Shown here in pieces: positions 1-64,000 of a stretch of 64,000 nucleotides of DNA. The notes below the pieces were generated by a model. It was not told where the DNA came from and searched no databases. It saw nothing but the letters and a program-made list of their open reading frames with translations. The position numbers and the translations under genes were made by a program. The stretch's first letter is position 1. Every line of letters begins with the position of its first letter. Source of the stretch: Emticicia oligotrophica DSM 17448 (GTDB taxonomy: Bacteria > Bacteroidota > Bacteroidia > Cytophagales > Spirosomataceae); assembly GCF_000263195.1 (NCBI RefSeq), contig NC_018748.1, forward strand, positions 310,001-374,000, written 5' to 3'.

Positions 1-59
1 TCTAAGACCATAGAATGGACATTAGACCCCAAAATTGGTTTATTACTAATGACCAAACC

Positions 60-1085
60 TTATAAAACAACCATAGCTTTGATAACTTGCGATTTTGGGT
101 CGAGCCATGTCTCAAAAATTTCAGGTAAATCTTCAAAAGCAGCTTCATGAGTCAACCATGCTTTGGTATTGATTTCCCCACTTTCCATCTTCGAAATAAT
201 GTGTTTAAAATCAGCAGGCAAGGCATTTCTACTGGCTAAAAGTGTAATTTCTCTTCGATGAAAATCTGGGTCAAAAAAGGTTACTTCTCCTTGAAAAAGC
301 CCAACGTAAACTAACTTTCCGCCAAAGCAAACATAAGAAAACGCCTTCATCATTGATTGGGCATTCCCTGTGGCATCAAAAACAACAGTAGGTAAATTTC
401 CACCTAACGTTTTTCTTAAATCATCAGCAGAATAATTTTCATTAGGAACAATACTTACATCAATTCCAATAGCTTGGTTTGCAAAAGCTAGTCGTTGTTC
501 GCTAAAATCCATTACCGCAATTTTTGCACCATTGATTTTGGCAAACTGAATAACAGAAAGACCAATAGGCCCCGCACCAATAACCAATACAATATCTTTT
601 TCGGTTACATTTGCTCTTTGTACAGCATGCGAACCAATCCCTAAAGTTTCAACCAAAGCCAGTTGTTCATAAGCTAATTTTTCAGAAGTATGAAGTTTAT
701 TGACTGGCACTTTTAAATATTCTACCATTCCACCATCAATATGCACACCCAATACTTTTAGGCTCTCACAACAGTTGGTTCTGCCATTTTTACATGGTTG
801 ACACTCTCCACAATTCAAATATGGTTCGACTGATACTTTCGCTCCAACTTTAATACCTCCATTTTGAGCTTCACTCCCTAATGCAATCACTTCCGCACCA
901 AGTTCATGCCCTAAAACACGAGGATACGAGAAAAATGGTTGACGCCCACGATACGCATGATAATCAGTTCCACAAATACCAATGCGATGGATTTTCAACA
1001 AAGCTTCGTGCGGAGCTAATGTATCATCAAAATCTTGGTGAATAAGTTTGAGTTCTTGAGGTTGGTTTAAAATGATAGTTTTCAA
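60..1085 (-). CDS. Zinc-dependent sugar-acid dehydrogenase, LgoD/YjjN-like
   Basis: Medium-chain Zn alcohol dehydrogenase of 341 residues. Catalytic-zinc ligands are visible at C38 (GICGTD) and H60-E61 (GHE), structural-zinc cysteines at C92, C95, C98 and C106, and the NAD(P) Rossmann motif GAGPIG at 170-175. From memory the sequence is close to E. coli L-galactonate-5-dehydrogenase LgoD throughout (QPFFSYPRVLGHE, GRTNCCE, a C-terminal SRNA motif), so oxidation of a hexonate or related sugar acid is likely; the exact substrate is inferred. It starts at ATG, reads away from birA's end (18-base gap, same strand), and any further operon partners lie off the left edge. No truncation seen. Confidence 0.85.
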   Translation of the reverse strand: MKTIILNQPQELKLIHQDFDDTLAPHEALLKIHRIGICGTDYHAYRGRQPFFSYPRVLGHELGAEVIALGSEAQNGGIKVGAKVSVEPYLNCGECQPCKNGRTNCCESLKVLGVHIDGGMVEYLKVPVNKLHTSEKLAYEQLALVETLGIGSHAVQRANVTEKDIVLVIGAGPIGLSVIQFAKINGAKIAVMDFSEQRLAFANQAIGIDVSIVPNENYSADDLRKTLGGNLPTVVFDATGNAQSMMKAFSYVCFGGKLVYVGLFQGEVTFFDPDFHRREITLLASRNALPADFKHIISKMESGEINTKAWLTHEAAFEDLPEIFETWLDPKSQVIKAMVVL

Positions 1086-1103
1086 AGTGTATATTTTTAA
1101 GTT

Positions 1104-1874
1104 TTAAATCACAAATGATATTTCTTTAAATTCAAATTTTTTCAATTCTTGCCCAACTTCCATCATCAAATGACCACTATCTGCAACATCTACTATTTTT
1201 CCTTTGAAAATAATTTCTTCTTTTTCATAAAGATGCTCCTCTCCTACCCTAAATAATCTCTCTATGTATTTCTTTTTCTGTGTTTCAATAAACGCCCCTC
1301 CATTTTTCAGTTGCAAATAATATTTTTCTATGCATCCACATAATTGTTCAATCAGTGTCTGAATATCAAAATCTTCTTGCTTTTGCGTTGCCAAACGAAG
1401 CGAAATAGCTTTTTCGTTAGAAAAACTCAATTGATTAATATTTAATCCTATTCCTATCACCGAATAGGCAATTCTGCTTCCCGAAAGCGTATTTTCAATC
1501 AAAACTCCTCCCATTTTTTTATTACCAACATAAATATCGTTAGGCCATTTTATAGCTAAACCATTTGATAAATATTTGCACAAAAACTCAAAAATACCCA
1601 AAGAAACCGCAATATTTAGACGAAATTGATGAACAACTGATAAAAAATCTGGTTTTAATATTATTGAAAATGTAATATTTTGATTCGGGAGGGCTTCCCA
1701 AGTGTTTCCACGCTGCCCACGGCCAGCAGTTTGATTGGAGGTAATGACAATAGTACCATCAAAAACTCTCTTTGTTTGAATTATTTCGGCAGCAATATCG
1801 TTAGTTGAATGACAACTTGGCAGATAAATATGATTTTTGCCGAGAAATAAAGTTTTGGGTTGAAAATTGTGCAA
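1104..1874 (-). CDS. birA: Biotin--[acetyl-CoA-carboxylase] ligase
   Basis: Cytoplasmic enzyme that makes biotinyl-AMP and biotinylates acyl-CoA carboxylase carrier proteins. Motifs: biotin/ATP loop GRGQRG at 51-56, KWPNDIY at 109-115, and KMGGVLIE at 120-127. At 256 residues it lacks the N-terminal HTH of E. coli BirA, so it is the non-regulatory (class I) type. The only start that keeps the conserved N-terminus is TTG at 1874; in-frame upstream codons reach a stop at 1887-1889 with only ATA and ATT available. It is divergent from rsfS across a 183-base gap. The acyl-CoA carboxylase beta gene at 8.1 kb belongs to a biotin-dependent complex that this ligase would serve. Confidence 0.92.
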   Translation of the reverse strand: MHNFQPKTLFLGKNHIYLPSCHSTNDIAAEIIQTKRVFDGTIVITSNQTAGRGQRGNTWEALPNQNITFSIILKPDFLSVVHQFRLNIAVSLGIFEFLCKYLSNGLAIKWPNDIYVGNKKMGGVLIENTLSGSRIAYSVIGIGLNINQLSFSNEKAISLRLATQKQEDFDIQTLIEQLCGCIEKYYLQLKNGGAFIETQKKKYIERLFRVGEEHLYEKEEIIFKGKIVDVADSGHLMMEVGQELKKFEFKEISFVI

Positions 1875-2057
1875 CTTTATACTAATTTAGCGTTTTAGTA
1901 AAGTATCATCTTTTTGGCAGATTTTTATGGTATTTTTTTGCTCCATTTGAATCGCTAAAAGTAATTAAATTAAATTTTTAGTGAAGTTCGTTATCTTCTA
2001 ATGATTTTTAGCTAAATTATACGAACCGCTCACAAAATTAACTGAAGATAAGATTGA

Positions 2058-2468
2058 ATGAAAGAAATCAAAGAACTTTCTGGTGAAGAGTTATGTCGCT
2101 TAGTAGTACACGGAATGTTAGAAAAAAAAGCGACCAATATTGTAGTAATGGATTTACGAAATGTAAAAAATGCTATTACTGACTATTTTGTAATTTGCTC
2201 TGGAAACACCGATACACAAATTGATGCCATTGCTACCTCAGTGGACGAAGAAGTTTTCAAAGGTTCAAAAATGAATCCATGGCACCAAGAAGGAAAGCAA
2301 AACAGAGAATGGATTTTACTCGACTACGTAGATGTTGTCGTGCATGTTTTTAGAAAAGACCGTCGTAAATTCTATGATTTAGAATCACTTTGGGGAGATG
2401 CCGAAACAACAATAATCGAGGAAAGTGTTGAACCCGAAGCACCACAACTAATGTACTTCGAGGATTAA
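2058..2468 (+). CDS. rsfS: Ribosome silencing factor
   Basis: RsfS/Iojap family protein of 136 residues that binds L14 of the large ribosomal subunit and blocks subunit joining when growth slows. Family signatures seen: DYFVICSGNTDTQIDAIA near 40-58, a W-H-E-G stretch (NPWHQEGKQNREWILLDY) at about 73-90, and VVVHVF followed by R-x-F-Y-D-L-E near the end. The length fits the family. It lies directly upstream of ftsH on the same strand with a strong stem-loop between them; birA-rsfS-ftsH is a common Bacteroidota neighbourhood. The C-terminal 20 residues are acidic and variable. Confidence 0.93.
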   Translation: MKEIKELSGEELCRLVVHGMLEKKATNIVVMDLRNVKNAITDYFVICSGNTDTQIDAIATSVDEEVFKGSKMNPWHQEGKQNREWILLDYVDVVVHVFRKDRRKFYDLESLWGDAETTIIEESVEPEAPQLMYFED

Positions 2469-2481
2469 TCTGGTAACCAAG

Positions 2482-2515
2482 AACCTTTACAAGTTTCGTG
2501 CAACCTTGTAAAGGT
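2482..2515 (+). terminator. Stem-loop between rsfS and ftsH
   Basis: Perfect 12-base arms (AACCTTTACAAG / CTTGTAAAGGTT) around an 10-base loop, beginning 14 bases after the rsfS stop and followed by a short T-containing tract. It could terminate or partly attenuate rsfS transcription before ftsH. Confidence 0.6.
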
Positions 2516-2558
2516 TATTTTTATAATAATCGCACTAAATTTTGAAAAACTAATTAAA

Positions 2559-4565
2559 ATGTCAGACAACAACAGTAATGAGTTCCAAAAAAGAAAACCG
2601 ACCAACAACGGTGGTGGCGGTTTACAAGGCTGGATTGTAGCGGCAATTATCATGGGGATTATCGGCTTTTTGTTATTTTCTAGGTCAGCTTCTTTGGCTC
2701 CTATCAAATACAAACAGCTTGAACAAATGATTCTACAAAAAGATGTAGAGAAAGTAGCCGTTGTAGAAGGAAACCGAAGTGTAGAAGTAACACTTACTCG
2801 TGATGCTTTACAAAAACCAGAATATAAAAAAGATTTAGGTAATAATCGTTATAATGCAAGTGGTCCGCACTTAAAAGTTGATTTGATTTCGGTTGAATCG
2901 TTTATGAACGATTACACGAATTTTCTAAAAACTGCACCTATTGATGAAGCTTACCGACAAGCATTGTATCCAGAAAGCATTGAGCGTCAGGATATGATGA
3001 ATATGGTTTGGCAATTACTTCCATTTATTGTTGTATTAGGCTTGATGTATTTCTTAATGAGCCGAATGACAGGTGGTGGTGGCCCCGGTGGTGCAATCTT
3101 CAATATCGGAAAATCAAGAGCTGCTTTGTTTGATGCCGATAATAAAGTAAAAATCACTTTTAATGATGTAGCAGGTCTAGAAGAAGCGAAAGAAGAACTT
3201 CAAGAAATCGTTGATTTCTTAAAAACTCCAAAAAAATATACTGAGCTTGGAGGTAAAATACCAAAAGGTGCTTTATTAGTAGGCCCTCCAGGAACAGGTA
3301 AAACACTCTTAGCTAAAGCTGTGGCTGGTGAAGCCAGTGTGCCTTTCTTCTCATTGTCAGGTTCTGATTTCGTAGAAATGTTTGTGGGTGTAGGTGCCGC
3401 TCGTGTACGTGACCTCTTCAAACAAGCGAAAGAAAAAGCTCCATGTATCATTTTTATTGATGAAATTGATGCCGTTGGTCGCTCACGTGGACGTGGTTCA
3501 ATGCCAGGTGCTAACGACGAACGTGAAAATACACTTAACTCGCTATTGGTAGAAATGGATGGCTTTGGTTCAGATGCTGGTATTATTATTTTAGCAGCTA
3601 CCAACCGCCCAGATGTACTAGATTCTGCTTTGATGCGTCCGGGCCGTTTCGACCGCCAAATTAGTGTCGATGCTCCAGATATCATCGGTCGTGAGGCTAT
3701 TTTCAAAGTGCACATGAAGCCTTTGAAATTATCTAATGATATTGATATTAAAAAACTAGCTGCACAAACACCTGGTTTTGCTGGTGCAGAAATTGCCAAC
3801 GTTTGTAATGAAGCTGCCCTTTTGGCTGCTCGTCGTGGAAAATCAGCTATTGATATGCAAGATTTCCATGATGCCATCGACCGTGAAATTGGTGGTTTAG
3901 AAAAGAAAAACAAACTAATTTCTCCAGAAGAAAAAGAGATTGTTGCTTATCATGAAGCAGGCCACGCAGTAGCAGGGTGGTTCTTAGAACACGCCAATCC
4001 TCTAGTAAAAGTTAGTATTGTACCGCGTGGTATTGCTGCATTAGGATATGCCCAATATTTACCAAAGGAACAATATTTGTATCGTACCGAACAACTTTTC
4101 GATGAAATGTGTATGACACTTGGTGGCCGTGCAGCAGAAGAAGTTGTTTTTGGAAAAATCACCACTGGTGCATTGAGCGATTTAGAAAGAATCACGAAAA
4201 GTGCTTATGGAATGATTTCCGTTTATGGTATGAACGACCGCATTGGTAATGTTTCTTACTATGACTCGAAAGGACAAGGTGAAATGTCATTTACGAAACC
4301 ATATTCAGAAGATACTGCAAAGGTAATTGATGAAGAGGTGAAGAAATTGATTGATAGTGCTTACGTTCGCACGAAAGAATTATTAATCGAAAAACGTGAA
4401 GAATTAGAGAAAATCGCTCAAGAATTATTGAAAAAAGAAATTCTTTATCAATCAGACTTAGTTGATTTAATTGGTAAGCGTCCGTTTGAGAAATTGACTA
4501 ATTATCAAGAATTTATGGATAAAGTCGATACTCCAACTGAAGAACAACCTTCAGTAACTGAGTAA
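2559..4565 (+). CDS. ftsH: ATP-dependent zinc metalloprotease FtsH
   Basis: Membrane-anchored AAA+ protease that degrades misassembled membrane proteins and short-lived regulators. Order: N-terminal hydrophilic tail, TM1 about 25-41, periplasmic domain about 45-150, TM2 about 152-169, glycine-rich linker, AAA domain with Walker A GPPGTGKT 242-249, Walker B IIFIDEID ending at 304 and the second region of homology [20 protein letters not shown], then the M41 protease domain with zinc motif HEAGH at 465-469. The 668 residues are normal for Bacteroidota FtsH. ATG start, 90 bases after rsfS; a strong bidirectional hairpin follows the stop. Confidence 0.97.
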
Positions 4566-4581
4566 TAAAAACAAACATATC

Positions 4582-4620
4582 ATAACAAAAAGCTCATCTT
4601 TCGATGAGCTTTTTTGTTAT
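4582..4620. terminator. Bidirectional terminator, ftsH / thioesterase
   Basis: Nearly perfect hairpin: arm 4582-4598 (ends AAAAAGCTCATC), loop TTTC, arm 4603-4620 (GATGAGCTTTTTTG). A-rich on one side and T-rich on the other, so it can end the convergent transcripts of ftsH and the minus-strand thioesterase gene. Confidence 0.85.
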
Positions 4621-4684
4621 GATAACTGGTGTATTTGAATGATTTTGATTTGATAATAGACAAATTCAGAAAATATAAAATCTA

Positions 4685-5107
4685 TCAAGATTTTTTTGCC
4701 TCAACTATTGCTACTGTAAATCGTACAGCACAAACCAATTTTTGTTCTTCTGAAGTTATTTTTATATCCCATACGTGAGTAGTTCGGCCGATATGCAGAG
4801 GAGTTGCCTTGGCATAAACAAATCCACTACTTACCGACCTGATATGATTGGCATTAATTTCCAAACCCACCGCTCGATGGGTAGTGGGGTCATCTAATGC
4901 TAGAATAGAAGCTACACTACCTAAAGATTCAGCCAATGCCACAGACGCACCTCCGTGTAAAATTCCAAAAGGTTGCGTAGTACGGTAATCAACTGGCATT
5001 CGAGCTCTTACAAAATCATCGCCTACTTCAATAATTTCAATTCCTAAGTGTTCGCTTAAGGATGGTTGACCAAAGGGTTTCGACACATCGAAATGCTTTT
5101 TAAACAT
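4685..5107 (-). CDS. Hotdog-fold acyl-CoA thioesterase (PaaI/MenI-like)
   Basis: A 140-residue single hotdog-domain protein. It shows the HGG signature (GILHGGASVALAES, H51) with the general-base Glu nearby at E60, as in the YdiI/MenI and PaaI families, which hydrolyse aromatic acyl-CoA or DHNA-CoA thioesters in the cytoplasm. The length is typical. It stands alone between ftsH (convergent) and a histidine phosphatase gene (divergent). The substrate cannot be told from sequence: menaquinone synthesis (DHNA-CoA) is plausible but no men genes are nearby. Confidence 0.85.
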   Translation of the reverse strand: MFKKHFDVSKPFGQPSLSEHLGIEIIEVGDDFVRARMPVDYRTTQPFGILHGGASVALAESLGSVASILALDDPTTHRAVGLEINANHIRSVSSGFVYAKATPLHIGRTTHVWDIKITSEEQKLVCAVRFTVAIVEAKKS

Positions 5108-5181
5108 ATTTTTTTATTTATAATTAATACACTAATAACGCTATTTTTCAAATCTCTTTAAACTAATAGGGCAATATTTTG

Positions 5182-5189
5182 TAATTTTG
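5182..5189 (+). promoter_or_regulatory. TAnnTTTG-type -7 box
   Basis: TAATTTTG matches the Bacteroidota -7 consensus TAnnTTTG, 67 bases before the TTG start of the histidine phosphatase gene. No clear -33 TTG was seen at the expected distance. Confidence 0.4.
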
Positions 5190-5256
5190 CAACTTTATTA
5201 GTTTTACCCAAAACTAAGGTTTGTTTTAGATAGTTTCAATTTAAAATTCTGATATT

Positions 5257-5895
5257 TTGCATACCAAAACAATTTACTTAATTCGTCACGGAGAAACCGA
5301 ATTTAATCGCAGGGGGGTAGTTCAAGGTAGCGGCATCGACTCAGACCTTAATGAACTTGGTTTTATTCAAGCAAGAGCTTTTTTTGAAGCTTATCAACAC
5401 ATTGAGTTTGATAAAATCTACACATCAAAACTTCGTCGAACTGTCCAAACAGTTCAAAACTTTATTGATTTAGGTATTCCTTTTGAGCAATTTGAAGGCC
5501 TAAACGAAATTAGTTGGGGAGAAAAAGAGGGGAAAGTGCCTAACTATTTAGAAGATGAGAACTATCTCGAAATTATAGCGAATTGGAGCAACGGAAAAAC
5601 GGATATTCCTGCAGCACCAGGGGGTGAAACGCCAGAACAAGTAGTTGCTCGCCAAAAAGAGGCATTTGAGCAAATTATGACTCAAACTCATGAAAAAACC
5701 ATTTTGGTTGCCATGCACGGAAGAGCAATAAGAATCTTGTTAACTCATTTATTGGAGTTACCTTTATCGCATATGGATACATTCCAACATAGTAATTTAT
5801 GCCTTTATCGACTAAGCTACGATTATTCAAATAATAAATTTACATTAGATTTAGCAAATGACACCTCACATCTATCAGAAATATTGATAAAATAA
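5257..5895 (+). CDS. Histidine phosphatase family protein (phosphoglycerate mutase-like)
   Basis: 212 residues. The phosphate-pocket motif LIRHGETEFN holds the phospho-accepting H11; the acid E84 sits in NEISWG and the second histidine H154 in VAMHGRA. These fit cofactor-independent acid/sugar phosphatases of the histidine phosphatase superfamily (GpmB/CobC type); the substrate is unknown. An in-frame stop lies at 5242-5244 and no ATG precedes the RHG motif, so the start is TTG at 5257 (ATT at 5254 is the only alternative). Monocistronic as far as can be seen. Confidence 0.88.
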   Translation: MHTKTIYLIRHGETEFNRRGVVQGSGIDSDLNELGFIQARAFFEAYQHIEFDKIYTSKLRRTVQTVQNFIDLGIPFEQFEGLNEISWGEKEGKVPNYLEDENYLEIIANWSNGKTDIPAAPGGETPEQVVARQKEAFEQIMTQTHEKTILVAMHGRAIRILLTHLLELPLSHMDTFQHSNLCLYRLSYDYSNNKFTLDLANDTSHLSEILIK

Positions 5896-6020
5896 TATAC
5901 CCGTTTATTGAATCATTTTCCCATTGATGTAGAAAAAAGCCGTTTACCTACTATCTTTATGTAATTTTAAATGACATATCAATTCGATAAAGCATAAAAG
6001 CTTTGTTTTCGGGCAATCGT

Positions 6021-7112
6021 ATGAGTAAAAACAAATTATATTGGTTATTTCAAATTGTAGGATGGGGGCTTTATTTTAGTAATGAAATAGTTGCTTATAC
6101 CATTCAATATGGATTCGATAACCAAATGGTGTTTCAAGCTTGTGCTAACATGGTTTTGGCCATTTTACTCACGCACTCATTCCGATTCATTGTCAAAAGA
6201 TACAACTGGATTACTCTACCCATGCCCCAGTTGGCCATTAGGGTTGTTTTAGGTGTATTTGTGATGACAGATTTACTGGTAGCCTTAAACCTTCCACTCG
6301 ATGCCAAATATACGGGTCAATTATTAAACGAAAACCCTATTTTAGCCATAGAATACTTCATTAACCTTTCAAAACCAACAATGGTTTGGGTGTTAATCTA
6401 TGTATTTTATCATTATTCTGAAGAAAAACGCCAACGTGAAATAGAGCAGTTGAAACTTCGTACCTCTATCAAAGAAACAGAAGCGAAGGTACTTAAGGCA
6501 CAAATGAATCCACACTTTATGTTTAATGCTTTGAATAGTATCAGAGCGTTGGTTTATGAAGACCCCTCTAAGGCTCAACAAGGTATTACACAATTATCTA
6601 ACATCCTTCGCAGCTCACTGATTGCCGACCGTCGAACCACTATTTCGCTCAAAGAAGAACTCAAAACTATTGAAGACTATCTAGCCTTAGAAAAGGTTAG
6701 ATATGAAGAACGCCTTCAAACAAAATGGGATGTAGATAATGAAACACTTGGTATTCAAGTGCCACCAATGATGCTACAAACTTTGGTTGAAAATGCCATT
6801 AAACACGGCGTTCAAAAAGCTATTGGATGGGGGTTTGTTGAAATAAATACAAGTATTATTGATGACAAACTCTTGATAAAGATTAGAAATACAGGTCAAT
6901 TACATAGTACTGAGTCTGATTCTGAATCAAGTGGTTTTGGCTTAAAAAATACTGCTCAACGCCTTGATATTTTGTATAGTAGTGATGCTTATTTCAAAAT
7001 TTATCAAGAAGATAACTTAACTGTTTGTGCTGAAATTATGATTCCAACTGGTAATCCTGATATAAAAACAAATCTTTCATTTGATTCGACAGCAGCAAAA
7101 GCCGCCAGTTAA
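6021..7112 (+). CDS. LytS/YehU-family sensor histidine kinase
   Basis: 363 residues from the ATG at 6021 (an upstream TTG at 6003 would add six unlikely residues). Four hydrophobic helices occupy about residues 5-135, with no recognisable extracellular sensor domain. The His_kinase domain (PF06580 type) follows with QMNPHFMFNALNSIRAL, where His near 165 is the phosphorylation site, then an ATPase domain with an N-box (ENAIKHG) and a G-box (SGFGLKNTAQRL). It is followed 32 bases later by its LytTR response regulator, the usual arrangement. The signal sensed is unknown. Confidence 0.93.
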   Translation: MSKNKLYWLFQIVGWGLYFSNEIVAYTIQYGFDNQMVFQACANMVLAILLTHSFRFIVKRYNWITLPMPQLAIRVVLGVFVMTDLLVALNLPLDAKYTGQLLNENPILAIEYFINLSKPTMVWVLIYVFYHYSEEKRQREIEQLKLRTSIKETEAKVLKAQMNPHFMFNALNSIRALVYEDPSKAQQGITQLSNILRSSLIADRRTTISLKEELKTIEDYLALEKVRYEERLQTKWDVDNETLGIQVPPMMLQTLVENAIKHGVQKAIGWGFVEINTSIIDDKLLIKIRNTGQLHSTESDSESSGFGLKNTAQRLDILYSSDAYFKIYQEDNLTVCAEIMIPTGNPDIKTNLSFDSTAAKAAS

Positions 7113-7144
7113 ATTCACCGAATATTATATAAAAGCTATAACGC

Positions 7145-7885
7145 ATGAAAGCAATTATCATTGATGACGAACGCCTAGCACGTAATGAATTACGCCGTTT
7201 GCTCGAAAACTTTCCAAAAATTGAAATCATTGGCGAGGCTGCTAATGCCGATGAAGCCCTTAATTTAATTGATGAATTATCTCCAGATTTACTTTTCTTG
7301 GATATTCAAATGCCCGGTAAAACAGGCTTCCAATTACTAGAATCAATTGAAGGAAAAGTACCAGAAGTAATTTTCACAACGGCTTATGACGAATATGCTC
7401 TTAAAGCATTCGAATTCAATGCCCTTGATTACTTGATGAAGCCAATTGATGTACAACGTTTGGCAGAAGCTATTCAACGTGTTGAAGAAGAGCAAATTCA
7501 TGATGTTGAACGCAAAGAAGGAATCAAGCTTTTGGGAGAATCAGACCAAGTTTTTGTAAAAGATGGTGAAAAATGCTGGTTTGTTCGTTTAGGTAAAGTT
7601 CGTTTGTTTGAATCAATGGGTAATTATGTGCGTCTGCATTTCGACGACCAAAAGCCTATGATTCTTAAATCTTTAAATAGTTTAGAAGAACGACTTGACC
7701 CCAAAATTTATTTCCGTGCCAATCGGAAGCATATCATTAATCTAGCTTGGATTGATAAAATTGAGCCTTGGTTTTCGGGTGGTTTACTCGTAACACTGAA
7801 AACAACAGATAAAGGAACTACTACCGAAAAAATCGAAATATCTCGCCGCCAAGCCATCAAATTCAAAGATTTGATGTCGCTGTAA
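7145..7885 (+). CDS. LytTR-family response regulator
   Basis: 246 residues. The N-terminal receiver has acidic pocket D7-D8, phospho-acceptor D53 (FLDIQMPG) and a switch Thr/Lys pair (FTTAYDEYAL, YLMKPI). The C-terminal LytTR DNA-binding domain (about 140-246) contains ESMGNYVRLHF and FRANRKHIINLAWI, which are typical. It is cotranscribed with the sensor kinase just upstream. Targets are unknown; LytTR regulators usually bind direct-repeat sites. Confidence 0.95.
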   Translation: MKAIIIDDERLARNELRRLLENFPKIEIIGEAANADEALNLIDELSPDLLFLDIQMPGKTGFQLLESIEGKVPEVIFTTAYDEYALKAFEFNALDYLMKPIDVQRLAEAIQRVEEEQIHDVERKEGIKLLGESDQVFVKDGEKCWFVRLGKVRLFESMGNYVRLHFDDQKPMILKSLNSLEERLDPKIYFRANRKHIINLAWIDKIEPWFSGGLLVTLKTTDKGTTTEKIEISRRQAIKFKDLMSL

Positions 7886-7912
7886 TCAATAATATTTACG
7901 TTATTACTCACA

Positions 7913-7940
7913 GTAGAGACGTTGCATGTAACGTCTCTAC
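7913..7940. repeat. REP-like palindrome, GTAGAGAC family, copy 1
   Basis: 28-base hairpin with arms GTAGAGACGTT / AACGTCTCTAC around GCATGT, followed by a partial arm repeat (GTAACGTCT). A second 28-base element with the same ends and a GCATG core lies at 60244-60271. Confidence 0.75.
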
Positions 7941-8075
7941 GTAACGTCTTGATGGACTATCCCTATTCATCTATTTTTATTTAGCAAGAAAATCCAAAAA
8001 TACCGAGAGTATTAGTCGCCTTTTTGTTTTAGAATTTCTTAGATTTGTCCAACTCAATGAACATCGTAGATAACA

Positions 8076-9635
8076 ATGACAGCAAAATCAAACTTAGACA
8101 AACTAGAGATACTGAATAGCAAAAATCAAGAAGCACTCTTAGGTGGCGGCGAAAAAAGAATCGAATCACAACATAAAAAAGGTAAACTTACCGCACGTGA
8201 ACGCATCGAATTATTACTCGATGAAGGTACTTTCGAGGAAATTGGTCGTTTTGTTATGCACCGTAGCAAAGATTTTGGCTTAGATAAAGAATATTATTTA
8301 GGTGATGGAGTAGTAACTGGCTACGGTACAATTTCGGGTAGATTAGTCTATGTTTTTGCTCAAGATTTTACGGTTTTTGGCGGCTCTCTCTCTGAAACTT
8401 ATGCCGAAAAAATCTGTAAAATCATGGATATGGCTATGAAAAATGGTGCACCAGTCATTGGCCTAAATGATTCAGGCGGTGCTCGTATTCAAGAGGGTGT
8501 CAACTCTTTGGCGGGTTATGCAGATATTTTTTACAGAAACACATTAGCTTCAGGTGTCATTCCACAAATCTCGGCAATTATGGGGCCATGTGCTGGTGGA
8601 GCTGTTTATTCTCCTGCCCTAACAGATTATGTTTTAATGGTAGAGAATACCTCTTATATGTTCGTAACAGGGCCAAATGTTGTGAAAACAGTTACGCACG
8701 AAGATGTGAGTTCAGAAGAATTAGGTGGAGCCATGACACACGCCACTAAATCAGGAGTTACACACTTTGTTTCTCCAAATGAAGTCGAGTGTATCAATGA
8801 TATAAAAAAACTCTTTAGTTATATTCCTTCAAACTGCGAAGAACAACCTCCATTCGTGGCGTATGAGTCTAATGGAAATGAAAAAAGACCAGAATTAGCC
8901 AAGTTAATGCCCGAAAATCCGAATCAACCTTATGATATGCGTGAAGTAGTAGAGCAATTGGTTGATGAAGGCAGTTTTTTTGAAGTACATAAGAATTTTG
9001 CTGAAAATATTGTTGTTGGTTTTGCCCGAATTGGTGGTCGAAGTATCGGAGTTGTAGGTAATCAACCAGCAGTAATGGCTGGTGTACTTGATATAAATGC
9101 AAGTTTGAAAGGTGCAAGATTCGTACGCTTTTGCGATTGTTACAATATTCCACTTTTAGTTTTAGAAGATGTACCTGGTTTTCTCCCGGGAACTGACCAA
9201 GAATGGAATGGTATTATTTCGCACGGAGCTAAATTACTTTATGCTTTTTGTGAGGCCACAGTACCAAGAGTTACGGTGATTACTCGAAAAGCCTATGGGG
9301 GAGCTTACTGTGTTATGAATTCAAAGCACATTGGGGCTGATATGAATTACGCTTGGACCTCAGCCGAAATTGCTGTAATGGGTGCTGCTGGTGCAGCAGA
9401 GATTATATTTAGAAAGGAAATTTCAGAAGCAGTTGACCCAGCAGCCGAACTTCAAAATAAAGTAGATGAATACACTGAAAAGTTTGCTAATCCTTACAAA
9501 GCGGCACACCGTGGCTATATCGATGAGGTTATAAATCCTGTGGATACACGTGAGAAATTGATAAAAGCATTTAAAATGCTTGAAAATAAGGCAACAAATC
9601 TTCCTCGTAAAAAACACGGAAATATTCCGCTATAA
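8076..9635 (+). CDS. Acyl-CoA carboxylase beta subunit (carboxyltransferase)
   Basis: 519 residues, the length of propionyl-CoA carboxylase beta / methylmalonyl-CoA decarboxylase alpha subunits (PccB/MmdA). The N-terminal carboxyltransferase half has the oxyanion loop SGGARIQEG (133-141); the C-terminal half has DVPGFLPGT and [10 protein letters not shown]. It moves CO2 between biotin and an acyl-CoA, most often propionyl- or methylmalonyl-CoA. No biotin-carrier or biotin carboxylase gene lies beside it, so the partner subunits are elsewhere. ATG start; hairpin terminator follows. Confidence 0.93.
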
Positions 9636-9656
9636 ATAAAATCGTTTTCTTATTTG

Positions 9657-9690
9657 AAAGGTACTTGGAATTTCTCCATGTACCTTTTTT
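9657..9690 (+). terminator. Terminator after acyl-CoA carboxylase gene
   Basis: Hairpin AAAGGTACTTGGA / TCCATGTACCTTT (one mismatch) running into TTTTTT, 21 bases past the stop. Confidence 0.8.
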
Positions 9691-9747
9691 ATTCAGCCAA
9701 AAAAATAAAACTTTGGTTAGAATCTAATAATTAGCTGATAAGTGATA

Positions 9748-9759
9748 TTTTCGCGAAAA
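9748..9759. promoter_or_regulatory. TTTTCGCGAAAA palindrome before GNAT gene
   Basis: Perfect 12-base palindrome, extended on both sides by ATA-rich flanks, 17 bases before the ATG at 9777. It may be an operator or merely part of the promoter; no regulator gene lies beside it. Confidence 0.25.
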
Positions 9760-9776
9760 ATATTATTCGTATAACA

Positions 9777-10286
9777 ATGATTAGCAAAGCAAACATAAGC
9801 GACATCCCTGCTTTAAATTTATTAGTTAATTCGGCATATCGTGGAGAATCCTCTAAGAAAGGTTGGACAACCGAAGAACATTTATTAGATGGGATTAGAA
9901 CCGATGAAGAGTCTTTAGAAGAACTACTTACAAACCCCAATGCCACCATTCTAAAATATTCGGAAAATGACAAAATTCTCGGTTGTGTTTACCTTGAAAA
10001 ACAAGCAGATAAACTTTACTTAGGAATGTTAACAGTTTCGCCCGAATTACAAGGAGCAGGAATTGGGAAAAAATTAATCAAAGCTGCTGAACAATTAGCT
10101 AGAGAAGAAGATTTAGAAAAAGTATCTATGACTGTCATTTCAGTAAGAAAAGAACTCATAGAATTTTACGAACGCCGAGGATACCAATCAACTGGAGAAC
10201 GAAAACCATTTCCAATGGATAACCCAAAGTTCGGATTACCCAAACAAGTTTTAGAATTCATTGTGATGGAGAAAAAAATCGCCTAA
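9777..10286 (+). CDS. GNAT-family N-acetyltransferase
   Basis: 169 residues with a full GNAT fold pattern. The acetyl-CoA pyrophosphate loop is QGAGIGKKL (92-100) after LGMLTVSP, and a C-terminal YERRGYQSTGE strand follows. Family members acetylate amines of small molecules or proteins using acetyl-CoA; the substrate is not predictable here. It is alone between the carboxylase terminator and the GT5-like gene. Confidence 0.88.
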   Translation: MISKANISDIPALNLLVNSAYRGESSKKGWTTEEHLLDGIRTDEESLEELLTNPNATILKYSENDKILGCVYLEKQADKLYLGMLTVSPELQGAGIGKKLIKAAEQLAREEDLEKVSMTVISVRKELIEFYERRGYQSTGERKPFPMDNPKFGLPKQVLEFIVMEKKIA

Positions 10287-10436
10287 TCAAAAGAGGTTAT
10301 TGATTCGGTTTTGAAGATTTTCAACAAATTTTATGTCTAAACTCTAATTTTCTTAGTTATAACTTTATGTAAAAACATCAACTTTTCCGAACAAAACCTC
10401 ATTTTTTCAGTCTTAAACACTGATTTTCAAAGATTA

Positions 10437-10470
10437 TTGTTCCAATAATTAGTTTTTTTTCGTATCTTTG
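10437..10470 (+). promoter_or_regulatory. Candidate Bacteroidota promoter for the GT5-like/DUF4270 pair
   Basis: TTG at 10437-10439 and TATCTTTG (TAnnTTTG consensus) at 10463-10470, 23 bases apart. The start codon at 10517 is 46 bases downstream. Confidence 0.5.
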
Positions 10471-10516
10471 CATACTTTTTTTTGGAAGACACCTCCCACT
10501 AATAATATATTGAGAT

Positions 10517-11329
10517 ATGCGTAAACTTCGTATTCTATACGTCGCAAGTGAGATAAATCCCTTCCTGCAAGTTTCAGAAGTAGCTGAATTTCTTCGTAAA
10601 CTGCCGCAAGCCATGCAAGAGAAAGGCATGGAAATCAGAATTCTAATCCCACGCTTTGGGTCTATCAACGAGCGTAAAAACCGCCTCCATGAAGTGGTGC
10701 GTCTATCAGGTATTAATATTACCGTTGGAGATGATGAAAAACCCCTGATTATTAAAGTAGCTTCGATACCAACTGCAAAATTGCAAGTTTATTTTTTAGA
10801 CAACGAAGACTATTTTAACAGAAAATACGTTTTCTTAGATAAGGAAGGAAGTTTTTACGATGATAATGACGAAAGAACAATTTTCTTCTGCAAGGGCGTA
10901 TTAGAAACTGTAAAAAAACTTGGTTGGGCTCCTGACATCGTTCATTGTACAGATTGGATGACATCGTTGATTCCTTTGTATTTGAAAACGACTTACAAAA
11001 ACGACCCTGTCTTTAAAGATACTAAATCAGTATTTACAGTTTATAACAATAGCTTCGACCATAAATTCGATGAAGACATTATTGAAAAAGCCAAATCAAT
11101 GGATGTTTCGGATGAAAATTTATCAAACCTACGTTCAGCCGATTTTGAAGGTTTTATAAAAATAGGTTGCCAGTACGCCGATGCTATTGTAAGAGCCAAC
11201 GAGGAATCGAATGAAAAATTAAGTAAACTTTTGAATGAAATTGCAGCAAACACTATCGAAGCAAGCATTGAAGATGACAACGTTACGGAAACGTATTTTA
11301 ACCTTTACACAGAACTTGTTCCTGAATAA
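10517..11329 (+). CDS. Glycogen/starch synthase N-domain protein, probably non-catalytic
   Basis: 270 residues matching only the N-terminal half of GT5 glycogen synthases: opening LRILYVASEINPF, then IRILIPRFGSIN, a DNEDYFNRK stretch and PDIVHCTDWMTSLIPLYLK. The C-terminal nucleotide-binding domain is absent, and the conserved ADP-glucose motif KxGGL after SExxPF is replaced by QVSEV (residues 18-22). I therefore expect no ordinary glycogen synthase activity. It is followed 37 bases later by a DUF4270 lipoprotein gene, then, beyond aceA/aceB, by glmS; a GT5-DUF4270-glmS order recurs in Bacteroidota as I remember it. An envelope role is inference. Confidence 0.8.
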   Translation: MRKLRILYVASEINPFLQVSEVAEFLRKLPQAMQEKGMEIRILIPRFGSINERKNRLHEVVRLSGINITVGDDEKPLIIKVASIPTAKLQVYFLDNEDYFNRKYVFLDKEGSFYDDNDERTIFFCKGVLETVKKLGWAPDIVHCTDWMTSLIPLYLKTTYKNDPVFKDTKSVFTVYNNSFDHKFDEDIIEKAKSMDVSDENLSNLRSADFEGFIKIGCQYADAIVRANEESNEKLSKLLNEIAANTIEASIEDDNVTETYFNLYTELVPE

Positions 11330-11338
11330 TATTGGTAT

Positions 11339-11359
11339 AGATGTAAAGTTTTTACATCT
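11339..11359 (+). other. Intercistronic hairpin before DUF4270 start
   Basis: Perfect 9-base arms AGATGTAAA / TTTACATCT with a 3-base loop, ending 7 bases before the ATG at 11367. It lacks a following T-tract, so it looks more like a translational or processing element than a terminator. Confidence 0.5.
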
Positions 11360-11366
11360 CAAAACA

Positions 11367-12698
11367 ATGCGGAATTTAGCAATAATGCTATTTTCCGCAT
11401 TATTTTTCTCGTGCGAAGACCCAACCGCAATTCTTATCAATACATCAAACACTGGTGGTCAGGTAGCAACTATTTTTACAGATACTGTAAAAGTAGCCTC
11501 ATCGTCATTATTGCTTGATTCAACATTTACATCCGGACAAGCTGGTGGGGTAGTTGGACGCTATAAAGACCCTCTTTTAGGAGAAGTAAGTGCGAAAACA
11601 TTTACCGAAATCTCCCTCCCATTATTGAATACAGATGTATTTACAACACTTAAGTTTCCTGCGGCAGACTCAGGTATCACTGTTTATGACTCTGTTTACG
11701 TATTTTTTGCTCATAATGGCTTTGCTTACGGCGATAGTACCAAAGATTATAATCTTACGCTTCACCGTCTCACTCAGAGCTTTGATAAAACAAGATATAC
11801 TAATGAAGATGTAATGACTTACGACCCAACCCCAATGGCAAGTAAGACATTTACTTATAAAGAATTAAAGCGTGCTAATTCAACCGTACAGGATAGTTTA
11901 ATTTCGATGAAATTACCGAAATCACTTGGTGAAGAAATTTATAAATTATTCTATACAGAATCAGGTTCAACAATCGAAAAATTTACTGCTGCTGTCAAAG
12001 GAATTGCTTTAGTTTCAAACCAAACAGCTCAGAATGTTTATGGTATTTCTTTAGCCGGAAGTTATATTCAGCTTTACTACCATACTACTACATCGACTGA
12101 TAGAAAGAGTATTCCACTTACATTTTACTCAAAGCGTTTTAGTCAAATACAAGGTAATAGAGCGGGTACAGTTCTACAAAACTTGAAAAAATTACAACCA
12201 ATTTCGTCAAGCCTAACCAGCAATCGTGCATATTTACAATCAGGTATCGGAATATCACCAAAGATTAATTTCCCTTCATTATCAGCATTTGCAACAAGTG
12301 GTAGTTTGATTGTCAATAAAGCTGAATTAGTAATTGAGGCTGATTTAGACCAAATCACTGGTAATTATCCCGTTCCAGCTCAAGTATCATTAGTGCATTT
12401 AGACAATGAAAATAGATTGAGAAAAACATCAACAGGTTTAATTGATTTTGTGGGTCTAGATGGTCTAACTGGCACTCAATATACGGCATCTTACAATAAA
12501 ACCACCAATAGTTATAGCTTTAATTTCACTTCTTTACTTCAAGACTTGATTAATAAAAAGCAAACAAACAACGGATTAGCAATCGTTCCTAGTTTATTGA
12601 ATACAACAACCTCTACCATCTCGGTTTATAATAGTAATGTATCTAGATTAGTAGTTAAAAATATAAAGCTGAATGTTTATTACTCAACGAAAAAATAA
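11367..12698 (+). CDS. DUF4270 domain-containing lipoprotein
   Basis: 443 residues from the ATG at 11367; a longer frame back to 11235 would overlap the preceding gene and is unlikely. The N-terminus is a lipoprotein signal with the lipid-accepting C16 (ALFFSC). The body is Ser/Thr-rich and beta-rich, with the DUF4270 pattern: DTVKVASSS near the start, GRYKDPLLGEVSAKTFTEI, YDSVYVFF, and a C-terminal LVVKNIKLNVYYS. The family is confined to Bacteroidota and has no assigned activity. Coupled with the GT5-like gene upstream; hairpin terminator downstream. Confidence 0.85.
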   Translation: MRNLAIMLFSALFFSCEDPTAILINTSNTGGQVATIFTDTVKVASSSLLLDSTFTSGQAGGVVGRYKDPLLGEVSAKTFTEISLPLLNTDVFTTLKFPAADSGITVYDSVYVFFAHNGFAYGDSTKDYNLTLHRLTQSFDKTRYTNEDVMTYDPTPMASKTFTYKELKRANSTVQDSLISMKLPKSLGEEIYKLFYTESGSTIEKFTAAVKGIALVSNQTAQNVYGISLAGSYIQLYYHTTTSTDRKSIPLTFYSKRFSQIQGNRAGTVLQNLKKLQPISSSLTSNRAYLQSGIGISPKINFPSLSAFATSGSLIVNKAELVIEADLDQITGNYPVPAQVSLVHLDNENRLRKTSTGLIDFVGLDGLTGTQYTASYNKTTNSYSFNFTSLLQDLINKKQTNNGLAIVPSLLNTTTSTISVYNSNVSRLVVKNIKLNVYYSTKK

Positions 12699-12715
12699 GT
12701 TGGTTTTGAACAAAA

Positions 12716-12750
12716 AAAAGCCCAGTTTGAAAGTCTCAAACTGGGCTTTT
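12716..12750. terminator. Bidirectional terminator, DUF4270 / aceA
   Basis: Perfect 15-base arms AAAAGCCCAGTTTGA / TCAAACTGGGCTTTT with a 5-base loop between two convergent genes. Confidence 0.9.
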
Positions 12751-12752
12751 GC

Positions 12753-14036
12753 TTAATGAAACTGCTCAGTTTCCGTAGAATTAGCCATAGCAGTTGTTGA
12801 AGCGGCACCCGCAGTAACGACATTCTGAACGGCATCAAAATATCCAGTACCAACAAAAGCTTGATGTTTGATAGCCTTAAAACCTTTATTTTGAAGAGCA
12901 AATTCACGTTGCTGTAATTCAGAGAAACCAGCCATGCCTCGTTCAACATAAGCACTCGATAACTCAAACATGGCAGTATTTAGGGCATGAAAACCAGCTA
13001 AAGTTATAAATTGGAACTTATAACCCATCTCAGCCAATTCTTCACGAAAGGTGAGCATTTGATTTTCGTTCATGTATTTTGCCCAATTAAATGAAGGTGA
13101 ACAATTATAAGCCAACATTTTTTCAGGATATTTTTCTCGAATTCCTTGAGCAAATTCTCTAGCTAAACCTAAGTCTGGATTTCCAGTTTCCATCCAAATT
13201 AAATCAGCATAGGGAGCATAACTTAAACCACGATTGATACCTTGCTCTAATCCATTTTTCACATAAAAGAATCCTTCGGGTGTACGTTCAGTAGATTTAA
13301 TGAATTTATGGTCACGTTCATCAATATCAGAGGTAATCAAATTAGCAGCCTCTGCATCAGTCCTTGCAATTACTAAAGTTTGAGTGCCCATCACATCAGC
13401 GGCCAAACGAGCGGCAATAAGTTTGTTAATGGCTTCTTGGGTAGGCACCAAAACCTTTCCACCCAAATGACCACATTTCTTGGCTGAAGAAAGTTGGTCT
13501 TCAAAGTGAACACCAGAAGCACCTGCTTCAATCATCATTTTCATCAATTCAAATGCATTCAAATTTCCTCCAAAACCAGCTTCTGCATCTGCAATAATTG
13601 GCACTAACCAATGTGTATCTCCTTCACCATTAACCGATTGAATCTGATCAGCACGTAATAATGCATTATTAATTCTACGAACCACACTTGGAACTGAATC
13701 GGCTGGATAAAGGCTTTGGTCAGGATACATCTGTCCAGCTAAATTGGCATCTGCTGCTACTTGCCAACCAGATAGGTAAATAGCTTTCATTCCTGCTTGA
13801 ACCTCTTGAATGGCCTGATTTCCTGTTAAAGCTCCTAAACCAGCTACCCAATTATCTTGATTAAGCATTTTCCAGAGGCGTTCAGCACCCAACTTCGCAA
13901 TGGTGTGCTCAATTTGAAAAGAGCCAGTAAGTTTTACTACTTCATCAGCAGTATATGGTCGTTCGATACCTTTCCAGCGTGGATTAGTTGTCCAATCAGA
14001 AATTAACTCATTGATTCGTTGTTGTCTCGTTGTCAT
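12753..14036 (-). CDS. aceA: Isocitrate lyase
   Basis: 427 residues, prokaryotic short-form isocitrate lyase. The catalytic loop KKCGH lies at 186-190 (nucleophile C188), metal-binding acids in [11 protein letters not shown] (147-157) and HFEDQ, and the substrate-binding NCSPSFNW near 310. It cleaves isocitrate to glyoxylate and succinate, the first step of the glyoxylate shunt. It lies 54 bases downstream of malate synthase on the same strand, so both shunt enzymes form an operon. The 5' leader carries the same TTCATCAACAAT element, at the same 15-base distance from ATG, as aceB. Confidence 0.97.
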
Positions 14037-14051
14037 TTTTGTAATTAGTTT

Positions 14052-14063
14052 ATTGTTGATGAA
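14052..14063 (-). promoter_or_regulatory. Shared leader element upstream of aceA
   Basis: On the minus strand this reads TTCATCAACAAT, 15 bases before the aceA ATG. The same 12-mer at the same spacing precedes aceB (15708-15719), with further similarity towards the start codon. Confidence 0.55.
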
Positions 14064-14090
14064 ATGTTGTTTGTATTTTATTCGGAAAAC

Positions 14091-15692
14091 TTATTCAAGT
14101 TCTTTATATGCACCTAAAGTCAGAAATTCGCTGAATTGGCGTTTCATAACTAATGTATTGAATAACTCTGCTGCTTTTTTATATTTCCCCTCTGGAATTT
14201 GACCATTTTCTGCCAATTTTTTAATCTTTTCCACTTCTTCAACCAGTAGTTGATGGTAATAATTAGGTTCAATAATATCTCCTTCTTGAGTCTTCACCCG
14301 ATGTTTCAGCCATTGCCAAATTTGTGCTCTTGAGATTTCGGCAGTTGCAGCATCTTCCATTAAATTATGTATGGCAGCAGCACCAATGCCTCGTAACCAA
14401 GAATCTATGTAAAGAATTCCTACATTGATATTCGTTCGAAGACCGTTTTCTGTTATTGTGGCATTATCAATTCTTACATCCAATAAATCGTCTGCAGTTA
14501 CCCTTACATCCTCCCTCAAAATTTCTTTTTGGTGAGACTTTTCCCCTAATTTCTTATTGAATGCTTCCATAGCCACTGGCACCAAATCTGGGTGAGCTAC
14601 CCAAGTTCCATCAAATCCATTATTTACTTCGAGTTCTTTATCGGCAGTTACTCTCTCAAAAGCCAAAGTATTAACTTTTTCATCTCTCCGATTCGGAATA
14701 AATGCAGCCATTCCTCCAATAGCATGTGCCCCTCTTCGATGACAAGTTTTAACCAATAATTGAGTATAGGCACGCATAAAAGGTACTCGCATCGTTACAT
14801 CTGCACGATCAGGCAAGATAAATTCTGCATGATTTCTAAATTTTTTGATTACACTAAAGATATAATCCCATCGACCAGCGTTTAGACCAGCTAAATGACG
14901 GCGAAGCTCGTAGATTATCTCATCCATCTCAAAAGCAGCCAAAATCGTTTCTATCAAAACCGTAACCTTGATTGTTCCAATTGGAATACCCAAAGTTTCT
15001 TGGGCTGCTACGAAAATATCATCCCATAAACGTGCTTCTAAATGACTTTCAAGTTTAGGTAAGTAAAAATATGGACCACTGCCATTTTCAATAAGCTGTT
15101 TTGCATTATGAAAAAAATACAAGCCAAAGTCAAAAATTGACGCTGAAATTGGTTCTCCCTCAACTTCTAAATGCTTTTCTAACAAATGCCATCCTCTTGG
15201 TCTTACTTTCAACACAGCCGTTTTTTCATTCAAAGAATAAGTTCTACCATTTTCTGCTATAAAATCTATCTCACGACGAATGGCTGCTCGTAAATTCAAC
15301 TGGCCTTCTATACAATTATCCCAAGTAGGAGAATTAGCATCCTCGAAATCAGCCATGAAAACTTTTGCTCCTGAATTGAGAGCATTGATTATCATTCGTC
15401 GGTCAACGGGGCCAGTAATCTCAACTCGTCGATTTTGCAAATCTTGTGGAATAGGATTTATTTGCCACTCCGATTCTCTTATCTGTTTAGTAGACTCTAA
15501 AAAGTTAGGCATTTCACCAGCATCGATTCTATGCTGACGCTCTTGGCGTTGTGTCAATAAATCTTCTCTTCTCCAATTGAACCTTTTGTGTAGCCCAATA
15601 ATAAAATCAATGGCTTCAGGAGTTAAGATTGTCTCATAGGCTGGTTTTACTTCGCCTAAGATATCTACTGAGGTGTCGGTATTTGTTCGCAT
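14091..15692 (-). CDS. aceB: Malate synthase A
   Basis: 533 residues, the usual length of the A isoform. Seen: [15 protein letters not shown] and [12 protein letters not shown] in the TIM-barrel N-terminal half, [16 protein letters not shown], and the C-terminal cap with [33 protein letters not shown]. It condenses glyoxylate with acetyl-CoA to malate, completing the glyoxylate shunt with aceA downstream. First gene of the aceB-aceA operon; the 490-base upstream gap contains a palindrome and direct repeats that may be its control region. Confidence 0.97.
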
Positions 15693-15707
15693 TTTAAAAT
15701 TTGGTTA

Positions 15708-15719
15708 ATTGTTGATGAA
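15708..15719 (-). promoter_or_regulatory. Shared leader element upstream of aceB
   Basis: Minus-strand TTCATCAACAAT, 15 bases before the aceB ATG, matching the aceA leader. The following 15 bases to the ATG agree at 10 positions between the two genes. Confidence 0.55.
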
Positions 15720-15762
15720 GTGTATGATGATTCAAAGCTATAAAAGGAAATTCAAACTAACA

Positions 15763-15796
15763 AGCGAATATTCGCTATATATACAATATTCGCTAT
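15763..15796. promoter_or_regulatory. Candidate operator: palindrome plus direct repeat
   Basis: AGCGAATATTCGCT (15763-15776) is a perfect 14-base palindrome. AATATTCGCTAT occurs at 15767-15778 and again at 15785-15796, 18 bases apart, so a full and a half site lie on about the same helix face spacing class. It is 70-105 bases upstream of aceB. The binding protein is unknown. Confidence 0.45.
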
Positions 15797-16182
15797 TAAT
15801 TCTTTATATAAGAATATATTTTCTTGATATTATTTTATTTATATATATTATTTTAGCATTTATAGATAAAAAAAGAAAAAATATCTTTGATTCAATGGCT
15901 TATTAATTAAAATTTTATAAGAATTGACTCTTTACAGCTAAATATTTTTCCATTAAAAATCAAAAGAAAAGAATGTCAAACAGGCATTATTTGGATATAT
16001 AAATTTTTATATACATTTGAATCAAAGTCAAGAAATACAGTATTTATTGGATATTTCACAGATAAAGTATTGTTTTTTCTATAGTAAAGGTTTATCAACA
16101 AAATTGATAGGTTAAGAGAAGCAATTCATTGAAGTATAAAGTTTTTTCTAACCTAGAAATCTATTCTAAATCACCAAAAAAT

Positions 16183-18021
16183 ATGTGTGGAATTGTAGCT
16201 TATGTGGGGCACAGAGAGGCTGCTCCTTTAATTATTAAAGGATTGAAACGTTTGGAATACCGTGGCTATGATAGCTCGGGCATTGCATTATTGAATAGTA
16301 ATGGATTAAAAGTATATAAGAAAAAGGGGAAAGTAAAAGACCTTGAAAACGAGCTAAGAGATAAAGAACTTTCTGCTACCATCGGCATTGGCCATACTCG
16401 TTGGGCAACACATGGTGAGCCAAACGATGTTAACGCTCACCCTCATTATTCAAATAGTGGAAGATTTGCCATCATTCACAATGGAATTATTGAAAACTAT
16501 GCTTCAATTAAGCAAAGTCTTTTAAACAAAGGTTATACTTTTCAAAGCCAAACAGATACAGAAGTATTGGTAAACTTTGTAGAAGATATTCAAAAAAACA
16601 AGAAGTGTTCGCTAGAAGAAGCCGTAAGAATTGCCCTTCATGAAGTAGTGGGTGCGTATGCCATTGTAATTATGGATGCTGAAAATCCAACCCAACTCAT
16701 TGCTGCACGCAAGGGAAGTCCTTTAGTGATTGGTATAGGAGATGACGAATTTTTCTTTGCTTCTGATGCTACACCAATTATAGAATATACAAAAGATGTA
16801 GTTTATTTAGATGATTACGAAATTGCGGTTGTAAAAGATAATGAACTCACAGTCAAGAATTTATCGAACGAAGAAATTGACCCCTACATTCAAACAGTTG
16901 AATTAGAGTTAGAAGCTATTGAAAAAGGTGGTTATGAACATTTCATGCTAAAAGAAATCTTCGAGCAACCACGTTCGATTGCCGATTCGATGCGTGGGCG
17001 TATCAATACTGAAGATGCCACATTGGTTTTGGGAGGTTTGGGAAGTTATTTAGATAAAATTGCCAAAACTAAACGAATTGTAATTGTTGCTTGTGGTACT
17101 TCTTGGCATGCTGGATTAGTGGGTGAATATTTATTTGAAGAATTGGCACGTATCAATGTTGAAGTGGAATATGCCTCTGAATTTAGATACCGAAATCCAA
17201 TCATCAAAGAGGGAGATATTGTGATTGCTATTTCGCAATCTGGAGAAACTGCCGATACAATGGCCGCTTTGGAACTGGCCAAATCGAAAGGGGCTATTAT
17301 TTTGGGCGTTTGTAATGTAGTTGGTTCGTCCATTGCTCGTATTACTCATGCGGGAGTTTACACTCACGCAGGGCCTGAAATCGGGGTAGCCAGTACAAAA
17401 GCATTTACAGCACAAGTAACGGTGCTTTCTTTGATAGCTATTGCGGTGGCTCAAAAGAAAGGCACTATCAGCAATGAGCTTTATCGTGAATTAATATTTG
17501 GATTAGACGCAATACCGAGTAAAGTTGAGAAAATTTTAAAAAATGCAGAAAAAGTAAAAGATATTTCAAAACTATTCACATTTGCATCAAATTTCATCTT
17601 CTTGGGTCGTGGGTTAAATTTCCCAGTTGCATTAGAAGGAGCCTTGAAATTAAAAGAGATTTCATACATTCATGCCGAAGGATATCCAGCCGCAGAAATG
17701 AAACACGGCCCAATTGCATTGATTGATGAAGATATGCCAGTGGTATTTATTGCTACCAAGGATAGTTCATATGAGAAAATTGTTTCGAATATTCAAGAAG
17801 TAAAAGCTCGTAAAGGTAGAGTAATTGCAATTGTTACAGAAGGAGATAATTTGATTCCTAACATGGTGGACTTCACGATTGAAGTACCAAGAACCAACGA
17901 ACTTTTATCGCCAATATTGACTTCTATTCCATTGCAATTAATATCTTATTATATCGCCGTACTTCGTGGAAGAAACGTTGACCAACCACGTAACCTTGCA
18001 AAATCGGTTACTGTGGAGTAA
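16183..18021 (+). CDS. glmS: Glutamine--fructose-6-phosphate aminotransferase (isomerizing)
   Basis: 612 residues from the ATG at 16183. This start puts the catalytic cysteine directly after Met (MCGIVAYVG), as needed for the N-terminal nucleophile; a TTG at 16129 would bury it. The glutaminase domain (1-220) has GHTRWATHGEP; two SIS domains follow (SGETADTM, the GVASTKAFTAQ loop, ALKLKEISYIHAEG), and it ends in the canonical LAKSVTVE. It makes glucosamine-6-phosphate, the first committed step of UDP-GlcNAc, peptidoglycan and LPS synthesis. Terminator follows. Confidence 0.97.
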   Translation: MCGIVAYVGHREAAPLIIKGLKRLEYRGYDSSGIALLNSNGLKVYKKKGKVKDLENELRDKELSATIGIGHTRWATHGEPNDVNAHPHYSNSGRFAIIHNGIIENYASIKQSLLNKGYTFQSQTDTEVLVNFVEDIQKNKKCSLEEAVRIALHEVVGAYAIVIMDAENPTQLIAARKGSPLVIGIGDDEFFFASDATPIIEYTKDVVYLDDYEIAVVKDNELTVKNLSNEEIDPYIQTVELELEAIEKGGYEHFMLKEIFEQPRSIADSMRGRINTEDATLVLGGLGSYLDKIAKTKRIVIVACGTSWHAGLVGEYLFEELARINVEVEYASEFRYRNPIIKEGDIVIAISQSGETADTMAALELAKSKGAIILGVCNVVGSSIARITHAGVYTHAGPEIGVASTKAFTAQVTVLSLIAIAVAQKKGTISNELYRELIFGLDAIPSKVEKILKNAEKVKDISKLFTFASNFIFLGRGLNFPVALEGALKLKEISYIHAEGYPAAEMKHGPIALIDEDMPVVFIATKDSSYEKIVSNIQEVKARKGRVIAIVTEGDNLIPNMVDFTIEVPRTNELLSPILTSIPLQLISYYIAVLRGRNVDQPRNLAKSVTVE

Positions 18022-18030
18022 ACTTTTAAA

Positions 18031-18065
18031 CTTGGCAGGATTACAAAACCCTGCCAAGGTTTTTA
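18031..18065 (+). terminator. glmS terminator overlapping the fdhF-like gene end
   Basis: Arms CTTGGCAGG (18031-18039) and CCTGCCAAG (18050-18058), then GTTTTT. The second arm lies inside the last codons of the convergent fdhF-like gene (stop at 18041-18043). Confidence 0.8.
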
Positions 18066-20347
18066 TACATAGGCTTCATTCTAATTACAACCGATTTTGA
18101 AGTTGGAGTTTTACTAATATCAGCGAAACTATCAATCGGTACTAAAACATTGGCTTCTGGAAAATAAGTTGCCACACATTTTTGCGGAATATTGTAAGGT
18201 ACAACGATAAATTTCTCAGCTATTCGCTCAATCCCACCGTGATTATTATAAAGATTCACCACCTGATATTTTTCAAATTTTGCTTCTTGCATATCAGTTT
18301 CATTCATCATAATGATTCTTCTTTCATTAAAAATCCCTCGGTATCGGTCATCTAAACCATAGATTGTAGTATTAAATTGGTCATGACTTCTAATAGTCAT
18401 CATCAAATACTCACCTTCTGCCAATTTTATGTTTTCCAATGTATTTATAGTAAACTTGGCTTTTTGAGTATCGGTTGAAAATTTTCTTTCACGAGGAGGA
18501 TTTGGTAAATAGAAACCTCCATCATTTCGAACACGGATATTATAATTATCAAAACCTGCTATTGATTGCTCAATTAAATCTCTGATATTATCATAATTGG
18601 CTATGAGTTTATCCCAATCAAGATTTGTACTTTTTAAAGTCGCTTTTGCGATTCCTGCTACGATGGCTGGTTCGCTCAGCAAATGTTCAGAGACAGGCTT
18701 TAGATTTCCTTTGCTACTATGCACCACTCCCATCGAATCTTCAACCGAAACAAATTGTTCGCCACCTGCTTGCATATCAAGGTCAGTTCGGCCTAAAGTT
18801 GGCAAAATCAAAGCCGATTTTCCGTGAATTAGATGACTACGATTGAGTTTGGTAGAAATATGAACCGTTAAATCGCAATTTTGCAGGGCTTTAGCCGTAA
18901 ACTCAGTATCGGGTGTAGCTGATAAGAAATTACCTCCCAAACCAATAAAAACTTTTGCTTTACCTTCCGCCATTGCTTTGATAGCCTCTACAATATCATA
19001 ACCATGCTTTCGTGGAGGTTCAAAACCAAATACTTTTTGTAGATTATTTAAAAATTCTGCTTTAGGTCTTTCAAAGATACCCATTGTGCGGTCGCCTTGA
19101 ACGTTTGAGTGTCCACGTACGGGGCAAGTTCCACCACCTTCAATACCAATACTTCCTTTTAATAAAAGAAGATTAACCACCTCACGAATGGTTGGCACTG
19201 AATTTTTATGCTGGGTTAGCCCCATGGCCCAGCAAACGATAATTTTTTTATTTGTAATCAATAATTCAGCCGCCGCTCTTATTTCTTCTAAGGCAATACC
19301 ACATTCGGCTGAAAGCTGCTCTAAAGATTCCTTTTCAAGGCTTTTTATATAATTTTCGTAGTTTTCTGTATGATTAATTAAAAAATCTTTATCAAAAACC
19401 TCTCCTGTTTGCTTTTCTGCTTCAAATAAAATCTTGTTGAAGGCTTTTAATAAGGCCAAATCTCCATTGATTCTTATTTGTAAATAAATATCCGTTAGTT
19501 TTTCACCACCAAACAATACATCTTTTACTTCTTGTGGATGCTTAAACTTCAACAAACCTGCTTCGACTAAAGGATTTACTGATATTATTTTTGTTCCTGC
19601 ACGTTTGGCCTTTTCGAGAGCAGAAAGCATTCTTGGATGATTTGTACCGGGGTTTTGCCCGAGAATCATAATCACTTCTGCCTTCTCAAAATCTTCTAAT
19701 TTGACCGAACCCTTTCCTAAACCTAAAGTTTCACCCAAAGCCGAGCCACTTGACTCGTGACACATATTTGAGCAATCGGGCATATTGTTTGTACCATACA
19801 TTCTGATAAAAAGTTGGTATAAAAAGGCGGCCTCATTACTTGTTCTTCCAGATGTATAAAATATTGCCTCATCAGGTGAATCTAAGCTATTTAATTGATT
19901 ACCAATAAGTTGAAAAGCATCAGTCCAAGATATTTTTTCGTAGTGCTGTACTCCTTCTCTTACAATTAAAGGATGCGTTAATCTTCCCTGCTGACTCAAC
20001 CAATAATCAGATTTTTGTGAAAGCTCTGCCACCGAATATTTTTGAAAAAAAACGGGAGTAACTTTTCTCGTAGTGGCTTCCTCGGCAATGGATTTTGCTC
20101 CATTTTCACAATATTCAGCAATTTTTGAACGTTGACCATCAGGGTCTGGCCATGCACAACTGGGGCAATCGACACCACCTTTTTGATTTAAGTTTAATAG
20201 AGATTTTAGGCCTCGTCTGATTGGCATCGCACCAAAAACGTGCTTTACAGAAGAAAATACCGCAGTAAAACCCGCTGCTTCTTTGGCTGGTTCAGCAGTT
20301 TTTATTCCTGTAAAATCGGTGGGTGGTTGGGGGTTTATTTTTGACAT
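18041..20347 (-). CDS. FdhF/YdeP-family molybdopterin oxidoreductase
   Basis: 768 residues, bis-MGD molybdoenzyme of the YdeP branch (formate-dehydrogenase-like, reaction uncertain). Instead of the four-cysteine N-terminal cluster motif it has CPSCAWPD (C61, C64) and C80. The metal-ligand position is Cys, not selenocysteine: C196 in CSNMCHESS. Further landmarks are ILGQNPGTNHPR, CPVRGHSNVQGDRTMG and a C-terminal MTIRSHDQFNTTIYG domain for cofactor binding. No signal peptide, so cytoplasmic. fdhD lies 133 bases upstream in the same direction and would sulfurate its cofactor. No electron-transfer subunit is encoded beside it. Confidence 0.9.
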   Translation of the reverse strand: MSKINPQPPTDFTGIKTAEPAKEAAGFTAVFSSVKHVFGAMPIRRGLKSLLNLNQKGGVDCPSCAWPDPDGQRSKIAEYCENGAKSIAEEATTRKVTPVFFQKYSVAELSQKSDYWLSQQGRLTHPLIVREGVQHYEKISWTDAFQLIGNQLNSLDSPDEAIFYTSGRTSNEAAFLYQLFIRMYGTNNMPDCSNMCHESSGSALGETLGLGKGSVKLEDFEKAEVIMILGQNPGTNHPRMLSALEKAKRAGTKIISVNPLVEAGLLKFKHPQEVKDVLFGGEKLTDIYLQIRINGDLALLKAFNKILFEAEKQTGEVFDKDFLINHTENYENYIKSLEKESLEQLSAECGIALEEIRAAAELLITNKKIIVCWAMGLTQHKNSVPTIREVVNLLLLKGSIGIEGGGTCPVRGHSNVQGDRTMGIFERPKAEFLNNLQKVFGFEPPRKHGYDIVEAIKAMAEGKAKVFIGLGGNFLSATPDTEFTAKALQNCDLTVHISTKLNRSHLIHGKSALILPTLGRTDLDMQAGGEQFVSVEDSMGVVHSSKGNLKPVSEHLLSEPAIVAGIAKATLKSTNLDWDKLIANYDNIRDLIEQSIAGFDNYNIRVRNDGGFYLPNPPRERKFSTDTQKAKFTINTLENIKLAEGEYLMMTIRSHDQFNTTIYGLDDRYRGIFNERRIIMMNETDMQEAKFEKYQVVNLYNNHGGIERIAEKFIVVPYNIPQKCVATYFPEANVLVPIDSFADISKTPTSKSVVIRMKPMYKNLGRVL

Positions 20348-20397
20348 ACTATTTTGCGTTTTTCAAACATAGCGAAAAATCTACTTCTACGATAGTT

Positions 20398-20415
20398 CAT
20401 TGAATAAATTCAATG
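20398..20415. promoter_or_regulatory. FNR/CRP-like dyad upstream of the fdhF-like gene
   Basis: CATTGAAT-AA-ATTCAATG, perfect 8-base arms, 51 bases before the minus-strand start codon at 20347. The core TTGAA-N4-TTCAA resembles the TTGAT-N4-ATCAA sites of the CRP/FNR family. Confidence 0.4.
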
Positions 20416-20480
20416 CCTAAAAGAACAAAGGAACTGCTTTCTATTCTAAATGAAACTGAATAAATTCTGTTTTGATAAAA

Positions 20481-21320
20481 TTATTCAATTCGGCTTTCGT
20501 GCGAATAAACATTAAACCCATTTTCTCTTAAAAATCCAATTAACGTAACTCCCAATGATTGGGCTGTTTCGATGGCCAAACTTGAAGGTGCTCCCACACA
20601 AGCTATAATCGGAATACCCGCCATTGCTGCTTTCTGAATTATTTCAAAACTTGCCCGACTGCTCATAACCAGAATATTATGCTTAAGTGGTAAAATATTA
20701 GCTTGAAATGCTGCTCCTATAACTTTATCAAGGGCGTTATGGCGACCAATGTCTTCTCTCAATACTCCTATTTCATTATCAATAGGCGAATGAATCATAG
20801 CGGCATGCAAACCGCCTGTATATTGAAAAAAAACCTGATGCTTTGTTAAAATTTTAAGTAAACTCTGTATAAACTCAACTGAAACTTTGAAATCACTTTT
20901 AGGAATAATCGGGCATTTTTGCTCAATCGCTTCGATGGTGGCTTTCCCACATACACCACAACTTGACGTTGCATAAAAGTAGCGTTCAGAATTTCGAAAA
21001 TCTACTTCTATGGATGGCTTTAACTCTATTCTTACTATATTTTGCTCGGCTTGTCGGCCAGCATCAGTACAATAATGAATAGATAAAATATCTTCTATTT
21101 GACTAATGATACCCTCCGTAAATAAAAAACCTAATGCCAACTCAAAATCATGACCAGTGGGCGTTCTCATCGTGACTGAAATACTCTTTTGTTGTCGATT
21201 TTGTTCATTTCCAAACCCTAAACGAATTTCTAAAGGCTCTTCCCAAGCTACCAAATCGGGTGTTTTTTCCACATTTTTCGCCCCAAATTTCTTTATTTCA
21301 AAAGATTTTATTCCGTACAT
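20481..21320 (-). CDS. fdhD: Formate dehydrogenase accessory sulfurtransferase FdhD
   Basis: 279 residues. The persulfide-carrying CxxC is at C121 and C124 (ATSSCGVCGK), the same numbers as in E. coli. Other motifs: MRTPTGHDFELALGFLFTEGII, GGLHAAM and VREDIGRHNALDKVIG (here LREDIGRHNALDKVIG). FdhD carries sulfur from IscS to the bis-MGD cofactor of formate dehydrogenases, so its place upstream of the FdhF/YdeP-type gene is functionally sensible. ATG start at 21320. Confidence 0.95.
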   Translation of the reverse strand: MYGIKSFEIKKFGAKNVEKTPDLVAWEEPLEIRLGFGNEQNRQQKSISVTMRTPTGHDFELALGFLFTEGIISQIEDILSIHYCTDAGRQAEQNIVRIELKPSIEVDFRNSERYFYATSSCGVCGKATIEAIEQKCPIIPKSDFKVSVEFIQSLLKILTKHQVFFQYTGGLHAAMIHSPIDNEIGVLREDIGRHNALDKVIGAAFQANILPLKHNILVMSSRASFEIIQKAAMAGIPIIACVGAPSSLAIETAQSLGVTLIGFLRENGFNVYSHESRIE

Positions 21321-21411
21321 TTGCTCAGAGGTTTTCTTTATTCGACCAAATTAGTAAAACTTCTTTGATTGATAGTTGTTTGTTTATTAAAATGCTATTA
21401 CGCTATCGTTC

Positions 21412-21428
21412 ACAAGTTTCAAACTTGT
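21412..21428. repeat. Short hairpin ACAAGTTT/AAACTTGT
   Basis: Perfect 8-base arms with a single-base loop in the fdhD / prolyl oligopeptidase divergent gap, 61 bases before the latter. It resembles dispersed short palindromes elsewhere in the window but no second copy was found. Confidence 0.4.
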
Positions 21429-21488
21429 CCTACAATTTATTCATCAATAATAAAATAGCCTGATCTTCAGTCAGACCTTGAAAAAACT

Positions 21489-23582
21489 ATGAAAAAAATT
21501 CTAATTTCTCTCTTGTTCCCCAGTTTAGCAATGGCTCAGTATAATTATCCAGTAACAAAAAAAATCGACCACACCGACACGTATCATGGTACCGTAGTTG
21601 CCGACCCTTATCGTTGGCTTGAAGATGACCGTTCGGCAGAAACCTCCGAGTGGGTAAAACAACAAAATGAAGTAACCAATAAATACTTCGAGCAAATTCC
21701 GTATCGTGGCGAAATCATGAAACGATTGGAAAAAATCTATAATTACCCCAAATATTCTTCTCCTTCACGCAAAGGAGAATGGTTCTATTTCTACAAAAAT
21801 GATGGTTTACAGAATCAATCTGTACTTTATCGCCAAAAAGGGCTTGATGGCATACCAGAGTTAGTTATTGACCCCAATAAACTTTCTGCCGATGGTACTA
21901 CACGTTTGGTACAATTTGTATTATCGAAAGATGGAAAGTATGGAGCAATGGCTTTATCGAAAGGTGGTTCTGACTGGCAAGATATTGTAATTATGGATAT
22001 GGCTACGAAACAAAACCTAAAAGATAAACTCGAATGGGTGAAAGTTTCGGGTATTTCGTGGCAAGGAAATGGTTTTTATTATAGCCGTTATCCGAAACCA
22101 GAAGGAAGTGCTTTAGCCGCCAAAAACGAAAATCATCAAGTATTTTTTCATAAAGTTGGTACAAGTCAGGCAGAAGATGAGCTGGTTTTTGAAGATAAAA
22201 CCAATCCTCAACGCTTCAATGGCGTTTATACGAGTGAAGACCAAAAATTTGCATTCTTGAGCATCAGCGACCGTGGTAAAGGAAAAGATGGAAATGCCCT
22301 TTATTACAGAGCTGCGGGCGAGAAAGAATTTAAACCAATAGTTTCGGAAATTACCAATTCGAGTTATAGCATTGTTGATAATGTTGGTCAAGCATTTTTG
22401 GTACAAACCAACCACAATGCACCCAATGATAAAGTAGAAAAGTTTGATATTGTCACTGGTAAATGGTCAACGATTTTACCCGAAAAACCAGAGCCATTAC
22501 AAGGAGTAAGTTCGGCAGGTGGTAAGTTATTTGCCTTGTATTTGAAAGATGTCACGACTCGTGTGTATGTCTATGATTTCAACGGAAAGCTTGAAAATGA
22601 AGTACAATTACCATCTTTGGGTTCGGCAGGTGGCTTTGGTGGCGAAGCTGATGATAAATTTGTGTTCTATACTTTCAGCACCTTCAACTACCCTCCTACT
22701 ATTTTCAGGTACGATATTGCAAGCAAGAAAAGTACGGTTTTCCGCTCGCCAGAAGTAGATTTTAAAGCAACTGATTTTGAAACGAAACAAGTTTTCTATA
22801 CAAGTAAAGATGGCACGAAAATTCCGATGTTTATTGTCTATAAAAAAGGCTTAAAACTCAATGGACAAAATCCAACATTGCTTTATGGCTACGGAGGCTT
22901 TAATGTAAACTTAAATCCAAGTTTTAATCCAACCCTAATTCCATTCTTGGAACAAGGTGGCGTTTATGCTTCTGCGAACCTTCGTGGTGGTGGCGAATAC
23001 GGCGAAAAATGGCATGAGCAAGGTATGAAACTCAAAAAACAGAATGTTTTTGATGATTTTATTGCGGCAGGAGAATATTTAATTAATCAAAAATATTGTG
23101 ATAACGCTCATTTGGCCATTCGTGGTGGTTCAAATGGTGGTCTTTTGGTTGGAGCAGTAATGAATCAACGTCCAGATTTAGCAAAAGTGGCTATTCCACA
23201 AGTGGGTGTAATGGATATGCTTCGTTTCCAAAAATTTACAATCGGTTGGAACTGGATTGCCGATTATGGTTCGTCGGATAATGCTGAAGAGTTTAAAACT
23301 TTATACGGTTATTCTCCGATTCATAACATAAAATCGGGTATTAATTACCCAGCAACACTCATCACAACGGCCGACCACGATGATAGAGTTGTGCCAGCTC
23401 ACTCATTCAAATATGCTGCTACATTACAAGAAAAAGGAGCCGGAAGCAGCAAAAATCCATTATTAATAAAGATTGATACAAACTCTGGTCATGGAGCAAG
23501 TAATACCAAGAAAAACCTCGAATCAACTGCTGATATTTATGCGTTTATTTGGTGGAATATGGGCTTTGTGCCGAATTTTTAA
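21489..23582 (+). CDS. Prolyl oligopeptidase (S9A), exported
   Basis: 697 residues. Signal peptide MKKILISLLFPSLAMAQ, then the N-terminal wrap (YPVTKKIDHTDTYHGTVVADPYRWLEDDRS), a seven-bladed propeller (about 80-430) and an alpha/beta-hydrolase catalytic domain with S548 (GGSNGG), D632 (DHDDRVVP) and H668 (SGHGA). It cleaves after proline in short peptides, here presumably in the periplasm. The length is typical. Monocistronic, with two hairpins after its stop. Confidence 0.95.
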   Translation: MKKILISLLFPSLAMAQYNYPVTKKIDHTDTYHGTVVADPYRWLEDDRSAETSEWVKQQNEVTNKYFEQIPYRGEIMKRLEKIYNYPKYSSPSRKGEWFYFYKNDGLQNQSVLYRQKGLDGIPELVIDPNKLSADGTTRLVQFVLSKDGKYGAMALSKGGSDWQDIVIMDMATKQNLKDKLEWVKVSGISWQGNGFYYSRYPKPEGSALAAKNENHQVFFHKVGTSQAEDELVFEDKTNPQRFNGVYTSEDQKFAFLSISDRGKGKDGNALYYRAAGEKEFKPIVSEITNSSYSIVDNVGQAFLVQTNHNAPNDKVEKFDIVTGKWSTILPEKPEPLQGVSSAGGKLFALYLKDVTTRVYVYDFNGKLENEVQLPSLGSAGGFGGEADDKFVFYTFSTFNYPPTIFRYDIASKKSTVFRSPEVDFKATDFETKQVFYTSKDGTKIPMFIVYKKGLKLNGQNPTLLYGYGGFNVNLNPSFNPTLIPFLEQGGVYASANLRGGGEYGEKWHEQGMKLKKQNVFDDFIAAGEYLINQKYCDNAHLAIRGGSNGGLLVGAVMNQRPDLAKVAIPQVGVMDMLRFQKFTIGWNWIADYGSSDNAEEFKTLYGYSPIHNIKSGINYPATLITTADHDDRVVPAHSFKYAATLQEKGAGSSKNPLLIKIDTNSGHGASNTKKNLESTADIYAFIWWNMGFVPNF

Positions 23583-23588
23583 GAAAAG

Positions 23589-23623
23589 AAATTATGGCAC
23601 ATCTTAAAGATGTGCCATAATTT
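23589..23623. terminator. Perfect 35-base hairpin after prolyl oligopeptidase
   Basis: Arms of 17 bases (AAATTATGGCACATCTT and its complement) around one base, starting 7 bases past the stop. Serves as terminator or a dispersed palindrome; a related GTGCCA/TGGCAC hairpin lies at 32998-33034. Confidence 0.7.
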
Positions 23624-23670
23624 ATCAAACTTGCTCAACCAATTTTCTAAAATCGTTTTCTCTTTCTTGA

Positions 23671-23702
23671 ATGAAAAAGGGGGTGTATCACCCCTTTTTC
23701 AT
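23671..23702. terminator. Second hairpin upstream of DUF4238 gene
   Basis: ATGAAAAAGGGG / CCCCTTTTTCAT arms around a short GTGTATCA loop, 24 bases before the DUF4238 start; A-rich/T-rich arms suit a bidirectional terminator. Confidence 0.65.
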
Positions 23703-23725
23703 ACCTTAGTAATTAAAATTTCATT

Positions 23726-24694
23726 ATGTATTTTGCTATGACCAATAATCCAAGAAACCACCATCTTGTTCCACAAAAAGGATACTTAGAAAAGTTTACC
23801 AATCGAAATAAACAAATTTTTAAGTGTAAATTAGATACAAAATTACCTCAGAAGTTTAAAGGGTTTGCTACAGCTGCAATATGCTATGATAAAGATTACT
23901 ATAAATTTGATAATGTAAGTTTGCTGAATCCATACAACATACAAGACCCATTTTATATTGAAAAAAATGTATTTCAAAAATATGAGAATCGCATTGGAAT
24001 TGTAATAGATAAAATTGCAAAAAAACAGTCTTTTTTGACAAAAGATGATTGTGAAAAGCTAATTTTTGGTTTGGTTGATATAAAATTCAGAAATCCATTT
24101 TTTAGAAAATCTGATTATGTTAAGACTATTGATAATGTAGTCGATGAAATGATTAATGATGTTTTTTTTATTGAACATATTTCAAAAGAATTCAATTTAC
24201 CCATTGAATTAGCTATTGAAGCGACTTACTTATCAAAAGAGAATTTAAAAAATAATACATCTAAAGACCTTCATAATTTATTTTTACTTAATCGACATTT
24301 AGAAGAAAAGTCAATTCATAATTACATTAATTTTTTACTAATAAATCTCGATTGGCAAATCCTTTATTCTCCAATAAATAATCAATTTATAACATCAGAT
24401 AATCCTGGATTTTGTTTAGAATCGGGTATGTTATTTAATACTAAATTCAAAGGTAACTTTACATTCATCTTCCCTCTAACTTCGAGATTAGCTTTACAAA
24501 TATCTGCTAATAAACATTCACATTCAAAGAATGATTTAAAAATATTGAATTACTTAAACATTCCTTATGAATTAGTTCATTTTATAAATTTACAGACAGC
24601 AGCAGTTGCTAATAATGAAATCTATGGGGCTAATGAAAATGTTCTACGAACTGTTTGGAACAGTACCCAACAATACAAAAGTACCCCAAAATAA
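23726..24694 (+). CDS. DUF4238 domain-containing protein
   Basis: 322 residues (or 318 from the ATG at 23738). The family signature is seen at both ends: NHHLVPQKGYLEKFTNRNKQIF near the start (H-H-x-V-P...Y-L) and QFITSDNPGFCLESG with FPLTSRLAL near 220-255. No signal peptide or membrane segment. The function of DUF4238 is unknown. The gene is visibly richer in A/T and lysine/asparagine codons than its neighbours and sits between a terminator pair and a convergent ABC gene, so recent acquisition is possible. Confidence 0.75.
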   Translation: MYFAMTNNPRNHHLVPQKGYLEKFTNRNKQIFKCKLDTKLPQKFKGFATAAICYDKDYYKFDNVSLLNPYNIQDPFYIEKNVFQKYENRIGIVIDKIAKKQSFLTKDDCEKLIFGLVDIKFRNPFFRKSDYVKTIDNVVDEMINDVFFIEHISKEFNLPIELAIEATYLSKENLKNNTSKDLHNLFLLNRHLEEKSIHNYINFLLINLDWQILYSPINNQFITSDNPGFCLESGMLFNTKFKGNFTFIFPLTSRLALQISANKHSHSKNDLKILNYLNIPYELVHFINLQTAAVANNEIYGANENVLRTVWNSTQQYKSTPK

Positions 24695-24721
24695 GGTTTT
24701 AGTAAGCCTTTTTATAATTTT

Positions 24722-26503
24722 TCACCCCTCCACATCCTGATGTTTCCAAAGTTCTTGAAAAATTGGATTTGTAGTTTTTAAAACCTCGAAAGTACCCTCG
24801 GCTACAATCTTCCCTTGACTGAGTACGTACACATAATCGAAATAGCGAAGTAAATGCAAACGATGAAGCGAAGAAATGACTGCTTTATCGGAGAAAGTTT
24901 CAAACAAACGCTCATAAATCAATGCTTCGGTTTTGGGGTCAACGCTGCTCGTTGGTTCGTCCATCAGCACCACTTCACTGGTTTGGGCGGCCAAAATTCC
25001 ACGAGCCAAAGCCAAACGTTGCTTTTGTCCACCCGAAAGATTGACTCCTTTTTCTTGAATACTTGATTCTAAGCCATTGGGAAGATTTTTGGCCGTATCA
25101 GTAAAATAAGCTTCATCACAAACCTTCCAAACATCATCTTTCTCAAAAGGTAATCCAAGTGTAATATTATAGCGAATCGTATTCTCAAAAATCTCAGGTT
25201 CTTGCGGAAATAGCGTTACGGTTTCGTTGAGCGTTGCCATCTGAAAGGGTTTTCCATCAACTTCAAATTTCATATTCGCTTCTGGCTCATAAAGCCCTCT
25301 TAATAAGGCAAGTAGCGTACTTTTTCCACTACCGCTTTCACCAATAAATGCAATTTTCTTACCTCGTTGAATCTTTATCGAAATATCATGTAAACTCTGC
25401 GGAGCGTGACCTTCATCATACGAATCTCGGTGCGAAAAACTTAGATTATCAATCGAAATTGTTTGCCATTTTTGTGGCAAAGCAATGGTCGTTTCTGCTC
25501 GGTGATTATTGGCATAATCGTCAGCAATCGAGCGAGCCGTTTGCACATCGGTATTGTACTGCACAATTTCGGTGTATTGCCAAGCCACATCATGAAAAAC
25601 ACTAGTAAACTGATTCACAAAGCCCAACAATGTAACTAAACCACCTACATAAAAAACCTTATTTGGCTCGTAATTTTGATACACGTAACCCAACGTAATC
25701 ACCACATACGTGAGACCAACGAGCATTTCGGCCGTAAACCATTTCCATTCATTAATCTCCACATTTTTGCGAAAAGGTGGAAATAAATCCTTCACTTTTG
25801 CCATTAAACCCAACTCCATACTTTTTTCTAATCGAAGCGTAATGACGGTAATGATGTTTGAAAGACTATCAAAAAGAGTTGAAGAAATCGTGTGTTCTTT
25901 TTCATTTACTTCATCAAGCGTTTTGATGAAAGGTTTATCGAACTTAAAAATGACCCAAACCGTAAAGATGCCAATCAAAATACCAATTCCTCCGAAAAGA
26001 GGCGAAAAATAGAGCATTGCCCCAAACGAAAACACAAACTTTGAAAGTGCATGTAGAAACATAAAACCATTTTGAAAGAAATTTTTAAGTGCCTCATAAG
26101 CTTTCCGAATTCGGTTAATGGTTGAGCCACTGTGGTGGTCTTGGTGCCATTTTACGGGTAAATGCAAAGCTTGATGATACATTTCTTGCAAGAAATTTCG
26201 ACTTAAATTAAAAGCTAATTGTCGCTCCATGATTCGTGCAGGGCCATGAAACGCCCATTCTAAAAGCTTTAGGCCAAGATAACCTACGGCGTACCAAACC
26301 GTATATTTAATTGTATGCTGAAAATCATGCTGAATTTTATCAATAAACCACCCGAATAAAATCGGGTTCAAAGAAAACACCACATTGGCTATTGCAAACA
26401 TACCGTAAATCAATAGGTATCGTTTACGTTCGTGCTTGGCATATTTCCAAGCGGTTTTCAATAATGAAAAATATGGGTTTTTATAAATCGTCTTCTCCTT
26501 CAT
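24722..26503 (-). CDS. ABC exporter, fused permease/ATPase
   Basis: 593 residues from the ATG at 26503 (a TTG three codons upstream is unlikely). N-terminal transmembrane domain with about six helices (20-320), then the nucleotide-binding domain: Walker A GESGSGKST, Q-loop in TLFPQEPEIFENTI, signature LSGGQKQRLALARG, Walker B VVLMDEPTSSVD and the H-loop histidine in SSLHRLHLL. It works as a homodimer or as half of a heterodimer; lipid, drug or peptide export are all possible. No partner gene adjoins it. Confidence 0.92.
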   Translation of the reverse strand: MKEKTIYKNPYFSLLKTAWKYAKHERKRYLLIYGMFAIANVVFSLNPILFGWFIDKIQHDFQHTIKYTVWYAVGYLGLKLLEWAFHGPARIMERQLAFNLSRNFLQEMYHQALHLPVKWHQDHHSGSTINRIRKAYEALKNFFQNGFMFLHALSKFVFSFGAMLYFSPLFGGIGILIGIFTVWVIFKFDKPFIKTLDEVNEKEHTISSTLFDSLSNIITVITLRLEKSMELGLMAKVKDLFPPFRKNVEINEWKWFTAEMLVGLTYVVITLGYVYQNYEPNKVFYVGGLVTLLGFVNQFTSVFHDVAWQYTEIVQYNTDVQTARSIADDYANNHRAETTIALPQKWQTISIDNLSFSHRDSYDEGHAPQSLHDISIKIQRGKKIAFIGESGSGKSTLLALLRGLYEPEANMKFEVDGKPFQMATLNETVTLFPQEPEIFENTIRYNITLGLPFEKDDVWKVCDEAYFTDTAKNLPNGLESSIQEKGVNLSGGQKQRLALARGILAAQTSEVVLMDEPTSSVDPKTEALIYERLFETFSDKAVISSLHRLHLLRYFDYVYVLSQGKIVAEGTFEVLKTTNPIFQELWKHQDVEG

Positions 26504-26653
26504 ATCAATCAAAGCTACAATAATCTAATTTTAAGACCACAATTTAGTCAATTTTAGCCTTGTGTTTGAATAAAGTATCAATTTTGAGCAATAAATCATT
26601 TGCAAGCCCACATACTTCCCTATACTTTTACAAGCTAAAATTCAACCCTAAGT

Positions 26654-28411
26654 ATGCCAAACATTACTCGACAAACATTTCTTAAACAATGTTTAGGAAT
26701 TGGCTCCATGTTTACACTCTCGCCTTATTTTTCTTGGGCAGAAGATACAGATACTTTCTTACAAAATGTTGTAAAAGCTAATAATCAAGAAGTTGAAAAA
26801 CTACTGAAAATTTTTGAGGTTGAAATCACCGAAATTCGAAGAAGATTAGGGTTCGATTTTGCGAATCTTTCAGCGGCAATAGCCGAGCCAACTTCACGCT
26901 ATTATCAGAAAACAGAGCTAATACCAGCTATGACTCGTATTTTAAAATTTCTGATTAAATTTCAAAAAGTAGATGGCACGCTTGACCTTGGTAATTTGGC
27001 ATCCCCGCCCGACACCGCTTTTATTTTAGAGCCTCTTTGTGTAGCTGATAGAATTCTACGTAAAATATCAATTCCAGCTCTCAATAACGTAAAGGAATTA
27101 TTAAAAGACTTTATTCTAGAAGCTGGTGAAGCCATGCGAACAGGTGGCGTGCATACGCCTAATCATCGCTGGGTAATTTCGGCGGCATTGGCACGTATCA
27201 ATGATTTATATCCTGATAAAAAATATGTCAGAAGAATAGATGAATGGCTTTCTGAATATATTTTTATTGATGCCGATGGCCATTATCTTGAACGTAGTAT
27301 GATATATGGAGAAGTGACAGACAACTGCCTCATTACAATGGCAAGATTACTGAATCGTCCTAAATTATATGACTATGTACGAAAAAATCTTCGAATGAGC
27401 TACTATTATATGGAACCTAACGGTGAAATGGTTACAAATGATTCGAGACGTCAGGACCAATTTATTGGTATGAATGCACTTCCCTTTTATTTAGACTATC
27501 GTCACATGGCTATCCATGATAATGATACAGAATTTGCGGCAATCAGTAAGCAAATTGAGCAAATAAAAGGTTTTGAAGAGAAAAATATGCCAGATTTATT
27601 AGCATTCTTAACCGATGATGCTGATTTACGTAAGCCTCTACCAAAACCTGCCGAATTGAACACTAATTTTGAACAGTTTTTCAAAACCACAAGTTTAGCT
27701 AGAATTCGCCGAAAAGATACAACTTTGACCATTTTCGGTGGAACGGATAAACCCACAATTATTGCCTCAGGGCGTTCGACCAGTCCGAGCTTCTTTAGCT
27801 ACCGCAAAGGTGAAGCCATTCTGAAATACATGCGTTTCTCAACAGATTTCTTCAGTACAGGTTATTTTAGAAGTGATGGCTTAAAGAAAGAAGGAAACCA
27901 ATATATACTTAGTCAAAAAATTGAAGCTCCCTATTATCAGCCATTACCTGATGAGTTTAAACGTGCTGATGGCAATTACCAACATTCACCGAGTACCGAT
28001 GGTAGATTCTGGAATAAAATGGACTTTGAGAATCGCCCGCAAAGCAACATCAAAACCATCGAAACTACAATTAGTATAGAAGAAAAAAATGGTTTAGCCG
28101 AGCTGTTGTTTAATGTAAAAGGTGCAGAAGGCGTAAAAGTTACAATTGAGTTTTGCTTTAGAGAAGGAGGAGAATTTATTGGTTTGAAAAAACTTGATGA
28201 TGCCGATAATTATACACTCGAAAGTGGAACGGGTGAATATAAATTCGGGAAAGATAGTATTAAATTTGGGGATGGAATTTTCAAACATTCAAAACTTCGA
28301 GGCCTTGAAGGAGAAATGTACACCTCACATTTTGGGAGTCTTCGAACCGAAGGAATGCACGTTTTCTTGACGGGCATTGTTCCTTTTAAGCATAAAATAA
28401 CACTATCATAG
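26654..28411 (+). CDS. Secreted protein, probable (alpha/alpha)-toroid plus beta domain
   Basis: 585 residues; I do not recognise a named family. The N-terminus (TRQTFLKQCLGIGSMF, then a Trp-Ala site) looks like a Tat-like or Sec signal seen on exported Bacteroidota enzymes. Residues about 40-340 are helical with GNLASPPDTAF, GGVHTPNHRWVISAALA and DGHYLERSMIYGEVTDN; residues 350-585 are beta-rich. That layout and the NHRW block recall polysaccharide lyases/heparinases with a toroid followed by a beta-sandwich. A glycan-degrading role is inference. Monocistronic; divergent from the ABC gene. Confidence 0.6.
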   Translation: MPNITRQTFLKQCLGIGSMFTLSPYFSWAEDTDTFLQNVVKANNQEVEKLLKIFEVEITEIRRRLGFDFANLSAAIAEPTSRYYQKTELIPAMTRILKFLIKFQKVDGTLDLGNLASPPDTAFILEPLCVADRILRKISIPALNNVKELLKDFILEAGEAMRTGGVHTPNHRWVISAALARINDLYPDKKYVRRIDEWLSEYIFIDADGHYLERSMIYGEVTDNCLITMARLLNRPKLYDYVRKNLRMSYYYMEPNGEMVTNDSRRQDQFIGMNALPFYLDYRHMAIHDNDTEFAAISKQIEQIKGFEEKNMPDLLAFLTDDADLRKPLPKPAELNTNFEQFFKTTSLARIRRKDTTLTIFGGTDKPTIIASGRSTSPSFFSYRKGEAILKYMRFSTDFFSTGYFRSDGLKKEGNQYILSQKIEAPYYQPLPDEFKRADGNYQHSPSTDGRFWNKMDFENRPQSNIKTIETTISIEEKNGLAELLFNVKGAEGVKVTIEFCFREGGEFIGLKKLDDADNYTLESGTGEYKFGKDSIKFGDGIFKHSKLRGLEGEMYTSHFGSLRTEGMHVFLTGIVPFKHKITLS

Positions 28412-28435
28412 TTCGAATGCAAATTTATAGTGTAC

Positions 28436-28571
28436 TTAATTGCCGTCTGCTTTAGCTGACGACATTATCATAAAAGCAAAATGGCTTTAAACAAACCCAA
28501 TATAGAAGTTTAGGCTAAAGCCATTTTGCTTTTTTCCCTTCATCCCGTCGGTTAAAACCGACGGCAATTAA
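28436..28571. repeat. Nested inverted repeat
   Basis: Outer arms TTAATTGCCGTC (28436-28447) and GACGGCAATTAA (28560-28571), perfect over 12 bases. Inner arms AAAAGCAAAATGGCTTTA (28472-28489) and its exact complement (28516-28533, running into TTT). On the right flank CCGTCGG-TTAAAA-CCGACGG forms a third hairpin (28545-28564). The inner stem may end transcription of the toroid gene; the whole resembles a non-coding mobile palindrome. Confidence 0.75.
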
Positions 28572-28620
28572 TGTTTAATTTCATTTTATCACTGACTCCC
28601 TCATTTCATTTTTTTTATTC

Positions 28621-28640
28621 CGGTCTGCTTCAGCTGACGA
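28621..28640. repeat. Partial copy of the CGTCTGCTTTAGCTGACGA motif
   Basis: GGTCTGCTTCAGCTGACGA (28622-28640) matches 28444-28462 except for two bases. It lies 21 bases beyond the DUF5916 gene's stop. Confidence 0.6.
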
Positions 28641-28661
28641 ACGCTGTCATGAAATCAAAAC

Positions 28662-30908
28662 TCAGAGATTCAACCAATAGGTTACTTTGGCTAGAATTGC
28701 TCGGTTTTTAGGCATCCAAGCTTCTGAATTATAGTTGTCTGTATATACCAAGAAGAAATCCGAAACTGGAGCAAAACGCCATTGTAAACGTGAATTAACA
28801 TTTACGTTTTTGATTTGGCTATTGTATTGAACATAACTCGTCCAGAATAAACTTTTTGAAAATGTTAAATCAAATTTTGGTCCAAATAAATAGACTTTAT
28901 TACTTCCTGTAGAAAGATGAATATCATTATAGCTAAAATTAACCGATAAAAAGCCATAAGGTTGAAAACGATAAGAAGCGGTTCCTACCATACTTACAAT
29001 GCTTCCATCATAATATTGACCAATTAATGGCTGAAAGTTAACCGAAAATTTCTTCCTCAAATCAGAAACATAATTAGCCGAGAAATTATAATAAGTATAA
29101 CTTGTTCCTTTCTTCAAAGAAGGAAGTGTTCTATTACTTCGGAGTGCGTCAAAATCATTAAACAGATATGTATAATTTTGATTTAAAGTCATTAATATAT
29201 TCGCTGAATTCTGGAATCCTAACAACAAGAATGGACCTGCTTGGCGGTCTGTTACTCCAAGCCCAGGTTGACTATATTGGTCATAAGCAACACCGTAGCT
29301 AATTCTATTAAAAGTTCTCGACTTAGGAAAAATATTAAACCCAATAGTAGGATTGATGTGAAAAAAGTTTTTGCGAGGAACAAAGCCTACTTCTGCATCA
29401 AAACCTTTACCTACCCAATCATGCGACCACTTCGCAATTAGTTTTCTAACACTATAGTTTAGACTAAAACCATGAGCAAACTTCTCATTCACACTAATCG
29501 GACTGAAAACCTGATGATAATACAGTTTTCCATTCCAACGATTATCTTTAGATGCTAAATTATACTCCAAACCAGCCACACGGTTATAAGCATTTACGCC
29601 CTTACTTAGCTCCTTACCTAAAACTTCTTTGTTAACAAAAATTGCAGCAATATTCGAACGACCAAACACTCTTCTTTGCAAAGCCGCTACCGAATAATTC
29701 ATACTGGCAATGCCCTTATACGAGTCAGCAGCCGTTTGCGTATTCAATACTCCTACCCTCCAGTTATCATCTATTTTACCACTAATTCTTGCACCATAGG
29801 TAATTCTATTTTGCACGCTCAAGTTTGTGGTAGTATCAATGCCTATACCAATTTGTCTTGAAAAGAAGGGGCTTACAATTTGGTTACCCGCGGCACTCAC
29901 ACCTAACGAACCCGCTGGTGGAACAAATGGGTTGGTATTATAGCCACCAAATCCAGTAAATAAGTCAGAGTTTTCTAAGAAAAACTGACGCTGTTCTGGA
30001 AAATTTACATCAAAGCGTGTAAGATTGATAACCTGACGGTCGGCCTCTACATTTGAAAAGTCAGGATTAAAGGTCAAATCTAGGTTCAATCCTGATGTAA
30101 CTGCCACCTTAGCATCACCACCAAAATTGAGTTTATTTCCTGCATTTGGGTTTTCTGGATGTTCAAAGTCACGCGTGCTTCCAGCAGAAACATAAGGAAT
30201 AATAGAAATATTTGCTCCTGCTTTTTTTAGTGGTTGTTCAAACTTAATTGGCATCGAATACCCTAAATTCATAATGATTTGGTTTTGTGGAATCCGCATC
30301 AAAGTTGATTGTTCATTACTCTGAGTATCAAAACGATACGCCTTGAAATTCCACTGGCTATTTCCATCTTTAAAACGTAATGTAGAAAAAGGAATCGCCA
30401 ATTCACAAGTCCAATAATCATCATAAATTTTTGTTACGGCCTCCCACTTGTTATCCCAATATATATTAAAATATTCATTGGCGGTTCCACCATTATAAAG
30501 TAAGGCTTCACGCATAACGCCATAGGGATTTATTCCGAACAAAAAGCTATTAGTTTTATCGTTGAAAGTATCAAACAAAAAACTTACGTTATCGTTTCCA
30601 CCAGCTCTAAAATCTCTACGAAACGAAGGAGTAACATATTTTTTTCCTGCTGAATACATTTTTGCAGCTATATAAACATTCTTTGAATCATAGCAAAGCA
30701 TAATTTCGGTTTGATATTTGGCTTTAATGCTATCCTTCGGAAAAAACTGCCAAAACGATGGCATTTTTTCGGCATTTTGCCAAGCAGGCTCATCAAAAAC
30801 ACCATCAAGTTTGATTTTTTCATTTAAAACTTTGACAGTAGGAATGTGCTGGGCTTTTGCTTGTATAAAAAATGTAAAAAATAAAATTAAAAGGAAAAGT
30901 CTATTCAT
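28662..30908 (-). CDS. DUF5916 outer-membrane protein with CBM9-like N-domain
   Basis: 748 residues from the ATG at 30908, which begins a clear signal peptide (MNRLFLLILFFTFFIQAKAQ); an upstream start adds ten poor residues. The N-terminal carbohydrate-binding family-9-like domain (about 25-215) opens with KLDGVFDEPAWQNAEKM and contains FLFDTFNDKTNSFLFGINPYG. The rest is DUF5916: NLDLTFNPDFSNVEADRQVINLTRF, FFLENSDLF, then alternating beta strands to the C-terminus, as expected for an outer-membrane barrel. The function is unknown; glycan or peptide handling at the surface is a guess. Confidence 0.88.
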   Translation of the reverse strand: MNRLFLLILFFTFFIQAKAQHIPTVKVLNEKIKLDGVFDEPAWQNAEKMPSFWQFFPKDSIKAKYQTEIMLCYDSKNVYIAAKMYSAGKKYVTPSFRRDFRAGGNDNVSFLFDTFNDKTNSFLFGINPYGVMREALLYNGGTANEYFNIYWDNKWEAVTKIYDDYWTCELAIPFSTLRFKDGNSQWNFKAYRFDTQSNEQSTLMRIPQNQIIMNLGYSMPIKFEQPLKKAGANISIIPYVSAGSTRDFEHPENPNAGNKLNFGGDAKVAVTSGLNLDLTFNPDFSNVEADRQVINLTRFDVNFPEQRQFFLENSDLFTGFGGYNTNPFVPPAGSLGVSAAGNQIVSPFFSRQIGIGIDTTTNLSVQNRITYGARISGKIDDNWRVGVLNTQTAADSYKGIASMNYSVAALQRRVFGRSNIAAIFVNKEVLGKELSKGVNAYNRVAGLEYNLASKDNRWNGKLYYHQVFSPISVNEKFAHGFSLNYSVRKLIAKWSHDWVGKGFDAEVGFVPRKNFFHINPTIGFNIFPKSRTFNRISYGVAYDQYSQPGLGVTDRQAGPFLLLGFQNSANILMTLNQNYTYLFNDFDALRSNRTLPSLKKGTSYTYYNFSANYVSDLRKKFSVNFQPLIGQYYDGSIVSMVGTASYRFQPYGFLSVNFSYNDIHLSTGSNKVYLFGPKFDLTFSKSLFWTSYVQYNSQIKNVNVNSRLQWRFAPVSDFFLVYTDNYNSEAWMPKNRAILAKVTYWLNL

Positions 30909-31038
30909 ATCTACGAGGAGCGTTAAAATAAGATACAAAAATACGTGTTTTATTTACACTTTTACGTTGATATTTTTACTTATTTTATGGTTATATTGTT
31001 CATTATTAATTATTTTTCAAAAAAAACTTATTCTGTCA

Positions 31039-31046
31039 TAACTTTG
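31039..31046 (+). promoter_or_regulatory. TAnnTTTG-type -7 box
   Basis: TAACTTTG, 87 bases before the TolB-like gene start, in the gap divergent from the DUF5916 gene. The -33 element is not clear. Confidence 0.4.
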
Positions 31047-31133
31047 CTCAATAAAGTGCAATTATCCAAATTCAAACCAAGTACATTTAACTGATTTTCA
31101 CCAAATTATACCATAAAAACAAACATAACATTC

Positions 31134-32186
31134 ATGAAATATTTATCTTTTTTTGCGGCTCTTAGCCTTTTTTTTAATACAATTTCTTACGCACAGGCAC
31201 CAGCAGAAAAACACCTAACTAATATCCGACAACTTACTTTTGGTGGCAATAATGCAGAAGCCTATTTTAGTCGCGATAGTAAATACATCAGTTTTCAATC
31301 AGATAACCCCGCTTGGGGACTTTCGTGTGACCAAATATTTTACATGGACGTTACAAAAGGATTAAAAGACCCCAAAGTTCGACCTAATTTTATTAGTACA
31401 AGTTTCGGCCGCACAACTTGTAGTTTCTTTATGCCTAACGGAAAGGAAATTCTTTATGCAAGTACGCATGAAAGCGGCGGACACGCTTGTCCACCAGTGC
31501 CTGATATGGGCAAAAAATATCTTTGGGCAATCTATGACAGTTTTGATATCTATGTGGCTGATTTAAAAGGAAAAGTAAAAAAACGCCTCACTAATACCCC
31601 GGGCTATGATGCAGAAGCTACCGTATCGCCCGATGGTAAAAAAATTGTGTTTACCAGTACAAGAAACGGCGATTTGGATTTATATATCATGGATATTGAT
31701 GGCAAAAATGTCAAGCAGATTACACACGAGCTTGGTTATGATGGCGGTGCATTTTTCTCGCCAGATAGTAAAAAATTAGTATTCCGTGCTTCTCGTTTTT
31801 CAACTGAAGAAGAAAAAACAGAATATAAAGAAAATCTTAAGAAGAATTTGGTTGCCCCAACCAACATGGAGATTTTCACTTGTAATATTGATGGCAGTGA
31901 TTTAAAGCAAATTACCAAGTTAGGTAAGGCCAACTGGGCCCCTTATTTTACACCTAAAGGAGATAAAATTATTTTTGCTTCGAATCATCACTCACAACGT
32001 GGATATGATTTCCAGCTTTATATGATTAATATTGATGGAACTGGACTTGAAAAAATTACAACTGAAAGTAATTTCAATGCCTTTCCAATGTTTAGTTATG
32101 ATGGTAAAAAGTTGATTTTTAGCTCAAATCGCAATAATGGTGGTACTCGTGATACAAATCTTTTTATTGCTGATTGGGTAGATTAA
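31134..32186 (+). CDS. Exported TolB-like beta-propeller (PD40 repeats)
   Basis: 350 residues with a signal peptide (cleavage likely after ISYAQA, about residue 22). At least five WD40-like PD40 repeats are visible as S-x-D-x-K-x-I-x-F stretches: YFSRDSKYISFQSD, TVSPDGKKIVFTSTRNGD, FFSPDSKKLVFRAS, YFTPKGDKIIFASN, MFSYDGKKLIFSSNRNN. They should build a six-bladed periplasmic propeller like that of TolB, without the TolB N-domain. Such proteins bind partners or act near peptidases; the partner is unknown. Confidence 0.85.
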   Translation: MKYLSFFAALSLFFNTISYAQAPAEKHLTNIRQLTFGGNNAEAYFSRDSKYISFQSDNPAWGLSCDQIFYMDVTKGLKDPKVRPNFISTSFGRTTCSFFMPNGKEILYASTHESGGHACPPVPDMGKKYLWAIYDSFDIYVADLKGKVKKRLTNTPGYDAEATVSPDGKKIVFTSTRNGDLDLYIMDIDGKNVKQITHELGYDGGAFFSPDSKKLVFRASRFSTEEEKTEYKENLKKNLVAPTNMEIFTCNIDGSDLKQITKLGKANWAPYFTPKGDKIIFASNHHSQRGYDFQLYMINIDGTGLEKITTESNFNAFPMFSYDGKKLIFSSNRNNGGTRDTNLFIADWVD

Positions 32187-32210
32187 AAACTTAAAATTAT
32201 TGTAAATATG

Positions 32211-32226
32211 AGTCATCCCGAATTTT
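32211..32226. repeat. AGTCATCCCGAATTT, solo half-element
   Basis: Matches the arms of the hairpin at 38628-38667 (AGTCATCCC.AATT) but has no second arm nearby. Confidence 0.45.
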
Positions 32227-32318
32227 TCAAAGCCCCTTCGAGATAACTTACTAATAAGATTTGGTTTATTCTTTGAGTAAAACTATAAGCCAAACGAGAA
32301 TCTAAAATAATTAAAAGA

Positions 32319-32984
32319 ATGGCCATTGTTGAAAACATACAGTTTATTGAAAAAGAAATTGCAGGAAAGGATATTACCTTAGTGGCAGTATCAAAAACAA
32401 AGCCAGTAGAAATGCTCATGGAGGCTTACAATGCTGGTTTTAAACGATTTGGAGAAAATTATGTACAAGAATTAGTAGGTAAGTATGAAGAAATGCCCAA
32501 AGATATTGAATGGCATTTTATTGGACACCTACAATCGAATAAAGTAAAATATATCGCTCCTTTTGTGAGTCTTATTCATTCTGTTGATAGTTTCAAATTA
32601 TTGCAAGAAATCAATAAGCAAGGAGCGAAGAATAATCGTGTAATTGATTGTTTATTACAAATCTATATTGCCGAAGAAGATACCAAAAGTGGTATGACAG
32701 AAGAAGAATGTTTGGAAATTCTTAAACCAGAAGTTTTGGGGCAACTTTCGAATATTAAAATTGCAGGTTTAATGGGAATGACAACCCTTACCGATGATGA
32801 AGTTCAAATTAGAAAGGAGTTCAAGAAACTAAAAGACTTTTATAACTCTATTATTAGTGAAAACTCTTCACTACAAATCCTTTCAATGGGTATGAGTGGA
32901 GATTATACAATTGCTATCGAAGAAGGAAGTACAATGATTAGAGTTGGAAGCAAGATATTTGGAGAAAGAATCTATCAAAAATAG
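32319..32984 (+). CDS. YggS-family pyridoxal-phosphate homeostasis protein
   Basis: 221 residues, single alanine-racemase-like barrel (PLPBP/YggS family). The PLP-binding lysine is K26 in VAVSKTKP; GENYVQEL, WHFIGHLQSNKVKYI, GLMGMT and LSMGMSGDYTIAIEEGSTMIRVGSKIFGER are all present. These proteins bind PLP without known catalysis and buffer vitamin B6 and amino-acid metabolism. Cytoplasmic and monocistronic, with a perfect hairpin terminator behind it. Confidence 0.95.
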   Translation: MAIVENIQFIEKEIAGKDITLVAVSKTKPVEMLMEAYNAGFKRFGENYVQELVGKYEEMPKDIEWHFIGHLQSNKVKYIAPFVSLIHSVDSFKLLQEINKQGAKNNRVIDCLLQIYIAEEDTKSGMTEEECLEILKPEVLGQLSNIKIAGLMGMTTLTDDEVQIRKEFKKLKDFYNSIISENSSLQILSMGMSGDYTIAIEEGSTMIRVGSKIFGERIYQK

Positions 32985-32997
32985 TTCTTTGATATTT

Positions 32998-33034
32998 AAT
33001 TTTGTGCCAAATTTAAAAAATATGGCACAAAATT
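32998..33034. terminator. Bidirectional terminator, yggS-like / ygiD
   Basis: Perfect 12-base arms AATTTTGTGCCA / TGGCACAAAATT around an AT-rich 13-base loop between convergent genes. Confidence 0.8.
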
Positions 33035-33041
33035 AACAAAA

Positions 33042-33917
33042 TCAACCAACTTGAAAGCATCTCATACTGATACTTCCCATTTCTACTCCCTCATAAGTAT
33101 ATTTAATTGTTTCCTTCGCATTTATCAAGCCAGCACTATAAATCATCGGTAAATAGTGGTCATAAGATGGGTGTGCGATAGTGCCTAAACTGCCAAATGC
33201 TTTAAAGTCGGCCAACTCAGCAAACTGTTGGTTATCTAACTTTTTCTTTACAATTGCATCAAATTCAACCGCCCAATCATAAGGTGTAGGATTATTGTCT
33301 CCCCATTTTACTTGTCGTAGATTATGTACGATATTTCCACTTGAAAGAATCAAAACACCTTTATTTCTAAGATTTTGTAATTCTTTAGCCAATTCAAAAT
33401 GATATTGTGGAGGCTTAGAAAAATCAATACTCATCTGAAAAGTTGGGATATTAGCAGCCGGATAAATATGACGCAACACTGACCAAGCACCGTGGTCGAG
33501 TCCCATTTGATGCTCTTCTAAAATACCAATAGACTTTACCTCTTTAATCACCTCACGAGCCATTTCGGGAGAACCTTTGGGCTCGTATTTAACTTTATAA
33601 AGTGCTTCGGGAAAACCTCCAAAATCATAAATTGTTTTGGGCGAAGGATTTACCGAAACATACGTCTTGTTCATGGTCAACCAATGGGCAGAAATGACTA
33701 AAATTGCCCTTGGTGTTTCAATAGTTTTACCTAAAAGAGCTAAACTATCTGTAAATTTATTATCTGCCAAGGCATTCATCGGGCTACCGTGTCCGATAAA
33801 TACAACGGGCATTTTATCAGATTTCGGAAACTCATCCGAAATCGTTTTTAATTCGTGTAAGTTCATATTTGTAAATGGCAAAATACCAATTGTTTTCAAG
33901 AAATCATTACGATTCAT
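33042..33917 (-). CDS. ygiD: 4,5-DOPA-extradiol-dioxygenase-like protein
   Basis: 291 residues from the ATG at 33917; a longer frame would overlap the pirin gene. LigB-type zinc dioxygenase: HGSPMNALAD, ISAHWLT, DHGAWSVLRHIYP, SSGNIVHNLRQV and HPSYDHYLPM carry the metal and substrate histidines. The family opens catechol-type rings such as DOPA; the physiological substrate in bacteria is unsure. The short leader MNRNDFLKTIGILPF resembles a trimmed Tat-type start, but export is doubtful. It follows the pirin gene by 40 bases, probably one transcript. Confidence 0.9.
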   Translation of the reverse strand: MNRNDFLKTIGILPFTNMNLHELKTISDEFPKSDKMPVVFIGHGSPMNALADNKFTDSLALLGKTIETPRAILVISAHWLTMNKTYVSVNPSPKTIYDFGGFPEALYKVKYEPKGSPEMAREVIKEVKSIGILEEHQMGLDHGAWSVLRHIYPAANIPTFQMSIDFSKPPQYHFELAKELQNLRNKGVLILSSGNIVHNLRQVKWGDNNPTPYDWAVEFDAIVKKKLDNQQFAELADFKAFGSLGTIAHPSYDHYLPMIYSAGLINAKETIKYTYEGVEMGSISMRCFQVG

Positions 33918-33957
33918 AGTGTTTGTCAGTGAGATAAAAAATCGAATTCTTAAACTA

Positions 33958-34839
33958 TTAATCCTCCAAAACACCAAACTTTCCTTTTGCTAAATCATCG
34001 TAAGCTTGAATGATTTCTGCACGCGTATTCATCAAAAATGGTCCATAAGGAACAATTGGCTCATTGATTGGCTCTCCACTTAAAACAAGCAAAACCGCAT
34101 CTTCAAGAGCCTCAAGTTTTATGTCAGTTCCATCATTTCTGAGTAAAATAAAGTTATCAGTTGGAGCAGTTTCTGTATCATTTACTCTAACACTTCCTTC
34201 AATCACCACAATTCCTGTATTATGTTTTTCAGCAAGTGATAATTCAGCAACTGCACCTTTTTTGATACGTACATTATACATATTAATAGATGTAAAAGTT
34301 GAAGCCGCACCTTTAATTCCTTTGTGTTCACCAGCAATTACTTCAATAACACCTTGATTATCTGGTAAGTAATATTTGCCTAATTGACTATTTACAATGC
34401 CCTGATACTTTGGCGTTGTCATCTTATCTTTTGCTGGAAGATTCACCCACAATTGAACCATCTGAAAAGGACCACCAGCTTTACTATACTCTTTGTCATG
34501 GTATTCTTTATGTAAAACCCCGCTTCCAGCGGTCATCCATTGTACATCACCTTCTCCAATAACCCCACTATTACCACTACTATCGTGATGAGCAACTTTA
34601 CCGTGATAAGCAATCGTTACGGTTTCGAAACCTCTGTGTGGATGTACACCTACTCCTCTTGGTTCATCTTTTGGTGTAAACTCAATTTTTGAGTTATAAT
34701 CTAATAAAAAGAATGGACTCATTCGATGAAGGCCCATTTGGTAGCCACTTGGAAAGAAATTATGAACTCTAAATCCATCGCCTACCATGTGTGTGGCAGG
34801 GGGCGGCAATATTTGCTGAACTGATTTTATATTTTCCAT
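33958..34839 (-). CDS. Pirin family protein
   Basis: 293 residues, bicupin. The N-terminal cupin has the metal-site motif HPHRGFETVTI with GKVAHHDS and the E-x-H of LHKEYH; the C-terminal cupin (about 180-280) has ELSLAEKHNTGIVVIEGSVRV. Bacterial pirins act as quercetin-dioxygenase-like enzymes or redox-sensing partners. The gene precedes ygiD, another ring-cleaving non-haem enzyme, on the same strand, which hints at a shared aromatic or polyphenol detoxification role (inference). Confidence 0.93.
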   Translation of the reverse strand: MENIKSVQQILPPPATHMVGDGFRVHNFFPSGYQMGLHRMSPFFLLDYNSKIEFTPKDEPRGVGVHPHRGFETVTIAYHGKVAHHDSSGNSGVIGEGDVQWMTAGSGVLHKEYHDKEYSKAGGPFQMVQLWVNLPAKDKMTTPKYQGIVNSQLGKYYLPDNQGVIEVIAGEHKGIKGAASTFTSINMYNVRIKKGAVAELSLAEKHNTGIVVIEGSVRVNDTETAPTDNFILLRNDGTDIKLEALEDAVLLVLSGEPINEPIVPYGPFLMNTRAEIIQAYDDLAKGKFGVLED

Positions 34840-34977
34840 TTTATTGGTTATTCAATACTTACAACTACATTATATGTATATACAACTAATTTTATTATTC
34901 AAGAGTTCCTCCACGTTATTTATTTTATTTAACTTCACAAAAATTAATAAATTCTATTCAATCCTCTATCCAAAACT

Positions 34978-36267
34978 ATGAAATTAAAATTATTTATTGT
35001 GCTGGTAATAAGTGTACTAGTTGCAAAAAGTACACAAATTATTGCTCAAACACATGACTCTAACGCCAAGCAAATACCAATTGGCGGTAATGCTTGGACC
35101 TACAATGGCGGAAAAATTAGTGAACAAGGATTTTCTGATTGGGAGAATACCTCTACAATTTGTCGCACTTATTTTAAAACCTCCCAACAAGGCACTTTGA
35201 AACTTTCAATAATAATCAACACCAATGGTAGTAAAAGTAAATTAAAGGTAAGTATTCAAGGTAAATCAATTGAAATTATTGCCGAAAATAACACCGAAAA
35301 AGAAGTATATGTAGGCGAATGGAATATCCGAAAGGCAGGATACATTGCTGTCGATATGAGTGGAATTACAAAGACAACAAATACTTTCGGTCAAATTTCA
35401 AATTTAATCGTCAGTGGGTCTGCTATCTCTGAAGATTTAGCATTTGTAAAAAATAACGACGGTAATTTCTTCTATTGGGGAAGACGTGGCCCCTCGGTAC
35501 ATCTAAGATACCCCGTTGAATCTTCTCAAGAAGTTGAATGGTTCTATAATGAAATCACGGTTCCAAAAGGTAATGATGTCATTGGTTCTTACTTTATGGC
35601 AAATGGCTTTGGTGAAGGATACTTTGGTATGCAGGTGAATTCTACTACTGAGCGGCGAGTATTATTTTCGGTTTGGAGTCCATTTAATACAGATAATCCT
35701 AAAACAATTCCTCAAGACCAAAAGATTTTATTATTGAAAAAGGGAGAAGGTGTTTATACCGGAGAATTTGGTAATGAAGGTTCGGGAGGTCAGAGTTTTT
35801 TGAAGTATAATTGGATAGCCGGAAATACCTACAAGTTTTTATTACAAGGTAAACCCCTTGAAAACAATTACACACTTTACACGGCCTATTTCTTCGCCCC
35901 AGAAGAAAATCAATGGCGGTTAATTGCCAGTTTCAAAAGACCCAAAACAACCACTTACTTAAAAAACCTTTACTCGTTTCTTGAAAATTTTATACCCGAA
36001 ACTGGTAATCAAGAACGTATGGCTTACTTTGATAATCAATGGATTTGCAATTCAAAAGGTGAATGGACAGAATTAAACAAAATTTCTCTAACTGCCGATA
36101 ACACTGCTCGTAAAGCCTATCGTTTAGATTACTCTGGTGGATTAAAAAATGACCGTTTTTTCTTGAGAAACTGTGGTTTTTTTGATGATAATACTCCATT
36201 AAATCAAACCTTCCAACGCACATTGCAAAATAAAAAACCAAGCATTGATTTTTCGAAACTTCTCTAA
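34978..36267 (+). CDS. DUF5077/DUF3472 exported protein
   Basis: 429 residues with a signal peptide ending near IIAQTHD. The N-terminal DUF5077-like domain (about 35-145) contains IPIGGNAWTYNGG and YFKTSQQGTLKLSI. The DUF3472 domain (about 165-380) contains RRGPSVHLRYPV, YFMANGFGEGYFGMQVNS, VLFSVWSPFNTD and a final ERMAYFDNQWI. Both domains occur in secreted Bacteroidota proteins linked to glycan use, without a demonstrated activity. Its TAA overlaps the next gene's ATG by one base (TAATG), so the two are translationally coupled. Confidence 0.85.
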   Translation: MKLKLFIVLVISVLVAKSTQIIAQTHDSNAKQIPIGGNAWTYNGGKISEQGFSDWENTSTICRTYFKTSQQGTLKLSIIINTNGSKSKLKVSIQGKSIEIIAENNTEKEVYVGEWNIRKAGYIAVDMSGITKTTNTFGQISNLIVSGSAISEDLAFVKNNDGNFFYWGRRGPSVHLRYPVESSQEVEWFYNEITVPKGNDVIGSYFMANGFGEGYFGMQVNSTTERRVLFSVWSPFNTDNPKTIPQDQKILLLKKGEGVYTGEFGNEGSGGQSFLKYNWIAGNTYKFLLQGKPLENNYTLYTAYFFAPEENQWRLIASFKRPKTTTYLKNLYSFLENFIPETGNQERMAYFDNQWICNSKGEWTELNKISLTADNTARKAYRLDYSGGLKNDRFFLRNCGFFDDNTPLNQTFQRTLQNKKPSIDFSKLL

Positions 36268-38210
36268 TGTATCAAAAAATGAGAAAATATTTTTATTTTA
36301 CTTTCACACAAATAATACTTATTTGTTTGGTTTCGCTCAGCTTTGCCCAAGAATTTTCAGGAACTCAGAGTACATGGCAAGGTTTTGCACGTGAAAATTT
36401 CGTATTTAAAGATTTAAGTGCCATCGTAGTTTCTCCCAAACAAGTGGCTCCCAACAAGCCTTGGATTTTTCGACCAGCCTTTTTTGGAGCTTTTGCCCAA
36501 GCCGACGCAGGCTTGTTGGCTCGTGGATGGCATGTTGTGTACTTAGACCTAACCCATCGTTATGGTAGTCCAAAAGCAATTGCCTTATTCGATTCTTTTT
36601 ACGAAGAATTAGTAAAACACCATCAATTCTCTCCAAAAGTAGCCTTAGAAGGCATTAGTAGAGGTGGACTTTTTGTAGTGAATTGGGCCAAACAAAACCC
36701 TGATAAAGTGGCCGCTATTTACCTTGATGCTCCAGTTTGTGATGTAAAAAGTTGGCCAAGCAAAAAACAAGCTGAATTATGGCAAGGATTTATAAATGAA
36801 TATCAATTAAATGACAAGGAAGCTGATAATTTCAAAGGAAATGCCATTGATAATTTAGAGACCATAGCCAAAGCAGGAATTTCCATTTTAAGTGTTTGTG
36901 GCGACGCTGACAAAGTAGTTCCTTATGCCGAAAACTCAGCAATACTCCGTCGAAATCTGATGAAATTAGGCGGAAATATGCGAACAATTCTAAAACCAGG
37001 TGTTGACCACCATCCGCATGCTTTACCAGATTCTACTCCAATCGTGAATTTCGTACATCAACATACTGCTGATTATCAAAGTAAAATGCATTACCAATTA
37101 AGAGGAAATTTGAATAATGCTCGAAATATTTTTGAAAAAACAAAAAAAGGAAGAGTGACTTTCTTAGGTGGCTCAATTACCGAAGGAAACGGTTGGCGAA
37201 ATGCCATTTGTGAAGAATTAAAGCAACGTTTTCCAGATACTGAATTCGACTTTATAGCTGCTGGCATTAGCTCAATGGGCTCAACGCCACATGCCTTTAG
37301 ATTTAAGAATGATGTTTTGAAAAACGGCAAAGTTGACTTACTTTTCGTTGAAGCTGCCGTAAATGATTTTACTAATTTCTTCTCAGGAAGAGAACAAATT
37401 AGAGGCATGGAAGGTATGGTTAGACAAGCATTATTGAGTAACCCTGACATGGATATTATCATGCTGCATTTTATTCATGACCCCTTTATTGAAATCTATA
37501 AAGAAGGGAAAACGCCAGAAGTAATTTTAAACCACGAAAAAGTAGCTGATTATTACCAAATAACATCCATCAACTTAGCTCAAGAAATTGCCGAACGCAT
37601 GGCTGCAAATGAGTTTACTTGGAAAGACTTTGGGGGTACGCACCCATCACCTTTGGGGCATACTTATTATTCTGCAACGATAAGTGCGGTTTTTGATAAA
37701 TTATGGTCGGCCAAATACTTTACCGATGAATCTAACAGACCACATCAAATCAAAGCAAAACCAATGGATAAATATAGCTATTTTGATGGACAGTTGATTG
37801 ATGTTCGAAACGCAGTAGTAAAAAATGGTTGGCATTATGAAAAACCTTGGAAAGCTCAAACACAAGGCGAAGTTCGTAAACGGTTTTCTGATATTTCAAT
37901 TCTTGAAGCTCTCAACGAAGGGGCCGAGTTAAATCTCGATTTTGAGGGGAAAGCCATTGGTATTTTTACATTAGCTGGGCCAGATGCAGGAATTTTGGAA
38001 TTTAGTATCGATGGAAAACCATTCAAAAAATTAGATTTATTTACTAATTGGAGTTCAGGTCTTTATTTACCTTGGGTCTATGTTTTTGAAGCAGAACTCG
38101 AAAATAAAAAACATAATCTTATCCTACGAACTTCAAAAGAATCAAACCCTAAAAGTGTGGGGCATGCATGTCAAATTTATTATTTTGTTGTGAACGGAAA
38201 AGCAAATTAA
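36267..38210 (+). CDS. Exported alpha/beta-hydrolase + SGNH-hydrolase fusion
   Basis: 647 residues: signal peptide 1-28; alpha/beta-hydrolase domain about 45-270 with nucleophile S131 (GISRGG), D213 (CGDADKVVP) and H248/H249/H251; SGNH/GDSL domain about 295-480 with S303 (FLGGSITEG), G333, N366 (AAVND) and H459 (GGTHPSPLGH); C-terminal beta-sandwich about 500-645. The SGNH acid expected three residues before H459 is Gly; D454 is the nearest. Two esterase/deacetylase-type sites on one chain suit removal of several acyl groups from a glycan. Translationally coupled to the DUF3472 gene. Confidence 0.85.
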   Translation: MYQKMRKYFYFTFTQIILICLVSLSFAQEFSGTQSTWQGFARENFVFKDLSAIVVSPKQVAPNKPWIFRPAFFGAFAQADAGLLARGWHVVYLDLTHRYGSPKAIALFDSFYEELVKHHQFSPKVALEGISRGGLFVVNWAKQNPDKVAAIYLDAPVCDVKSWPSKKQAELWQGFINEYQLNDKEADNFKGNAIDNLETIAKAGISILSVCGDADKVVPYAENSAILRRNLMKLGGNMRTILKPGVDHHPHALPDSTPIVNFVHQHTADYQSKMHYQLRGNLNNARNIFEKTKKGRVTFLGGSITEGNGWRNAICEELKQRFPDTEFDFIAAGISSMGSTPHAFRFKNDVLKNGKVDLLFVEAAVNDFTNFFSGREQIRGMEGMVRQALLSNPDMDIIMLHFIHDPFIEIYKEGKTPEVILNHEKVADYYQITSINLAQEIAERMAANEFTWKDFGGTHPSPLGHTYYSATISAVFDKLWSAKYFTDESNRPHQIKAKPMDKYSYFDGQLIDVRNAVVKNGWHYEKPWKAQTQGEVRKRFSDISILEALNEGAELNLDFEGKAIGIFTLAGPDAGILEFSIDGKPFKKLDLFTNWSSGLYLPWVYVFEAELENKKHNLILRTSKESNPKSVGHACQIYYFVVNGKAN

Positions 38211-38246
38211 GTACTTTTACAAAGTCGAATTAATTTAAGAGAAAAG

Positions 38247-38618
38247 ATGAACAAACTTTTTTTGCAAGCAGGTGCTTTATTAGGAGCAATAGGTGTAATG
38301 ATTGGGGCATTTGGGGCTCATGCCCTAAAACCAATGTTGTTGGCCAGTGGAAGATTTGAAACTTTTGAAACTGGGGTTAGATACCAATTTTATCATGCAA
38401 TAGCTTTGATTTTGGTAGGAATTCTTTCGAAAAATATTCAAAACAAAACAATTTCTTATAGCGGCTATTGCCTTTTGTCGGGCGTTTTGATTTTCAGTGG
38501 TGCTTTATATACGATTTGTTTTACTGGGCTAAACGTTTTTGGGGCAGTTGCACCTATTGGAGGCACACTCATGGTTATTGGTTGGCTTTTATTATTTTGG
38601 TCAGTAAGCAAAAAATAA
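38247..38618 (+). CDS. DUF423 membrane protein (YgdD family)
   Basis: 123 residues with four hydrophobic helices. Family hallmarks: GAFGAHALK near residue 20-30, TGVRYQFYHAIALILVG near 40-58, SGALYTICFTG and GAVAPIGGTLMVIGW. Inner-membrane protein of unknown function. It follows the hydrolase fusion by 36 bases on the same strand and may be the last gene of that transcript. Confidence 0.92.
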   Translation: MNKLFLQAGALLGAIGVMIGAFGAHALKPMLLASGRFETFETGVRYQFYHAIALILVGILSKNIQNKTISYSGYCLLSGVLIFSGALYTICFTGLNVFGAVAPIGGTLMVIGWLLLFWSVSKK

Positions 38619-38627
38619 TAAAACATG

Positions 38628-38667
38628 AGTCATCCCTAATTTAGTCTTTTCAGAATTCGGGATGACT
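38628..38667. repeat. AGTCATCCC hairpin
   Basis: AGTCATCCCTAATT (38628-38641) and AATTCGGGATGACT (38654-38667), complementary with one mismatch. It lies between the convergent DUF423 and kinase-like genes and may terminate both. A half copy lies at 32211. Confidence 0.65.
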
Positions 38668-38675
38668 TATGCTTA

Positions 38676-39698
38676 TCAATGAGCTAAAACCAATTTTAAA
38701 CTTAATTCTACTACCTCTCCCATACTTTTACACTTCACAAAATCCCCATTATGATAGTGTTTAGATAAGTCTATTTTCAACTTTTCTAGGTTATCAGGTA
38801 AAGATAGTGTATCTTTTTTCATCGTATCAATAAGGTCGTGCATTCTAATTTTCTCTTCCCGTAAACGATTCGCAATCAAACTTCTCTCTTCTGCTTGGTA
38901 CTGTTTTACAGATTCTGCAGTTAAAAACTTCATACCCATTTGAATCAAACCATTATTTTGTTTGAAATACTGGGGCATATATACAGATTTTGAACCTTCA
39001 TAAGATTGCTGGTCAAAATCAATCGCACGAAGTCGATAATGAAAATCTTCAAAATCTGGCGTGACAATAATAACAAAATTAGAAGAGTGCATATCGCCTA
39101 AAAGCCTCACAAAACACCTTTCATTGAACTTAATAAACTCTTTGCTCAAACGAATTGGATTAAAATTAGCATCATTCAAGTGATTATTCATGAATTGGTC
39201 GGCCGGAATACCAGCGATATGTTCTTCAACCAAAGTATCTTCATTGGTACAATAACTAATTACATTAGGCGAAAGCAGATGTTCAAGTTCAAGTCCATAA
39301 ATTCGAGAAGCATCAGCCAGTTTTATATAGAAATAATCGTGGTTATCATTAATTTTATTAACGATTCTTATCCTAAAAGGCTTTGTGTTGGCATAAGTAC
39401 AAGTATCAACACGGTCAACAACCAAGTGTTTAATTACAGCAGCATCACCATCGGTTTTTAAATCGGCATAAATAATCTTCAATGCTTCATATATTTCTTC
39501 AAGGTCATTTTGTGGATACATAACGGTTTCCCACAAAGTATCTTTACCTTTTTTATCATACAGCGGAAATGCATTATCGAAACGAAGCAAATCACTATAT
39601 TTAATTGGCAAAGCCCTTTCACGGCCATACTTTGCTAGGTATTTTCGGAGTCGTGGGGATATTTTAAATGGTATTTTTTTCTTCGAAATGAGAGCCAT
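38676..39698 (-). CDS. Kinase-like orphan protein (APH/LIC-type fold suspected)
   Basis: 340 residues, no named family recognised. Several segments mirror protein/aminoglycoside-kinase motifs in the right order: YFYIKLADASR with K126, acidic E138, a hinge-like TLVEEHIAGIP (155-164), the catalytic-loop-like LLGDMHSSNFVI with D202 and N207, and IDFDQQ with D227/D229 in the DFG position. In between, the spacing fits a compact phosphotransferase core. No signal peptide or membrane helix. The substrate is unknown. Monocistronic. Confidence 0.6.
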   Translation of the reverse strand: MALISKKKIPFKISPRLRKYLAKYGRERALPIKYSDLLRFDNAFPLYDKKGKDTLWETVMYPQNDLEEIYEALKIIYADLKTDGDAAVIKHLVVDRVDTCTYANTKPFRIRIVNKINDNHDYFYIKLADASRIYGLELEHLLSPNVISYCTNEDTLVEEHIAGIPADQFMNNHLNDANFNPIRLSKEFIKFNERCFVRLLGDMHSSNFVIIVTPDFEDFHYRLRAIDFDQQSYEGSKSVYMPQYFKQNNGLIQMGMKFLTAESVKQYQAEERSLIANRLREEKIRMHDLIDTMKKDTLSLPDNLEKLKIDLSKHYHNGDFVKCKSMGEVVELSLKLVLAH

Positions 39699-39827
39699 TT
39701 TCGTACATTTAGGTTAGTTTTTTGTGTAAATTCTATTAGCTATATGCAAATTAGTCATTGCATTGAGATTAAGTAGAAATAAAGAACAAATTTTCTTCAT
39801 AAAACTGAAATAGTATCAATAAAAATA

Positions 39828-39835
39828 TAACTTTG
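39828..39835 (+). promoter_or_regulatory. TAnnTTTG-type -7 box
   Basis: TAACTTTG, 45 bases before the coiled-coil gene's ATG. The same box sequence precedes the TolB-like gene at 31039. Confidence 0.45.
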
Positions 39836-39880
39836 CCGTTAATAAACCTGTAACTCTAAAACTTAATCATCTCATTTTTT

Positions 39881-40834
39881 ATGGAAAACATGCATGAAAG
39901 AAGAAGTAATACAGCCACAACTGCTGGCCTTGTATTGGCTATTGCTTTAGCCGCTCTTTTCGCCTTCCTTTATTTTAACGCTCGCCAAGAAATTGAGTCT
40001 AAGAATGTTGATATTTCTGATAAAACAAAAGAATTACTATTGACCAACACTAAGCTTGACTCAATTAGAAATGAATTAGATAAAAAAATTGCAGAAGTAT
40101 CTTCTTTGGGTGGACAAGTAGCTGACCTTGAAGCATTGAAAGAACAATTAGAACAAGATAAACGTAATTTAGTAAATTCAAAAAATGTTTCTATCCGTGA
40201 TTTTGAGAATAAAATCAAAGGTTATGAAGCTGCTTTAAGTGCTAAAGACAAAGAAATTGCCAAGTTGAGGGAAGAAAATGCCCAATTAACAACTGAGGTA
40301 AAAACTTTGGGCAACGAGAATACAAATTTGAAAAATGATGTTTCTACGCTAAAATCTGATAAACAAGCTCTTAGTGATTCGGTTTATGCAACAAACGTAA
40401 AGAATAAAGAATTAGCTGAAAAAGTAACGCTTGCGGCAGCTTTGAAAGCGATGAACGTTACAGTAAATGCCATCAACTCACGTGGTAAAGAACGAGAGGG
40501 CGGAGAGTATAAAGCTAAACGTGTCGATAAAGTTAAAGTTTCCTTCAAATTATCTGAGAACCCATTGACTAAAAGAGAAAATAAAGTTATTTATTTACGC
40601 TTACTCGACCCACAAGGCAATTGTATCTCAGATATGGCTACGGGCTCAGGGGTATTCAATTTTGGAGGAAAAGAAACAGTCTATACTGCTAAACAAACGG
40701 TTATGTATGATAACTCTGGTCAAAATGTAGATTTTATTTATTCTCGTGGGATAAATTACGAAAAAGGGAAATACAACATTGAGTTATATTCAGAAGGCTT
40801 TAGCATTGGACGTGGTTCTTTTGAAATAAAATAA
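39881..40834 (+). CDS. Single-pass membrane coiled-coil protein
   Basis: 317 residues. One N-terminal transmembrane helix (about 14-33, AGLVLAIALAALFAFLYF), then a long Leu/Glu/Lys-rich heptad region about 36-185, and a beta-rich C-terminal domain about 190-317 (VNAINSRGKEREGG, KVSFKLSENPLTK, VIYLRLLDPQGN, YSEGFSIGRGSFEIK). The domain projects into the periplasm, presumably on a coiled-coil stalk. Such proteins are common, unnamed Cytophagales products; a structural or envelope-spacing role is inference. Own promoter and terminator. Confidence 0.75.
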   Translation: MENMHERRSNTATTAGLVLAIALAALFAFLYFNARQEIESKNVDISDKTKELLLTNTKLDSIRNELDKKIAEVSSLGGQVADLEALKEQLEQDKRNLVNSKNVSIRDFENKIKGYEAALSAKDKEIAKLREENAQLTTEVKTLGNENTNLKNDVSTLKSDKQALSDSVYATNVKNKELAEKVTLAAALKAMNVTVNAINSRGKEREGGEYKAKRVDKVKVSFKLSENPLTKRENKVIYLRLLDPQGNCISDMATGSGVFNFGGKETVYTAKQTVMYDNSGQNVDFIYSRGINYEKGKYNIELYSEGFSIGRGSFEIK

Positions 40835-40850
40835 TTAATTCTTGATTATA

Positions 40851-40884
40851 AAAAATGCCTCGATTTGTAATCGAGGCATTTTTT
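40851..40884. terminator. Bidirectional terminator
   Basis: AAAAATGCCTCGATT / AATCGAGGCATTTTT with a TGT loop between the convergent coiled-coil and S41 genes. Confidence 0.9.
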
Positions 40885-40899
40885 ATTCCTTACCTAAAT

Positions 40900-42357
40900 T
40901 TATTGCTTAGGCAATTTTGCAAACATATCTTTATTATTATCAGCAGGATTATCAGAAATATTTTCTTCTAAAACCTGTGTATTAAGTGTGCGATATGAAC
41001 GTCTGCTTGAAGCATCTGCGGGAATCGTAGCACCAGTAATAACTTCTAAAGCCTTTTTCAAGAGGGTCTCGGTTTCATCTCCCCAAGGTTTGAACGGATA
41101 AATATTATCAGATACTACGTAGTCGGGAGCAAAGCCATTTTTTGTACCATAATTAGACTCTCCTTTCGAATTTAATGTTCTTAACACAATCGGTTGCATT
41201 CCCCATGTCCAACGTTTTTGGTCATCTGATATAGTAATTGAACCTACATTTTTGCCATACGTATTTTGTCCAATAATAATTACATCCATGTATGGACGAA
41301 GACCATTGATTACTAATTCACTGGCTGAAGCAGTGCCATTTGAAGTAAGTACAAATAAACGTCCAAGATTTAAGTTATTAGGTTCTAGCGTAAATTTGGT
41401 TGGCGTAGAAACCGAAGGGTATTTTGCAACAACAGCCGAATTCCATTCATCTCTATGAATTACATTATTGACACTTGGATTTTTGACCAATAAAGACGAT
41501 AATAAATCAGCCGAAGAAATTCTTCCACCACCATTCATTCGTAAATCAAGTACAAATTCGTTAACACCTGCTGCTTTGAATTGAGCAAAAGCTTGCTTTA
41601 GAGCTTCATCATAAGTATCTAAAAATTGTGTATAAACCAAATAACCAATTTTCTTATTCCCTTTTTCAATCACTTTCGTAAACTGAATAGGATTATTTTG
41701 AACGACTGCCTTTGTAGCAGTAATAGTTTTACCAGATAAAACGTACGTACCATTTTTAAATTCCCCAAGGCCAAAAGTAGCGGTCTCATTGTTTGCAATA
41801 AGAGTAGCATAATTAGTACCATTAATCTGTGTGCCATTAATAGTAAGAATTATATCTCCTCGTTTCAAGCCAGCTTTTTCTGCGGGGCTACCTAAAACTA
41901 CATTTGAAATGAAAAACACTACATTAGTCTGCGTATTATCTAAATATACCGCCGTTCGAGAAAACCCAAAAGCTGTACTTACGCCACTCAAAGAATTGGT
42001 TAAATCCGTAATATTTTCTCTAATCCAAGAAAAGCGGTCAGTGTTTGGGTAATCATTCAATAGAGAATAGAAGTAATAAGTTTTTACATCATCTTGCCCA
42101 TCTTTACCAGTTACTAAATTGAGGTTCGTTTTTTCTTTGGCTGGCATTTGGTCAGCCCAAAGATACCATGCTTTCATTTGGTCATAAACCCAACTATTTG
42201 CAGCAGCGTATGCACTCGTATTGGTAGTTGTGTTAGAATTATTTGTAGTACCAGAAGTTGAAGTTGTATTGGAAGCAGGGTCTAAGGTGTCTTTCTTACA
42301 AGAAAAAGCACCCATTACTAAGCAGATGAGTAAGATTTTACCTAATTTGATTTCCAT
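40900..42357 (-). CDS. S41-family peptidase, lipoprotein
   Basis: 485 residues. Lipoprotein signal with C20 (MGAFSCKKD), then a Thr/Ser/Asn linker (about 25-50), an N-terminal helical part (WVYDQMKAWYLWADQMP), a PDZ domain (GSPAEKAGLKRGDIILTINGTQI, about 155-178) and the C-terminal-processing-protease core: EFVLDLRMNGGG, the nucleophile Ser in TSNGTASASELVI, and the Lys in GQNTYGKNVGSI. It is anchored outside the cytoplasm and cleaves C-termini of envelope proteins; targets are unknown. Monocistronic. Confidence 0.93.
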   Translation of the reverse strand: MEIKLGKILLICLVMGAFSCKKDTLDPASNTTSTSGTTNNSNTTTNTSAYAAANSWVYDQMKAWYLWADQMPAKEKTNLNLVTGKDGQDDVKTYYFYSLLNDYPNTDRFSWIRENITDLTNSLSGVSTAFGFSRTAVYLDNTQTNVVFFISNVVLGSPAEKAGLKRGDIILTINGTQINGTNYATLIANNETATFGLGEFKNGTYVLSGKTITATKAVVQNNPIQFTKVIEKGNKKIGYLVYTQFLDTYDEALKQAFAQFKAAGVNEFVLDLRMNGGGRISSADLLSSLLVKNPSVNNVIHRDEWNSAVVAKYPSVSTPTKFTLEPNNLNLGRLFVLTSNGTASASELVINGLRPYMDVIIIGQNTYGKNVGSITISDDQKRWTWGMQPIVLRTLNSKGESNYGTKNGFAPDYVVSDNIYPFKPWGDETETLLKKALEVITGATIPADASSRRSYRTLNTQVLEENISDNPADNNKDMFAKLPKQ

Positions 42358-42448
42358 AGTAATCTTTTATATTTGTTGACTATAATGACGTAAATTATAA
42401 ACGATGTGTTGCGGTAATTGTTTTAATAGCATGAATTATGAATGAGAT

Positions 42449-43321
42449 TTAATTTTTAAAAATCTCGCTTAAATTATTCTTCACATTTTTCACAATTGTA
42501 TCGAGAGCTAAATCATTGCTATCAGTACCGAATGGGTCCTCTATTTCTTCGGCAATCATTTCTATGCCAGCAAAAGCATAAAAAATGAGCGTAACAATTG
42601 GAGCAGCCCAAAATTTAAACTCTAATACAAACCCAAAAGGCATCGTAAATACATATAAAAATATCATCTTTTTGATGAAAATATTGTACGAAGAAGGAAT
42701 AGGAGTATTTCTGATTCGTTCGCAGGCTCCTAAATTATCAGTGAAAGAAACCAATTCTCCATTAAGGATTATTAATTGTTCGGCATTAATGATTCCTACC
42801 TTGTATAATCGGCTAATTTCAAGATGAATCGCCTGCCCTATTCTGTTTGGTATGTGTTTATAATTGGCATAAAAGGCCTCATTATAGTTTCCTACATAAT
42901 CTAAGTGCTCTAAGTTTACGTGCCCACGAAGATAATCTTTAACAGCCAAAAGATAATTACCCACTAAGATTCTAAAAACTTCTTTACTTTCATGTTTATC
43001 TGGTAAAATAGCACTTAGTTTTAATGCCAAATTCCTTGAATTATTAGTAAAACTACCCCAAATCTTACGCCCTTCCCACCAACGGTCATAAGAACTATTT
43101 GTACGAAAAACTAATAATAATGATAACACAAAACCTACTAACGAATGAATAGCAAGTGGATTCTTGAGAGGAACAAAATGAAAAACGTTATTTTCGAGGT
43201 AAGAAATAAAAAAAGTATAGGCCATTACACCCATCATGGCTGGCAAAAGTTTACGAAATGTATCAGCTTTATGGAAGTAAAAAATTAACTTCCACCAATC
43301 TTTTGGATTATAAATTAACAT
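42449..43321 (-). CDS. Bestrophin-family anion channel (UPF0187)
   Basis: 290 residues with four main hydrophobic segments. Hallmarks are HSLVGFVLSLLLVFRTNSSYDRWWEGRKIWG (about 64-94; the NSSYDRWWEGR block) and IEDPFGTDSNDLALD near the C-terminus, both typical of bacterial bestrophin homologues, which form pentameric chloride or cation channels. Inner membrane. It is divergent from a GNAT gene; no regulator visible. Confidence 0.92.
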   Translation of the reverse strand: MLIYNPKDWWKLIFYFHKADTFRKLLPAMMGVMAYTFFISYLENNVFHFVPLKNPLAIHSLVGFVLSLLLVFRTNSSYDRWWEGRKIWGSFTNNSRNLALKLSAILPDKHESKEVFRILVGNYLLAVKDYLRGHVNLEHLDYVGNYNEAFYANYKHIPNRIGQAIHLEISRLYKVGIINAEQLIILNGELVSFTDNLGACERIRNTPIPSSYNIFIKKMIFLYVFTMPFGFVLEFKFWAAPIVTLIFYAFAGIEMIAEEIEDPFGTDSNDLALDTIVKNVKNNLSEIFKN

Positions 43322-43487
43322 TCAATATTCGTTGGATAATCAATATATTTTAGCAAATATAAACTTTTTCCTAAAAACTTTGGAGATAAGAATGTATATC
43401 GCAATATTACAATAAAACAAACAACTATTAAGTAAAAAGTAGAAATGCGGCTTAATAGAATGAAAAATCGACTAAATTCAAGTAAAG

Positions 43488-43940
43488 ATGAAAACGCAAA
43501 ATATTACTTTTGAAGAAGCACTCGGAACAAATCGAACTAAAGCAATGGCTCTTTTAACAGACGCCAATCTCCCAACAAATGATATTGATAATCAAGTAAA
43601 CTTATTTGTATTGCTCGAAAATAAAGAAATCATCGGAACGGGCGGCCTTGAACAAAAAAGTAATTATGGCTTACTGCGTTCAATAAGTGTGGTTAATTCT
43701 GAAAAAGGTAAAGGTTATGGTCAACTCATTACTGAAGCAGTTGAACAGTTTGCACTTAAGAATTCTATCACCGATTTGTTTCTTTTAACAACAACTGCGA
43801 AAGATTTTTTTGAGAAGAAATGTGGATATCAAATAGTGGATAGAAAAGAAGTGCCTATTGAAATTCAAAATAGTCAGCAATTCTCTTCGGTTTGTCCATC
43901 TTCAGCAATAGTTATGCACAAAAAGTTGACAATCAGTTAA
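43488..43940 (+). CDS. GNAT acetyltransferase, ArsN2-like
   Basis: 150 residues. The family core is present: LFVLLENKEIIGTGGLE, LLRSISVVNSEKGKGYGQLITEAVEQFA (acetyl-CoA loop near 68-80) and LTTTAKDFFEKKCGYQIVDRKEVP. The last pattern with the SQQFSSVCPSSAIVMHK end is characteristic of the arsenic-resistance N-acetyltransferase ArsN2 group, which detoxifies organoarsenicals. No ars genes lie nearby, so the arsenic role is inference. Confidence 0.82.
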   Translation: MKTQNITFEEALGTNRTKAMALLTDANLPTNDIDNQVNLFVLLENKEIIGTGGLEQKSNYGLLRSISVVNSEKGKGYGQLITEAVEQFALKNSITDLFLLTTTAKDFFEKKCGYQIVDRKEVPIEIQNSQQFSSVCPSSAIVMHKKLTIS

Positions 43941-44137
43941 TTCGACTTTACAAAGTATCATCAGCCATTTCTTTATTTTTCATTTAATGTTGAAAACGAC
44001 GGAATGTTGTGAAAATAATCAAACCAATAAAACCTATTGAACGATGCCTTCACGATTTTCTTACAAAATAAATTTTCAGAAAAAATTAAGAATATTTTCG
44101 GTAATGCTTGTATATTCGTGCCAAAACCTCTGAAAAT

Positions 44138-44647
44138 ATGAAGAAAACCCTTTATTTAGTACGTCATGCTACGGCAGAAGATGGCGGCAACACGCCTATG
44201 TTTCGTGACTTTGACCGTGAATTAACTTCTTCTGGAATTATTGAAGCTGCACGTATGGGGAAATTTTTGGCTACAAAGGGTGTTCAATTTGATTTGATTC
44301 TTTCGAGTGCTGCCGAAAGAGCCAAAGCCACTGCTAAGATTTTTGCCGAACAACTTCATTATGATGCAGATGCAATTTTACTTGATGAAGGCCTTTATGG
44401 TGGCGGACCAAGAAGTTATCTAGCAGCGGTAAACCAGATTGATGAAAATATAAGTAAAGTTGCCATTTTTGGGCATAATCCAGATATAACTTTTTTTGCT
44501 GAATACTTAACTCGTGCGGATATAGGTGGAACGATGGACAAAGCAAGTGTAATTGGCTTTGAATTCGAAGATATTCAATGGGCGGCTGTTTCAAGCAAAA
44601 TGGCTAGTTTTTTAGCTCATTATTCGCCACAAACTATTAGTTTTTAA
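44138..44647 (+). CDS. SixA-like phosphohistidine phosphatase
   Basis: 169 residues from the ATG at 44138 (a TTG at 44108 is unlikely). Motifs: LVRHATAEDGG with the phospho-accepting His, SSAAERAKATAKIF, and the second His in AIFGHNPDITFFAEYLT. SixA proteins remove phosphate from histidine in phosphorelay proteins. Short length and the missing mutase insertions favour SixA over phosphoglycerate mutase. A small membrane-protein gene follows 63 bases later. Confidence 0.92.
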   Translation: MKKTLYLVRHATAEDGGNTPMFRDFDRELTSSGIIEAARMGKFLATKGVQFDLILSSAAERAKATAKIFAEQLHYDADAILLDEGLYGGGPRSYLAAVNQIDENISKVAIFGHNPDITFFAEYLTRADIGGTMDKASVIGFEFEDIQWAAVSSKMASFLAHYSPQTISF

Positions 44648-44710
44648 TACTTTCTAAAACTATTTAGGTTATTTGATAGTTAAAACTAATACGAAAATTC
44701 ATGGAATAAT

Positions 44711-44860
44711 ATGTCACAGAATCATTCAAATAAAAATAGAAGCATTTTTCGAATCATTTTTTTTGTATTTCTAGCAATAGTTCTTTATTTCTTATACGAT
44801 ATGTCACGCCAAACTACGGCACCATGGAAGCGTAAAAAAAATATTGAGCGGTCATTCTAA
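44711..44860 (+). CDS. Small single-pass membrane protein, 49 residues
   Basis: ATG at 44711, TAA ending at 44860. Polar N-terminus with basic residues, one hydrophobic helix (about residues 12-29, IFRIIFFVFLAIVLYFLY), then DMSRQTTAPWKRKK and a basic tail. The tight pattern of basic-hydrophobic-basic, and the spacing after the SixA gene, argue for a real small protein. I recall similar DMS-R-T-T-P-basic small proteins in Cytophagales but cannot name a family. Function unknown. Confidence 0.6.
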   Translation: MSQNHSNKNRSIFRIIFFVFLAIVLYFLYDMSRQTTAPWKRKKNIERSF

Positions 44861-44943
44861 CTGAAAGTACTTTTCAAACCATTAAATAAAAAAAGCAGTA
44901 ATTCTCTATCTATGAGAAAATCACTGCTCGACCCCAAAAACTC

Positions 44944-44973
44944 CAAAAAATCATGACTACTGTGGCAGTCATG
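44944..44973 (-). terminator. Terminator of the GbsR-like gene
   Basis: On the minus strand, CATGACT / AGTCATG arms with an 8-base loop are followed by ATTTTTTGG, a few bases past the GbsR-like stop. Confidence 0.65.
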
Positions 44974-44976
44974 CAA

Positions 44977-45492
44977 CTATTTATTAAAAATCTTTATAAA
45001 ACTATTAATTAACCAATTTTCATCTGATTTCAGAAGAGAAGTCATGGTAGTATCGGCAAAAACCGAAACTTTACTGATATCATTTACTATTTTCAGAAGC
45101 TCTTCTTTCTCGGCGGTATCAGGTTGAAGTCCTTCTTTGATATCTTCCATTGCTTCAATGAGTGGTCCGATTTCTCGGCGGCGTCGCTCTTTTGCAATTT
45201 GCTTAGCGACCTTCCAAATGTCTTTTTCTGCAATGAAGTACTCCTTACGTTCTCCTGGAAGTAATTGCTTGTAAATCAGGCCCCAATCCATTAAATCTCT
45301 CAAATTCATATTTACATTACCTCGAGAAATTTGTAATTCAGCCATAATTTCATCAGCATTCATAGACTTAGGCGATAGCAAAAGCAATGCATGTATCTGT
45401 GCCATCGTGCGGTTTATCCCCCACTGAGTGGCAAGAGTACCCCAGGTATGGATAAACTTGTCTTTTGCTTCTTTGAATTCCATCACTGACAT
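44977..45492 (-). CDS. GbsR/MarR-type transcriptional regulator
   Basis: 171 residues. Winged helix (about 20-90) with WGINRTMAQIHALLLLSPKSMNADEIMAELQISRGNVNMNLRDLMDWGLI, the GbsR pattern, then YFIAEKDIWKVAKQIAKERRRREI and a helical dimer region to the end. GbsR proteins repress osmoprotectant genes in Bacillus; in Bacteroidota their targets vary. ATG at 45492 or 45483. The divergent neighbour is aminopeptidase P, across 373 bases. Confidence 0.88.
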   Translation of the reverse strand: MSVMEFKEAKDKFIHTWGTLATQWGINRTMAQIHALLLLSPKSMNADEIMAELQISRGNVNMNLRDLMDWGLIYKQLLPGERKEYFIAEKDIWKVAKQIAKERRRREIGPLIEAMEDIKEGLQPDTAEKEELLKIVNDISKVSVFADTTMTSLLKSDENWLINSFIKIFNK

Positions 45493-45865
45493 TTTTTGTT
45501 TTTTAACTAAGATTTATAAGCACGTAAGTATTTTATTACCCCAAAGTAAAATAACCTTTTTGAATTTTCAAAATATTCTGAAAGTTTTTTTTATTTTTTA
45601 TACGTCGCTCTTATCGAACGGTTTAAATATTTAACCATTTGATTTATAGCCAATTACGTGCCAGTATTTGAATCTGCCAATTATTGTTGAATTGCTCAAA
45701 CCTCCTAAAATAAATGAAGGCGGAAGCTTTTACTTGAAAAATTGAAGAACTGTACGTATTTCAAATGATGCAGATTCTGCATAAACACAAATATTTAGTT
45801 CTTGAAATATTATGACAAATTGCACATATTTCGCTTATTTCGTGCAATAAAATACTCAACAAACC
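45493..45865. other. 373-base divergent gap, GbsR-like / aminopeptidase P
   Basis: No gene seen. Two dyads stand out: TGCAGATTCTGCA (45769-45781) and ATTGCAC ... GTGCAAT (45819-45825 and 45842-45848), the second just before the aminopeptidase start. Either could be an operator of the GbsR-like protein. Confidence 0.5.
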
Positions 45866-47239
45866 ATGTTTTCAGTTCAAACTTACACCGAGCGTCGTAA
45901 CGCATTAAAAAAAGCAGTTGGAAGTGGCCTAATTCTAATAATGGGTAATGAAGAAGCCCCTATGAATTATCATGATAATACCTACCGCTTTCGTCAAGAT
46001 AGCAATTTCTTATATTTCTTTGGCATCAGTCATGCGGGTCTCGCAAGTATTATTGATGTAGATTCTGGAGAAGAAATTATTTTCGGTCATGAATTTACTA
46101 TGGACGATATTATTTGGGTAGGCCCTCAACCAACCTTGGCTGAGCAAGCACGGAAAGTAGGTATATATCGAACGGAAGCCCCTTCAAAACTTCCTGAAAG
46201 ATTAAAAAAAGCATCAAAAGTGCATTTTACCCCACCCTATCGCTTTGATAATATGATTCGTATGAGTGAATGGTTGGGTATTCCTACGGCACAATTAAAA
46301 GAAAAAGCCTCAGTTGAGTTAATAAAAGCGATTGTCGCCTTACGTTCAATCAAAACTGAGGAAGAAATTGTGCAAATGGAAGATGCGGTTAATATCACGC
46401 GTGAAATGCACATAACGGCGATGAAACTAACAGCAGCTGGAAAGAAAGAATACGAAATAGCAGCAGCCATTCATGCAAAAGCCCTTGAAGGTGGTGGAGA
46501 TTTAGCTTATCCAATTATATTTTCTATTAATGGCCAAACACTCCATAATCATTATCATGGAAATACCATGACCGAAGGGCGTTTGGCAATCAATGATTCT
46601 GGGGCGGAAAATACGATGTTTTATGCGGGTGATATTACGAGAACCATCCCAGTAAGTATGCGTTTTACAGAAAAGCAGAAAGAGATTTATAATTTAGTTT
46701 TAAAAATGGAAACTGAATCTATTGCTGCTTTGCGTCCGGGAATTCAATATCGTGATATTCATCTTTCTGCCAATAAAATTATGCTCGAAGGACTTAAAAC
46801 TTTGGGTTTCCTACAAGGTGATACTGAAGAAATGTTGACATTGGGTGTTCAAGGGCTATTCATGCCACATGGTTTAGGCCATGCTATCGGACTGGACGTA
46901 CATGATATGGAAGATTTGGGTGAAAAATACGTAGGCTATCGTGATGGTTTGGAACGCAGTACGCAATTAGGACTAAAATCTCTTCGTATGGCAAAAGAGC
47001 TAGAGGTAGGGTTTGTGCTAACCGTTGAGCCAGGAATCTATTTTATTCCAGAATTAATTGATAAATGGAAAGCTGAAAACAAATTCACTAACTTTATCAA
47101 CTACTCAAAACTAGAGGATTATCGAGATTTTGGTGGCGTTAGAATTGAAGATAACTGCTTAGTTACTGAAAACGGTAGCAGAACCTTGGGACAAGCAATT
47201 CCGAAAACTGTTGACGAAGTAGAAGCTCTTAGAAACTAG
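45866..47239 (+). CDS. Xaa-Pro aminopeptidase P (M24)
   Basis: 457 residues. N-terminal domain (about 1-170) of the aminopeptidase P type with YRFRQDSNFLYFFG, then the pita-bread domain with metal ligands in NDSGAENTMFYAGDITRTIP (two Asp), HGLGHAIGLDVHD (His), VLTVEPGIYFIPE (Glu) and FGGVRIEDNCLV (Glu). It releases N-terminal residues preceding proline, in the cytoplasm. Hairpin terminator behind. Confidence 0.95.
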   Translation: MFSVQTYTERRNALKKAVGSGLILIMGNEEAPMNYHDNTYRFRQDSNFLYFFGISHAGLASIIDVDSGEEIIFGHEFTMDDIIWVGPQPTLAEQARKVGIYRTEAPSKLPERLKKASKVHFTPPYRFDNMIRMSEWLGIPTAQLKEKASVELIKAIVALRSIKTEEEIVQMEDAVNITREMHITAMKLTAAGKKEYEIAAAIHAKALEGGGDLAYPIIFSINGQTLHNHYHGNTMTEGRLAINDSGAENTMFYAGDITRTIPVSMRFTEKQKEIYNLVLKMETESIAALRPGIQYRDIHLSANKIMLEGLKTLGFLQGDTEEMLTLGVQGLFMPHGLGHAIGLDVHDMEDLGEKYVGYRDGLERSTQLGLKSLRMAKELEVGFVLTVEPGIYFIPELIDKWKAENKFTNFINYSKLEDYRDFGGVRIEDNCLVTENGSRTLGQAIPKTVDEVEALRN

Positions 47240-47267
47240 GAAACCAATCTGAGAAGTAGATAAAATT

Positions 47268-47295
47268 CAAAAGGTGTCCGAAAAGACACCTTTTG
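47268..47295. terminator. Bidirectional terminator
   Basis: CAAAAGGTGTC / GACACCTTTTG with a 6-base loop between aminopeptidase P and the convergent aldo/keto reductase gene. Confidence 0.85.
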
Positions 47296-47325
47296 ACACG
47301 ATATTTTCTTCAAACGAGCCAATAC

Positions 47326-48195
47326 TTAGCTTGCCACCGATGTTTGGTAAATATCATACCAATCTTCTCTACTTAATTTTATATCTGATGCACTTGCCGC
47401 ATTGCGAATACGAGCCTCTGATAAAGAACCAATAATTGGTAAAGTACCTAGTTGCATCAACCACGCTACTGCCGTTTGTTCAACATTTGCATCGTATTTT
47501 TTTCCGATTGCTTCAAGTTTCGATTTCAGTACAGCCGATTTACCTTCTTTTCCATCTAATATTTCTCCACCAGCTAACGGAGCCCATGCCAAAGGCTTAC
47601 TGAAGCTTTGCTTAATAAAATCTAAGCGTCCATCTTCAATGGCTGAAATATTCATCAAATTTAACTCAATATGATTAGTAACAATTGGAATTGTTAGATA
47701 TGAAGCTAAAAGTTGATGTTGAAAGGCTGTAAAATTAGCAACTCCGATATGCTTAACTTTTCCAGCATTTACTATTTCAGCTAAAGTCATAGCTGTTTGC
47801 TCTGGGTCAGCCAAAAAATCACTTTGATTCAATAGGAATATGTCCAAATAATCGGTTTTTAGATTTCGAAGCGAATTATCAACGCTATCGAGAATATAAT
47901 TTCTTGAATTATCAAAATAAGTGACTTTTCCGTTTTTGCGAATACCGCACTTACTAAAAAGGACAATATCTTCACGCTTAAATGACTTTTGACTAATAAT
48001 CTTCCCAAAATGTTCTTCAATGGTATAATCACCATAAATATCAGCGTGGTCAAAGGTATTAATTCCTAACTCTAAGCATAAATTAATAATTTGCTCCATT
48101 TTTAGCGTGGTATTATCGAGGTCTTCCCAACGCCAAAAACCATAAATTGCTTCCGATACTTTCGGTCCTGAATCGCTTAGATATACTTTTTTCAT
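47326..48195 (-). CDS. Aldo/keto reductase lacking the tetrad histidine
   Basis: 289 residues, YdhF-like aldo/keto reductase barrel. Catalytic D49 and Y54 (FDHADIYGDY) and K82 (LFSKCG) are present. The fourth tetrad residue, normally His in DLLLLHRPD, is Asn here (DIFLLNQSDF, N123). The NADPH end has IPIIGSLSEARI. Substitution of the His usually lowers carbonyl reduction and can redirect activity, so the true reaction is uncertain. Monocistronic; a tRNA-Cys gene lies 121 bases beyond its start. Confidence 0.9.
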   Translation of the reverse strand: MKKVYLSDSGPKVSEAIYGFWRWEDLDNTTLKMEQIINLCLELGINTFDHADIYGDYTIEEHFGKIISQKSFKREDIVLFSKCGIRKNGKVTYFDNSRNYILDSVDNSLRNLKTDYLDIFLLNQSDFLADPEQTAMTLAEIVNAGKVKHIGVANFTAFQHQLLASYLTIPIVTNHIELNLMNISAIEDGRLDFIKQSFSKPLAWAPLAGGEILDGKEGKSAVLKSKLEAIGKKYDANVEQTAVAWLMQLGTLPIIGSLSEARIRNAASASDIKLSREDWYDIYQTSVAS

Positions 48196-48583
48196 GTTGT
48201 ACGATATTTTTTAGAGAGCGTAAAGATAATAGTTTTCGTATAAAAGTCTGAGTAGATGAATGATATATCTACTCAGAATAGCAATACAACAAAATCACCA
48301 ACGAATGGAGAATAGTTGTCGTGAGTGGTTTCGAACCACTTGCAAGAGTTTTGCAGACTCTTCGCCAACCATCATGGCTCACGACCATTTGAAAAGGGAA
48401 AATCTTTCGATTTAACCCAATTCAGTATTTAGTTTAGGTAGTTTTTCAGAAAATTTAATTTCATATTAAATATATAGATTTTATATACTAAAATAAAAAA
48501 ACAATGAGTCAATTATTATCAAAGCACATGAAATCATTCTTAATGAGAATAAACTCAACCTTAAAAAAGACTCATTACGAATG
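48196..48583. other. 388-base gap holding tRNA-Cys
   Basis: Apart from the tRNA (48316-48386), 48387-48583 is AT-rich with no open frame of note; it holds the terminator region of the DUF2490 gene downstream end but no clear hairpin. Confidence 0.6.
48316..48386 (-). tRNA. tRNA-Cys (GCA), unusual geometry
   Basis: Read on the minus strand: acceptor GGTCGTG, D-arm GCCA-TGATGGT-TGGC, anticodon stem AGAGT/ACTCT (extendable by an A-T pair), loop CTGCAAA giving anticodon GCA, a 4-base variable region, T-arm AGTGG-TTCGAAA-CCACT and 3' acceptor CACGACA. CCA is not encoded. Odd points: only one base separates acceptor and D-stem, and the first acceptor pair would be G-A. The T-loop and stems are otherwise convincing. 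Confidence 0.75.
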
Positions 48584-49336
48584 CTATTTCTTAGCTTTTT
48601 TTCTAAAATCAAGATTCTGAAAAAAGAAAAGCCTAATGCTATTAATATTTCTAAATCGATTTCCAGATGCTAATTGCTGATAAACATTCATATAGCCAAA
48701 CTGAAAATTTGAGTGAGAATCAATATTATATGCCAAACCTGCAAAAAAACGATTTTGGTCAAAAACATTATAGACATTATTTTTCGAGAGATTTAGCATC
48801 ACTTCATTATTCAAAACGGCTGAAAATGTTTTAGGAGCAATACCTTTACTACTCAATGGAATGTTTAGTAAAAAATTATACCGAATTCGTTCATCAAAAC
48901 GATAGCCTTCAGCCAATTCATTATCATTTTTTATTTTTCGTCTAAAGCGTTCTTCCAACCGAAGCCACTGCATTGTTCGAAGCTTGCCATATTTTGTATG
49001 TAACTGAAGTTGATGCCAAATTCTATGCTCGGGCTGAGAAATATTGGCATGCCCCTCTTCAGGAAAATGATTGGCATAATTATAGGCATTAGTAAATTTC
49101 AAATCATCATTGATGTAATACATTAAGCCCAATCTACTCAAGAATTTTGAAGGTTCTTTAATAAAGTGGTCAGTCGTTCGGTAATGAGCATCGAACCAAA
49201 TTCCCCATTTATTACTGATTCTAGATTGATTGAAATATCCAAGCCAAAGTTGCTCTTCATCTTGAACCAAACGAGTAGTTTGTCCAAAAATAGAGGTACA
49301 AATGCAAGAAAGGATGAATAAAAATCTATATTTCAT
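48584..49336 (-). CDS. DUF2490 outer-membrane-type protein
   Basis: 250 residues with a signal peptide (MKYRFLFILSCICTSIFGQ). DUF2490 pattern: QDEEQLWLGYFNQSRISNKWGIWFDAHYRTT, HRIWHQLQL, LRTMQWLRLEERFRRK, RIRYNFLLNIPL, NVFDQNRFFAGLAYN, NFQFGYMNVYQQ. Alternating strands ending in an aromatic-rich C-terminus suggest a small beta-barrel in the outer membrane. Function unknown. It follows the DUF1684 gene by 10 bases on the same strand, so the two are likely cotranscribed. Confidence 0.85.
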   Translation of the reverse strand: MKYRFLFILSCICTSIFGQTTRLVQDEEQLWLGYFNQSRISNKWGIWFDAHYRTTDHFIKEPSKFLSRLGLMYYINDDLKFTNAYNYANHFPEEGHANISQPEHRIWHQLQLHTKYGKLRTMQWLRLEERFRRKIKNDNELAEGYRFDERIRYNFLLNIPLSSKGIAPKTFSAVLNNEVMLNLSKNNVYNVFDQNRFFAGLAYNIDSHSNFQFGYMNVYQQLASGNRFRNINSIRLFFFQNLDFRKKAKK

Positions 49337-49346
49337 AACTTATCAA

Positions 49347-50222
49347 TTAGTGATTTCCATAATTTTTTTCTCCTGCACTAATAGCAATAGGCAATAGATT
49401 TTGTTTAGGTGGCAATGGGCAAGTGGCATAAGGCGTAAATGCACAAGGAGGATTGTACGCTTTATTGAAATCGAGCGAAGTGAAACCATCAGCGTCAGGT
49501 TTTGCGGCATAAACAAATCGGCCAGCTCCGTAGGTTTCTTTTTTATTAGTGATATCTCCAAAAATGATAAACAGTTCATCACCTTCGGCAAGTGCATCTA
49601 ATGCATATTCCTTACCTGCAACTGTAAAAATTAGTTTTCCCGGCGAATCCTGCTGCGATGTTTGTCCAGTTACATCCAAAATCGCTATTTTTTTACCAAC
49701 TGTCGGTTCAAATTTTGCTTTAAGTTTCCATTTTTTATCAATCTGGAAAGTCTCGATTCCATGAAATTCTTTCAAAAATGGGCTATCCAAATCTCGCAAT
49801 CGGATGGCGTATTTATTCCCTCTTTTTATAACAAACCAACGAAGTGTGTGATGTTTCAAAAGAATTGGTTTTTCACTAGGAAAAATTTTCAACTTTTCTA
49901 CTTTTTCGTTTTCATGATAAATCTCAGCCCCTTTTTTTGCCTCGATAAATACTTCTCCATTCGACAAAATAAACTCACCTAAAAAATTACCGCTTTTCCC
50001 CGTAGGAAATATAATTTTATTTTCAATATCAGCTCCAAATGAGTTTCTTCCCTCCTCTAACCAAAATAGTCCTGCTAAGTTTAGCCAACCATTTTCTTTC
50101 TTCAGGCTTTCTATTCTATTTTTGTGCCATTCTTTTATCTCTTTTTCGTAATCGGCATCATCATTTGGGGTAATAAACGAGCTTAATATAAATAGTGCTA
50201 ATGAGTAGTATAAATATTTCAT
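49347..50222 (-). CDS. DUF1684 domain-containing protein
   Basis: 291 residues with a signal peptide (cleavage near SSFITPN). DUF1684 landmarks: WHKNRIESLKKENGWLNLAGLFWLEEGRNSFG, RLRDLDSPFLKEFHGIETFQIDKKWKLKAKFEP, FGDITNKKETYGAGRFVYAAKPD and the C-terminal DFNKAYNPPCAFTPYATCPLPPKQNLLPIAI block with two cysteines. Exported protein, no known activity. It heads a two-gene unit with the DUF2490 gene. Confidence 0.9.
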   Translation of the reverse strand: MKYLYYSLALFILSSFITPNDDADYEKEIKEWHKNRIESLKKENGWLNLAGLFWLEEGRNSFGADIENKIIFPTGKSGNFLGEFILSNGEVFIEAKKGAEIYHENEKVEKLKIFPSEKPILLKHHTLRWFVIKRGNKYAIRLRDLDSPFLKEFHGIETFQIDKKWKLKAKFEPTVGKKIAILDVTGQTSQQDSPGKLIFTVAGKEYALDALAEGDELFIIFGDITNKKETYGAGRFVYAAKPDADGFTSLDFNKAYNPPCAFTPYATCPLPPKQNLLPIAISAGEKNYGNH

Positions 50223-50423
50223 TTTAATGAAGTTTGAAGTGCTGAAACATAATCTAAAATTATTGAAAATAATTAAACTTTTACTATTAAGTTATCAATC
50301 ATAGGACAAAAATATGATTCTATATTTACTCTATCAAATATATAGATTATTATTTTTAAAAAAATAATAAATTCACTCGAAAAAGTAAATTTATTATCTA
50401 TATAGTACAATTATTAGTACTTT

Positions 50424-50933
50424 TTATCTGATTTTACTGATGTGAATATGATCATTAAGGGCATCTTCAAAGAAGTGATGAATCATGAAAGTTTGCTCCG
50501 CTCCTACTTTTTGACCAGTTTGGGCCATAAACCATTCAACAATTGCTCCGATTACAAAAACGGGAACAAGCCATAAAATGGAAGCATCAAGTTTGAGGCT
50601 CATTCGAACTAAACCTATCATTGTTAGAAAAAATATACCTAATCCGAAAAATACATAACCCATTAAAAATATTGCCCATACACTCGGATGAGGGCCATAC
50701 ATACCTCTGATAATAGTTTTGTGGTCTTCCGTTTCTTCGAATGAAATACTCAGTTGTGGTGACCAATAATGCTGTTCTTCTGGTTTTATCCTTAATAACC
50801 CGTGTGTACTAAAAACCTTTCCTTCTATGGGCAGCTTAGTAGCATCAAGACTATCGGTTAATAATTGAATAATTTCAGAAACTTTCTTTTCGGAAGTAAT
50901 TTTAAATTTAGGACGAGAGCGAAAACTAGTCAT
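50424..50933 (-). CDS. Hypothetical two-helix membrane protein
   Basis: 169 residues, unrecognised family. An N-terminal soluble part (about 1-80; ITSEKKVSEIIQLLTDSL, HYWSPQLSISFEE) is followed by two hydrophobic helices (about 86-110 and 118-138) and a cytoplasmic-type His-rich tail (MIHHFFEDALNDHIHIS). The composition is normal for the neighbourhood. It is divergent from the ModE-like gene. No function can be assigned. Confidence 0.65.
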   Translation of the reverse strand: MTSFRSRPKFKITSEKKVSEIIQLLTDSLDATKLPIEGKVFSTHGLLRIKPEEQHYWSPQLSISFEETEDHKTIIRGMYGPHPSVWAIFLMGYVFFGLGIFFLTMIGLVRMSLKLDASILWLVPVFVIGAIVEWFMAQTGQKVGAEQTFMIHHFFEDALNDHIHISKIR

Positions 50934-51032
50934 ATTGTAAGCAGTTTAGAATAGTGTGACCAAAACTATTATTTAGGATTTGATATAGAAATGACAAATA
51001 TCATATTTTAAACTGAGAAATTAGGTCATTTT

Positions 51033-51052
51033 AGCCTTAATTAGGCTTTTTT
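51033..51052 (+). terminator. Terminator-like hairpin upstream of the ModE-like gene
   Basis: AGCCT-TAATT-AGGCT followed by TTTTT, 45 bases before the start at 51097. Nothing obvious is transcribed towards it from upstream, so it may be part of the gene's own leader. Confidence 0.35.
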
Positions 51053-51096
51053 AGAAGTAGTTATTTATCTTTACACCGAATATTTGTTTTTTCGCA

Positions 51097-51465
51097 ATGC
51101 CAATCAGAGATTTATTAAAAACTGACAAGAAATTTAGGGTTACAGGAATGCTCAGAATTGAAAGTGAAGATGATCGTTTTCTTGGGCCTGGCCGACTCGA
51201 ATTACTTGAAAATATCATCGAAACAGGTTCGATAAGTCAAGCAGCTAAGCAAATGGGAATGTCATACAAAAAAGCTTGGGATTTAGTCAATTCTATGAAC
51301 CAGCATACCCAAAAGCCCATTGTCACTACGCAAACTGGCGGTGAAAAAGGTGGAGGAACGGTCGTAACCGAAGAGGGCAAACAATTAATTGTAGCCTTCA
51401 GGAAATTACATGAAGAATTTCAACAATCTTTTGAGAAACATCTTGATGCTTTTTTGAATACTTAA
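51097..51465 (+). CDS. ModE-type winged-helix regulator, DNA-binding domain only
   Basis: 122 residues matching the N-terminal DNA-binding domain of ModE: FLGPGRLELLENIIETGSISQAAKQMGMSYKKAWDLV, then TTQTGGEKGGGTVVTEEGKQLI. The C-terminal Mop/TOBE molybdate-binding domains of E. coli ModE are absent; the gene ends after the dimerisation helix. It probably binds ModE-box DNA; how metal is sensed is open. A ModE-box-like dyad lies 785 bases downstream, between the TauE/SafE and TonB-receptor genes. Its own start follows a weak TATCTTTA box (51066-51073). Confidence 0.88.
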   Translation: MPIRDLLKTDKKFRVTGMLRIESEDDRFLGPGRLELLENIIETGSISQAAKQMGMSYKKAWDLVNSMNQHTQKPIVTTQTGGEKGGGTVVTEEGKQLIVAFRKLHEEFQQSFEKHLDAFLNT

Positions 51466-51484
51466 TATTAAAAAAATTAGACTT

Positions 51485-52228
51485 CTATGTAAAAAGAAGT
51501 TTTAAACAAGCAATTGTTAAACCTATTGCTAAGAGCTTTTTGAGGGTTGGCGTATTAAATTTCTGACTTCCAAAATAAGAACCAATTAAGCCCCCTATAA
51601 TAGTTGCTAATACTGCCCATTGCATATTTTCGGGTAAATTAATACCTCCTTTTTGAAGCTGCCCATAAAGACCTGACAATGAATTCACGAAAATAAAAAG
51701 TGCTGAAACGGCAGCTGTTTCCTTGATATTAGACCAACGCATTAGTAACATCAATGGACTAAGAATTATCCCTCCTCCAATACCAATCATCCCTGATAAT
51801 AAACCAATTAAGCCACCTGAAAGTAAGCCAGCCCAAAGTGGAATCGGTTTGTTCGTTTCATTTTCTGTACCGAATTTATAAATCAACCTTACGATAGAAA
51901 ATAGAATACAAACCGCAAGAATTTTCTTATATATAGAATCTGAAAGTGTCATGGTTCCGCCCACAAATGCCATTGGAATACTAGCCAAAGCAAATGGCCA
52001 AAATAATCTAAATCGAAAATGACCTGCACGATAAAAACCTATGAATGAAAATAAAGACACAGCTAAATTCATGACTAGGGCCGACGATTTCATCATGGCA
52101 GGTGCCACACCCATAATTGCCATAATGGCCAAGTATCCACTTGCCCCACCATGCCCAACCGATGAATATAAAAAAGCTACTATACCTAATAAAAAAAGTA
52201 AAAGTAAAAGTAAAATTGAAGAAGTCAT
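51485..52228 (-). CDS. TauE/SafE-family anion permease
   Basis: 247 residues with seven to eight hydrophobic helices. Family features: an N-terminal GIVAFLYSSVGHGGASGYLA block and a repeat-like LLSGMIGIGGGIILSPLML in the second half. Members move sulfite, sulfoacetate, sulfate-like or other small anions across the inner membrane. Its promoter shares a ModE-box-like dyad with the divergent TonB receptor, and a ModE-type regulator gene lies on the other side, so a molybdate or tungstate role is a reasonable inference. It converges on the ModE-like gene (19-base gap). Confidence 0.9.
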   Translation of the reverse strand: MTSSILLLLLLFLLGIVAFLYSSVGHGGASGYLAIMAIMGVAPAMMKSSALVMNLAVSLFSFIGFYRAGHFRFRLFWPFALASIPMAFVGGTMTLSDSIYKKILAVCILFSIVRLIYKFGTENETNKPIPLWAGLLSGGLIGLLSGMIGIGGGIILSPLMLLMRWSNIKETAAVSALFIFVNSLSGLYGQLQKGGINLPENMQWAVLATIIGGLIGSYFGSQKFNTPTLKKLLAIGLTIACLKLLFT

Positions 52229-52249
52229 AGGTTTTTGAAATTCGAAAAA

Positions 52250-52274
52250 GCGTTATATATTTACAAATATAGCG
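52250..52274. promoter_or_regulatory. ModE-box-like dyad
   Basis: CGTTATAT (52251-52258) and ATATAGCG (52267-52274) pair as an inverted repeat with one mismatch in eight and an 8-base spacer. This matches the CGNTATAT-type half-sites of ModE boxes. It starts 22 bases before the TauE/SafE start codon and ends 42 bases before the receptor ATG, so one site could control both promoters. Confidence 0.75.
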
Positions 52275-52316
52275 AATACTTCCCATTTACATTCAATAAT
52301 CAAAAAATATTCATTG

Positions 52317-54890
52317 ATGAAGCGAATATTAAGTTTTCATGCCAATCGTTATATTTTTATTTATATTACGATTTTATTTATTCCTACTGAAATTGTAGTA
52401 GCTCAAGAAGCTGATACTTTAAAATCGCAGGTATTAGAAGAGGTTGTAGTTTCCGCCTCAAGAATTCGTGAAAAGTATTTAAAATCAGCTTCGAGCATTG
52501 AATTACTTACACTCAAACAAATCCAACAAAGTGCAGCCACGAGTTATTTTGATGCCATCGAAAACCTGAAGGGTATTCAGCTCATTACTCCTAGTTTAGG
52601 TTTTAAAGTCTATAATGCTCGTGGATTTACAAATACCACCAATGTTCGTTTCGTACAATTAGTTGATGGTATTGACAACCAAGCTCCACACATCGGTTCG
52701 CCAATTGCGGCAGCCATGGGTCCTACTGACCTTGATATTAGACAAGTAGAAGTGATTCCCGGAGTGGCATCGGCACTGTATGGCATGAATTCATTGAATG
52801 GACTTGTAAATTTACTCACACTCAATCCTTTCGAATCAACAGGCTTTAGCTTCCAGCAAAAAACAGGAGTTAATCATATCAATGAAAACAGCATCAAACT
52901 TCAGTTGTTTTCTGAAACTAATCTACGTTTTGCATACAAATTCAATGAAAAACTAGCATTTAAAACAAACTTTAGCTACCAAAAAGGCTATGATTGGATA
53001 GCAAATTCAACCCTCGATTTGAATCCATCGGCCAATACTTCGGTTGGACTTTTGGGAAAAGATAATCCCGGTGCAGATTATGTGAGTTCTTATGGCAATG
53101 AATCTTCTAATAGACGTACGCTTACATTGGGTGGTAAAAGATACGTAGTTGCTCGTACTGGATATCTTGAAGAAGAAGTGACAGATTATTCAATCAATAA
53201 TTTAAAAGCTGATATTTCTTTGAATTACAGGTTCAAACCTCAACACGAGCTGGTTTATAATTTTAAATTTTCTCAACTAGATAATGTTTATCAACGAACC
53301 AATCGTTTTCGGCTGAATAATTATCAACTTTCTCAGCAAGCTCTTACTTATCAAGGGCCTAATTCACAGCTTAAAGCCTACTTAACTACTGAAAATACTG
53401 GAAAATCATATAATATTCGTTCGATGGCAGAAAATATCGACCGAACTTTCAAATCAGATAATACTTGGTTTACTGATTTTACCAATGAATTTAATAGTCA
53501 AACTAAACAAGGTAAAACAGTCATTGAAGCACTAAACTTAGCCAGAAAGCAAGCCGATAATGGCCGACCCCAACCAAATACGCCAGCATTTAACCAATTA
53601 ATTGAAAAATTAGGCGACATTAATAATTGGGATATAGGTGCAGCATTGCGGGTAAAATCGTATATGTTCCATACTGAAGGTTTGAGTGATTTAAGTTCGA
53701 AACTCGCTCCTAATTTACAAAACAAAGGTTGGGGGCTATTAGCAGGCTTTGATTACCGTAACTATTTTGTTGTGCCTGATGGCAATTATTTCATCAACCC
53801 CAAAGACAACGATAAAAACTTAAATTACTGGAAAGGGGGTGGTTTTATTCAGAGTAGCAAAACATTTCTTAATGAAAAAATAAAAGTCGTTTTAACACTT
53901 CGTGCCGATAAAAACCAATATTTCAATCTTCGATTAAATCCTCGTGGCTCAGCTATTTATTCGCTCAATGAAAATAATCATTTGAGGATTTCTTATCAAA
54001 ATGGCTATCGTTTCCCGAGTTTGTTTGAAGCTTTTTCGAATATAAATAGTGGTGGTGTGAAACGAGTGGGAGGCTTACCGATTATGTCACAAGGAATTTT
54101 TGAGAATTCATATTTACGCAAAACTATTGATGATTTCACGGCGGCGGTCAACCAAGATATCAATGTAAATAAGTTGAGTCAGAATGAGGCCATTAGCAAA
54201 AACAAGGGTTTACTCCGCAAAAACGATTATACATATTTGAAACCTGAATATGTAAATAGCTTTGAAATTGGTTACAAAGGTTATCCAATCGGGAAGAAAC
54301 TGTTCATTGATGCTGATTTCTATTACAATGTTTACAGAAATTTCATGGCACAAGTTGAAGCCAATGTACCGCTTGGTTCCAACCCCGATTCGTTAGCATT
54401 TTATATGTACGACCGTAATAAGCAAGCTAGATATCGACTTTGGACAAATTCAAAAACAATTGTGCATAATTACGGCGGGGGCATCAATCTAAGTTATAAT
54501 TTTTATCGAACCTTCACATTTACCACCAATGTTTCTTTTGCAAAATTGCAGAGCGTAGCCAATAATGATGGTTTTGAAGAAGCCTTTAATACGCCACGTT
54601 GGATTTTAAACATAGGTTTAGGAAATGCCCGATTAACAAAAAATTTAGGATTTGGTATTAATTATAAATATCAAGAAAGTTTCTTGTGGCAATCTGCCTT
54701 AGCAACTGGACAGGTACCTGAAATACATAATGTAGATGCCCAATTCACCTATTATATGCGAAAAAAAGGTTTACAGTTTAAGTTAGCAGGAACGAATATA
54801 TTCAATCGACCTTACGTAAGCTTTATCGCAGCTCCAACGGTTGGAGCGTTTTACTACCTGACTATTACTGCGGATTTGGGAAGAAATTGA
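52317..54890 (+). CDS. TonB-dependent outer-membrane receptor
   Basis: 857 residues from the ATG at 52317 (a TTG precedes it). Signal peptide to VVAQ (about residue 30). Plug domain about 45-165 with VLEEVVVSASRIREK, GIQLITPSLGFKVYNARGF, LVDGIDNQ and DIRQVEVIPGVASALYGMNSLNGLVNLLT. The remaining 690 residues are barrel strands. No N-terminal carboxypeptidase-regulatory-like domain and no SusD partner, unlike glycan receptors of the phylum, so it is CirA/FepA-like. The ModE-box promoter suggests molybdate/tungstate or a metal complex as cargo (inference). Confidence 0.93.
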   Translation: MKRILSFHANRYIFIYITILFIPTEIVVAQEADTLKSQVLEEVVVSASRIREKYLKSASSIELLTLKQIQQSAATSYFDAIENLKGIQLITPSLGFKVYNARGFTNTTNVRFVQLVDGIDNQAPHIGSPIAAAMGPTDLDIRQVEVIPGVASALYGMNSLNGLVNLLTLNPFESTGFSFQQKTGVNHINENSIKLQLFSETNLRFAYKFNEKLAFKTNFSYQKGYDWIANSTLDLNPSANTSVGLLGKDNPGADYVSSYGNESSNRRTLTLGGKRYVVARTGYLEEEVTDYSINNLKADISLNYRFKPQHELVYNFKFSQLDNVYQRTNRFRLNNYQLSQQALTYQGPNSQLKAYLTTENTGKSYNIRSMAENIDRTFKSDNTWFTDFTNEFNSQTKQGKTVIEALNLARKQADNGRPQPNTPAFNQLIEKLGDINNWDIGAALRVKSYMFHTEGLSDLSSKLAPNLQNKGWGLLAGFDYRNYFVVPDGNYFINPKDNDKNLNYWKGGGFIQSSKTFLNEKIKVVLTLRADKNQYFNLRLNPRGSAIYSLNENNHLRISYQNGYRFPSLFEAFSNINSGGVKRVGGLPIMSQGIFENSYLRKTIDDFTAAVNQDINVNKLSQNEAISKNKGLLRKNDYTYLKPEYVNSFEIGYKGYPIGKKLFIDADFYYNVYRNFMAQVEANVPLGSNPDSLAFYMYDRNKQARYRLWTNSKTIVHNYGGGINLSYNFYRTFTFTTNVSFAKLQSVANNDGFEEAFNTPRWILNIGLGNARLTKNLGFGINYKYQESFLWQSALATGQVPEIHNVDAQFTYYMRKKGLQFKLAGTNIFNRPYVSFIAAPTVGAFYYLTITADLGRN

Positions 54891-55208
54891 ATTACAGAAA
54901 ATAAAAATGGTTACCCATTTTTGAAACCATATTTTTATACAACACCCACGGACATCACTTCCTTTAGAAATAATAGCACGCAGATAACGCTAATTTCTTA
55001 AAAAACGCTGATTTTCGCCGAAAATTCAATAAAATCTGCGAAAATTAGCGTTTGTAAATCTGTACTATCTGCGGTTTAAAAATTTGTGACAATATCTTTA
55101 CAATTCCATTTTATTTTACCTCAAAAAATAAATTTAACTTCATTTTTAAGCGATTTCGTCATATCTATCACTATTTTTACGCAAAAAATAATCTTCAAAC
55201 TATTAAAC
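54891..55208. other. 318-base gap with inverted repeat elements
   Basis: AACGCTAATTTC (54986-54997) and GAAAATTAGCGTT (55040-55052) form an inverted pair, with CGCAGAT and ATCTGCG words repeated around them (54980-55072). Otherwise no gene; the DPP IV promoter must lie in the last 150 bases. Confidence 0.6.
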
Positions 55209-57362
55209 ATGAAAAAAACTCTATTACTTCTCTGCCTAACGAGTAGTGCCGTTTTTGCTCAAAAGAAAGATTTTGACGAAAAAGAATTAATGACTGGAAA
55301 AACTCCCAAAAACTTTATCCAAACATTACCTATCATTCAAAGATGGATTGACGATGAGCGAGTGTTAATCTCTCAAAAAGCCACTCCTGATGCTGAAGCT
55401 AAATCAATGGTATTGGAAGTTAAAAGTGGAAAGATGACCGAAGCTAGCGAAGAAATTCTACGTCCGAAAGCAAAGCCCGTAAAAACCATTCTTAGCAAAA
55501 ACAATAATTTATTCTTAAAAAGTGGAGATACTGAAACTCAGTTAACCAATGATGCTGCTGAAGAGAAAAACGCAATGTTTTCACCAGATAGTAGCTATAT
55601 CGCCTATACCAAAGAAAACAATCTTTACACCTATAATTTCAAAAACAAAAAAGAAACCCAACTCACAACCGATGGCACAAAAACTACCTTAAATGGTTAT
55701 GCAACATGGGTTTATTGGGAAGAAATCTTTGGTCGCCCTACTCGTTTCCGTGCTTTTTGGTGGAGCCCTGATAGCAAGAAAATTGCTTACATGCGTTTTG
55801 ATGAATCAAAAACCATGATGTTCCCACTTTATAGTAGCGAAGGACAACACGGCTTTATTGAAGAAACACGCTACCCAAAAAGTGGCGACCCAAATCCAGA
55901 AGCAAAAGTTGGTTTTGTATCTCCAGAAGGGGGAAAAACAGTTTGGGCTGATTTCAATGATAAAAATGAGCAATATTTTGGTTGGCCACAATGGTTGCCA
56001 GATGGAAGTGGTTTAATGCTTCAATGGATTAACCGTGGGAATGATAACTTGAAACTTTATAATGTTTCACCAAAAGATGGCAGCAAAAAAGAGTTGTACA
56101 ATGAAACACAAAAATCATGGATTGGCATTGACGAAGCAGATGAACGCCTAACCATTATGGATGGTGGTAAGGAAATGATGATTATCAGCGATAAAACAGG
56201 CTGGAAACAACTTTATTTGTATGACATTAACGGTAAATTCATTAATAATATCACTGAAGGAAAATATACGGTAAAAAATGTAGAAGGAATCGACCAAAAG
56301 AATCGTGTGGTTTATTTCTATGCTCGTGGTATTGAAAGTACGGCCCGCTTCGACCTTTACAGAGTTGGTTTTGATGGAAAAGGCTTGAAAAGACTCACTT
56401 TTGGTGCATTTAACAACCGTAATATCATTGCTTCTCCCAATTATAAGTATTTCATTACCACTTATTCAAATATAAATACGCCAACCAGCATGGCTATTGT
56501 TGATAATATGGGGAATAAAATATCTGAACTTGGAAGCATTAAGGGTGCTGAAATGGAAAATTATAATTTAGCTAAAACTGAACTTATTCGAGTAAAAAGT
56601 GAAGATGGTATATATGATTTGCCAATGACTATCACTTACCCGATGAATATGGTAGCAGGTAAAAAATATCCTGTGTTGGTTAGTATTTATGGTGGCCCTG
56701 ACGCTGGAACAGTTTATGACCAATGGACGTGGTCGGCCAGACAACAATGGTATGCTAAAGAAGGTATCATTCAAGTGGCACTTGACCACCGTGCTAGTGG
56801 ACATTTTGGAAAAGAAGGCGTAGCTTATATGCACCGTAATTTAGGTTATTGGGAAATGAAAGACTACAAGACAATGGTTAAATCATTGATAGATAAAGGA
56901 ATAGCTGACCCAACAAAAATTTGCATCACTGGTTTTAGCTATGGTGGATATATGAGTTGTTATGCTCTCACGTATGGTAGTGATGTATTTACCCACGGCA
57001 TGGCCGGTGGTAGTGTAGTTGATTGGAGCTTGTACGATAGTGCTTATACCGAAAGATACATGGATACGCCAGCCGAAAATCCTGAAGGTTATAAATCAGC
57101 GAGTGTATTGACACACACGAGTAAGTTGAAAGGTGTTTTACAAATTGTACATGGTACGATGGATGATAACGTACACATGCAAAACAGCATTCAATTAATT
57201 AGTAAATTACAAGATGAGAAGAAAAACTTTGAATTTATGCTTTACCCGAATGGCAGACACGGTTGGGGAGGCAACAAAGGCGTACATTTTGATAATTTAA
57301 AAACTCAATTTATCTACAAGCATTTGTTAGAAAAACCAATTCCAGAGGGATTGCTTAAATAG
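55209..57362 (+). CDS. Dipeptidyl peptidase IV (S9B), exported
   Basis: 717 residues from the ATG at 55209, which opens a clean signal peptide (MKKTLLLLCLTSSAVFAQ); the longer frame to 55086 would spoil it. Propeller domain about 40-480 with the glutamate motif near residue 170 (VYWEEIFGR), then the hydrolase domain with S577 (GFSYGGY), D652 (HGTMDDNVH) and H684 (NGRHGW). It removes Xaa-Pro dipeptides from peptide N-termini in the periplasm, complementing prolyl oligopeptidase at 21 kb and aminopeptidase P at 46 kb. Confidence 0.96.
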   Translation: MKKTLLLLCLTSSAVFAQKKDFDEKELMTGKTPKNFIQTLPIIQRWIDDERVLISQKATPDAEAKSMVLEVKSGKMTEASEEILRPKAKPVKTILSKNNNLFLKSGDTETQLTNDAAEEKNAMFSPDSSYIAYTKENNLYTYNFKNKKETQLTTDGTKTTLNGYATWVYWEEIFGRPTRFRAFWWSPDSKKIAYMRFDESKTMMFPLYSSEGQHGFIEETRYPKSGDPNPEAKVGFVSPEGGKTVWADFNDKNEQYFGWPQWLPDGSGLMLQWINRGNDNLKLYNVSPKDGSKKELYNETQKSWIGIDEADERLTIMDGGKEMMIISDKTGWKQLYLYDINGKFINNITEGKYTVKNVEGIDQKNRVVYFYARGIESTARFDLYRVGFDGKGLKRLTFGAFNNRNIIASPNYKYFITTYSNINTPTSMAIVDNMGNKISELGSIKGAEMENYNLAKTELIRVKSEDGIYDLPMTITYPMNMVAGKKYPVLVSIYGGPDAGTVYDQWTWSARQQWYAKEGIIQVALDHRASGHFGKEGVAYMHRNLGYWEMKDYKTMVKSLIDKGIADPTKICITGFSYGGYMSCYALTYGSDVFTHGMAGGSVVDWSLYDSAYTERYMDTPAENPEGYKSASVLTHTSKLKGVLQIVHGTMDDNVHMQNSIQLISKLQDEKKNFEFMLYPNGRHGWGGNKGVHFDNLKTQFIYKHLLEKPIPEGLLK

Positions 57363-57371
57363 TTTTGAATT

Positions 57372-57440
57372 GAGAGTTCTGAGTTCTGAGTTTTTTTACT
57401 GCTCGCAACTCAGAACTCTAAACTCAGAATTCAGAACTTC
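57372..57440. repeat. GTTCTGAG-repeat hairpin
   Basis: GAGAGTTCTGAGTTCTGAGTT (57372-57392) pairs with AACTCAGAACTCT at 57408-57420, and further copies of the reversed word (AACTCAGAATTCAGAAC) follow. Both a terminator for the convergent genes and a simple-repeat expansion. Confidence 0.6.
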
Positions 57441-57448
57441 ACAGGTGG

Positions 57449-59110
57449 TTACTCCCAAACCACTGCATCCGATTTGCTATACCAAGTCTCTACTTTTGTA
57501 GCGTATTCTTTTTCAATTACATTTCGCTTGATTTTCAAAGTAGGCGTCATTTTGTTATTCTCAACCGTCCAAGGTTCTCGCAAAACAACTAATCGCTGTA
57601 CACGTTCATAGTTTTTCAATTTAGGGTTCAACTCTTTCAAGGTCACTTCTAAACTTTCTCTAACTACCTGTTTATCAGTTGCTTTACCTAAATCAGATAA
57701 AACAATCAAACCTATGGGTTGCGGCAGATTATTACCTACTACACAAATTTGCTCGATAAAATTATTATCGGCGAAACCAAACTCAATTTGGGCAGGAGCT
57801 ATATATTCACCTTTTGAGGTTTTATACATTTCTTTTACACGTCCTGTAATTTTCAAGTAATTATCTTCATCTAATTCTCCAACATCACCTGTATGAATCC
57901 AGCCTTCTGCATCAATGGTTTCGGCAGTAAGTTCGGGTTCTTTGTAATAGCCATTCATGTTCCAACTAGAGCGTGTTAGAATCTCACCAGTACCTTCGGC
58001 AATTCTCACTTCCATCCCTGGATAAATCTTACCAACACTGCCATCTTTGATATTATCACGCGGCATCATACAAACAGCCCCAACATTTTCAGTCATTCCA
58101 TAGGCTTCTTGTATAATTATACCTAAACGCCTAAACCATTTAATTAAACTTGCAGGCATTGGAGCCGCACCTGTAAGAATAATTTCAGCTTTATGCAGAC
58201 CAAGTCCTTTCTGAATCTTTTTCTTCACAAGACTACTAATAATTGGAATCTTTAGTAAAGTATTTAGCTTATTTTCGGGCATTTTGCCAAGAATTCCCAA
58301 CTGAAACTTTGTCCAAATCCTTGGGACAGCCAAAAAGTGTGTAGGTTGTGCCGAGGCTAAATTTTTGGCAAAACTATCTAGTGTTTCAGCAAAATAGATG
58401 GTTGCTCCCATTGTTACGGCAGCAGCTTCAATAATATTTCGCTCGGCAATGTGGCAAAGCGGCAAATAAGAAAAGAAACGAGCATTTTGAACATCAAGCC
58501 TTGCAATATCTCTTGCATAATAAATTACACTGGCCATTGCTCCATAATTAAGCATTACTCCCTTTGGATTTCCAGTAGTACCTGAGGTATAGATTATTGT
58601 AAAAATATCATTAACTGAAGGAATATAATTTTCGGTAATGGGAGCATAATTTGCTAAAATATCATTCCATTGCACATGTGAGGCATCAGGATTATACGTT
58701 GGAAATGAAATACATTTGACATGCGAAGGAATACCACTTTTCATGCCAGCCCAATCGTCGAGTTTTCCAACAAAAAGAACTTCGCAACCACTATGAGTAA
58801 GTACTTGATTAATTTGTGAATCAGTCAATGTTGCATAAAAAGGCACTGAAATGTGTCCCGCCATCATAATGGCAAAATCTGCAATTAACCATTCTGCACA
58901 GTTTTTCGAGACTAAACCAATGCTACTTTTGGCTGGCAAATTCAAAGATTTCAAATAAGCCGCCAAACTTCTAGCTTGTCGTCCTGCCTCTTTCCATGTA
59001 AAATCAACAAAGTTGTCTCCGAAAGGCTGACGCAAATAAATATTATCGGGAGTCGTTGCTTCCCAATGATAGAAACATTCTAATAGCGTTTTGTCAGGTG
59101 AAATAATCAT
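57449..59110 (-). CDS. Long-chain acyl-CoA synthetase (AMP-forming)
   Basis: 553 residues from the ATG at 59110; the longer frame back to 59167 is rejected because family members begin near MIISPDKTLLECFYHWE. Adenylation motifs: IIYTSGTTGNPKGVML, YGMTENVG, GWIHTGDVGELDEDNYLKITGR and KTSKGEYIAPAQIE. It activates fatty acids to acyl-CoA for beta-oxidation or lipid synthesis; with aceB/aceA and the acyl-CoA carboxylase it fits a fatty-acid and acetyl-CoA economy. Divergent from an alpha/beta-hydrolase gene. Confidence 0.93.
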   Translation of the reverse strand: MIISPDKTLLECFYHWEATTPDNIYLRQPFGDNFVDFTWKEAGRQARSLAAYLKSLNLPAKSSIGLVSKNCAEWLIADFAIMMAGHISVPFYATLTDSQINQVLTHSGCEVLFVGKLDDWAGMKSGIPSHVKCISFPTYNPDASHVQWNDILANYAPITENYIPSVNDIFTIIYTSGTTGNPKGVMLNYGAMASVIYYARDIARLDVQNARFFSYLPLCHIAERNIIEAAAVTMGATIYFAETLDSFAKNLASAQPTHFLAVPRIWTKFQLGILGKMPENKLNTLLKIPIISSLVKKKIQKGLGLHKAEIILTGAAPMPASLIKWFRRLGIIIQEAYGMTENVGAVCMMPRDNIKDGSVGKIYPGMEVRIAEGTGEILTRSSWNMNGYYKEPELTAETIDAEGWIHTGDVGELDEDNYLKITGRVKEMYKTSKGEYIAPAQIEFGFADNNFIEQICVVGNNLPQPIGLIVLSDLGKATDKQVVRESLEVTLKELNPKLKNYERVQRLVVLREPWTVENNKMTPTLKIKRNVIEKEYATKVETWYSKSDAVVWE

Positions 59111-59205
59111 AAAGTATGTTAACAGGTTAAGATTGCACAAAATACAGATATTCTTTAACATTATCAAGAAAAGTATTAAAAAATCTGTTAGGCGTTTTCT
59201 GAAAA

Positions 59206-60195
59206 ATGACTAAATTTGGACTCAACTCAAATACAATGAACAACATATTTAAAACACTCAAATACTTTATCCTGCTAATAATCGGGCTCATTTTGATTAC
59301 TTCAACAATCTTTTGGAAAAATGATATTCCTCTCGAAACACTCAAACAAAAATACGCAAATACTGAGTCTAAATTTGTTGAAATAGATGGTATGAATGTA
59401 CACTACCGAGATGAAGGGATTCGGAATGATTCAACTCCAATTATACTAATACACGGTACAGGTGCCAGTCTTCATACGTGGGAAGGTTGGGTAAATGCCC
59501 TAAAAAAAGAACATAGAGTAATCAGGCTTGATTTACCTGCTTATGGTCTAACAGGCCCAAACCCCAACAAAGATTACTCACAAGCATTCTATTCTTCTTT
59601 TATGAACGATTTTCTGAGTAAAATTGGTGTAAATCGCTGCATTATGGCTGGAAATTCGCTCGGAGGCTCAATCACCTGGAACTTTGCCGTACAATTTCCC
59701 GAAAAAGTTACCAAAATGATTTTGGTCGATGCGGGGGGCTACCCTACTAAATCAAAGTCAGTGCCTGTTGCGTTTCAATTAGCTGGTTGGCCTGTTGTAA
59801 AGAATCTTTTTAAATACATCACTCCACGCTCAATTGTTCAAAAAAGTGTAGAAAATGTCTATGCTGATAAATCAAAAGTAAGTGAAGAATTAATTGACCG
59901 TTATTATGATTTATCACTCAGAAAAGGAAACCGAGAAGCATTTATTGATCGAATGTCAGAATTTAGGAATAAAGGTATCAGTGCCGATAATTCTGGAAAG
60001 ATAAAAGGCTTAAGTATGCCCACACTCATCATTTGGGGTGATAAAGATTTCTTAATTCCACTTGATGTTGCACAAAAATTTCATGCAGATTTACCGAATG
60101 ATACCTTAGTGGTATTCAAAAATTCAGGTCATACACCAATGGAAGAAGATGCAGAAAAAACGGTGGCAGTTGTGAAGGAATTCCTAAAAAAATGA
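59206..60195 (+). CDS. Membrane-anchored alpha/beta hydrolase
   Basis: 329 residues from 59206, or 319 from the ATG at 59236. One N-terminal hydrophobic helix (about 18-38), then an alpha/beta-hydrolase domain: oxyanion HGTGASLHTW, nucleophile Ser in MAGNSLGGSITW, acid in IIWGDKDFLIP, and His in NSGHTPMEE. TAAATTTG at 59211-59218 fits the -7 consensus and overlaps the first codons, which favours the second start. An esterase or lipase-like role near the membrane is likely; the substrate is unknown. Confidence 0.88.
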   Translation: MTKFGLNSNTMNNIFKTLKYFILLIIGLILITSTIFWKNDIPLETLKQKYANTESKFVEIDGMNVHYRDEGIRNDSTPIILIHGTGASLHTWEGWVNALKKEHRVIRLDLPAYGLTGPNPNKDYSQAFYSSFMNDFLSKIGVNRCIMAGNSLGGSITWNFAVQFPEKVTKMILVDAGGYPTKSKSVPVAFQLAGWPVVKNLFKYITPRSIVQKSVENVYADKSKVSEELIDRYYDLSLRKGNREAFIDRMSEFRNKGISADNSGKIKGLSMPTLIIWGDKDFLIPLDVAQKFHADLPNDTLVVFKNSGHTPMEEDAEKTVAVVKEFLKK

Positions 60196-60243
60196 GATTT
60201 GTTGACATTTATTATTGTAAATAAATTGAGGATTTTTCAAAAC

Positions 60244-60271
60244 GTAGAGACAAAGCATGCCTTGTCTCTAC
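60244..60271. repeat. REP-like palindrome, GTAGAGAC family, copy 2
   Basis: GTAGAGACAA ... TTGTCTCTAC around AGCATGCC, 28 bases like copy 1 at 7913-7940, with identical outer 8 bases and a GCATG core. It lies between convergent genes and may also terminate transcription. Confidence 0.75.
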
Positions 60272-60334
60272 AACAAGATATTATTAAATCAAAGAAAAAT
60301 ATGCCCCAAATTAACCTAAAAGAAATTTTAGAAT

Positions 60335-61582
60335 TTATGAGCGTTGTTCCCAAATCTGCACCAAATTTACAATTACTTCAGTAGCTTTTTCCATATCTTG
60401 CACCGACACCCATTCTAATTTTGAGTGAAAAGCATGTTCACCTGCAAAGATATTCGGACACGGTAAACCCATAAAGGAGAGCCTTGAGCCATCTGTTCCT
60501 CCCCTAATACTTCGTTTTTGGGCCTTCAAGCCTGCTTTTTCGATGGCTTCCATGGCATAATCAGCTACTTGTGGGTAATTAAGCAAAACCTCTTTCATAT
60601 TTCGATATTGTTCAATTACTTTAAAATCAACCGTTGAATTTGGATAATTTTTCAGAACACTATTGACAATATTTTGCAAATAAGTTTCTTTTTCATGCAA
60701 GCCCTCAACAGTAAAATCTCTAATAATGAAATCTAGTTTGACAGCCTCTTGGATTCCCGAAATTTGGGTTGGATGAATAAACCCTTCCATAGCTTCGGTT
60801 GTTTCGGGCGAAAGCGTATCCTTAGGCAAAGCGGCCAAAATATCACCTGCAATTTTCATTGCATTTTCAAGTTTCCCTTTAGCAAAACCCGGGTGAGTAC
60901 TCACCCCCTTGATGGTCAAGCTGACTCCATCAGCCGAAAAAGTTTCATCTTCAAGTGTACCAAGACTCTCACCATCCATTGTATAGGCAAAATCTGCGGC
61001 TAACTTTTCTAAATTAACTTTTTCTGTTCCTCTACCCACTTCTTCATCGGGAGTGAATAAAATCTTGATAATGCCATGCTTAATTTCTGGACTTTGCATG
61101 AGAATTTCTGCAGCTGCCATTATTTCAGCTATACCTGCTTTATTATCAGCACCCAATAAAGTTGTTCCACTCGCCGTAATAATATCATTACCTATTTGTT
61201 CTTTCAAGTCAGGATGTTCTTCAACCTTCAAAACCTGAGTTGTATCATCGGGTAAAACAATATCTTTTCCACCCCAATTGGCATGAATGATTGGCTTCAC
61301 ACCTGCCCCACTGCAATCGGGCGATGTATCAACATGCGAACAAAAACAAATGGTAGGAACTTTCTTTTCTGAATTGCTCGGAATCGTGGCATACACATAG
61401 CCCCATTCATCTAAATGAGCATCCGAAATACCTAAATCTAAAAGTTCTTGTACCAATAATCGGCTTAAATCTTTTTGTTTTTCAGTTGATGGATTAGCAC
61501 TCGAATTTGGGTCAGATTGAGTATCAATTTGTACATACTTCAAAAATCGAGTGCTAACGCTACTTTTATGATTTTTTCCCAT
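60335..61582 (-). CDS. pepT: Peptidase T (tripeptide aminopeptidase, M20)
   Basis: 415 residues. Zinc ligands and catalytic residues of M20 are visible: H83 and D85 (CFCSHVDTSPD), GADNKAGIAEIMAA, the paired Glu of PDEEVGRG, MDGESLG, and the late GGTDGSRLSFMGLPCPNIFAGEHAFHSKLEW block specific to PepT. It removes N-terminal residues from tripeptides in the cytoplasm, the last step of using peptides released by the exported prolyl peptidases in this window. It follows the MazG-like gene by 6 bases, so they are cotranscribed. Confidence 0.96.
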   Translation of the reverse strand: MGKNHKSSVSTRFLKYVQIDTQSDPNSSANPSTEKQKDLSRLLVQELLDLGISDAHLDEWGYVYATIPSNSEKKVPTICFCSHVDTSPDCSGAGVKPIIHANWGGKDIVLPDDTTQVLKVEEHPDLKEQIGNDIITASGTTLLGADNKAGIAEIMAAAEILMQSPEIKHGIIKILFTPDEEVGRGTEKVNLEKLAADFAYTMDGESLGTLEDETFSADGVSLTIKGVSTHPGFAKGKLENAMKIAGDILAALPKDTLSPETTEAMEGFIHPTQISGIQEAVKLDFIIRDFTVEGLHEKETYLQNIVNSVLKNYPNSTVDFKVIEQYRNMKEVLLNYPQVADYAMEAIEKAGLKAQKRSIRGGTDGSRLSFMGLPCPNIFAGEHAFHSKLEWVSVQDMEKATEVIVNLVQIWEQRS

Positions 61583-61588
61583 AAATTT

Positions 61589-62056
61589 TCAAGCGTTTAC
61601 AATCGACATAAGATTGGCGGGCGAATAATTAATATTCTTCAGCGTTTTATCGTCGCCTTTTCTATACACTAAAAATTTACCTTCAATTTCTTTATAGTAG
61701 GATTCCGTTCCTTTTTCAGCATAATGCTTCATTGTAGCTTCTGCTTCTTCAAGGGTATCACATGCTTTACTCATGTTTGAACGTTGTACTTCATCAAAAA
61801 TAGTTCGAAACTTTTCCCCTAATCCAAACTCTAAAATAGCACCAGCCAATACATATTGAATGTCGGCCAAGGCATCGGCCACTTCTACAATATTTTTATC
61901 TTCAATAGCTTGTTGAAGTTCTTTTAATTCTTCGGCAATCAATGAAACACGTAGCTCACAACGTTGTGGCGAAGGAATCTGAGGAGTATCTAAAATAGGG
62001 TGCTTGAATGTTCGATGAAATTCGGCAACTTGATTAAGGCAATCTAAACTTTGCAT
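61589..62056 (-). CDS. MazG-like nucleotide pyrophosphohydrolase
   Basis: 155 residues, all-alpha NTP pyrophosphatase superfamily. The magnesium motif E-x-x-E...E/D-x-x-D is clear: RVSLIAEELKELQQAIEDKNIVEVADALADIQYVLAG (about 36-72). A basic C-terminal extension follows (EIEGKFLVYRKGDDKTLKNI). Such enzymes hydrolyse non-canonical or surplus nucleoside triphosphates; the group resembles phosphoribosyl-ATP pyrophosphohydrolase-like proteins. First gene of a pair with pepT. Confidence 0.85.
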   Translation of the reverse strand: MQSLDCLNQVAEFHRTFKHPILDTPQIPSPQRCELRVSLIAEELKELQQAIEDKNIVEVADALADIQYVLAGAILEFGLGEKFRTIFDEVQRSNMSKACDTLEEAEATMKHYAEKGTESYYKEIEGKFLVYRKGDDKTLKNINYSPANLMSIVNA

Positions 62057-62268
62057 AAATTATAAAATAAGCTGATAATAAGAATGATATAAATGGGCTT
62101 TTATTTGAAATTCAAAATAAAACCAATGATACTAAATTTTTATTGATTTTTTTCGGTTAAAAATTTTTGCCGTAAAATAAATAAAGCGATATTAGCATTT
62201 GCAAAGTTGAACAAATTTCAATAATATTGCTACGTAACTGAAGCCAAAAAATCAAAACCCATCAAATC

Positions 62269-62886
62269 ATGAACAAATTTTATAGAGTTTTATCAGTAGT
62301 ATCTTTAGCATTATCTGTTACTTTATGGTCTTGTAGAGGAGACCAAGGTCCACAAGGTCCTGCTGGTCCACAAGGTCCTACTGGTGCAAGTGGTACTAAT
62401 GGCACTAACGGAACTAATGGTACAAATGGTACTAACGGTAAAGATGGTAACGCTAATGTAAAAGGTACTGAAGTAACAGTAAAAGTTGCCGATTGGAAAA
62501 CTGTTGATGCTGCTGGTATTGGAACTGGAGCAACTGGCAAAACAGGAGCTTACACAGTAACTGACCCTAATGTAAAAGCAACGATGTTTGTAGTAGCCTT
62601 CGTAAAAGTAGGTACTCAATTCGTAGCACTACCACGTGTAATTATCAAAGAAACTGACGGTGCAACTGAGCAGGTAAACTTTGGTTATGAAACTGGTAAA
62701 GTTACATTCTATTACAGTTCACAAACAGCTGCAATTGGTGGAATTAAAGCTTATGCTCCACAAACAGACCTAACTTTCTCTTATGTAACAATAGAGAAAA
62801 CAGTAGGCCAAGCGATGCAAGCTGAAGGTGTTAATCTAAGAAGCCGTGATGCTGTAATGAGTTACTTACAAGAACACAAGTATTAA
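62269..62886 (+). CDS. Collagen-like repeat lipoprotein
   Basis: 205 residues. Lipoprotein signal with C22 (VTLWSCRGD). A Gly-X-Y tract of about 12 triplets runs from residue 24 to 60 (GDQGPQGPAGPQGPTG, then five GTN units, GKD). The C-terminal domain (about 65-205) is beta-rich: VTVKVADWKTVDAAG, FVVAFVKVGTQFVALPRV, VTFYYSSQTAAIGG. Collagen triplets on a lipid-anchored surface protein suggest a trimeric stalk exposing a head domain; the ligand is unknown. Own terminator. Confidence 0.85.
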   Translation: MNKFYRVLSVVSLALSVTLWSCRGDQGPQGPAGPQGPTGASGTNGTNGTNGTNGTNGKDGNANVKGTEVTVKVADWKTVDAAGIGTGATGKTGAYTVTDPNVKATMFVVAFVKVGTQFVALPRVIIKETDGATEQVNFGYETGKVTFYYSSQTAAIGGIKAYAPQTDLTFSYVTIEKTVGQAMQAEGVNLRSRDAVMSYLQEHKY

Positions 62887-62916
62887 TTCGCTAACTATAT
62901 AGTTTAAGTTACGAAG

Positions 62917-62947
62917 AAAAAAAGCCTTCCATTTGGGAGGCTTTTTT
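62917..62947 (+). terminator. Terminator after the collagen-like gene
   Basis: AAAAAAGCCTTCC / GGGAGGCTTTTTT with a short ATTT loop and one G-T pair. Confidence 0.88.
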
Positions 62948-62988
62948 GCATAATATTTCGTTATCTAAAAAATAACATTCAGTCTTTC

Positions 62989-64000
62989 ATGAAACAACTT
63001 TTTTTGATTTTTGTGTTTTGGTTCTATTCCGCAGCTTCTTTTTCACAACTCCTCACCGATAATGAATCTAAGCAACTAATTATCAAAGGCTTAGACAAAC
63101 TTTATAACTACGAATTTAAAGAAGCCGATTTTAATTTTCATCAAGTAAAAATAAAATACCCCAAGCACCCAGTCACACCATTATTGAGTGCCCTTCAACT
63201 ACAATGGCAAAATTTGCCAATCGAGCAAAATCCCAAAGCATTAGCTCAGTATCTTGCCTTACTTGAAAAATGTCAATTATCGGCCGAAATGTTATTGCAA
63301 GACCCTTCAAAAAAAGCAGAGGCTGTATTTTTTCTATTCGCATCGCACGGATACGTAGCCTTGGTTTTAAATTATAATAAAGAGCAGGTAAAAGCCGCCA
63401 ACGAAGCCCGTAAGGCATATAGCTATTTTAAAGACAGTAAACAATTAATTGATAAAAATCCCGAGTTTTTGTTTACTTCAGGGCTATACAATTTTTATCG
63501 AATTCAATATCCTGAAACCCATCCTATTGTCAAACCTGTCATGCTTTTTTTTGAAAATGGTAACAAAAAGCTAGGAATTTCACAACTTGAACAAGCTGTT
63601 CTGAAATCAGTATTTTCGAGAATTGAATCAGCGTATTATCTGACCAATATATACTTAAAATATGAAATGGCTTACACGAAAGCCTTGCATTACTCAACAT
63701 GGCTACACGAAAAATATCCTAATAATTTAATCTATACGATGCGTCATACCGAGAGCTTAGTAATGAATGGAAAGATAGATGAAGCAACGCAACTTATACA
63801 ACATCTTAAGCGTACTAACGATAATGTATATTTATTGGCTGGAACTCTTTTTGAAGGATTAGTTTATGAAAAATACAAAAAAAACGATAAAATTGCCAGT
63901 GAACTTTATAGCAATGTACTAAAAATGAAACCTAATGAACGTTATACAAACGATTACTATGCCATGGCTTACGCAGGTTTAGCTCGGATTTCTATTAGGG
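62989..64000 (+). CDS. Exported TPR-like protein, 3' end cut by the window
   Basis: The frame opens at ATG 62989 and stays open for 337 codons to the window end. Signal peptide MKQLFLIFVFWFYSAASFSQ, then helix pairs resembling tetratricopeptide repeats: LDKLYNYEFKEADFNFHQVKIKYPKHP near 35-60, AAYEARKAYSYFKDS-like stretches, and LIQHLKRTNDNVYLLAGTLFEGLVYEKYKKND near 270-300. Such outer-membrane-facing TPR proteins are common in Bacteroidota as scaffolds. Full length unknown; no function can be named. Confidence 0.8.
   Translation, partial: MKQLFLIFVFWFYSAASFSQLLTDNESKQLIIKGLDKLYNYEFKEADFNFHQVKIKYPKHPVTPLLSALQLQWQNLPIEQNPKALAQYLALLEKCQLSAEMLLQDPSKKAEAVFFLFASHGYVALVLNYNKEQVKAANEARKAYSYFKDSKQLIDKNPEFLFTSGLYNFYRIQYPETHPIVKPVMLFFENGNKKLGISQLEQAVLKSVFSRIESAYYLTNIYLKYEMAYTKALHYSTWLHEKYPNNLIYTMRHTESLVMNGKIDEATQLIQHLKRTNDNVYLLAGTLFEGLVYEKYKKNDKIASELYSNVLKMKPNERYTNDYYAMAYAGLARISIR

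Follow-up and report, generated by a model that had tools for sequence, protein, structure and literature searches.

Predicted molybdate acquisition without ModABC in Emticicia oligotrophica: a TauE/SafE permease and a TonB-dependent receptor sharing a candidate ModE box

Closest described systems and layout of the locus

Among described systems, the ModE regulon with ModABC of E. coli and other bacteria resembles the locus studied here, as both combine a winged-helix ModE-type domain with a box placed before oxyanion uptake genes; according to the available portion of PMC545781, the E. coli ModE consensus is ATCGNTATATA-N6-TATATANCGAT. However, the box here precedes a TauE/SafE permease gene and a TonB receptor gene, no ModB was found in the genome, and the regulator, unlike ModE of E. 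coli and others, is without a molybdate-binding domain. It is closer in this respect to the stand-alone ModE domains of Desulfovibrio, which consist of the DNA-binding domain only but for which the predicted motif, located before modABC, is CGGTCACG-N14-CGTGACCG (same portion of PMC545781). The TauE/SafE family (TSUP, PF01925), to which the permease belongs, offers a precedent for oxyanion import, since an E. coli cysA mutant regained growth with a TauE homologue, which the authors read as sulfate uptake (PMC11535334, accessible part). The present permease differs from other TauE/SafE proteins by its link to molybdenum through the box, the Moco gene neighbours and the alternation with ModABC. 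Molybdate uptake without an ABC transporter is found in SulP/MOT1-type proteins (PF16983), which form another family. At the outer membrane, dedicated metal uptake is represented by MnoT, OprC and the ModA-IcmP molybdate system, MnoT and OprC carrying however Mn and Cu (excerpts of PMC8602904). In a survey of 5,893 organisms, 278 of the 3,683 Mo-using bacteria had no known Mo/W transporter, and the authors considered that further uptake systems may exist (PMC6147048, available sections). The literature, accessible in part and mostly outside subscription journals, yielded neither a TauE/SafE molybdate importer nor a ModE-controlled TonB receptor.

The window, i.e., the whole stretch of 64,000 nucleotides that was analysed, contains the features collected in Table 1. 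The TauE/SafE start (52228, minus strand) and the receptor ATG (52317, plus strand) are separated by an 88-base gap (52229-52316), in which an earlier note had seen an inverted repeat, with a ModE DNA-binding-domain gene nearby. Both were recovered, and the repeat, in full CGTTATAT-ATTTACAA-ATATAGCG, fits a ModE box. The strict pattern CGNTATAT-N8-ATATANCG matched only this dyad in the whole 5.2-Mb genome, and its backwards control gave zero matches genome-wide. With up to two mismatches from CGTTATAT-N8-ATATAACG, three genome sites were obtained, namely the dyad and a second site in the receptor gene (one mismatch each) and a third elsewhere (two mismatches), the backwards control also giving three; no box appeared at up to two mismatches in 40 Markov-1 resamplings of the window.

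Table 1. Features of the locus (positions of the window)
Feature	Position	Strand	Description	Matches
ModE-type gene	51097..51465	+	stand-alone winged-helix DNA-binding protein, 122 aa	PF00126, TIGR00637 97.9 bits
TauE/SafE (TSUP) permease	51485..52228	-	247 aa, putative inner-membrane molybdate importer replacing ModABC	PF01925 118 bits
Predicted ModE box CGTTATAT-N8-ATATAGCG	52251..52274	.	between divergent permease and receptor genes	
TATATTTG, Bacteroidota -7-type promoter element	52264..52271	-	inside box, oriented towards permease gene	
Second predicted ModE box	52347..52370	.	receptor signal-peptide codons, from reading-frame base 31	
TonB-dependent receptor	52317..54890	+	857 aa, plug and barrel, putative outer-membrane molybdenum receptor	PF07715, PF00593

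The ModE-type protein has an HTH_1 match and misses the TIGR00637 cut-off of 98.5 by 0.6 bits; across 150 family genomes, this profile gave none over the cut-off and 90 below it. Among solved structures, it matched E. coli ModE (1b9m, E 1.4e-18) and 2ijl (E 1.6e-20). Pfam found only HTH_1 in the protein and no molybdate-binding (MOP/TOBE) domain, and TOBE had no match anywhere in the genome. The regulator would be a stand-alone DNA-binding domain with no known molybdate-binding part. As for the permease, its PF01925 score lies well over the cut-off of 32.6, the match covering residues 11-244 and positions 2-237 of the 237 of the profile. The family owes the TauE name to exporters, a point against import. 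A sequence search of the permease against solved structures gave nothing credible (best E 0.28), and its structure model, built from 7 sequences, was too poor for a fold search (pLDDT 42).

Alternation of the permease with ModABC

The earlier note had remarked that no ModA, ModB or ModC gene lies in the window, and for ModB this holds in the genome as a whole, in which the ModB-type permease profile TIGR02141 had no match at E 0.001. In 11 genomes of the genus, it was never over the cut-off (0/11), with weaker matches in 3/11. MOT1-type uptake was rejected as a candidate, the two genome matches to PF16983 being ordinary SulP sulfate permeases; the permease of the window matched PF01925 only and not PF16983. 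The two SulP permeases of the genome could themselves carry molybdate. The genome has one match to MoaA and seven to the molybdoenzyme domain MoCoBD_1, of the xanthine-oxidase type. Enzymes of this type belong to the molybdenum rather than the tungsten group. They speak against the system being a tungstate importer, a reading that we consider highly improbable, even though the oxyanions of the two metals resemble each other chemically and described ABC systems transport either or both of them (PMC6147048, part of the text).

The TauE/SafE permease and ModABC are near-perfect alternatives in relatives. Among 150 family genomes, 78 have only TauE (at least 50% identity), 57 only ModB (over cut-off), 1 both and 14 neither. 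When the 144 MoaA-positive family genomes are considered, ModB alone occurs in 57, a TauE homologue alone in 83, both in 1 and neither in 3, i.e., exactly one of the two in 140/144. Within four mixed genera (41 genomes), the overlap was zero, with an exact joint probability of 1.2e-7 that excludes genus g32, where ModB is present in all 16 genomes and the sole TauE genome is the one overlap. With g32 included, the observed overlap of 1 compares with a permuted mean of 8.3, and the lowest value among 20,000 permutations was 3; both tests assume exchangeability, and genomes within one genus are not independent. In a sample of the order outside the family, the permease was found in 61 genomes and ModABC in 50, with no overlap, TauE matches beyond the family having 34-76% identity, at which orthology is not assured, and the MoaA search covering the family only.

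The genes within 3 kb of TauE include, by number of genera, ModE-type genes (7), MoaE (5), PF00174 (5), XdhC (4) and MoeA (3); these counts are not a random sample because some loci were fetched knowing that TauE and MoaA share a contig (among them G020, G022, G033, G034, G046, G061, G072, G101 and G122), and the MoaC and MobAB labels were assigned by eye. Of the 79 TauE family genomes, 44 have a ModE-type gene and in 35 none was found; in the latter, the link of the permease with molybdenum would be carried by mutual exclusion and gene neighbours alone. Such neighbourhoods also bear on another reading, in which the permease would be a sulfur-anion transporter (e.g., a sulfite exporter) co-regulated with molybdoenzymes, either because some of these enzymes produce or consume sulfur compounds or because the permease is required for XdhC-linked Moco sulfuration, while molybdate would enter through SulP. 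XdhC and PF00174 near TauE, together with the two SulP permeases, are in its favour. However, it leaves unexplained both the alternation of the permease with ModABC and the presence of the same box before permease and mod genes (see below), and appears decidedly unlikely to us. Molybdate import by the TauE/SafE permease stays the preferred reading of the inner-membrane step.

Box conservation and the TonB receptor

In related genomes, the box was counted with a spacer of exactly 8 and up to two mismatches, settings which, like the 50% identity limit that separates orthologues from paralogues, were picked after the matches were in view. It lies ahead of the TonB receptor start in 29/35 orthologous loci, which come from 34 of the 62 receptor-bearing genomes and were picked for genus spread, short loci L002-L031 being excluded. 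Other spacers at these loci gave 0/35 (5, 6, 7, 9 and 11) and 2/35 (10); at three mismatches, the counts were 32/35 for spacer 8, 3/35 for spacer 6 and 6/35 for spacer 10. At receptor paralogue loci, the box occurred in 0/5 at up to three mismatches. Ahead of TauE/SafE, it was found in 22/37 loci of genomes with a ModE-type gene versus 0/25 of genomes without, these loci representing 62 of the 79 TauE-bearing genomes and the window's own locus standing outside the count. By these counts, the dyad pointed out in the earlier note withstands the conservation check proposed there. No TauE box was seen at spacers 6, 7, 9 or 10 (up to two mismatches), and the noisier setting of three mismatches gave 25/37 and 2/25 for spacer 8, and 4/37 and 1/25 for spacer 6. 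In three of the 22 TauE cases (L078, L133 and L196), the distance from box to start exceeds 300 bases, with a ModE-type gene in between in L078 and L133.

The same box precedes modB-operon genes in 20/35 loci of genomes with a ModE-type gene versus 0/9 without, the mod loci being drawn from 45 of the 58 ModB genomes, 44 of them usable (ModB was unrecognised in the frame list of L218). Among genomes with a ModE-type gene, the box is absent at two mismatches from 15/37 TauE and 15/35 mod loci. Taken together, these loci point to a regulon in relatives, in which a common box would serve the receptor, TauE and modABC genes. A chance origin of the dyad, or its being some unrelated AT-rich palindrome, as the equal genome and control counts at two mismatches might suggest, has a practically negligible probability: across many genera, spacer 8 is conserved at orthologous positions, and the occurrence of the box depends on whether the genome has a ModE-type gene.

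The receptor matched PF07715 and PF00593 over the cut-off and, at E 0.001, nothing else in Pfam; the SusC-type N-terminal carboxypeptidase-regulatory-like domain is absent from these matches, as the earlier note had observed. Its structure model, built from 9 sequences, was too poor for a fold search (pLDDT 46). Among the 62 genomes with a receptor orthologue, ModB occurs in 26, TauE in 35 and neither in 1. The receptor is not tied to the absence of ModABC, so the exchange would concern the inner-membrane step alone. With this refinement, and with a regulator that has no known molybdate-binding part, the outer-plus-inner route put forward in the earlier note is supported. A ModE-type gene is present in 56/62 receptor genomes and within 6 kb of the receptor in 20. 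In the 35 receptor loci, it lies at a median of 108 bases, in 7/14 genera, and represents the only short-distance neighbour family in at least 4 genera, the other such family being at a median of 4.3 kb. A ModE-type gene without receptor orthologue was found in 34 genomes and the reverse in 6, one of which (G054, L070) nevertheless carries the box at its receptor. Locus L047 has TauE, a PF00174 protein and the receptor in succession.

From its regulation alone, we infer that the cargo of the receptor would be molybdenum. Under a ModE-type repressor, it might instead import a non-molybdenum cargo serving molybdoenzymes, such as iron, copper or haem chelates or a sulfur compound. This would agree with the nearest solved relatives in a sequence search, the colicin I and haem receptors (weak matches, plug region only), and with MauG-type di-haem proteins in some box-led operons. 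The close and recurrent association with the ModE-type gene, the sole neighbour family of this kind, and the gene succession of L047 argue against it, and we regard this alternative as unlikely.

Proposed route and neighbouring features

With no ModB-type pump found in the genome, and with a TauE permease and a receptor behind a ModE box, the locus probably encodes a molybdenum import route. We consider it likely, from sequence comparisons, that this is an ABC-free acquisition of molybdate (possibly tungstate), with TauE/SafE as the inner step and the box-controlled TonB receptor as the outer step. With ample molybdenum, the ModE-type protein, despite having no known molybdate-binding part, would bind the box overlapping the -7 element, and both divergent genes would be blocked. 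Under molybdenum scarcity, the receptor would be made and would pull molybdate or a molybdenum chelate across the outer membrane, whereupon the permease, as a secondary transporter, would take over the task of ModABC and carry molybdate across the inner membrane to supply Moco synthesis. Here we infer repression, the molybdenum response and the substrate, as well as the direction of transport and its energy source; molybdenum, tungsten or a chelate would look alike as cargo in the present data. On a broader scale, we lean towards the view that this TauE/SafE clade may form a further class of bacterial molybdate importers that would have exchanged with ModABC repeatedly within an order of Bacteroidota, along with a molybdenum-dedicated TonB receptor and a ModE-type repressor sensing molybdenum without a molybdate-binding domain. 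The locus and its relatives provide named candidates for the inner- and outer-membrane molybdenum steps and, if this view is true, the "sulfite exporter" label on these TauE/SafE genes would need correcting.

When the Bacteroidota -7 promoter consensus was used for scanning, 50 of 72 gene-box pairs had the element within the box and oriented with the gene, and 6 had it in the opposite direction. A scan for generic sigma-70 promoters in 51000-52450 remained at chance level (7 found versus 6.5 expected). The second box, which the earlier note had missed, is kept in 7/7 near-relative loci (L032-L038). A DUF2490 gene (48584-49336) was rejected as a member of the system, having no box nearby and lying 1.8 kb from the ModE-type gene; relatives of DUF2490 occur in mod or TauE gene runs.

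The ModE-type box and its conservation

In the 5.22-Mb genome, the ModE-type, TauE/SafE and receptor genes adjoin one another, the first being the neighbouring ModE-domain gene reported in the earlier note. The inverted repeat described there, in the 88-base gap from which permease and receptor diverge, was confirmed and agrees with the ModE consensus of E. coli, ATCGNTATATA-N6-TATATANCGAT, as quoted in an excerpt of PMC545781. The strict form CGNTATAT-N8-ATATANCG occurs once genome-wide and its backwards control nowhere in the genome. With two mismatches allowed, the fuller form gave three sites genome-wide, as did its backwards control; two of the three lie at this locus, with one mismatch each. 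A copy of the second box was found in the receptor signal-peptide codons of 7/7 near-relative loci.

Coordinates of genes and sites (window numbering, or the fetched locus named)
Feature	Position	Strand	Remark
DUF2490 outer-membrane-type protein gene	48584-49336	-	
ModE-type DNA-binding protein gene	51097-51465	+	
TauE/SafE permease gene	51485-52228	-	
Box CGTTATAT-N8-ATATAGCG	52251-52274		in the permease-receptor gap
-7 element TATATTTG	52271-52264		inside box, toward permease
TonB-dependent receptor gene	52317-54890	+	
Second box	52347-52370		in receptor signal-peptide codons; one mismatch
PF00174-type gene	L047:8187-8684		between TauE and receptor
PF00174-type gene	L121:5486-5989		
Second TauE/SafE copy	L193:5837-6580		own genome

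Receptor orthologues (50% identity or more) were present in 62 of the 150 family genomes sampled. Across 35 orthologue loci from 34 genomes, searched from 320 bases upstream to 110 downstream of the start, the spacer-8 dyad occurred with at most two mismatches in 29, against none for spacers 5, 6, 7, 9 and 11 and two for spacer 10; at three mismatches, spacers 8, 10 and 6 gave 32, six and three loci and the others none. Six loci missed the box at two mismatches: no ModE-type gene was found in the genomes of two (L050, L071), three (L054, L060, L063) have three mismatches each, and L057 is a second receptor copy. Five receptor paralogue loci had no box at three mismatches, and L070 has a receptor box although no ModE-type gene was detected in that genome.

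Where the genome has a ModE-type gene, 22 of 37 TauE loci have the box, at two mismatches or fewer, within 500 bases before TauE; where it has none, 0 of 25 do (Fisher, 3e-7), and spacers 6, 7, 9 and 10 gave no boxes. At three mismatches, the counts with and without the gene were 25 and 2 for spacer 8, 4 and 1 for spacer 6, 0 and 1 for spacer 9, and 1 and 0 for spacer 10. The dyad of the earlier note is conserved in relatives near the receptor start and upstream of TauE; the box is real. Among 44 usable modB loci, it preceded a modB-operon gene (at most two mismatches) in 20 of the 35 whose genome has a ModE-type gene and in 0 of the other nine; spacers 6, 7, 9 and 10 gave no boxes there. The box of this locus also marks true molybdate transporters. 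In genomes with a ModE-type gene, 15 TauE and 15 modB loci have no box at two mismatches; therefore, the box may not control every transporter gene.

Alternation of TauE/SafE and ModABC

Counting TauE at 50% identity or more and ModB, the ModABC permease, over its curated cut-off, TauE alone was present in 78 of the 150 family genomes, ModB alone in 57, both in one (G032) and neither in 14. Eight of these 14 have a more distant TauE (37-39% identity), and three of the remaining six have no MoaA match. Among the 144 MoaA-positive genomes, 57 have ModB only, 83 TauE of either kind only, one both and three neither (G014, G092, G133). In the four genera with both states (41 genomes), overlap was 0 (exact joint probability 1.2e-7, assuming exchangeability); keeping a fifth mixed genus, within-genus permutation gave a mean of 8.3 against the single overlap observed. 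Since overlap is near nil within mixed genera, the exclusion is more than clade structure. In 291 genomes of the order sampled outside the family, TauE homologues (34-76% identity, E-values of at most 1e-30) were found in 61 and ModB over cut-off in 50, with no overlap; six more had ModB below cut-off. The receptor is an internal contrast, being found with either permease: its 62 genomes include 26 with ModB, 35 with TauE, none with both and one with neither. The alternation of the two permeases strongly suggests that TauE substitutes for ModABC.

The genome itself looks molybdenum-using: one MoaA is encoded, and the xanthine-oxidase-type MoCoBD_1 domain is matched seven times. The absence of ModB noted earlier for the window holds genome-wide (no match by profile search). 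When the genome was searched with the MOT1 model (cut-off 30), two SulP permeases passed marginally, at 36.2 and 31.7 bits; MOT1 identity was rejected, since both match PF00916 at 226 and 196 bits and are ordinary permeases for sulfate. They are possible low-affinity molybdate routes. As to import by TauE/SafE, molybdate is an oxyanion much like sulfate. In E. coli, a TauE homologue allowed a cysA mutant to grow again, which the authors took as sulfate uptake (PMC11535334, in excerpt); the family can thus serve oxyanion import. Aligning 31 permeases of both subfamilies gave 37 invariant positions, including the SVGxGG and GIGGGI motifs. According to the portion of Peng et al. (2018) consulted, a known transporter is missing in 278/3,683 molybdenum-using bacteria (PMC6147048). 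Neither a TauE/SafE molybdate importer nor a ModE-controlled TonB receptor was found in the literature searched. Judged from sequence, the prediction is strong for regulation and gene replacement, and moderate for molybdenum as the receptor's cargo.

Promoter overlap and sensing

The motif TAnnTTTG, which we take to be the Bacteroidota -7 consensus element, lay within the box and pointed toward the gene in 50 of 72 gene-box pairs; it lay in the opposite direction in six. By gene kind, this was 14/30 for receptors, 16/21 for TauE and 20/21 for mod operons. The simplest reading is a repressor occupying the promoter, and we infer molybdenum to be the signal. The DNA-binding domain is the only part detected in the ModE-type protein, and no TOBE domain was matched in the genome. 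Stand-alone ModE domains, likewise without explained sensing, were noted earlier in Desulfovibrio (PMC545781, same excerpt).

Gene neighbourhoods

Of the 44 genomes with both, 21 have the ModE-type gene no more than 6 kb from TauE; by the same measure, ModE-type gene and receptor are close in 20/56 genomes, and TauE and receptor in 9/35. Within 3 kb of TauE (23 genera, a non-random sample, some loci having been fetched knowing that TauE and MoaA share a contig), ModE-type genes recur in seven genera, MoaE and PF00174 oxidoreductase-like genes in five each, XdhC in four, MoeA in three, and six further unannotated groups in three. The distant TauE subfamily occurs in MoaA-MoaC-MobAB-MoaE-TauE-XdhC-MoeA clusters (L181, L182, L184; MoaC and MobAB labelled by eye), and L130 reads MoeA, XdhC, ModE-type, box, DUF2490, TauE, MoaE.

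In L047, the box is followed by TauE, then a PF00174 protein gene and then the receptor, and many box-preceded modABC operons begin with a PF00174 gene (L203-L205, L209, L212, L215, L217, L219-L221, L227, L228); these PF00174-type proteins, and those of L047 and L121, are small (about 165 aa). DUF2490 relatives occur in ModE-DUF2490-ModA-TOBE-ModB (L128) and ModE-DUF2490-TauE-MoaE (L130) runs and adjoin TauE in L143; therefore, DUF2490 may act in molybdenum uptake as an alternative outer-membrane component. The genes beside the second TauE/SafE copy (38%) were judged by eye to be antiporter-like and efflux-like, and no molybdenum reference gene was matched near this copy. MauG-type di-haem proteins stand behind ModE-type boxes in some relatives (L118, L120, L203, L215, L217, L220), the L118 genes (4354-6321 and 3179-4306) including a different, 656-aa TonB receptor. 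In four same-genus genomes (L117, L119, L121, L122), TauE is not beside the receptor and is followed by a gene for a GH95-type glycoside hydrolase.
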